Below, piece by piece: positions 1-24,578 of a stretch of 24,578 nucleotides of DNA. The position numbers were made by a program, and so were the translations under genes. Position 1 is the first letter of the stretch. Every line of letters starts with the position of its first letter. The DNA comes from a virus. Under the pieces are notes generated by a model. The model saw nothing but the letters and a program-made list of their open reading frames with translations. It made no database searches and had not been told where the DNA came from. The stretch spans positions 1 to 24,578 of the IMG/VR virus record IMGVR_UViG_3300009167_000031; one strand, given 5' to 3'.

Positions 1-1344
1 GCCAGGCTCTCTGGTAACAATGGTCGTCTTGGTCTCGACCTTTGCTGGGGCAGGCTCACCCTTTACACCAGCCCCCTGAAGCAGGGTCTTCTTGACCGGC
101 GCACCTTCTGGTTGTTTCAACACAGTCGGGGTAGTGGTGGTAGCCGCAGGAGCAGCCTCCTCGACCTTTACGGTTGTCTTCCCTCCATACTCAGGGACAA
201 CAGTAATGGTCTTTCCTCCAGCTTCGACTGAAACAGAAGGAGTAGATATCTTATATCCAGGCCTTCCCTCTTTGCCCCCCACGGGACCTTCAGGGAATGA
301 CTCAGGATACCGAGCCCTCTCCCCTTCTAGATCAGCCAGGATCTTTTCTCTGTTCTTAATGAGTGTATCAACGTCGAAGCCAGCGCTCTTAAGTTCCTGC
401 AGGACATCGAACTGCTCACCCTTTGCCACGCGCTTCGCTATCTTCTTGGCTTCGGCCAGCTTCGCTCTGTCTATGGGGGCGGGGCGAATGAGCGCCTCTT
501 TCCCAACGGCCGCTCTCCTCATGTTCATTTTGTCTAGGGATCCGGCAGCCATGTGACTGACCATGACCCCCTGAACAATGAGATTATAGATTTCTTTTAC
601 ATCATCTCTGAGCTGTGGAGATACTTCCTTGAACGGCAAGAGGGTAGCATCTGCCAAAAGGCCAGCGCCCTTGTCTATGCCTGTGCCGAACATTGCAAAG
701 AAGACTTCTAGCGGAGCCTGCCCGGCCTTCTGCTCTGGAGTAGAGGGCTCAAAGTATCTATTGACATGCTTCTCAAACCATCTGTCTACTGATTCACCTA
801 TCCTTTTTGGACTGGCCCCACGGAAGATTAGGTTATACGGCTCTAGGGCAGCCTTAGCTGCAACACTTGCAGCCCAGGATCCCACTCCGGCAGCTTGTTT
901 CCCTATGCCCTTAACCGCCTCGCCTGCACTGTAAGCAACCTGCGGGATAGTTTCTAGGAATGTAGTAGGGCCTGCCGCAGCGGTCTTTTCCCACACCCCA
1001 GGCTTTTGCCATCTCTTGGCTGGGCCTATGGTTTCCTTCCGCATCTCTGGCGGAGTCCGCTCAGTCCATTCTTCTGGCTGGCTAACTATCCTCGGAACAA
1101 CAACCTCTTCTCCGGGCTTCTGTGCACTACGCATAGCCCTCGGTGTCTTGGTAACATCAGGCGGCCCAACCTCAGGATCAAAGAAGTTTGGTCTATTGAG
1201 AAACTCTCCTCTTTCCTGTTGCGGCTGGGGCGGTATCCCCGTCTGATATCCTGCTCCCTGGATCATGGAAAGCCTTTTGACAAGATCATCCAGGGCCTTG
1301 TCTAGCTCTGTCGGTTCGTATGGTTTGAACAGCGTTTGCGGCAT
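1..1344 (-). CDS. Large probable internal virion (ejection/polyvalent-type) protein, N-terminal 448 residues, runs off left edge
   Basis: The frame is open without a stop from an ATG at 1344 to base 1, so the gene is complete at its start and cut at its end by the window edge. The start lies 8 bases after the previous stop, with AGGTG about 5 bases upstream. Residues 1-115 are Pro/Glu/Lys-rich and probably flexible. Residues about 120-175 form an Ala/Gly-rich, partly hydrophobic stretch (SAGEAVKGIGKQAAGVG) that could be an amphipathic or membrane-active helix. Residues about 200-270 look globular and helical (KAGQAPLEVFFAMFGTG). Residues 365-448 are low-complexity and rich in Thr, Pro, Ala and Lys. 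I do not recognise a catalytic motif. Location at the end of a tail/ejection operon, size and composition suggest a large protein carried in the head and injected with the DNA. That role is inference. A polyvalent protein or a tail-tip protein are alternatives. Confidence 0.6.
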   Translation of the reverse strand, partial: MPQTLFKPYEPTELDKALDDLVKRLSMIQGAGYQTGIPPQPQQERGEFLNRPNFFDPEVGPPDVTKTPRAMRSAQKPGEEVVVPRIVSQPEEWTERTPPEMRKETIGPAKRWQKPGVWEKTAAAGPTTFLETIPQVAYSAGEAVKGIGKQAAGVGSWAASVAAKAALEPYNLIFRGASPKRIGESVDRWFEKHVNRYFEPSTPEQKAGQAPLEVFFAMFGTGIDKGAGLLADATLLPFKEVSPQLRDDVKEIYNLIVQGVMVSHMAAGSLDKMNMRRAAVGKEALIRPAPIDRAKLAEAKKIAKRVAKGEQFDVLQELKSAGFDVDTLIKNREKILADLEGERARYPESFPEGPVGGKEGRPGYKISTPSVSVEAGGKTITVVPEYGGKTTVKVEEAAPAATTTTPTVLKQPEGAPVKKTLLQGAGVKGEPAPAKVETKTTIVTREPG

Positions 1345-1352
1345 AGTGGCAC

Positions 1353-2405
1353 CTACTCGCCGTAGATAAGGACTTTCCAGATTCTCTTTGCAAACTCCAG
1401 GTCGGCTTCAGGGTTGCCCTCAATCAAGGTCTCTTGCCCTGTCACTGGATCTATCACCTTTCTCGTCAACTGCTGGAGCTTCTTGGCCTCTCCAGAGTTC
1501 ATAGACATTCTCGCCACTTCTCTTTCGTGAACGAGCATATATCTCTTCCACATGGTATATACATCTGCAGACTCGGCAAGGAACAGCTTTTCGTTAGGAC
1601 CAAGGTTCTTAGGATCAATGAGGCTAATGGCCATCTTCATGTTCATAAGGAACTGTGGGCCTACCTTCTGCAGCCATTTATCTAGGGTAGCGTCCTGTCC
1701 AATCCATGAAGTAAGCATATCCTTTGTCTTTGCGTTCTGTTCATCGGCCGTCCATTCGGCCAGGATCTTCATCATCATCTCGTTGTTGTCTACTTTGATC
1801 CTGCCATAATCATCGGTAAGATTATCCAGCCTAGTCTTCGTAGCCTTGATCAGCTCCCTGTTGGCAGCAATATCAGGGCTCTCTGTGTTTCTCCCTGTTA
1901 GCATGTTGGCTTCTGCATTCATGCGAGCTGTTTGTGCGTTGGCTACCTGAAGTGGAGTAGGGTTCTTCTCGAGCACACCCTGCTGTCCCTTGCTGATCAT
2001 CTCCATCGGGAGGACGCCTAGCATCTCCCCGACATTAGTAACCGGGCTGCCGTAAGCAGTCTGTTCTTGTATGCCACCAAGGGCCTGCCGAGCACGATCA
2101 ACCAGCTCCTGCGGGATAACATAATCCCCTCCGAAGATAGCATTGGCATTCTTCGCCCCGGCAAGATCTAGGTTCTTAACCAAGTCAATGATAGCCTTGT
2201 GCTGTTCTGACCTGGGGATGAGTCTGTTGTACATGTCTTCCTGAGACTGCTGGTACATCCTGTTCTGCATGGCATTGGATATCATAGATCCACCATACTG
2301 ATTCAACAGGTACTCCTCGTTGCTGGCCCTGTTCATCTGATCCAATATCTGCTGTTGGTACAGCTGCCACATCATGTTTGATAACTGGTCGCCTATTCCG
2401 GCCAT
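1353..2405 (-). CDS. Helical probable internal virion protein
   Basis: This is a 350-residue protein with an ATG at 2405 preceded by AGGAGG at 5-base spacing. The N-terminal third is rich in Gln, Asn and Met (MMWQLYQQQILDQMNRA, then NAMQNRMYQQSQEDMYNRL), as is common in phage proteins stored inside the head. The rest is predicted by eye to be mostly alpha-helical and charged, with a helix-rich segment at about 170-290 and a final segment (EADLEFAKRIWKVLIYGE). No signal peptide, no clear transmembrane helix and no enzymatic motif are visible. It sits between three small Gly/Ala/Met-rich proteins and a large cut protein, which resembles the ejection-protein order at the end of podovirus late operons. 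The function is inferred from this setting and not from a recognised family. Confidence 0.55.
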   Translation of the reverse strand: MAGIGDQLSNMMWQLYQQQILDQMNRASNEEYLLNQYGGSMISNAMQNRMYQQSQEDMYNRLIPRSEQHKAIIDLVKNLDLAGAKNANAIFGGDYVIPQELVDRARQALGGIQEQTAYGSPVTNVGEMLGVLPMEMISKGQQGVLEKNPTPLQVANAQTARMNAEANMLTGRNTESPDIAANRELIKATKTRLDNLTDDYGRIKVDNNEMMMKILAEWTADEQNAKTKDMLTSWIGQDATLDKWLQKVGPQFLMNMKMAISLIDPKNLGPNEKLFLAESADVYTMWKRYMLVHEREVARMSMNSGEAKKLQQLTRKVIDPVTGQETLIEGNPEADLEFAKRIWKVLIYGE

Positions 2406-2417
2406 GTTGGCCTCCTG

Positions 2418-2774
2418 TTAAAAGAAGCTGGTCTGATTAGAGTTGTACTCTGGTGTAGCAAACAGGGCCCGCATAAGTTCCTGAGGAGTTATGGAGTTTG
2501 GATCCAGCGGGTTTCTGTTACCTGGAGATGGAAGCGGGGTTGTCCCAAGAACAGTCTTGTACTCAGGGTTTAACACCATAGCCAATGCCCTGAGTTGTTC
2601 GAGCATGTTGCTCTTCTGAGCAGTCTGGTTCTTCGCCATCATGTTCATCATGTAGTAAGGAACAATAGTCCCGATGGCTCCCTGTATTGCACCGCCTAGC
2701 CCGCCGCCCTGCTTCGCTGTGGTGGTAACTGTCTGCGGCCCGAGCATCCTGGCATATGCTTCTTGTAGTCCCAT
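2418..2774 (-). CDS. Small Gly/Met-rich phage protein, unknown function
   Basis: This protein has 118 residues. The ATG at 2774 has AGGAGG at 5-base spacing, and the SD overlaps the stop codon of the preceding gene (TAG followed by GAGG). A Gly/Ala-rich segment at about 23-46 (GGGLGGAIQGAIGTIVPYY) is hydrophobic enough to be membrane-interacting. A helix follows at about 50-70, and a Pro/Asn-rich tail ends in two phenylalanines. I do not recognise the family. Size and composition fit a small internal virion or ejection protein, given similar neighbours on both sides. Confidence 0.5.
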   Translation of the reverse strand: MGLQEAYARMLGPQTVTTTAKQGGGLGGAIQGAIGTIVPYYMMNMMAKNQTAQKSNMLEQLRALAMVLNPEYKTVLGTTPLPSPGNRNPLDPNSITPQELMRALFATPEYNSNQTSFF

Positions 2775-2783
2775 AGTATCCTC

Positions 2784-3572
2784 CTACCCTCTGTAGATCT
2801 GGAGAAGCGCAAGGAGTTTGTTCCAGAAGTCGCTTGCTTCCCCGCGCCTGCCAGCGTTGATGGCTTCCGTAAGTTGCTCTGCGCCCAACCCGGACCCGAA
2901 CAGCGACTGTGCCAGCTGTGTGTTGTTGAGCAGGTCTGATCTACGTACATCCTCGTTCTTTACGAAGAGATCTCTCATGAGATTGGAGATGTTGTTCTGT
3001 GCATTCCATGCGTTCTGATTCATCATCTCCATGCCAGCCCCGGTGTTGGTCATACCCAGGTTGCTCAGCCCACCCTGGATCTGGTTGCCGGTAGCCCTCT
3101 CCTGGCCACGGATGGTCTCAAACTGGGGCCCGAACATAGACGCTAGGGCCTGTGGGCTGTATCCTAGGGGCATCCCAAGGATATCGTCAGCCCTGCCCAG
3201 TAGCCCACCATAGAGTTGGCTCAGCTCTGGGGACATGGACCACACACCTGACACGTCAGCTGCGCCACCTCCAGTGTTGGGCCCGTATCCTGGTGCATAC
3301 GGGGTAGAGTACGATGCATCAGGACCAGGGCCAGGGGTCGTTGGGGAATTGACTGGTGTGATCTTGCTGTCCGGAACAGTAGACTCTACCGTGCTCGGAC
3401 ACCCCCACACGCGACCCAGGGCGTCGGTCATCTTCGTGCCGTTGAACGGCTGGTTTGCATTCGTCAGAAGGATCCCGTTAGGGCACGGCTTCTCTACGTC
3501 CCTGCCACCTCGAGGGCTGGACTCAGGGTTTGCCTCTGCGTTCTTGCCGCCTGCGCCATAGTATGTACCCAT
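2784..3572 (-). CDS. Probable internal virion protein with disordered N-terminus and helical C-terminus
   Basis: This protein has 262 residues. The ATG at 3572 has AGGAGG at 5-base spacing, overlapping the previous TAG stop. Residues 1-110 are Gly/Pro/Ser/Thr-rich and look disordered. Residues about 112-262 are helical and rich in Gln, Asn, Met and Gly (for example TGAGMEMMNQNAWNAQNN), ending in a Leu-rich helix (WNKLLALLQIYRG). This Gly-Met-Asn-Gln helical pattern with a Leu-rich C-terminus is common in uncharacterised phage proteins encoded next to ejection proteins. No enzyme motif is visible. The ejection role is inferred from context and composition. Confidence 0.5.
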   Translation of the reverse strand: MGTYYGAGGKNAEANPESSPRGGRDVEKPCPNGILLTNANQPFNGTKMTDALGRVWGCPSTVESTVPDSKITPVNSPTTPGPGPDASYSTPYAPGYGPNTGGGAADVSGVWSMSPELSQLYGGLLGRADDILGMPLGYSPQALASMFGPQFETIRGQERATGNQIQGGLSNLGMTNTGAGMEMMNQNAWNAQNNISNLMRDLFVKNEDVRRSDLLNNTQLAQSLFGSGLGAEQLTEAINAGRRGEASDFWNKLLALLQIYRG

Positions 3573-3581
3573 AGCATCCTC

Positions 3582-4010
3582 CTAGTACGAATACCCACGG
3601 CGGCTGGGACCGAACTGGGAGTAGGGATCCTGCTTACCGAACCCGATCCCGCCACCAAACCCGCCCTGGTTAACCCAGTCATAGAAGTCCTGGCCACCGC
3701 CATAGTGCCTACCAGCTGGGCTGGTTGATCCCGACTTGGCGTTCCCTACCGATGTGGTTATCAAGCCGGGCATGGCAGCCTTAAGCTTGTTCATCAGCAG
3801 CGCCCTCATGTCAGGAGCGAAGTTAAAGTACTGTGATCCCCCAAACCCATTGAGCCAATCCATCCCACCAAGCGCATTGCCCAGCATCATGGGGCTAAGA
3901 GCAGCGTACAACGGGTCCATCTGGGATGGGGCAGTCGTTGTCTGCGTAGACTTGTTAGGGATGAGCCCGCTTATAAACCCGGCCAAACCTAGAAGTAACA
4001 GTGGATCCAT
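3582..4010 (-). CDS. Small protein with hydrophobic N-terminus and Gly-rich C-terminus, unknown function
   Basis: This protein has 142 residues. The ATG at 4010 has AGGAGGG 4 bases upstream, fused to the preceding TAG stop. The N-terminus (PLLLLGLAGFISGLI, residues 3-17) is hydrophobic and could be a short membrane or head-internal helix. The middle contains a helix (MRALLMNKLKAAM). Residues about 90-142 are rich in Gly, Tyr, Phe and Asp and end in Ser-Tyr. I do not recognise it. The neighbouring genes suggest a minor internal virion protein. Confidence 0.48.
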   Translation of the reverse strand: MDPLLLLGLAGFISGLIPNKSTQTTTAPSQMDPLYAALSPMMLGNALGGMDWLNGFGGSQYFNFAPDMRALLMNKLKAAMPGLITTSVGNAKSGSTSPAGRHYGGGQDFYDWVNQGGFGGGIGFGKQDPYSQFGPSRRGYSY

Positions 4011-4018
4011 GATCCCTC

Positions 4019-4369
4019 CTATTTATGCCCAGTCTGTCGTGGAAGACAATCGGCAAGTCTTTCTTGGACTGCCGCTACTCGTTCCATCAACTGTGTCAGC
4101 AAAGCGACGTTCGTGTTGATCTCCTTAGTGTCCTGCTCCACCCTGTCGATAGCCCTGAGGTAGACCTGCTGGCCGGATATGAGCTGAGACACGAAGGGGC
4201 TCTGGATACACGGTGTCCTTGAAGGAACGCCGTTCCCCGGTGTCTCTGCGGCCTTGTTCCCCTTGATCGTCTGGACAATCCTATAGATCAGGTATATGGC
4301 CGACACGAACAGGAACAGCGAGACGGCCGTCAGGCCCATGTCTGTGATGATTTTCGGTACTGTGTCCAT
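4019..4369 (-). CDS. Membrane protein with one N-terminal helix and a coiled-coil tail
   Basis: This protein has 116 residues. The ATG at 4369 has AAGGAG at 5-base spacing. Residues 11-33 form one strong transmembrane helix (MGLTAVSLFLFVSAIYLIYR), followed by a basic patch (TIKGNK). After a Pro/Gly linker, residues about 62-108 form a heptad-like helix (VYLRAIDRVEQDTKEINTNV onward) likely to be a coiled coil. Cys54 and Cys108 flank that helix and could form disulphides if it is exported. A single helix followed by a coiled coil resembles the topology of inner-membrane spanins and some holin-associated proteins. No lysin gene is visible nearby, so a lysis role is only one option. A membrane component of DNA ejection is another. 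Confidence 0.55.
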   Translation of the reverse strand: MDTVPKIITDMGLTAVSLFLFVSAIYLIYRIVQTIKGNKAAETPGNGVPSRTPCIQSPFVSQLISGQQVYLRAIDRVEQDTKEINTNVALLTQLMERVAAVQERLADCLPRQTGHK

Positions 4370-4387
4370 CTTCTCTCCTTGGCGTGG

Positions 4388-7300
4388 TTATGATACCAGC
4401 TTCCACTTACTCCCCCTCTTGACCCACATCTTCGCATACTCAAACGGATTGGCGTCTATCAGCGAGAACTTTCCTGTTATCGGTGCCGGGGTTACTGTAA
4501 CATACTTATCACCAGATGCCGTTGGGTCTATTGTGCTGAACAGACCAGATATCGGATCCGGCGTAACCACGATAACATTGATAAGCGCCCCAGCTGTAGG
4601 CAGCGAGAACAGCCCCGTGATAGGATCCGGTGTTACAGTCGCTGCTCTCGTTACTATTACCGTTGGGCTTAGAAGTGAGAATGTCCCAGACACTACGCCT
4701 GGGGACATGAGGGAAGCACCCTCGATCACAACAGCGCCATCGGCTCCTGCCCCGCCAGACTCGCCAAGACCTCCACCGCCAGCCCCACCTCCTGGGTTAT
4801 TACCATCGTCTCCGGAGTATCCGGCAGGCCCACCATCCCCTCCTGCCCCACCGTACGGAGAATCGCCGCCGTCCCCGCCATCGGTTGACGTGCCTACTTC
4901 CCCGCTGTACCCATTGACGAGAGTATCGCCTGCCCCGCTTGTCCCACCAGCCCCGCCATTCCCAGGGAAGTCTGCGTCGGCGTCTGATCCAGCGTCACCG
5001 CCGTCTGCCCTGGTATGATCAAACGATACGAACCACGATGCATCACCAGCGTAGCCTACGTGCAGCGAGTAGATGTATCCTGGAGTAACATTCATACTCC
5101 GGACTGCGTACTGCCCACCGCCGCCGCCACCTCCACCACCACCGCTGGCCCCTGCTCCACCATCTCCACCGCCACCCCAAAGCTTGACTGTGATGTAGTT
5201 AATGTTGGGAGGGCACGTCCAGGTGTAGTTACCGCCCAGATGCCAGCTGTTCTGGCCTACGTTGAACGACAGTAGGTTGAACTCACCCGTTATCTCGGAT
5301 ACCCCAAGCTCCGAATCCTGTTCGACATCGAATGTCTGAGGCAGGGAGAATGTTCCCGTGATCGGAGCGGGGACAATGGTTACGTTGTAGTCGATATAGA
5401 TCGTAGGTGTAGTGGCATTAAACGTCCCGGTTATGGGAGCCACAGATTGGTAGACAGATACATGGCCCGTGAACGAGCAGACCGAGAACGTGCCAGTAAT
5501 GGGGTCTGGGGTTACTGTCGCGCTGCCCCCGCTAACCCCTATGTCTATCGTAGGATCTATCAGGCTGAACGTACCTGCTATGGGAGCCAGGACGTTTGTA
5601 GTCGATACCTGTGCCGTGAAGCTCGAGAGAGAGAATAGTCCTGTAATAGGGCCAGGGGTAACAGATACGCTGCCCCCTGCCGATATGCCTGGCCCAAGCG
5701 CAGAGAACTCTCCGGTGATCGGAGACACGGATATGGTTATGCTTGTAGTGCCCGACACAGTCGGGGCAAGTAGCGAGAACTGCCCGGTGATCGGGTCAGG
5801 AGTAGCCGTTACTGTTCTTATCGCAGATACGGTTGGGCTAACCGCAGAGAACGTCCCTGTAATAGGGCTTACCGACACCGTAATGCTTGTTGTCCCGCTT
5901 ACGGTAGGAGAAGGTAGGCTGAACTGACCATCGATGCTACCAACAGATATGGACGCAGATCCACCTGCAGATATCCCAGGACTAAGGGCAGAGAATGTAC
6001 CTGTTATAACGCCTGCCGATACCGTTATATTTGATGCCGACGATACCGTAGGGCTGGCCAGCGAGAACAGGCCAGTGATCGGACTAGGAGATACTAGGGC
6101 CGCCGCCTTCGTTGTAGCGTCAGCTATACTGAACACCCCAGTTATCGGGGCTGGGGTTACCAGAGCGTTAGCTTTTACGGCCGGTGCATACTGTGAGAAT
6201 GCGCCAGTTATCGGCTCGACGATGACTACCGCTGATGTTGCAGTCAGAATACTTGGAGCTATAGGGGTAAACAGACCCGTTATGGCCTGGAGGACAATAA
6301 GACACCCTGTCTTTACAGCATTGGCGATAGCTTCAAACGTGCCAGTAATAGGATCCGGAGTGACCGTTACGCTTAGTACCTGCCCTGCTGTTGGAGTAAC
6401 GGCCTCAAATGTACCAGTGACCGGGGCTAGAACCTGGGTCGTTGTTATCTGCGGTGTGAACGACGATACGGTGAATGTACCATCAATAGGATCGGGGGTC
6501 CTGGTTACACTTGTCCCGCCAATAGATATGGATGGGCTGATTGCAGAGAACTCTCCAGCCAATGGCTCGGGAACATAAGTCTGATATTGGATAACCGTAG
6601 GGTTGTTCCATACGGTAAACTGGCCTGTGACCGGAGCTGGCGTTACCGTTACATTTGAAGTGGTTGTTACCGTAGGAGCAAGTGCCGCAAATGTTCCTGT
6701 GATCGGATCAGGAGTCCTGGTTACATCTGGCGATACTGTCCCGTAGGCCACCTCCATCATCAGGTTGAGCCAATACGGGTCAGGAGCAGCATCGCTACTC
6801 ATGCCGATGGTCACAGACTGGGCATTGACGGCGGCCTGGTCCCACCCGCCTGTGGGTTTTGTAACAGGAACGCTCTTATAGTAGGCAGAAGATTCTGAAT
6901 AGTCTGACTTTGTCGCAGGGCTACCCCAAACTGTATCCTCGACGGCATCCTCGTTTGTGGTAACACAAACACCCCTATTTGCCGACGTTCCTGCGGAGTA
7001 ATATGCCAGGATAACCTGGACTCCATGGATTGTTGTTTGAGATGTATCTGCAAACTTTACCTGGACATAGGTAGCGTCATTGTCGTCTGCGTCTATCTCA
7101 GTCTGTGCTACACGATACGTTGTAGTGCTTAGAGGGACGCTATTGAGTTGGTCGTGAGCATGGACTGATGCGCTTATCGCCGTGGCGCTGGCATTGACAA
7201 GGTAGTTGTGGGGGTTGGCAAGTGACGAGTCCTCGTCAGGAGACAGCCCCTCTACAGCACCAGCCCCGATGGGGTAGTCAGCGGTAGCATTCGTGAAGAT

Positions 7301-7828
7301 ACAATCGTCAATAAACTGATTGACCGTAACGGCGCTTACGTTTCCGAGCTGTATGTTCGTAGAATATGCCGCTGCCGCAGCATAAGAAACCTGAGTCTGC
7401 GCTACCCCGTCGATTTGCCAGTCAATCGTCCTCGGGTTGGCAGAGCTGTCGGCACAAAAGTCTACACGATACCATTGGCCAGTAGTGCAGGCTGGCCCAG
7501 TAACGGCCCCGCTTCCGGCCCAGGACATCTCAAAGTTTCCAGCAGACGTTCTCTGAAGCTGTAGGCCACTAGTAGATGAGTAAAAGATAATCTGGTTTGA
7601 TGTAGATGTTGTGGACCAATATACATAGAAACGGCCAGTTACATAGTAGGAGTTAATCGACTTTGTAACATAGGCGCTTGCTGACGTTGTATTTGACTGA
7701 AGCGCATACGTCCCGGTTCTCTTCGTGGTTGACTGAACCGTGGGGCTTCCGGTAATGGCAAAGTATAGTCCACCCCCCTGGGCAGACATCACCCCATGCT
7801 CAAACCCTGTCAGCCACAGAACAGCCAT
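4388..7828 (-). CDS. Giant modular tail fibre/adhesin: lectin-like head, 25 short beta repeats, polyglycine domain
   Basis: This protein has 1146 residues. The ATG at 7828 lies 5 bases after the previous stop and has no strong SD, so translation is probably coupled. Residues 1-about 185 form a LamG/concanavalin-like domain (RTIDWQIDG motif). Residues about 185-365 form a second beta domain. Both are paralogous to most of the 9918-11087 protein. Twenty-one repeats with core PITGTF occupy residues 375-850 at 22-26-residue spacing. A Gly-rich domain follows at 866-1037, introduced by a WTCPP segment. Four more repeats lie at 1045-1121, and the end is VKRGSKWKLVS, a C-terminal signature often seen in phage fibres. 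The protein is almost certainly a virion surface adhesin. Its receptor is unknown. The tandem repeats probably form an extended beta fibre that positions the Gly-rich and lectin-like modules. Confidence 0.75.
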   Translation of the reverse strand: MAVLWLTGFEHGVMSAQGGGLYFAITGSPTVQSTTKRTGTYALQSNTTSASAYVTKSINSYYVTGRFYVYWSTTSTSNQIIFYSSTSGLQLQRTSAGNFEMSWAGSGAVTGPACTTGQWYRVDFCADSSANPRTIDWQIDGVAQTQVSYAAAAAYSTNIQLGNVSAVTVNQFIDDCIFTNATADYPIGAGAVEGLSPDEDSSLANPHNYLVNASATAISASVHAHDQLNSVPLSTTTYRVAQTEIDADDNDATYVQVKFADTSQTTIHGVQVILAYYSAGTSANRGVCVTTNEDAVEDTVWGSPATKSDYSESSAYYKSVPVTKPTGGWDQAAVNAQSVTIGMSSDAAPDPYWLNLMMEVAYGTVSPDVTRTPDPITGTFAALAPTVTTTSNVTVTPAPVTGQFTVWNNPTVIQYQTYVPEPLAGEFSAISPSISIGGTSVTRTPDPIDGTFTVSSFTPQITTTQVLAPVTGTFEAVTPTAGQVLSVTVTPDPITGTFEAIANAVKTGCLIVLQAITGLFTPIAPSILTATSAVVIVEPITGAFSQYAPAVKANALVTPAPITGVFSIADATTKAAALVSPSPITGLFSLASPTVSSASNITVSAGVITGTFSALSPGISAGGSASISVGSIDGQFSLPSPTVSGTTSITVSVSPITGTFSAVSPTVSAIRTVTATPDPITGQFSLLAPTVSGTTSITISVSPITGEFSALGPGISAGGSVSVTPGPITGLFSLSSFTAQVSTTNVLAPIAGTFSLIDPTIDIGVSGGSATVTPDPITGTFSVCSFTGHVSVYQSVAPITGTFNATTPTIYIDYNVTIVPAPITGTFSLPQTFDVEQDSELGVSEITGEFNLLSFNVGQNSWHLGGNYTWTCPPNINYITVKLWGGGGDGGAGASGGGGGGGGGGQYAVRSMNVTPGYIYSLHVGYAGDASWFVSFDHTRADGGDAGSDADADFPGNGGAGGTSGAGDTLVNGYSGEVGTSTDGGDGGDSPYGGAGGDGGPAGYSGDDGNNPGGGAGGGGLGESGGAGADGAVVIEGASLMSPGVVSGTFSLLSPTVIVTRAATVTPDPITGLFSLPTAGALINVIVVTPDPISGLFSTIDPTASGDKYVTVTPAPITGKFSLIDANPFEYAKMWVKRGSKWKLVS
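4466..4696 (-). repeat. Second repeat block, 4 copies of the same beta unit after the Gly-rich domain
   Basis: Residues 1045-1121 of the giant fibre carry four more copies (cores VVSGTF, PITGLF, PISGLF, PITGKF). The Gly-rich domain therefore interrupts what would otherwise be one continuous array of 25, which suggests it was inserted between repeats. Confidence 0.8.
5279..6712 (-). repeat. Tandem protein-coding repeat, 21 copies of a ~24-residue beta unit (PITGTF core)
   Basis: Within the giant fibre gene, residues 373-850 repeat a unit of 22-26 residues, most often 24 (about 72 bases). The unit reads approximately T-P-D-P-I-T-G-T-F-S-L-x-x-P-T-V followed by 6-9 variable residues rich in Ser, Thr and Val. 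The Gly is kept in every copy and the aromatic Phe in every copy. The flanking Pro-Ile-Thr varies (PVTG, PLAG, PIDG, SIDG, EITG). DNA copies are diverged, so this is an old array with a younger sub-expansion in its middle. Confidence 0.85.
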
Positions 7829-7833
7829 CTACA

Positions 7834-8163
7834 TTACCACGTATAGTTACCGCTTTTAGCGCCACAGTTGTATGGCGGCCACAGGACCAGAACTTCCCTG
7901 TGGTCTGCGTCATTACATACAGCGAATGGATACCTCGTTCCGCTTGGTGAAATAAGCATCCTGCCAATCACCTGGTCGCCATGGTCACAGCGAGCGTTCT
8001 TAAAGAAGGCGTTGTTCTCAGCAGTAGTTGGGGCGGCGTGAGTAAATCCAAGTTCTTGCAGGAGTCGAACAAGGGTCAACAGGTCTGCAGTTACAAACGA
8101 CGTAGCCTGCATCTCTGGCGGGGGCCAGGATGGGGCCGTTGCAGGAGGCCAGTTAGTAGGCAT
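7834..8163 (-). CDS. Small phage protein, unknown function
   Basis: This protein has 109 residues. The ATG at 8163 overlaps the preceding stop as TAATG. The N-terminus is Pro/Trp-rich (NWPPATAPSWPPPEM). A helix follows at about 24-40 (TADLLTLVRLLQELGF). The C-terminal half looks like a small beta domain with three cysteines (ARCDHGDQVIG, FAVCNDADHREVLVLWPPYN) ending in NYTW. I do not recognise the family. Sandwiched between two fibre genes, it may be a fibre chaperone or a minor fibre component, but this is a guess from position. Confidence 0.5.
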   Translation of the reverse strand: MPTNWPPATAPSWPPPEMQATSFVTADLLTLVRLLQELGFTHAAPTTAENNAFFKNARCDHGDQVIGRMLISPSGTRYPFAVCNDADHREVLVLWPPYNCGAKSGNYTW

Positions 8164-9326
8164 TACCAGTTCCCCGCTATCTTCACGGATTGGTGCGGGC
8201 CTACACCTGTCACCCCGCCTCCTGCCGTATAGAAAATCGTCATGAATGGAAGCGTAGACCCGACATCGTAAGTCGTAATCCCGTTTTCGATTCCGTTTGT
8301 TATCCCGCTATCCCCAACAAGAACAATTCTGATATGAGCGCCGCTTGATAGCCCGCCATATGTATTGACAAGTTGTTGCACAAGACTAGTCACGGTAAGT
8401 GCGTTATATGAATCGACTAGCCAGTTATACCCTGTCCAATGAAGGGCGCCCGTCCCCTCCTCTGTTGATGGATACGTTACTGTATTACCAGATGATGCCC
8501 ACGTCGGTCTATCTGCTCCTTCTGTCGTTTGCGGCGCATCATTATCATCAACTACGTATGCCCAAAAATCTGATACCTCTTCATTAGATAATCCATAGAG
8601 GTTAGCGTAGGCTGCAGTAATCGTAGAGCCAGACGGTATCTCTTCATCTAGAGTAAAACGGATGTCGGATATATCGTAGGTGTTATTCCATTTCCCAAAC
8701 CAGATTACGTTTCCTGCGCCGCTGTGGAGAAAAGAACCAGAGTCATAATAAAACTGAACATCATCTCCGCTTGCGGCAACATACCCATAGACTCCATGTC
8801 CAAGGTCGCCACCCTCGAAGTCGTCAAGTCTGTTCGCCGTAGAATAAAAGTTTATCCCTGCCGACCCAGATTCTATGGATGTCTCGTCCGTCAAATGTGT
8901 GAACGGTATCGAATCATCATAAACGACGATGGTTATATTCGGGGAAGTCCCCATCACCTCGATCCGCACTATGGAATTGGTAGCGACTGGCGATGGCCCA
9001 TTATTAAGAGCGTTCTGAGAGTTATTAACCCACTCCCCAAGCTCCCAAGTCGTTTCGGTTATTGAAATATAGTAGTTATCCAGCGACGAACCCGTATCCC
9101 TGGCCCTGACGTTGACTCCGCAGAACTCGCCCGCCCCGCCAAGCGTCGTGATTTTCGCCTGTGAATACTGGTCAGCTCCGAACGTATCGGCGTTCCAGAA
9201 AGCGAAGGCATCACCACCGCCACCCTTGGCAACATCCGTATCCCTCGTAATCGTTCCAAGTTGGGCGGTCCAGCTTGCGCTGAGAGAACCAGTCCCTGCG
9301 AAATCGTATGTCGCTGGAAGGGCCAT
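8163..9326 (-). CDS. Two-domain tail fibre/adsorption protein (LamG-like plus DNRLRE-like beta sandwich)
   Basis: This protein has 387 residues. The ATG at 9326 overlaps the preceding stop (TAATG) and has GAGG 5 bases upstream. Residues 1-about 175 look like a concanavalin/LamG-type jelly roll (for example NSIVRIEVMGTSPNITIVVY and SAGINFYSTANRLDDFEG). Residues about 180-375 resemble a secreted beta-sandwich of the DNRLRE/TSP type: ISDIRFTLDEEIPSGSTI, then AYANLYGL, a central Trp-rich part and SLVQQLVNTYGG. It ends in KIAGNW. No catalytic residues are evident. A glycan-binding surface fibre is the most likely role. The domain names rest on pattern recognition. Confidence 0.6.
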   Translation of the reverse strand: MALPATYDFAGTGSLSASWTAQLGTITRDTDVAKGGGGDAFAFWNADTFGADQYSQAKITTLGGAGEFCGVNVRARDTGSSLDNYYISITETTWELGEWVNNSQNALNNGPSPVATNSIVRIEVMGTSPNITIVVYDDSIPFTHLTDETSIESGSAGINFYSTANRLDDFEGGDLGHGVYGYVAASGDDVQFYYDSGSFLHSGAGNVIWFGKWNNTYDISDIRFTLDEEIPSGSTITAAYANLYGLSNEEVSDFWAYVVDDNDAPQTTEGADRPTWASSGNTVTYPSTEEGTGALHWTGYNWLVDSYNALTVTSLVQQLVNTYGGLSSGAHIRIVLVGDSGITNGIENGITTYDVGSTLPFMTIFYTAGGGVTGVGPHQSVKIAGNW

Positions 9327-9916
9327 TAGAACCTCGCCCCCATCAAGGAGAACGGCGGGAACTTCACCGCCAGGGTTCTCAGGGCTTCCCTGATTGTCAT
9401 CGTTCCTGTGATGTCGGACGCATCAATCTTCATGCTCTCGACGGCCTGGATGAGGAGCTGCCTTTTCTGGACTGGTATCTGCGAAACCGTGGCATCCAAG
9501 CCAATCCCCGACAGAAGCCCCGTCCCTCCCAATCCAGCGTATCGGCTGGCGATGGCGAAGAACCCCCTGATGACCCTGATGATAGCCTTATACGTCAGGC
9601 TCGTCGTGACCCAATGGGCGGGGAGATTCGCCGCTTCGAGAATCCCCTGCAGGGTAGTCACATCTGCCGCTGATATGTTGGCGGTCAGAACGGCAGGAAA
9701 AGAGAACACATCCGACTGTGCTGAGATGTCGGTGTGCTGCGCCGCACTTGCGACAGCCGCAACGAGAATAACATCGTATTCCCCGTAGCTCTTGGCTTGC
9801 CAGTTGATTGTCTCGCATGATGGCAGAGTCGTCGGATTCCCGAACCATCCAAGATATTTCGGGCCGAACTTGTTCCTGTCGGCGGCCTTCGCCTTGGGGA
9901 CGATGTAGATATTCAC
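9326..9916 (-). CDS. Phage protein in the fibre cluster, unknown function
   Basis: This protein has 196 residues and a GTG start at 9916. The start lies one base after the preceding TAA, so translation is probably coupled. A weak AGGGA lies about 10 bases upstream. The N-terminus (MNIYIVPKAKAADRNKFG) is followed by Trp/Tyr-containing segments and a mixed alpha/beta middle. A helical part spans about 85-170 (for example YKAIIRVIRGFFAIASRYAG). The C-terminus ends FSLMGARF. I see no membrane helix of convincing length and no catalytic motif. Its conserved place between two fibre genes suggests a virion or fibre-assembly protein. Confidence 0.5.
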   Translation of the reverse strand: MNIYIVPKAKAADRNKFGPKYLGWFGNPTTLPSCETINWQAKSYGEYDVILVAAVASAAQHTDISAQSDVFSFPAVLTANISAADVTTLQGILEAANLPAHWVTTSLTYKAIIRVIRGFFAIASRYAGLGGTGLLSGIGLDATVSQIPVQKRQLLIQAVESMKIDASDITGTMTIREALRTLAVKFPPFSLMGARF

Positions 9917-9917
9917 G

Positions 9918-11087
9918 TTACCATGTCCCTATCATCGTGGTGCTGACGTAGGCCCCTACGGGCAAGGCTTCCGATTGGGCTGCGACCTCTATGATCAGAG
10001 CATTCCACCTAGGCGGGGAATCAGCGTCCGATGAATACCCGATCCTGGCCTTTAGTGCGTTTACCTGCGCTGCCGTCCACCCACCAGAAGGAACAGTTAC
10101 CATGGCCCCTTTGTACTGAAGAACCGTGCCCTCAGAGGAGTGATCGCCGCTGAACACAGTCGTGGACTGCGAGTCGGCGTCGAAGATATAGGCCTTCCCA
10201 TTGTTCGTGCTCCACCCCGAAGAGTTCAGTTGCATCAGAGCCCGCGCCCCGAATATCGTCCCGCCGATGGAAGGGTTATTGAACTGTACTTCTACGTATT
10301 TGGCAGCGTCAGTGGCGTTCTGCTGGATGTAATCAGTCCCCTCGGTCCCAGACCAGGGGTTTTCGTTGAGCTTATCGTAGGCGTAGACCGTTGTTCCGTT
10401 GATTGGATCCCCGGCACTGTTCTCCAGGTATGTATCGGCGTTGTCGTGTGTTCCATCAGCGTTTGGCCTGATCCCAACAACGACATGTTCGCCTATGGGG
10501 TAGTCACCTGAAGTGTTGGATATGATGAGGTCGTCGTAATAAGCTTCCAGGTTATATGTGGCTGAGTACGTAAGCGTAGGCCTGACGTATGTCGAGGTCC
10601 CCGTAGCGATGCCCGTCTTTTGAGGCTGGGCGTTCCCGTTGAGTTGCCAATCAAGTGTGCCGTTCGTAACGTCATATTTGATATCGATCCTAACCCATTG
10701 GTCCCCAGCATATTCTTCAGTAGAGTATGTAGATCCACCCTCGCTGTCGTGATATATCCGGAATAGGTTCGTTGATGGATAGTAAAAGAGCCCAGGGCTC
10801 TGCCCGCCGTTGCTGTAGATATCGAACACGAACGAAGATTCCTGATTCGTTTCTGGCCAATAAAAATAGAAGCTGACCACCTGCATGGTCTGTGACCCTG
10901 TTGGTATCCAAGTGTACCCGTTGGTAGCAACACCCGCTGCGGTGGCAAGTTTCAGGGCATACGAGCCTGTCCTCTTGATAGAAGACTGAGTCGTTGCCAG
11001 CGACACATATTCGGCTATGCCAAGGCCATATTGCGACAGCGTTGGAAGTCCGTGCTCGTATCCTGTTATATACGTCGGTGTAGCCAT
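9918..11087 (-). CDS. Lectin-like tail fibre protein, paralogue of the giant fibre's head
   Basis: This protein has 389 residues. The ATG at 11087 has AGGAG at 6-base spacing, fused to the previous TAG stop. Residues 1-about 195 form a LamG/concanavalin-like domain (SIKRTGSYAL, VRIDIKYDVTNGTLDWQLNG). Residues about 195-370 form a second beta domain (DYPIGEHVVVGIRPNADGTH, then VPSGGWTAAQVNALKARIG). The whole length aligns by eye with residues 1-365 of the 4388-7828 protein, sharing TG(Y/F)EHG, KRTG(S/T)YAL, DYPIG and GGWxxAxVNA. It ends with STTMIGTW. It is very probably a host-recognition fibre or a carbohydrate-binding accessory of one. The ligand is unknown. Confidence 0.65.
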   Translation of the reverse strand: MATPTYITGYEHGLPTLSQYGLGIAEYVSLATTQSSIKRTGSYALKLATAAGVATNGYTWIPTGSQTMQVVSFYFYWPETNQESSFVFDIYSNGGQSPGLFYYPSTNLFRIYHDSEGGSTYSTEEYAGDQWVRIDIKYDVTNGTLDWQLNGNAQPQKTGIATGTSTYVRPTLTYSATYNLEAYYDDLIISNTSGDYPIGEHVVVGIRPNADGTHDNADTYLENSAGDPINGTTVYAYDKLNENPWSGTEGTDYIQQNATDAAKYVEVQFNNPSIGGTIFGARALMQLNSSGWSTNNGKAYIFDADSQSTTVFSGDHSSEGTVLQYKGAMVTVPSGGWTAAQVNALKARIGYSSDADSPPRWNALIIEVAAQSEALPVGAYVSTTMIGTW

Positions 11088-11096
11088 GTCTCTCTC

Positions 11097-12821
11097 CTAT
11101 ATGGGTCTCGGGCTGTCATCGCGGTCAGAGGTTATTCCTGACTGATACGTGTCGTTCAACGCCGTGTCTATGCACGGAGACGTATCCTTGAGATGGAGAT
11201 CCGGTGTCGTTCCTGCAGACAGGAACAATGGATCTGCGTTGACACATGTCGGCTCAAACACGGACTTAACTGTAGTGTTATCGTAGGTCGTGCCGCCCAC
11301 CTGGACGACGTTACCAAGAGGTTGGTAGTAGCAGTTGTATTCGTGCGTTGCCGATGTCCCAGACGGGGCCCTGAGACAGAGCTGTGTCGTTCCCCTGTTG
11401 GCATTGTTCTTGATGTCCCATCCAGCCAGGCCAGATCCAAGGTACATGTTGGCGTACCCGGCTATCCTGGTATTGTTCCTGAGCATGGTGTTGTTATAGA
11501 CCTTGTTCCCGGTCCCAGGCTGATCGTCTTCTACGATGTATATACCAGCCCAACCATTGTCGTGCATAGTATTGTTTAAGAGTTCCACGTTGCTGGTGGA
11601 TCCGGTGAACGTCATCCACCCATGCTCCGTGTTATGCGAGAAGTCATTGTTCTCGAACTTGACGTTGTAACCATGACGGAATAAATACCATTGGGGGTGT
11701 CCCTCTCCCTCGAAGTTCCATAACTCAGCCCCGACCCTGCCATTGGTGCAGGTGTTATGGTGGAACCAGGCGTTGGACACACCGGACACGCCAAGGCCAT
11801 ACTCCTCGAATGTACCCTCAACTGGGTTTGTGCCCCTGTGGTTGTCGTCGCAAGTGTTATAGCAAACCTCGATATTCCCATCAGATAGCCCGATATAGAC
11901 CCCCGTCCCCGATCTACTACAGTCGTTGTGGGCTATATAGACATCATGCGCTGGGGCAGAGAAGTGGTCGTATCCAAGATGATCTATGGCATACCCGGTC
12001 CACTCTGTTACTGTGTTATATGTAAATGTATTATGATGGGAAGTGTATGATGCACTGTGCTGGCCTGTATAATACACCCCCCGCATCTCTTGCGGGATCG
12101 ACCTGATCCCTGTGAATGTGCACCCGGTTACGGTATGGTATGCACACCCATACATCTGGAGGGCTATCCTCGGGGTGTTCGTAACCGTGACGTTGCTGAA
12201 CGACCAGTTGTCGCTCCACATCCCAAAGAAGACACCGCTCGAGTTCGTCCCGTAGGCATGAATGTCCTGGAATGTTATGTAATGCCTTGGATCGGCCCAC
12301 CCTGTATAGAACAGGTTGGTCTGATATGTATATTCTATACTTGAATAAGATATATTAGGATCAAGCTCTGAATATATATATAGCGTATAGTCTGTCTCCC
12401 AATACCAGTCCATGTCCTGTGATAGTATGGCAATGCCGTTCTGCCATCTACCCGAGGCCCCGTCGAAGATGACATTGAAGATCCTATATCCATACGTGGA
12501 GTGGTATACGCCCTGGATGTCATGGACATGCCACACATTGTCTGGGTCAGTGATATTATGAACCCAGTTACTGTTAACCTCAACAGCCCCGCTATACTTT
12601 GGCGTAGCCCCGGCACCGTATGCCCCGAAAATTATGGGGGCCCCGATAGATCCAGAGAAGTCTATGGAGACCGTTCCCCTCAATAGGCTGTTCCGCTTGG
12701 CCCAGACACCATCACCAGGGCTATAGGCGTGAGCATTGAGCTGGGTCAGCGAGTTCCACGGAGATCCGATAGATCCGTCGCCGCCACCGGCAGCAGATGA
12801 ATCGATATAGTGATCAGCCAT
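11097..12821 (-). CDS. Right-handed parallel beta-helix protein, candidate tailspike/depolymerase
   Basis: This protein has 574 residues. The ATG at 12821 has a purine-rich AGGGG about 6 bases upstream. The N-terminus (YIDSSAAGGGDGSIGSPWNS) is the usual opening of pectate-lyase-like beta-helix proteins, in which a short Trp-containing stretch precedes the first coils. Residues about 150-480 contain many Asn-rich coils (HNTFTYNTV, YNTCDDNHRG, ENNDFSHNTEHGW, LLNNTMHDNGW). It ends at SDRDDSPRPI, where relatives usually continue with a D-I-G-A-x-E-Y motif, so the C-terminus looks clipped. Beta-helix proteins in this position often cleave capsular or O-antigen polysaccharide. No catalytic pair can be assigned from sequence alone. 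There is no signal peptide, which fits a virion protein. Confidence 0.65.
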   Translation of the reverse strand: MADHYIDSSAAGGGDGSIGSPWNSLTQLNAHAYSPGDGVWAKRNSLLRGTVSIDFSGSIGAPIIFGAYGAGATPKYSGAVEVNSNWVHNITDPDNVWHVHDIQGVYHSTYGYRIFNVIFDGASGRWQNGIAILSQDMDWYWETDYTLYIYSELDPNISYSSIEYTYQTNLFYTGWADPRHYITFQDIHAYGTNSSGVFFGMWSDNWSFSNVTVTNTPRIALQMYGCAYHTVTGCTFTGIRSIPQEMRGVYYTGQHSASYTSHHNTFTYNTVTEWTGYAIDHLGYDHFSAPAHDVYIAHNDCSRSGTGVYIGLSDGNIEVCYNTCDDNHRGTNPVEGTFEEYGLGVSGVSNAWFHHNTCTNGRVGAELWNFEGEGHPQWYLFRHGYNVKFENNDFSHNTEHGWMTFTGSTSNVELLNNTMHDNGWAGIYIVEDDQPGTGNKVYNNTMLRNNTRIAGYANMYLGSGLAGWDIKNNANRGTTQLCLRAPSGTSATHEYNCYYQPLGNVVQVGGTTYDNTTVKSVFEPTCVNADPLFLSAGTTPDLHLKDTSPCIDTALNDTYQSGITSDRDDSPRPI

Positions 12822-12824
12822 TGT

Positions 12825-14318
12825 TTACCCCTGGTACTCGAGAGCGCCAATGTCTGGCGTTGAATCATTCCTGTCCCTACCCTGGTTATCGTCGTCGATC
12901 CCGGTTACGGGGGTTCCACCAGCCAGGAACGGGGAGCTTGCTGTAGGCTCAAAGTATGCGTAGGTCAGTGCCCTCGGGACGGTTGATCCAGACTTGGCCA
13001 GCAAAGGCGCTCCAATGATATCCCCAGTCCCGCCGAATCCTACAGGAGGGGTCCTGTGCCAATTGTTATGGTCAAATGTTACCCCAGACGTAACGGATCT
13101 CGCCAGCTGGACATCGGTATCATCCTGCCAAATGACATTATTGCAGAATCTTCCACCAGTGGCGGCCCCGCCGTAGCACATCAAGTTAGCGGATTCAACG
13201 ATACGGTCAAAAACCTGAGTGAAAGTATTGAAGGCGACGAGAGTTCCATTCCAATTCGTCGTCCCTACATATATGCTCCTGTCCCCGCCCCATGTGATGT
13301 TGTTGCGAACAATGTTGTCAGATGACTGCGGGGTGTGACCTTCGTCCCCTAGCCCTATACAATTCTGGGACGTGCAGTACTGCTGCGACTGGTTCCCCGG
13401 CGTGTAGTAAGAGAGGTTTCTCTGCGCCGTAGCATACTGAGTGTCGGAGAGGTAGAGGTTAACGGTGTAGTTATTGCAGATAATGTTGTCTTCGATAGTA
13501 TTATAATAGCTCTCGAACGTCGAGATCCCTTCTCCCCAGTTGCCAAGAGATAGGCAGTTTCTTACTGTTCCGTGTCCGGTGTTTCCAAAGTCACCGTGGC
13601 GACACAGAGAAATGCCCCAACCCCAACTACCCGCAACCCCATATTCGTTGCTTACGGCATTATAGTAAGCAGTGCAATTCTCGATGACATTGTAATCAGC
13701 GAACCCGCCTATGCCTCCGCCGTAGTTGTGGTGTGCGTAAATGTTGTCGGCCGAAGCGTAATCACCAACCAGGATTACGGCGAGGTTCCCGCCGCGACGG
13801 ATCTCAAAGTTCCTGACGGTGTGGTATTGGCCATAGATGTGGAACATCCCGCTGCCGCCACCGCCAATCGTGTAGTTGTTCCCGTCGATGATCGGAGACT
13901 CACCTGGATAGTTGGTGATAACGACAGGGTTGGCGGCCGTGCCGTGATTAAGGTAGCCCCAGGTGGACTGTTCCTGATACGTGCCTGATCTAATATATAC
14001 GGCTATAGGGTAGCTCCCTGCCGTGTAGTGTGCTGCGGCATACTGGAGCGTTTGCCATGGACCGTGGGCCCCGTCGTAGTATGGAGCCTTCCCGTCATAG
14101 GCATTGTTGCCGTAGGTCTGGCTGACGTAGTACTTCTGGCCACTGAATGACTGGTATTCGTAGGCCCCTATGTCAGGCCGACCTGCGCCAATGGAAATAA
14201 TCGGCGTCGGCTGGCTGAATCTAGCGCTTATAAAACCAACAGGGATCGTTATGCTGGTTACGCTATCTGGCCACTTTGGCTTAACGCGCACATGGCGCTT
14301 GCACGAAAACAGGGCCAT
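12825..14318 (-). CDS. Right-handed parallel beta-helix protein with unusual N-terminal extension
   Basis: This protein has 497 residues. The ATG at 14318 is 4 bases from the preceding stop, with only a weak GATAGG-like SD. Residues 57-110 are the typical opening of a beta-helix domain (YYVSQTYGNNAYDGKAP, WQTLQYAA). Coils run through about 110-450 (VRNFEIRRGGN, VIENCTAYYNAVSNEYG, IEDNIICNNYTVNLY, IVRNNITWGG). The C-terminus has the classic closing motif STPDIGALEYQG. Residues 1-56 carry a second copy of this closing motif (RPDIGAYEYQ, 48-56), which is normally found only at C-termini. This suggests the extension came from the end of another beta-helix gene. A surface glycan-binding or depolymerising role is likely. 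The substrate is unknown. Confidence 0.65.
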   Translation of the reverse strand: MALFSCKRHVRVKPKWPDSVTSITIPVGFISARFSQPTPIISIGAGRPDIGAYEYQSFSGQKYYVSQTYGNNAYDGKAPYYDGAHGPWQTLQYAAAHYTAGSYPIAVYIRSGTYQEQSTWGYLNHGTAANPVVITNYPGESPIIDGNNYTIGGGGSGMFHIYGQYHTVRNFEIRRGGNLAVILVGDYASADNIYAHHNYGGGIGGFADYNVIENCTAYYNAVSNEYGVAGSWGWGISLCRHGDFGNTGHGTVRNCLSLGNWGEGISTFESYYNTIEDNIICNNYTVNLYLSDTQYATAQRNLSYYTPGNQSQQYCTSQNCIGLGDEGHTPQSSDNIVRNNITWGGDRSIYVGTTNWNGTLVAFNTFTQVFDRIVESANLMCYGGAATGGRFCNNVIWQDDTDVQLARSVTSGVTFDHNNWHRTPPVGFGGTGDIIGAPLLAKSGSTVPRALTYAYFEPTASSPFLAGGTPVTGIDDDNQGRDRNDSTPDIGALEYQG

Positions 14319-14322
14319 CCTA

Positions 14323-15567
14323 TCACCCGCATCTGAATAGGTATTCTACCCTCCCAGGAGTAGCCGCACCGGCCGTTTTCGTGTCACCGATCTTCTTTAT
14401 CCAGATGGAATCGATTAGATCAGGTTCTCCAAACCGTTCTGTCACCGCTTCCTGCACCGTATGCCACTGCCAGTCGTGGCCGCACAAGAGCTTCTTGGCC
14501 TTCGGCATCCATGCCTCGATGTCTTCCTTGACGCTCTTGTAGTCGTGTGCACCGTCGATAAACACCATGTCTACCGACTTGTCCTCGAACAGGCTGGCCG
14601 CCTCGAGACTGGTCATCTCCATTGTCCTGAGGTTCTCAAAATGGCCCACGTTGGCCAGGAACTGAGGCAGGATCTCAGTCGTTGTGGCCTCTACGTGCGG
14701 CCCGGCCAGCTCTTCACTGCTGCCCTTCCATGTATCTACGGCATACACAGAACCCTTGCACCCGGTCAGGAGGGCGTGGGTGGACCGCCCCTTCCATGAC
14801 CCTACCTCTACGACGTTGTCCATCTCCTTGGCTGTATCGTGAAGCCAGTTAAGCTCGCTCTTGGTCATCCACCCTTCGATCTGGTTATCGTAGGTCTCCC
14901 GATCTTTCTTCCAGCCCTGGAACTTCATCTCCGTGACAAAGTTCTCCCTCTTGTACGCGATCTTCCCGACATGGCCAAGCGGAATGGTGGGGTCAGCCCA
15001 GATCTTGTAGCCCAGGGACTTAGCCCTACGGCAGAATGCCAGGTCTTCGCCTTCCTCTACGCCATTAGGAGAGTACCCGAAGCCAAACGGTGTCCCAAGA
15101 TCGCTCGTGACAGGCCTGGTGAACTGTTCCAGGACGGCCCTCTTGATGAGCAGGAACCCCGTCCCGATCCCATCCACCTCGAACGGCTTCTCAAGCTCGT
15201 CGAACTCAGCGTAGCACCTGAACTGGCCGTTCTCGTTGAGCTTGTAGATCGTGGGCGTATAGAACTCGCCCTTGTGGTAATAGACGCCGCCTACAATGTC
15301 TAGGTCTCGCTCCACCAGCCTGGTGATGCCGTAGACAGGGAACTGGATGTCTGAGTCGATCCACATCAAATGGGTAGCCTGCGTACCGTTTAGGTACTGT
15401 TGACAGACAGAGTTCCTCCCGGCAGAGATGACCGAGCATTCGTTGGACAGGACGTTGTGGTTGATCTGGTGCTCGTATAAATGCCTTCTCGCTGCAAGGA
15501 GCGAGTGGAAACATTCCGGCTCCAGCTGTCCCCGTTGGACTGGTAGACCGATGACGATAGACGGCAT
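14323..15567 (-). CDS. Glycosyltransferase (GT-A-like) fused to class I SAM methyltransferase
   Basis: This protein has 414 residues. I chose the ATG at 15567, which has GGAGG at 4-base spacing. A TTG at 15585 would lengthen it but has no SD. Residues 1-about 225 look like a GT-A-fold nucleotide-sugar transferase: start IVIGLPVQRG, metal-binding DSD at 71-73 (THLMWIDSDIQFP), G134-x-G-x-L, an ED pair at 173-174 (EEGEDLAFCRRA) and GHVGK at 198-202. Residues about 240-385 look like a Methyltransf_24-type SAM enzyme: VVEVGSWKGRST (252-263), acidic D278 in YAVDTW, and FIDGAHDYKSVKEDIEAW (336-353). Enzymes of this two-domain form probably add and then methylate a sugar. The acceptor (phage virion protein, host surface, or other) cannot be told from sequence. 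Its position between tail and spike genes is compatible with virion modification. Confidence 0.75.
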   Translation of the reverse strand: MPSIVIGLPVQRGQLEPECFHSLLAARRHLYEHQINHNVLSNECSVISAGRNSVCQQYLNGTQATHLMWIDSDIQFPVYGITRLVERDLDIVGGVYYHKGEFYTPTIYKLNENGQFRCYAEFDELEKPFEVDGIGTGFLLIKRAVLEQFTRPVTSDLGTPFGFGYSPNGVEEGEDLAFCRRAKSLGYKIWADPTIPLGHVGKIAYKRENFVTEMKFQGWKKDRETYDNQIEGWMTKSELNWLHDTAKEMDNVVEVGSWKGRSTHALLTGCKGSVYAVDTWKGSSEELAGPHVEATTTEILPQFLANVGHFENLRTMEMTSLEAASLFEDKSVDMVFIDGAHDYKSVKEDIEAWMPKAKKLLCGHDWQWHTVQEAVTERFGEPDLIDSIWIKKIGDTKTAGAATPGRVEYLFRCG

Positions 15568-15571
15568 AAAA

Positions 15572-15576
15572 CCTCC
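15572..15576 (-). promoter_or_regulatory. Shine-Dalgarno sequence that fixes the glycosyltransferase start
   Basis: GGAGG (minus strand) is 4 bases before the ATG at 15567. An in-frame TTG at 15585 lies upstream of it and lacks its own ribosome-binding site, so the 414-residue reading is preferred. Confidence 0.75.
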
Positions 15577-15592
15577 GCTCAGCAACGAGCCG

Positions 15593-15742
15593 TTATTTAA
15601 GAGGGAAGAAGCAAGCCGAAATCGGTTCCGGATGAACCGTAACGCTTATGGAGACCGCCTTCTCCGTGGCTTCCGGCTTCTTCTCTCCCTCTTTCTCGTC
15701 GCTGCCCTTTGTATCGGTAGGCGGAATGTCGGGCTTTTCCAT
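15593..15742 (-). CDS. Short charged peptide (49 residues), hypothetical
   Basis: The ATG at 15742 is 2 bases after the upstream TAA, and the frame fills the gap before the glycosyltransferase gene. Residues 1-30 are rich in Lys, Glu, Pro and Asp (KGSDEKEGEKKPEATEK). Residues 31-49 look like two short strands (AVSISVTVHPEP, ISACFFPLK). There is no strong SD, so translation would depend on coupling. A longer reading of the same frame up to 15934 overlaps the upstream gene and is not supported. Real status is uncertain. Confidence 0.45.
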   Translation of the reverse strand: MEKPDIPPTDTKGSDEKEGEKKPEATEKAVSISVTVHPEPISACFFPLK

Positions 15743-15744
15743 GA

Positions 15745-16197
15745 TTAGCTCAATCTCATGAGTCCGGACGTTGACCACTGAATGGTGAACGTGCCGTTGG
15801 ATGCCGTGTAGTCCTGTCCGAAGTCGAAGCAGCAGACCAGCGGATCCGTGGTAGCCGCCCCAGTGGACTTGTATACGGCCGCGAACCTGGCCGTGATATA
15901 GGCACTGGCCCAGCTGACATCTGCCGAATCCCACGATCCGAGGTTGTTGGTCAGGTCGTAGGTAACGGTGTTGGCGGCAGTAACCCCCATAGAAACGCCG
16001 CCTGTAGTGTAGCCAGTCGTGCCACCGGCCGTGACCTCGTAGGTCGTGATATCGTTGCGGAAGTCATGGGCCGTTCCGGCAGCGGAGACAGTGGTGTACG
16101 TGCTCTGCATGAGCATAACGTACAGGTTGTTGATCTCCAGCGGGACGGTCCCTTCCATGCACTGTGCCTTCCATGTCGTGTACAGAAAACTAGCCAT
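15745..16197 (-). CDS. Small phage virion (tail-associated) protein of a common family
   Basis: This protein has 150 residues. The ATG at 16197 has AGGAGG at 4-base spacing, fused to the previous TAG stop. Its layout is one I recognise from many uncharacterised phage structural clusters: MASFLYTTWKAQCMEGT opening, NNLYVMLMQSTYT, HDFRNDITTYEV, GYTTGGVSM, then YKSTGAATTDPLVCCFDFG and a final NGTFTIQWSTSGLMRL. Members are short beta-rich proteins near tail genes. I know of no proven function. It follows the nozzle gene and precedes the spikes, so a tail-surface or fibre-attachment role is reasonable but unproven. Confidence 0.6.
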   Translation of the reverse strand: MASFLYTTWKAQCMEGTVPLEINNLYVMLMQSTYTTVSAAGTAHDFRNDITTYEVTAGGTTGYTTGGVSMGVTAANTVTYDLTNNLGSWDSADVSWASAYITARFAAVYKSTGAATTDPLVCCFDFGQDYTASNGTFTIQWSTSGLMRLS

Positions 16198-16205
16198 AGT
16201 TCCTC

Positions 16206-16538
16206 CTAGGTTTCGATCCAGACATCCCCATCTTCGCCCTGGTCGTTACTGGGCGGGGAGTCTGATACAGTGAGCTTCCTGAGCCATGACGGCTCGCCTG
16301 CTGTGTTGATCTGCAGAACGTCCATGGGCTCACCACCCTCCGGCAAATGTGGATTACCAGAGGTCGTGTCCGAGGAAGACTCCGCGCTGGCTGCCGCCGT
16401 GGCGTACCGATCAATGATCGTCTCGACTTGTCTCCGCAGCTCAGGAGATGCCAAAGACGACTGCTTCGGCCTGAACGCAGGATCATCAAACGGATTCATC
16501 CTGGTGTCAGTCGGAGTACTTTTTGTTCTTGTGAACAT
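16206..16538 (-). CDS. Small phage protein, unknown function, start ambiguous
   Basis: If the ATG at 16538 is used, the protein has 110 residues and overlaps the nozzle gene by 32 bases, with GAGG 4 bases upstream. An internal ATG at 16499 would give 97 residues beginning MNPFDDPAFRPKQSS, 7 bases after the nozzle stop, but with no good SD. A helix lies at about 30-55 (SPELRRQVETIIDRYATAAA). An Asp/Glu/Pro-rich end carries VLQINTAGEPSWLRKLTVSD and finishes at GDVWIET. I do not recognise the family. Its position next to tail genes suggests a small neck or tail accessory protein. Confidence 0.5.
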   Translation of the reverse strand: MFTRTKSTPTDTRMNPFDDPAFRPKQSSLASPELRRQVETIIDRYATAAASAESSSDTTSGNPHLPEGGEPMDVLQINTAGEPSWLRKLTVSDSPPSNDQGEDGDVWIET

Positions 16539-19209
16539 CCTGCCTCACATACATAAAGCAATCGTTTATTTTCAGCGGAGCGTTAAGTTCCTCCGCATTC
16601 GTGAACTCGATAGAGAACCACTTGGCCCTACCGCCGACCTCGAACTTCTCGATGATCGGACGCCGGTACTCCCTGTCTGTGGACGACGGGGTGACCCCGG
16701 TCAGGGCGTAGGTCCTGAAAACATCCTTGTCCATATCCACGTAGACGTTGGCTGTCAGCGTGTATCCGGTGTTTAGCTCGTACTCTACGTCTATGCGCCT
16801 GAGGTTTCCGTGCTTCTCGAGATCCACCCAGCCCTTCCTGTAGGTCGCGGGGATCAAACTGGCCCCGTCAAGGTACCCGGAGTCGCATAGGTAAACGTAC
16901 CCTGCCCGGCTACCCATCTTCAGGACGTTCTTCTTGGTGGAATCACGGCATACGGAAAGGCAGGACGGCAGGTGCGTGAACGCAAATGTATACCACTTGT
17001 TTCTTAGGTAGTTCCACACTACAGTTGCAGCTCCGCCAGTCGTCCTGTCGTTAAATGTAAACCACACCTCATTGTATTCTTTGTTGTGTGCAGCCACATT
17101 AAGATCGTTACTCGTGTTGACTGCCGAGTTGACGGTCTTGCGGACAGGGATAGAGAAGTCTGTTCTGTAAGCGTTCTGGCCGTCGTAGACCTCAATCCCA
17201 CGGTAGCTGCGGAACATCAGATAGTCATTCACCTCTACCAGCGTACCAGGCGAGATGCAACCGACATCGTTGTTGAGCTGGTACACCCCGTAGAGGAGAC
17301 TGTTCTTCTGGATTACGAAGATGGCATTCGGTTTGAAGACGTAGATCGAGTCCTTATACGGGATAACTCCAGTAATATCATCTCCAGGTATACCGCGTCT
17401 GATAGCGATCCACCCTGTAGCGGTATTAAAATGCTCTGGCTCGTTGATCCTGGAGTAGTAGCCGAGACATTCTGTATGATCGAATACCCAGAGCCTATCA
17501 TCCCAATAACAAGAGAACTTGCCATCGGGGCATACATAGTGGTCCTCCTCGAGCAGGGCTCCGAGAAGGGTGTCGGGGATGCTATCAACAAATGTTTCTG
17601 TGACGTTGTCGTTGATAGTAGCAAGGTAGTAGAACTGGGATCCACCGGAGGTAGTACGATAAATGTTTCTACCTGTGGTCTGCGCATCTGGTGATATGGG
17701 AATGGACGTAAGTGAAACCTGTTGACTGGTTGGATCGGCTGAACAGACGGTGCAATCAAAGGACCAGGATTCACCGTAATTGTTCGTTGTCGTGTTTGTG
17801 AATGTAAGGATGAGACCATAGTTAATATACATAACAGAAGACATCTTGAGTTCCGCAACATAACTGTCACCTCCATCGTAGCTTATTTGGACTGTATCTG
17901 TTCCAAGGCCATCGGTGGCTGAAACCCATATGCGTACAGATGCCGATTGGGTATTGGCATAAGTCCCGGTAACCACAAGCGTCCCGTCTTGACCGTATCC
18001 GTCGTGTGTAACGGCCCCGATATAGGACTTCGTGGCCCGGCTTTCACACCCGTAGTCACCTCCCCTAAAGTATGTGACGGCATACAGGTGTGTACCAACC
18101 AGGGGTTGGGAGCTTGTACTTATATTGTATATAACAATAGAATCAATATATACATCAGGAGGGGTAGAAAGTTCCGTTGTGTTCCTGCGCTGTGAAAGAT
18201 ATACGGCAGCGCTGGCAGAAGACGATCCGTATATACCCTCGATCTCTCTGAGCTGGACCCCGTTCTTGAATGATTTGACCGTAGCGTGAGAAACATCAGT
18301 AGCGTCGACGTAGAACTTCCAGGTATCGAACCCGCTGTACCCGACGAGCCCCGCTGCATCATATGGGGTATCGTGACCGTCAAGGATCGTCACCCCACCT
18401 ACGCTGAACATGACCCTGAGGTGGAAAGACCCGGTAAACACGTTCAGGAAGAAGGCATCGTTCTCGTTTGGCCCAGTCCCCTGGGATCCGATACTCTTAA
18501 AGTAGGCTGGGAACTCTACGGTGAACTTGCTTCCTATGGAATCTGTGGGAGTCAGGTGCCTTTGGGCGTAAGTAGTGCCAGATTCAGCCCCGGTTGTCAG
18601 CCTTAGATACTTCGTGTCGGCGTCTGGACCAACCTCTGAGTCTGGATCTGATGTGTATAGGGAGGAGTCCCCGGTTCCAGAGTCCTCGTCAACCCAGTCA
18701 TCCAGGTCTGCAAAGTGCTCGTGTACGACCAGCGTCTCCGCAGACGTGTACTGAGGGGCCGCAGAGGGGATGGTTGTAGGCGCATCGATCCCGATTTGGT
18801 AGCAGTTTCCGTCGCTATGGATCATCCTGCTGCCCTTCTCGGTGATGATGAACTTCTTCCCTTGGGCTTCGATGATATTTGTTGGGTGGTCCAGGACCGT
18901 GGGGAATGAATACAGGCTGGTCCAGGCCCCAGACGACACCTTGTTGTAGATGGCGCTGTCGAGGACTGCTATCTGGCAGAACTGGGCGCTCGAGTCGAAG
19001 TATGTCGCGTACCCGTATACGTCGTGATCACCGAACGAGGATTCCTCAGTCAGGCCAAGGCGCTTCTCGACCCGCTTCCCGTCCTGGCTAAGGCGGAAGT
19101 TCCGCATGTACACGGCATCTTCAATGGCCAGCCCATCAGACGGGGACATCTCGTCTACACCGCCGTTAAGCGGCAGCTGGAACCGCTTGAGTCCAGGGAG
19201 GTTGAGCAC
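16507..19209 (-). CDS. Large nozzle/tail-hub (P22 gp10-like stabilisation) protein with inserted beta domains
   Basis: This protein has 900 residues with a GTG start at 19209, AGGAG upstream and the SD fused to the previous TAG stop. Residues 1-150 (NGGVDEMSPSDGLAIEDAVY, NFRLSQDGKRVEKRLGL) and about 495-870 look like the beta-propeller platform of podovirus nozzle or packaged-DNA stabilisation proteins: FSCYWDDRLWVFDHT, YKDSIYVFKPNAIFVIQ, YLMFRSYRGIEVYDGQNAY, VVWNYLRNKWYTFAF. Two extra modules interrupt it. Residues about 160-365 look like a LamG/concanavalin-type domain. Residues about 402-490 look like a second beta sandwich (SASVRIWVSATDGLGTDTV). The flanking pieces (LVGTHLYAVTYFRGG and SLTSIPISPDAQTTGRNIYR) join as one fibronectin-like unit. 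It would form the lower tail tube that closes after packaging. The family call is by pattern. Confidence 0.65.
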   Translation of the reverse strand: MLNLPGLKRFQLPLNGGVDEMSPSDGLAIEDAVYMRNFRLSQDGKRVEKRLGLTEESSFGDHDVYGYATYFDSSAQFCQIAVLDSAIYNKVSSGAWTSLYSFPTVLDHPTNIIEAQGKKFIITEKGSRMIHSDGNCYQIGIDAPTTIPSAAPQYTSAETLVVHEHFADLDDWVDEDSGTGDSSLYTSDPDSEVGPDADTKYLRLTTGAESGTTYAQRHLTPTDSIGSKFTVEFPAYFKSIGSQGTGPNENDAFFLNVFTGSFHLRVMFSVGGVTILDGHDTPYDAAGLVGYSGFDTWKFYVDATDVSHATVKSFKNGVQLREIEGIYGSSSASAAVYLSQRRNTTELSTPPDVYIDSIVIYNISTSSQPLVGTHLYAVTYFRGGDYGCESRATKSYIGAVTHDGYGQDGTLVVTGTYANTQSASVRIWVSATDGLGTDTVQISYDGGDSYVAELKMSSVMYINYGLILTFTNTTTNNYGESWSFDCTVCSADPTSQQVSLTSIPISPDAQTTGRNIYRTTSGGSQFYYLATINDNVTETFVDSIPDTLLGALLEEDHYVCPDGKFSCYWDDRLWVFDHTECLGYYSRINEPEHFNTATGWIAIRRGIPGDDITGVIPYKDSIYVFKPNAIFVIQKNSLLYGVYQLNNDVGCISPGTLVEVNDYLMFRSYRGIEVYDGQNAYRTDFSIPVRKTVNSAVNTSNDLNVAAHNKEYNEVWFTFNDRTTGGAATVVWNYLRNKWYTFAFTHLPSCLSVCRDSTKKNVLKMGSRAGYVYLCDSGYLDGASLIPATYRKGWVDLEKHGNLRRIDVEYELNTGYTLTANVYVDMDKDVFRTYALTGVTPSSTDREYRRPIIEKFEVGGRAKWFSIEFTNAEELNAPLKINDCFMYVRQDVHKNKKYSD

Positions 19210-19217
19210 CTTCTCTC

Positions 19218-19928
19218 CTAGTCGAAGAACCCACTAGTGTCGTAGAATGCCTCATCCCTGTCGTCAAAGGTTGTCCTCGAGAGGATCGATTCTTTGACAA
19301 ACCTGGGCTGCTGGTGGAACCTGCCCGCCCATGTCTTTCTGATCGAATAGAACCTGCGGGCATAAAGCTTCTCGATCCCTGTAGTAATGGCCCCGAACGC
19401 CGTTCCGGCTATAACCGCAGCCTGGTACGCAATGAGCCTATGAGTGACGGGAGGTAGATACGCCGGTCCATCGGTGCCCATGCTCACCGCTTCCGGACGG
19501 ATCATATACACCCTTGCGTAGGAGGCTACTGTACCAGACGGCGTCGGGACCCAGTTGATCCTGCTTCCGGTGAAGTAACAGTATGGCGGGTAGTCGGTTG
19601 TCTGCCCGTTATACTTGAAATACTGCATGTCCGAAGGGTCGATGATGCGGATCTCCCTCGGAGTCTCGTCGGAAAGATTGACCTGTACGCTCCACACCTG
19701 CCAGAAGGTCGTGGTAAGTGTCGAGTACGACGTGCTTGCAGTTAGGCCCACGTCCTCGGTAGTCAGGATCTGATCCGGCATGACGTTCACCAGATCCAGG
19801 ACAACCTGCTCCTGAGCGTCGTAGACAAAATCCTGCAAGTTTCCGGTATCACTCATGAGCGCACCCGCATCGTTGGAAAGCTCGTTAACGAGGTAGCGGG
19901 CTGCTAGAATGATCTCGGCTTTAGTCAT
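19218..19928 (-). CDS. Head-tail adaptor protein (SU10/P22-type)
   Basis: This protein has 236 residues. The ATG at 19928 overlaps the preceding stop as TAATG. The N-terminal helix region (MTKAEIILAARYLVNEL) is followed by a beta part with IRIIDPSDMQYFKYNG, CYFTGSRINWVPTP and ARVYMIRPEAVS. A late helical segment comes next (PPVTHRLIAYQAAVIAG, then EKLYARRFYSI). This order matches the family of short-tailed phage adaptors that sit between the portal and the nozzle. Its place directly before the nozzle gene supports the call. Confidence 0.6.
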   Translation of the reverse strand: MTKAEIILAARYLVNELSNDAGALMSDTGNLQDFVYDAQEQVVLDLVNVMPDQILTTEDVGLTASTSYSTLTTTFWQVWSVQVNLSDETPREIRIIDPSDMQYFKYNGQTTDYPPYCYFTGSRINWVPTPSGTVASYARVYMIRPEAVSMGTDGPAYLPPVTHRLIAYQAAVIAGTAFGAITTGIEKLYARRFYSIRKTWAGRFHQQPRFVKESILSRTTFDDRDEAFYDTSGFFD

Positions 19929-20242
19929 TACGCCGCTCCGGGAATCTCGTATCCTTCGATCATAACGTAGGCCGTTCCCGCATCGATTGTGCCAACAGCC
20001 AGGCCGTTGAGAAGGATACCATGCGGCATGTACGAAATGTCCACGGCCAAGGTCGATGGAGCCTTTAGGACGACGGCAGACTTGGCGGTACCCGCAGAGT
20101 CATATTCCTGCAGGATGAGATCGTCACCGCTGACGGCCCCCTGGTAATGGACGTGAAGGACCCTGACTTTGGTCCCGGCAGCCTTGACGGCTCCGGTGCT
20201 ATCCAGGACCCACAAATGAGGGGCAGTAATATCATTCGCCAT
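19928..20242 (-). CDS. Small beta-rich phage protein, possible head or neck component
   Basis: This protein has 104 residues. I chose the ATG at 20242 because AGGAGG lies 5 bases upstream. A frame extension to 20263 lies upstream of this SD and is not supported. The start overlaps the previous gene by 11 bases. The sequence is beta-rich throughout (PHLWVLDSTGAVKAAGTKV, DDLILQEYDSAG, MPHGILLNGLAVGTID, AYVMIEGYEI), with Gly-rich turns and no charged helix. It lies between an unknown gene and the adaptor, so it may be a head-completion or decoration protein. I do not recognise the family with certainty. Confidence 0.5.
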   Translation of the reverse strand: MANDITAPHLWVLDSTGAVKAAGTKVRVLHVHYQGAVSGDDLILQEYDSAGTAKSAVVLKAPSTLAVDISYMPHGILLNGLAVGTIDAGTAYVMIEGYEIPGAA

Positions 20243-20636
20243 CTTTTCCTCCTGGCATGACAAACGTCTTCGTGTTCTCTAATCTATGCATCTTCATAAG
20301 CCCCTCGGCCATCATATCGATAGCCAGTTGCTCTCTCTTTTTCTTGGCTTCTTCTTCCAGCCCCCTGAGCCACCGAAGCTCGTTGAGGGGGTTCTCGACG
20401 ATATTCATCCTCTGGCCCTCGTACTTCTTCTTCCTGAGCTTCTCCAGCGCCGTATGGCTGGGGTGCTCAAACACGTCGATTGTCCTGGGCCCGTGGATAA
20501 TGGCAGTGCCGCCGTCTTTCAGCGGCAGTTTGACGTGTACATCCTTGACGATAGCGATCAGGTTCTCCTCAACCTCCGCCCTGTAGGACGGGTCGATGAT
20601 CTTGAGTTCCTTCTCAAACCACTCTGGTATTAGCAT
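20232..20636 (-). CDS. Small charged helical phage protein, unknown function
   Basis: This protein has 134 residues with an ATG at 20636, directly after a strong hairpin and with no usable SD between them. It opens LIPEWFEKELKIIDPSYRAE, followed by a short beta part (VHVKLPLKDGGTAIIHGPRT). A long charged helix spans about 60-120 (for example EEEAKKKREQLAIDMMAEGL). The end is MPGGKDGE. I do not recognise the family. Position between the head-decoration candidates and the adaptor suggests a minor capsid or head-completion role. Confidence 0.5.
   Translation of the reverse strand: MLIPEWFEKELKIIDPSYRAEVEENLIAIVKDVHVKLPLKDGGTAIIHGPRTIDVFEHPSHTALEKLRKKKYEGQRMNIVENPLNELRWLRGLEEEAKKKREQLAIDMMAEGLMKMHRLENTKTFVMPGGKDGE
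20248..20253 (-). promoter_or_regulatory. Shine-Dalgarno sequence inside the upstream gene, fixes the 20242 start
   Basis: AGGAGG (minus strand) lies 5 bases before the ATG at 20242 and within the 3' end of the 20232-20636 gene. It supports the shorter 104-residue reading over the longer one beginning at 20263. Confidence 0.7.
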
Positions 20637-20645
20637 GTTAAATAT

Positions 20646-20669
20646 GGGAGGGGGCCGAAGCCCCCTCCC
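20646..20669 (-). terminator. Strong GC hairpin with UUCG tetraloop after capsid/decoration genes; possible terminator or attenuator
   Basis: The minus strand reads GGGAGGGGGC, TTCG, GCCCCCTCCC: a perfect 10-base-pair stem with a C(UUCG)G loop, one of the most stable RNA loops known. Only a short AT-rich stretch follows (ATATTTAAC) before the next ATG, so the poly-U part of a classical intrinsic terminator is weak. It lies between the stop at 20678 and the start at 20636. It may attenuate transcription after the highly expressed capsid genes or protect the upstream mRNA 3' end. Confidence 0.7.
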
Positions 20670-20677
20670 TACAATCC

Positions 20678-21070
20678 TTACGTACCAACCGTTCTCGTAC
20701 CACCAGTAAGTGCGTCACCGATCCAGTTAGTCCCATCACTGAAAAGAAGCATGATCCCGCCAACATTGTTCGCATCCGTAGTGAACTGAATATTGTCGGC
20801 AGCAACGTCGTTGAAGGTGATGAGAGTATCTGCTGTCGGAGCAGCCACAGTCAGGTGGTAGTCCGTTGAAACAGCGATTAGATACCACAGCCCCGTTGCC
20901 CCTGTCGGGGAAGGAAGGGTTAGGGTAACATCAGCTGTCCCGGCCACGACAATAATACCACACTGCCCAGGATTCAGAGTTGATGTCGCCGTGACTTTTG
21001 TCACGGGAAAGGCAAAAGGAAAACGAGGATAGGCGTACCCGCCTTTGCTGGCACCCATTTGTGTAGGCAT
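20678..21070 (-). CDS. Small beta-rich protein, second of two tandem paralogues; possible head decoration protein
   Basis: This protein has 130 residues. The ATG at 21070 has AAGGAG at 6-base spacing, fused to the preceding TAA stop. Residues about 40-120 are beta-rich: TADVTLTLPSPTGATGLWYL, HLTVAAPTADTLITFNDVAA, GGIMLLFSDGTNWIG. The block ADTLITFNDVAAD at 80-92 is shared with the upstream neighbour (ADTLITFADVTAD). The N-terminal 25 residues are different from the neighbour's and include aromatic residues (YAYPRFPFAFP). Placement directly after the capsid protein suggests decoration or cementing of the head. The role is inferred. Confidence 0.6.
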   Translation of the reverse strand: MPTQMGASKGGYAYPRFPFAFPVTKVTATSTLNPGQCGIIVVAGTADVTLTLPSPTGATGLWYLIAVSTDYHLTVAAPTADTLITFNDVAADNIQFTTDANNVGGIMLLFSDGTNWIGDALTGGTRTVGT

Positions 21071-21080
21071 GTGTTACTCC

Positions 21081-21503
21081 TTAGGTCGCAACCGTGAAGT
21101 CGGTGGCCAGGTTGGGAAGCATGCAGGCGAAGTAGGCCGTCCCGTCGCAGGTGACGAGGATCGCGTTCCCAGGCTGGTTAGCGTCGATGGCCAGGCCGTC
21201 AGCCGTCACGTCTGCGAACGTGATCAGCGTATCGGCCACGGCGTTAGTGACGGTCAGATTCTGGGCCGCGCCAGCGATAAAGATCGCCCACCAGCCAGCA
21301 CACAGGCCAGGGAGGGTGAAGATCACCGCCCCGCCAGCGCCACGGGTGCTGAAGATTGTGCCAGAGTCGGACTTGACGCATGTGTAGTCTGCGGTCTTTG
21401 TAGCGGTGCGGAGAAAGAAACCGCCTGACGCGGCTTTCAAGTCCACAACCGCGCCCGATTCTGCTTTGAGCTTGCTGAATAAAGCCTTGGCAATACTGAT
21501 CAT
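21081..21503 (-). CDS. Small beta-rich protein, first of two tandem paralogues; possible head decoration protein
   Basis: This protein has 140 residues. I chose the ATG at 21503 (MISIAKALFSKLKAESG), which has AAGGAG 7 bases upstream fused to the capsid-gene TAA stop. A longer reading starting at 21662 lies inside the capsid gene in another frame and is not supported. Residues 1-20 form an amphipathic helix. Residues about 45-130 form a beta domain homologous to the next gene, with IFTLPGLCAGWWAIFIAG, ADTLITFADVTAD (90-102) and NAILVTCDGTAYFACML. Genes at this position in phages often encode capsid cement proteins. Confidence 0.6.
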   Translation of the reverse strand: MISIAKALFSKLKAESGAVVDLKAASGGFFLRTATKTADYTCVKSDSGTIFSTRGAGGAVIFTLPGLCAGWWAIFIAGAAQNLTVTNAVADTLITFADVTADGLAIDANQPGNAILVTCDGTAYFACMLPNLATDFTVAT

Positions 21504-21514
21504 AACAGATCTCC

Positions 21515-22831
21515 TTAGGTCGCAGAGTGCTTGACGTAACGGAGATACCCGTTCGCCTTGGGCCTGGAGCAGGTCATATTGTAGTACCAGCGAAGGTTCG
21601 CCACGTACTCGTCCTTGCCCTGGACCCTGCTGAGAATGTTCCCGTCTGTGCCAGGCAGCCAATCGAGGCCGTTCCTGTCGGGAGCGGAAACCTTGATCGA
21701 GCCATCATCGAAGAAGTAGATCCGGCCGTCCGGGCAGTCTTCGTCGTAGATGATCGGGATCGACTTGGTCTTGCCAGCGAAGAACTTGATGCCCGTGAGG
21801 CCGCCCCAGAGACCGGGGTCGTTGGGCATGGTCTTGTCGGCCTTGAGGATCTCGAAGAGGACGCGCCAGATAACGTCATTGGTCAGAATGACGCTGATCG
21901 TGCCCCACTTCTCCATCTTCTGGATACATTCCAGGAGCTTGATTTCGGTAACGACGGCAGGCGTGGTGATCGCAGAGCCCATGTTGAAGACCTGGCCGCA
22001 GGCCCAGGTATAGGCCGTTCTGTCGACGCCCTGGAATGCGCTCGAGGCCGTGATACCGATATAGGGGTTGGTTGCGGAGATGATGCCCTGCAGGCCCATC
22101 GGAACGCCGGTACCGGCAGCTTCCGTGGTCGCATAGGTATCATGATCGAAGATCAGGGAGTTGGCACCGCAGGTGATGGCTTCGGCCATCGTCAGGGTGT
22201 TCGTCCCAGCGGCGTCGTCGGACATCGTGCTGATCTTGACATCCTCGACTTCCTTGACCCCGGCCGACGTGTAGATGTCTACCGACATTCCCTCGAAGAG
22301 GTACTTGCCAGGATCGGTGTAGTAGTTGGAGTCGATGCCGAAGAGGCCCCAGTTGGTCGTGTCGCCGTCCACATAGCAGGTCGTGGAAGCGGAGACGGCG
22401 GTCTTGACGATCCCGAGACGGCCTGACCCGTCACCCCAGAACTGCTTGTTAAGCTTGTTCGGGATGTAGGCCATGAGGTTTTCGGTCTCGCTCTTGACCA
22501 GCTCCTTGACCGCTCCGGATCCCTTGGAGCAGGCGATGGCCAGGTTGTCGAACTGGAGAGAAGCGTACATACCGCGCTTCATGTAGAAGGTGAACTCGCT
22601 GTAGGACGAGCTGTCGGCCGTGGGGAAGGTGGTGCTGGAAGACGGACGAGCAGATTTGGGCTGCCCGTAGACGACCTTCTGCACACCATACTTGCCCAGG
22701 CAGGTGTCGGTGTCTGTCTTGAAACGATCATAGATCGTAGTGTTGTTGTACCACATGACTTCCAAGCCCGGCTTGATATACTCAAGGAAGAACTTGTTCA
22801 GTCCGGTGGTGCTCAGTGTCGTGACGGCCAT
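21515..22831 (-). CDS. Major capsid protein, HK97 fold
   Basis: This protein has 438 residues. The ATG at 22831 has GGAGG at 6-base spacing. Order of features: an N-terminal arm (NKFFLEYIKPGLEVMWYNNT), an E-loop-like region at about 55-105 (TTFPTADSSSYSEFTFYMKR, then YASLQFDNLAIACSKGSGA), and a long spine-helix region (VKELVKSETENLMAYIPNKL). A beta-rich insertion spans about 140-225. A typical A-domain stretch follows (GVPMGLQGIISATNPYIG, AYTWACGQVFNMGSAITTPA, LLECIQKMEKWGTISVILTN). The gene follows a scaffold-type protein and has no encoded protease nearby. The size is normal for an unprocessed coat protein of the P22/HK97 group. Confidence 0.75.
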   Translation of the reverse strand: MAVTTLSTTGLNKFFLEYIKPGLEVMWYNNTTIYDRFKTDTDTCLGKYGVQKVVYGQPKSARPSSSTTFPTADSSSYSEFTFYMKRGMYASLQFDNLAIACSKGSGAVKELVKSETENLMAYIPNKLNKQFWGDGSGRLGIVKTAVSASTTCYVDGDTTNWGLFGIDSNYYTDPGKYLFEGMSVDIYTSAGVKEVEDVKISTMSDDAAGTNTLTMAEAITCGANSLIFDHDTYATTEAAGTGVPMGLQGIISATNPYIGITASSAFQGVDRTAYTWACGQVFNMGSAITTPAVVTEIKLLECIQKMEKWGTISVILTNDVIWRVLFEILKADKTMPNDPGLWGGLTGIKFFAGKTKSIPIIYDEDCPDGRIYFFDDGSIKVSAPDRNGLDWLPGTDGNILSRVQGKDEYVANLRWYYNMTCSRPKANGYLRYVKHSAT

Positions 22832-22833
22832 GA

Positions 22834-23937
22834 TTATCCTCCGGAAATAGCTTTCTGTGTTTCGGGATCTTTCATCCCGGCTTCAATAGCCTCTTCTAGA
22901 GACTTGAACTTGTAGCGTGGATCAACCTTCGGCCGGGAGACGGGCTCCCTTGCCGGGGTCCTGGAGGCTCGATCCAAAGTCGGAGGAAGATCGGAACCGT
23001 TACCGCCCTTGACCTTGGCAAACAACTTCGGGAACTTAGCCGCAAATTCCTCTGGCGTCATGGACTCCTCGTCGATCACCGGAGCTGACGGTGCTGATTC
23101 GCCCTTCGCCTTCTTCTGGAACTCGTGGATTTCCTTGATCGTTTCTCTGGCTATCTCCTGAATCGGCCGGTGCTGATTCTCTTTCGCAGATAGCTTGGTC
23201 TGGAAGACGCTGATAACCTGTTCCTGTGTGGCGCTGCGGCCGTCCTCGAGCTTAACGTCCTCAATCGGATATTCCTTTTGAGCGTCCTCGATGGTTACGG
23301 CAACGCGCCGGAAGACGGCGTCCAGAAGCATCATCTGGGCGACCTTCTTCACTTCCTTGATCTCCTGGTCCTGTTTATACTGCCTCAGGACGACTCCCTT
23401 TTCGTAGTCCGTGATGTAGTCTGGATCTACGCCGTACTCCTTGAGAATCTGTTCCTCGGTCTTGTCTCCTGTAGTCGTCACCACAGGCTGACCAGGCGTC
23501 TTCTCTTGCTCCGGCTTCGCTCCGACCTTATCCTGCGCTGCCGCCAGCATGGCGTCCAAGCGCTTGGCCTGTTCGAGCAGCTGTTTGTTCCTGGCGTCAA
23601 ACTCCGTCTCCCACTTCTTCCTGTCTTCTGAGTCGGCCTGACGCTTCTGGGTGTAGTCAAACCCCTGCTGAGCCATATCGATGAGCTGCTTCTTGCTGTA
23701 GACCGGGACTTCCTTACCCTTGTGCTTGAGGACCTCGATAGGCTTCCTGTCCTTGCTTTCTGTCCCAACGGGCGGACAGTCAGGACACTCGTCTTCGTCG
23801 GCCTTCTTAGCGGGCGGGGCGGGGGCGGTCTCCGGCTCTACGGCTTCAGCCCATCCCTTGGCGAAAAGATCGTCGAAATGTACCTGTGAAGCCTGCTTCC
23901 CTTCCGGTTTCGCTTGGGCTTCTTTCTCTTCTGGCAT
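22834..23937 (-). CDS. Scaffold-like capsid assembly protein
   Basis: This protein has 367 residues starting at the ATG at 23937, since AAGGAG ends 5 bases upstream. A GTG at 23943 overlaps that SD and is unlikely. It is highly charged and helical, with coiled-coil segments at about 90-145 (EFDARNKQLLEQAKRLDAML) and 180-280 (RQYKQDQEIKEVKKVAQMML, EIARETIKEIHEFQKKAKGE), Pro/Ala-rich linkers and a CPDC pair near residue 52. The C-terminus is basic then acidic (RYKFKSLEEAIEAGMKDPE). Location between portal and coat protein, charge and coiled coils are the classic signature of an internal scaffold. The end of the gene has no protease motif. Confidence 0.65.
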   Translation of the reverse strand: MPEEKEAQAKPEGKQASQVHFDDLFAKGWAEAVEPETAPAPPAKKADEDECPDCPPVGTESKDRKPIEVLKHKGKEVPVYSKKQLIDMAQQGFDYTQKRQADSEDRKKWETEFDARNKQLLEQAKRLDAMLAAAQDKVGAKPEQEKTPGQPVVTTTGDKTEEQILKEYGVDPDYITDYEKGVVLRQYKQDQEIKEVKKVAQMMLLDAVFRRVAVTIEDAQKEYPIEDVKLEDGRSATQEQVISVFQTKLSAKENQHRPIQEIARETIKEIHEFQKKAKGESAPSAPVIDEESMTPEEFAAKFPKLFAKVKGGNGSDLPPTLDRASRTPAREPVSRPKVDPRYKFKSLEEAIEAGMKDPETQKAISGG

Positions 23938-23942
23938 GATCA

Positions 23943-23948
23943 CTCCTT
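23943..23948 (-). promoter_or_regulatory. Shine-Dalgarno sequence that fixes the scaffold start
   Basis: AAGGAG (minus strand) ends at 23943, five bases upstream of the ATG at 23937. The alternative GTG at 23943 would overlap it, so the ATG is the better start. Confidence 0.75.
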
Positions 23949-23959
23949 AGCGGTTAGTG

Positions 23960-24578
23960 TTATTGCACACTCGTCATTTGGCGAGTTCTTGCCACTTCTG
24001 GCGTAACAGTAGCCCCTTCGGCCATCGTCTGAGGGGGTGGAACCTGTGGCTGGGCCATCTGGGCCTGAGCCGCCTGGGCTTGCTGGGCCATAGCCGCAAG
24101 CTTCTGCATCTTCATCATGTGCTCCATGATGTGATTCTGCAGCCCGGTCCATGTCTCGAGATCCCAGCGCATGGCCTCTTCGGACTTGGCCAGGTCGGTG
24201 TGTTCTGTCATGTGAATAGCATCGTCGTCGTGGAGGTAGATGAACACGCCGCCCTTATCACGCTCGTTCTTCCAGACCCCACTGAGGAACGCCTGGTTCT
24301 CTCTGCGGGCCCTAGATTCGTCGATATAGTCGGACTTCAGGGACTCCTCGATGTCCCCCTCTCCGAGCATACGGATGAACTTGGCCGGATCCTTGAGGAC
24401 TCCGGTCTGCCACAGCTCGATGAGCAGGCGCTGTTGCACAATACGGGACTGCTTCATGTGCACTCCCTGCTCGAGCTTGACATCGTAGTTGTTCTCGAGG
24501 TCCGCGCCCTCGAACATGTCGACGGACGTGGCCTCGCCCTGGCCGACGATCTTGATCTTGCGTTCTTTGTTGTAGTAA
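23960..24578 (-). CDS. Portal protein, C-terminal part (start beyond right edge)
   Basis: The frame is open from 24577 at the window edge to a TAA at 23960, so at least 205 residues are visible and the beginning is missing. A Met at 24517 is internal: in-frame coding sequence continues upstream (YYNKERKIKIVGQGEATSVD). Visible features include KLEQGVHMKQSRIVQQRLLI, a helical acidic part (NQAFLSGVWKNERDKGGVFI) and a Met/His/Gln-rich helix at the end (NHIMEHMMKMQKLAAMAQQA) with a Pro/Gln-rich tail. Long helical, Gln-rich C-termini followed by a scaffold gene and then a coat gene are typical of portal proteins of short-tailed phages. The call rests on layout as much as on sequence, and a terminase-portal fusion or other head protein is less likely. 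Confidence 0.6.
   Translation of the reverse strand, partial: YYNKERKIKIVGQGEATSVDMFEGADLENNYDVKLEQGVHMKQSRIVQQRLLIELWQTGVLKDPAKFIRMLGEGDIEESLKSDYIDESRARRENQAFLSGVWKNERDKGGVFIYLHDDDAIHMTEHTDLAKSEEAMRWDLETWTGLQNHIMEHMMKMQKLAAMAQQAQAAQAQMAQPQVPPPQTMAEGATVTPEVARTRQMTSVQ

What the first reader, a model, noticed from the sequence alone, without database searches (positions are those of the whole stretch)
4388..7828. 1146-residue fibre with 25 short beta repeats split by a polyglycine domain
The repeat unit is only 22-26 residues with an almost invariant Gly and Phe (PITGTF core), occurring 21 times, then a 170-residue Gly-rich domain, then 4 more copies. I do not recognise this unit as a named fibre repeat. 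It may form an extended beta-rod whose length can change by repeat gain or loss, displaying a lectin-like head at one end and a glycine-rich receptor-binding module near the other.
Basis: partly seen in the sequence, partly recalled or inferred. Interest (0 to 1): 0.7.

Follow-up and report, generated by a model that had tools for sequence, protein, structure and literature searches.

The report
Phage adhesin with swappable repeat stalk
An uncultured, apparently short-tailed bacterial virus encodes a long surface protein with a sugar-binding-type head, a stalk of 25 near-identical 24-residue units and a glycine-rich module; in related viruses the same head sits on quite different repeat stalks, so the stalk appears to be a replaceable spacer.

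Summary
ORF 4388-7828 (minus strand, 1146 aa) carries 25 units, 21 before and 4 after a ~170-residue Gly-rich domain, with Gly and Phe invariant in 25/25. The ORF lies in the adhesin cassette of an apparently podovirus-like phage contig from IMG/VR. Residues 1-195 are predicted as a concanavalin-A-like jelly roll (Z about 17). The Gly-rich part is Pfam Gly_rich_2.

The main new result is comparative. The ~365-residue head recurs in the same virus (9918-11087) and in other uncultured phages at 29-43% identity, but the sequence behind it differs in each case: SPSAS, EASQSQTSDA, SSKSAYLKG, LTNKALSG, SSASS. Only one relative (L084) carries a recognisable variant of this unit, in register.

I read the repeats as an exchangeable stalk. 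The units are old: codons are randomised while the protein consensus is kept, so recent copy-number change is not supported. A 4-unit monomer prediction was uninformative (pLDDT 50), so the beta-rod is unproven. No outside match to the unit was found in cultured phages, Pfam or PHROGs. New variant of a known kind; moderate interest.

The parts
4388..7828 (-). 1146-aa adhesin/tail-fibre-like ORF
   Evidence: phrog tail families in its C-terminal part
6734..7828 (-). Head, residues 1-365: ConA-like jelly roll (1-195) plus a second, poorly predicted beta domain
   Evidence: AlphaFold model, VIA Z about 17 to ConA-like domains; paralogue and homologues
5234..6733 (-). Stalk, units 1-21 (residues 366-865)
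4721..5233 (-). Glycine-rich domain, residues 866-1036 (59 Gly), Pfam PF21722 Gly_rich_2
   Evidence: 25.6 bits against cut-off 24.3
4445..4720 (-). Units 22-25 (residues 1037-1128)
4391..4444 (-). C-terminal basic closing segment, ending YAKMWVKRGSKWKLVS
9918..11087 (-). Paralogue of the head alone (389 aa), no stalk
   Evidence: 34% identity over residues 5-363, E 3.2e-38
7834..8163 (-). 109-aa partner gene directly upstream of the adhesin; a 61% identical homologue sits directly upstream of the head gene in L055
14196..14255 (-). Single variant unit (SITIPVGFISARFSQPTPII) near the N-terminus of the beta-helix ORF 12825-14318
   Evidence: profile score 15.2 against 95% quantile 9.9 in 300 shuffled proteomes
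15596..15646 (-). Possible partial unit (SVTVHPEPISACFFPLK) ending a small ORF
   Evidence: sequence inspection; too short for the profile test

Best explanation
This is a virion adhesin in the host-recognition cassette of an uncultured, apparently podovirus-like phage. It has a ConA-like N-terminal head module, then a long stalk built from 25 short beta-type units, with a known Gly-rich adhesin domain set between units 21 and 22. The stalk acts as a spacer that separates the head from the Gly-rich module by a fixed, selected distance. Units are held to a consensus by selection on the protein (probably packing around the invariant Gly and Phe), not by recent copying. Across viruses the same head is joined to unrelated short-repeat stalks, so stalk length and chemistry are exchanged while the head is kept. 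Shown: architecture, head homology, stalk replacement, age of the units. Inferred: presence on the virion, stalk shape, oligomeric state, which end faces the cell (I lean slightly to an N-terminal anchor with the Gly-rich part distal), and sugar binding.
For: Gene order is portal part, scaffold, major head protein (phrog_14242, E 1.2e-16), adaptor, nozzle-like protein (phrog_511/3287), then this cassette. A relative with a 55% identical head protein (L006/L008) keeps the flanking virion genes but has a wholly different fibre cassette. The head matches ConA-like domains with Z about 17. The same head (29-43% identity to this one in blastp alignments) precedes different stalks: L077 SP-rich, L079 22-mer, L080 14-mer, L057 19-mer, L058 SSASS, L084 22-mer. 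Only L084's stalk matches this unit: its four best scores fall on its four tandem units, spacing 22, 22, 24, shuffle p 0.002 for the best. Invariant Gly uses GGT/GGA/GGG/GGC 8/6/6/5, and adjacent units share codons barely above expectation (0.365 against 0.308). The Gly-rich domain passes its Pfam cut-off.
Against: No experimental virion evidence. Repeat model confidence is low (pLDDT 50), so a stalk shape is not demonstrated. The second half of the head is poorly predicted. Head relatives are mostly 29-43% identical, so stalk replacement is over long times and the recombination events themselves were not seen. Some relatives are cut by contig ends (L054, L055, L056).
Confidence: 0.62

Rival explanations
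1. The units form a rigid, interlaced trimeric beta-rod, like the triple beta-spiral of adenovirus and some phage fibres, with the invariant Gly at a turn and the Phe in the core.
For: Regular 22-24 residue period with alternating hydrophobic/Thr-Val strands and an invariant Gly-x-Phe; predicted short strands at ITVSVS and TFSAV. Shaft peptides of triple beta-spirals do not fold in isolation (PMC8869412), which would fit the poor monomer model.
Confidence: 0.35
2. The repeat region is a flexible, largely unstructured Thr/Ser/Pro-rich tether whose exact sequence matters little.
For: Relatives use SP-rich and SSASS low-complexity stalks at the same place; low pLDDT; Thr/Ser/Pro-rich composition.
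Against: Gly and Phe invariant in 25/25 units with randomised codons means strong selection on specific positions, unexpected for a structureless tether.
Confidence: 0.25
3. The N-terminal head is the virion anchor shared by several appendages of the phage, and the Gly-rich domain near the C-terminus is the receptor-binding tip. (This concerns polarity and can hold together with the best explanation.)
For: Head shared with the stalkless paralogue in the same virus; conserved N-terminus with variable C-terminus is the usual anchor/tip pattern (established knowledge of tail fibres); Gly-rich domains form receptor-binding tips in gp38 of T2-type phages (PMC12892980).
Against: ConA-like folds are typically carbohydrate binding; 110 residues including four units follow the Gly-rich domain, so it is not strictly terminal.
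Confidence: 0.5
4. The units are themselves many weak ligand-binding sites giving avidity to a surface glycan, as proposed for tandem BACON domains of crAss-like phages.
For: Tandem repeats in tail-associated phage proteins have been proposed to bind hosts (PMC6949934).
Against: Units of 24 residues are small for an independent carbohydrate-binding domain; unrelated low-complexity sequences fill the same place in relatives.
Confidence: 0.1

Closest known systems
Concanavalin A-like lectin/glucanase domains (LamG, sialidase lectin domains, GH131, PL20)
   Same: Predicted jelly roll of residues 1-195, Z 15-17
   Different: 8-17% identity; Pfam Laminin_G_3 reached only by one of ten homologues and weakly (E 0.017); an extra second domain (190-365) without a confident fold
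Gly_rich_2 (PF21722) glycine-rich domain of phage proteins; by analogy the poly-glycine II sandwich of gp38 in S16/PP01
   Same: Whole-domain Pfam match above cut-off, 59 Gly in 171 residues
   Different: Set inside a repeat array, not a free tip protein; no sequence match to gp38 structures
Triple beta-spiral fibre shafts (adenovirus, some phages)
   Same: Short regular repeat with an invariant Gly and alternating hydrophobic pattern; long shaft next to globular parts
   Different: Unit of 22-24 residues with an invariant Phe; trimeric structure untested
Tandem BACON domains in crAss-like phage tail proteins (PMC6949934)
   Same: Tandem repeats in tail-associated proteins of uncultured phages
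   Different: Those are full domains of a named family; here 24-residue units of no named family

Membership tests
Concanavalin A-like lectin/glucanase superfamily | Jelly-roll beta sandwich | tested here: met
   Model residues 1-195 match ConA-like domains, best Z 17.2, rmsd 2.7 over 167 residues; part of the model has low pLDDT
Concanavalin A-like lectin/glucanase superfamily | Sequence-profile match to a named family above curated cut-off | tested here: not met
   No family for this head; 1 of 10 homologues hits Laminin_G_3 at E 0.017. I therefore claim the fold, not membership of a named family
Concanavalin A-like lectin/glucanase superfamily | Carbohydrate binding | not testable with these tools
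   needs a glycan array
Gly_rich_2 (PF21722) | Pfam profile match above gathering score | tested here: met
   25.6 bits against 24.3, profile 4-224 of 226
Poly-glycine II adhesin of gp38 type | Sequence relation to gp38 structures | tested here: inconclusive
   phmmer against PDB gave only Gly-linker and chance matches
Triple beta-spiral shaft | Interlaced trimer of beta strands | not testable with these tools
   no multimer prediction; monomer pLDDT 50
Phage tail fibre / adhesin (functional class) | Located in the adhesin cassette of a virion gene block | tested here: met
Phage tail fibre / adhesin (functional class) | Present in the virion and needed for adsorption | not testable with these tools
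   needs proteomics or an isolate
Any named repeat family (Pfam, PHROGs) | Profile match of the repeat region | tested here: not met
   Only a sub-threshold Synuclein match in Pfam (E 0.038, 14.7 bits against 23.3); in PHROGs the Gly-rich part drives the matches and the one repeat-only hit (phrog_34908, E 0.026) has no significant stretch

The most novel reading that the evidence does not exclude
The 24-residue ITGxF unit builds an undescribed trimeric beta-fibre, and it is one of several unrelated stalk types that uncultured phages exchange behind one conserved lectin-like head, making this head family a natural series for studying how adhesin reach and stiffness are tuned.
Probability: 0.25. 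Interest if true: 0.6.

Novelty: new variant of a known kind. Interest (0 to 1): 0.4.

Why it matters
Phage fibres are known to be modular, but usually the tip is exchanged and the shaft kept. Here a head of about 365 residues is kept while the repeat stalk behind it is replaced by at least six different short-repeat sequences. If the head is the binding part, these viruses tune spacing and flexibility independently of specificity. If the head is the anchor, the set shows a common docking module with exchangeable arms. Neither the head nor the repeat has a Pfam or PHROGs family covering it, so both would be useful annotation models.

Tried and rejected
Search of the unit in IMG/VR and GTDB by peptide patterns: 58 and 22 candidate stretches, none confirmed. 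A three-unit DNA pattern found only tape-measure-like proteins with helical VTGFFSFG repeats and one frame with stops, judged unrelated. A second pattern gave chance frames. tblastn in cultured phages: no match for the whole protein, the paralogue or two head homologues. The long repeat query may have been masked as low complexity; the shorter query gave only E about 4 hits, including Rhizobium phage tail fibres, and an antisense Mycobacterium prophage hit at E 0.01; both judged chance. Profile of units in 592 bacterial genomes: three hits, one lying antisense to a large gene (L091) and two in ordinary proteins, rejected. The repeat-structure model was too poor to compare with fold libraries. 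Copy number in near-identical viruses: contigs end at window position 9800 or later, before the gene. My recollection that similar TPxP..PTV repeats are common in actinophages was not confirmed, apart from L084. The Foldseek list contains many toxin binding domains; this reflects the common ConA fold only.

Full report
What is there. The ORF at 4388-7828 reads on the minus strand, 1146 codons from an ATG to a stop. It has 25 copies of a unit with consensus s-V-T-V-T-P-D-P-I-T-G-T-F-S-L-l-s-P-T-V-s. Twenty-one lie in residues 366-865 and four in 1037-1128, with a 171-residue Gly-rich stretch (59 Gly) between. The Gly and the Phe are invariant in all 25; spacing is 22-27, mostly 24. Shuffles exclude chance, and autocorrelation peaks at lags 24 and 22.

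Setting. The window is a 24,578-base virus record. From its right end, on the minus strand, come a portal-like C-terminus and a scaffold-like protein (both by position, inferred), the major head protein (phrog_14242), small head proteins, an adaptor-like protein, a nozzle-like protein (phrog_511 and 3287), then the adhesin cassette: a glycosyltransferase/methyltransferase fusion, two beta-helix ORFs, a head-only paralogue, a ConA-like-looking ORF (8163-9326, by inspection), a 109-aa partner and this ORF. Further ORFs of unknown function follow. No tail-tube or tape-measure gene was recognised in the window, so I read the virus as podovirus-like (inference). A relative with 55% identity in the major head protein (L006, L008) keeps the flanking genes but has a different fibre cassette: a 1043-aa spike-like protein, a collar-like protein and a glycosidase-like protein (names by inspection). 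The cassette is therefore the exchanged, probably host-recognition, part.

The head. Residues 1-365 are related to the ORF 9918-11087 in the same virus (34% identity) and to proteins in other IMG/VR contigs. AlphaFold on five aligned sequences gave block pLDDT of 58-89 for residues 41-180 and poor values elsewhere. The jelly roll matches ConA-like domains of sialidases, glucanases and polysaccharide lyases with Z 15-17. No Pfam or PHROGs family matches this head.

The key comparison. In relatives, the head is followed at the same place by different short-repeat sequences: L077 SP-rich, L079 22-residue EASQSQTSDA units, L080 14-residue SSKSAYLKG units, L057 19-residue LTNKALSG units, L058 SSASS, L084 22-residue TPTRIAAVAAVPxPTI units. 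L078 has no stalk, and L054 is cut by the contig end after one GTGSFVLSG-like segment. L089, in a genome drawn from the phylum of the Bifidobacterium genome G005, has a further unit of about 20 residues, ETATARPLTGHKTA. Of the relatives tested, only L084's stalk scores on a profile of the window's unit, and its four best scores fall on its four tandem units in register (shuffle p 0.002 for the best), lacking the Gly and Phe. So the repeat belongs to a broader TPxxI...PTI type in at least one other phage, a contig with tape-measure and tail-fibre genes, and the ITGxF form is special to this virus in everything searched.

Age of the repeats. Invariant Gly uses all four codons almost evenly (8/6/6/5). 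Adjacent units share the same codon for the same residue in 0.365 of cases, against 0.308 expected from codon use. Mean DNA identity between units is 0.45. The array is old and held by selection on the protein; there is no sign of recent gain or loss. No contig of the near-identical viruses reaches the gene, so copy number could not be compared.

Structure of the stalk. A four-unit model with six aligned rows from the protein itself gave pLDDT 50 and pTM 0.23, with short strands. This does not separate an obligate trimer from a disordered tether. Triple beta-spiral shaft peptides do not fold alone (PMC8869412), so the negative monomer result is weak evidence.

Gly-rich part. It passes the cut-off of PF21722 over nearly the whole profile. 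In T2-type phages a Gly-rich poly-glycine II tip carries the receptor loops (PMC12892980); by analogy this domain may be the distal binder. Relation to gp38 was not shown.

Interpretation. I favour a virion adhesin whose repeat array is a selected, exchangeable spacer between two possible binding modules. A single variant unit elsewhere in the cassette (14196-14255) suggests that the unit can also serve as a small connecting element; this is inference.

Limits. Searches of collections used short patterns and may miss divergent copies; heads compared are mostly 29-43% identical; there is no experimental evidence on the virion.

Noticed in passing
window 14196-14255: One variant copy of the unit (ISARF in place of ITGxF) near the N-terminus of the beta-helix ORF 12825-14318; significant against shuffles.
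   Followed up: partly
window 15596-15646: A small ORF ends in a partial unit (VTVHPEPISACFFPLK) directly before the glycosyltransferase/methyltransferase gene.
   Followed up: partly
window 14323-15585: Fusion of a glycosyltransferase-like domain (phrog_1574) and a Methyltransf_24 domain inside the adhesin cassette; a similar fusion precedes the head gene in L080, and a glycosyltransferase lies near it in L079.
   Followed up: partly
window 7834-8163 and L055:7664-7999: A 109-aa protein directly upstream of the adhesin is 61% identical between viruses whose heads are only 37% identical; possible assembly partner.
   Followed up: partly
window 8163-11087: Three neighbouring ORFs end in similar short C-termini (IGTW, IAGNW, GARF) that resemble half a unit.
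   Followed up: no
L078:1903-3108: A stalkless head protein begins with a signal-peptide-like hydrophobic segment (MKRLKALGFLAVILLLLTQLYA), unusual for a virion protein.
   Followed up: no
L062, L063, L065-L070: Tape-measure-like proteins with tandem helical AWxxVTGFFSFG units whose number differs between related contigs.
   Followed up: no
L084:9384-10604: A second, diverged head domain in the same phage contig, so paired head paralogues are not special to the window.
   Followed up: no
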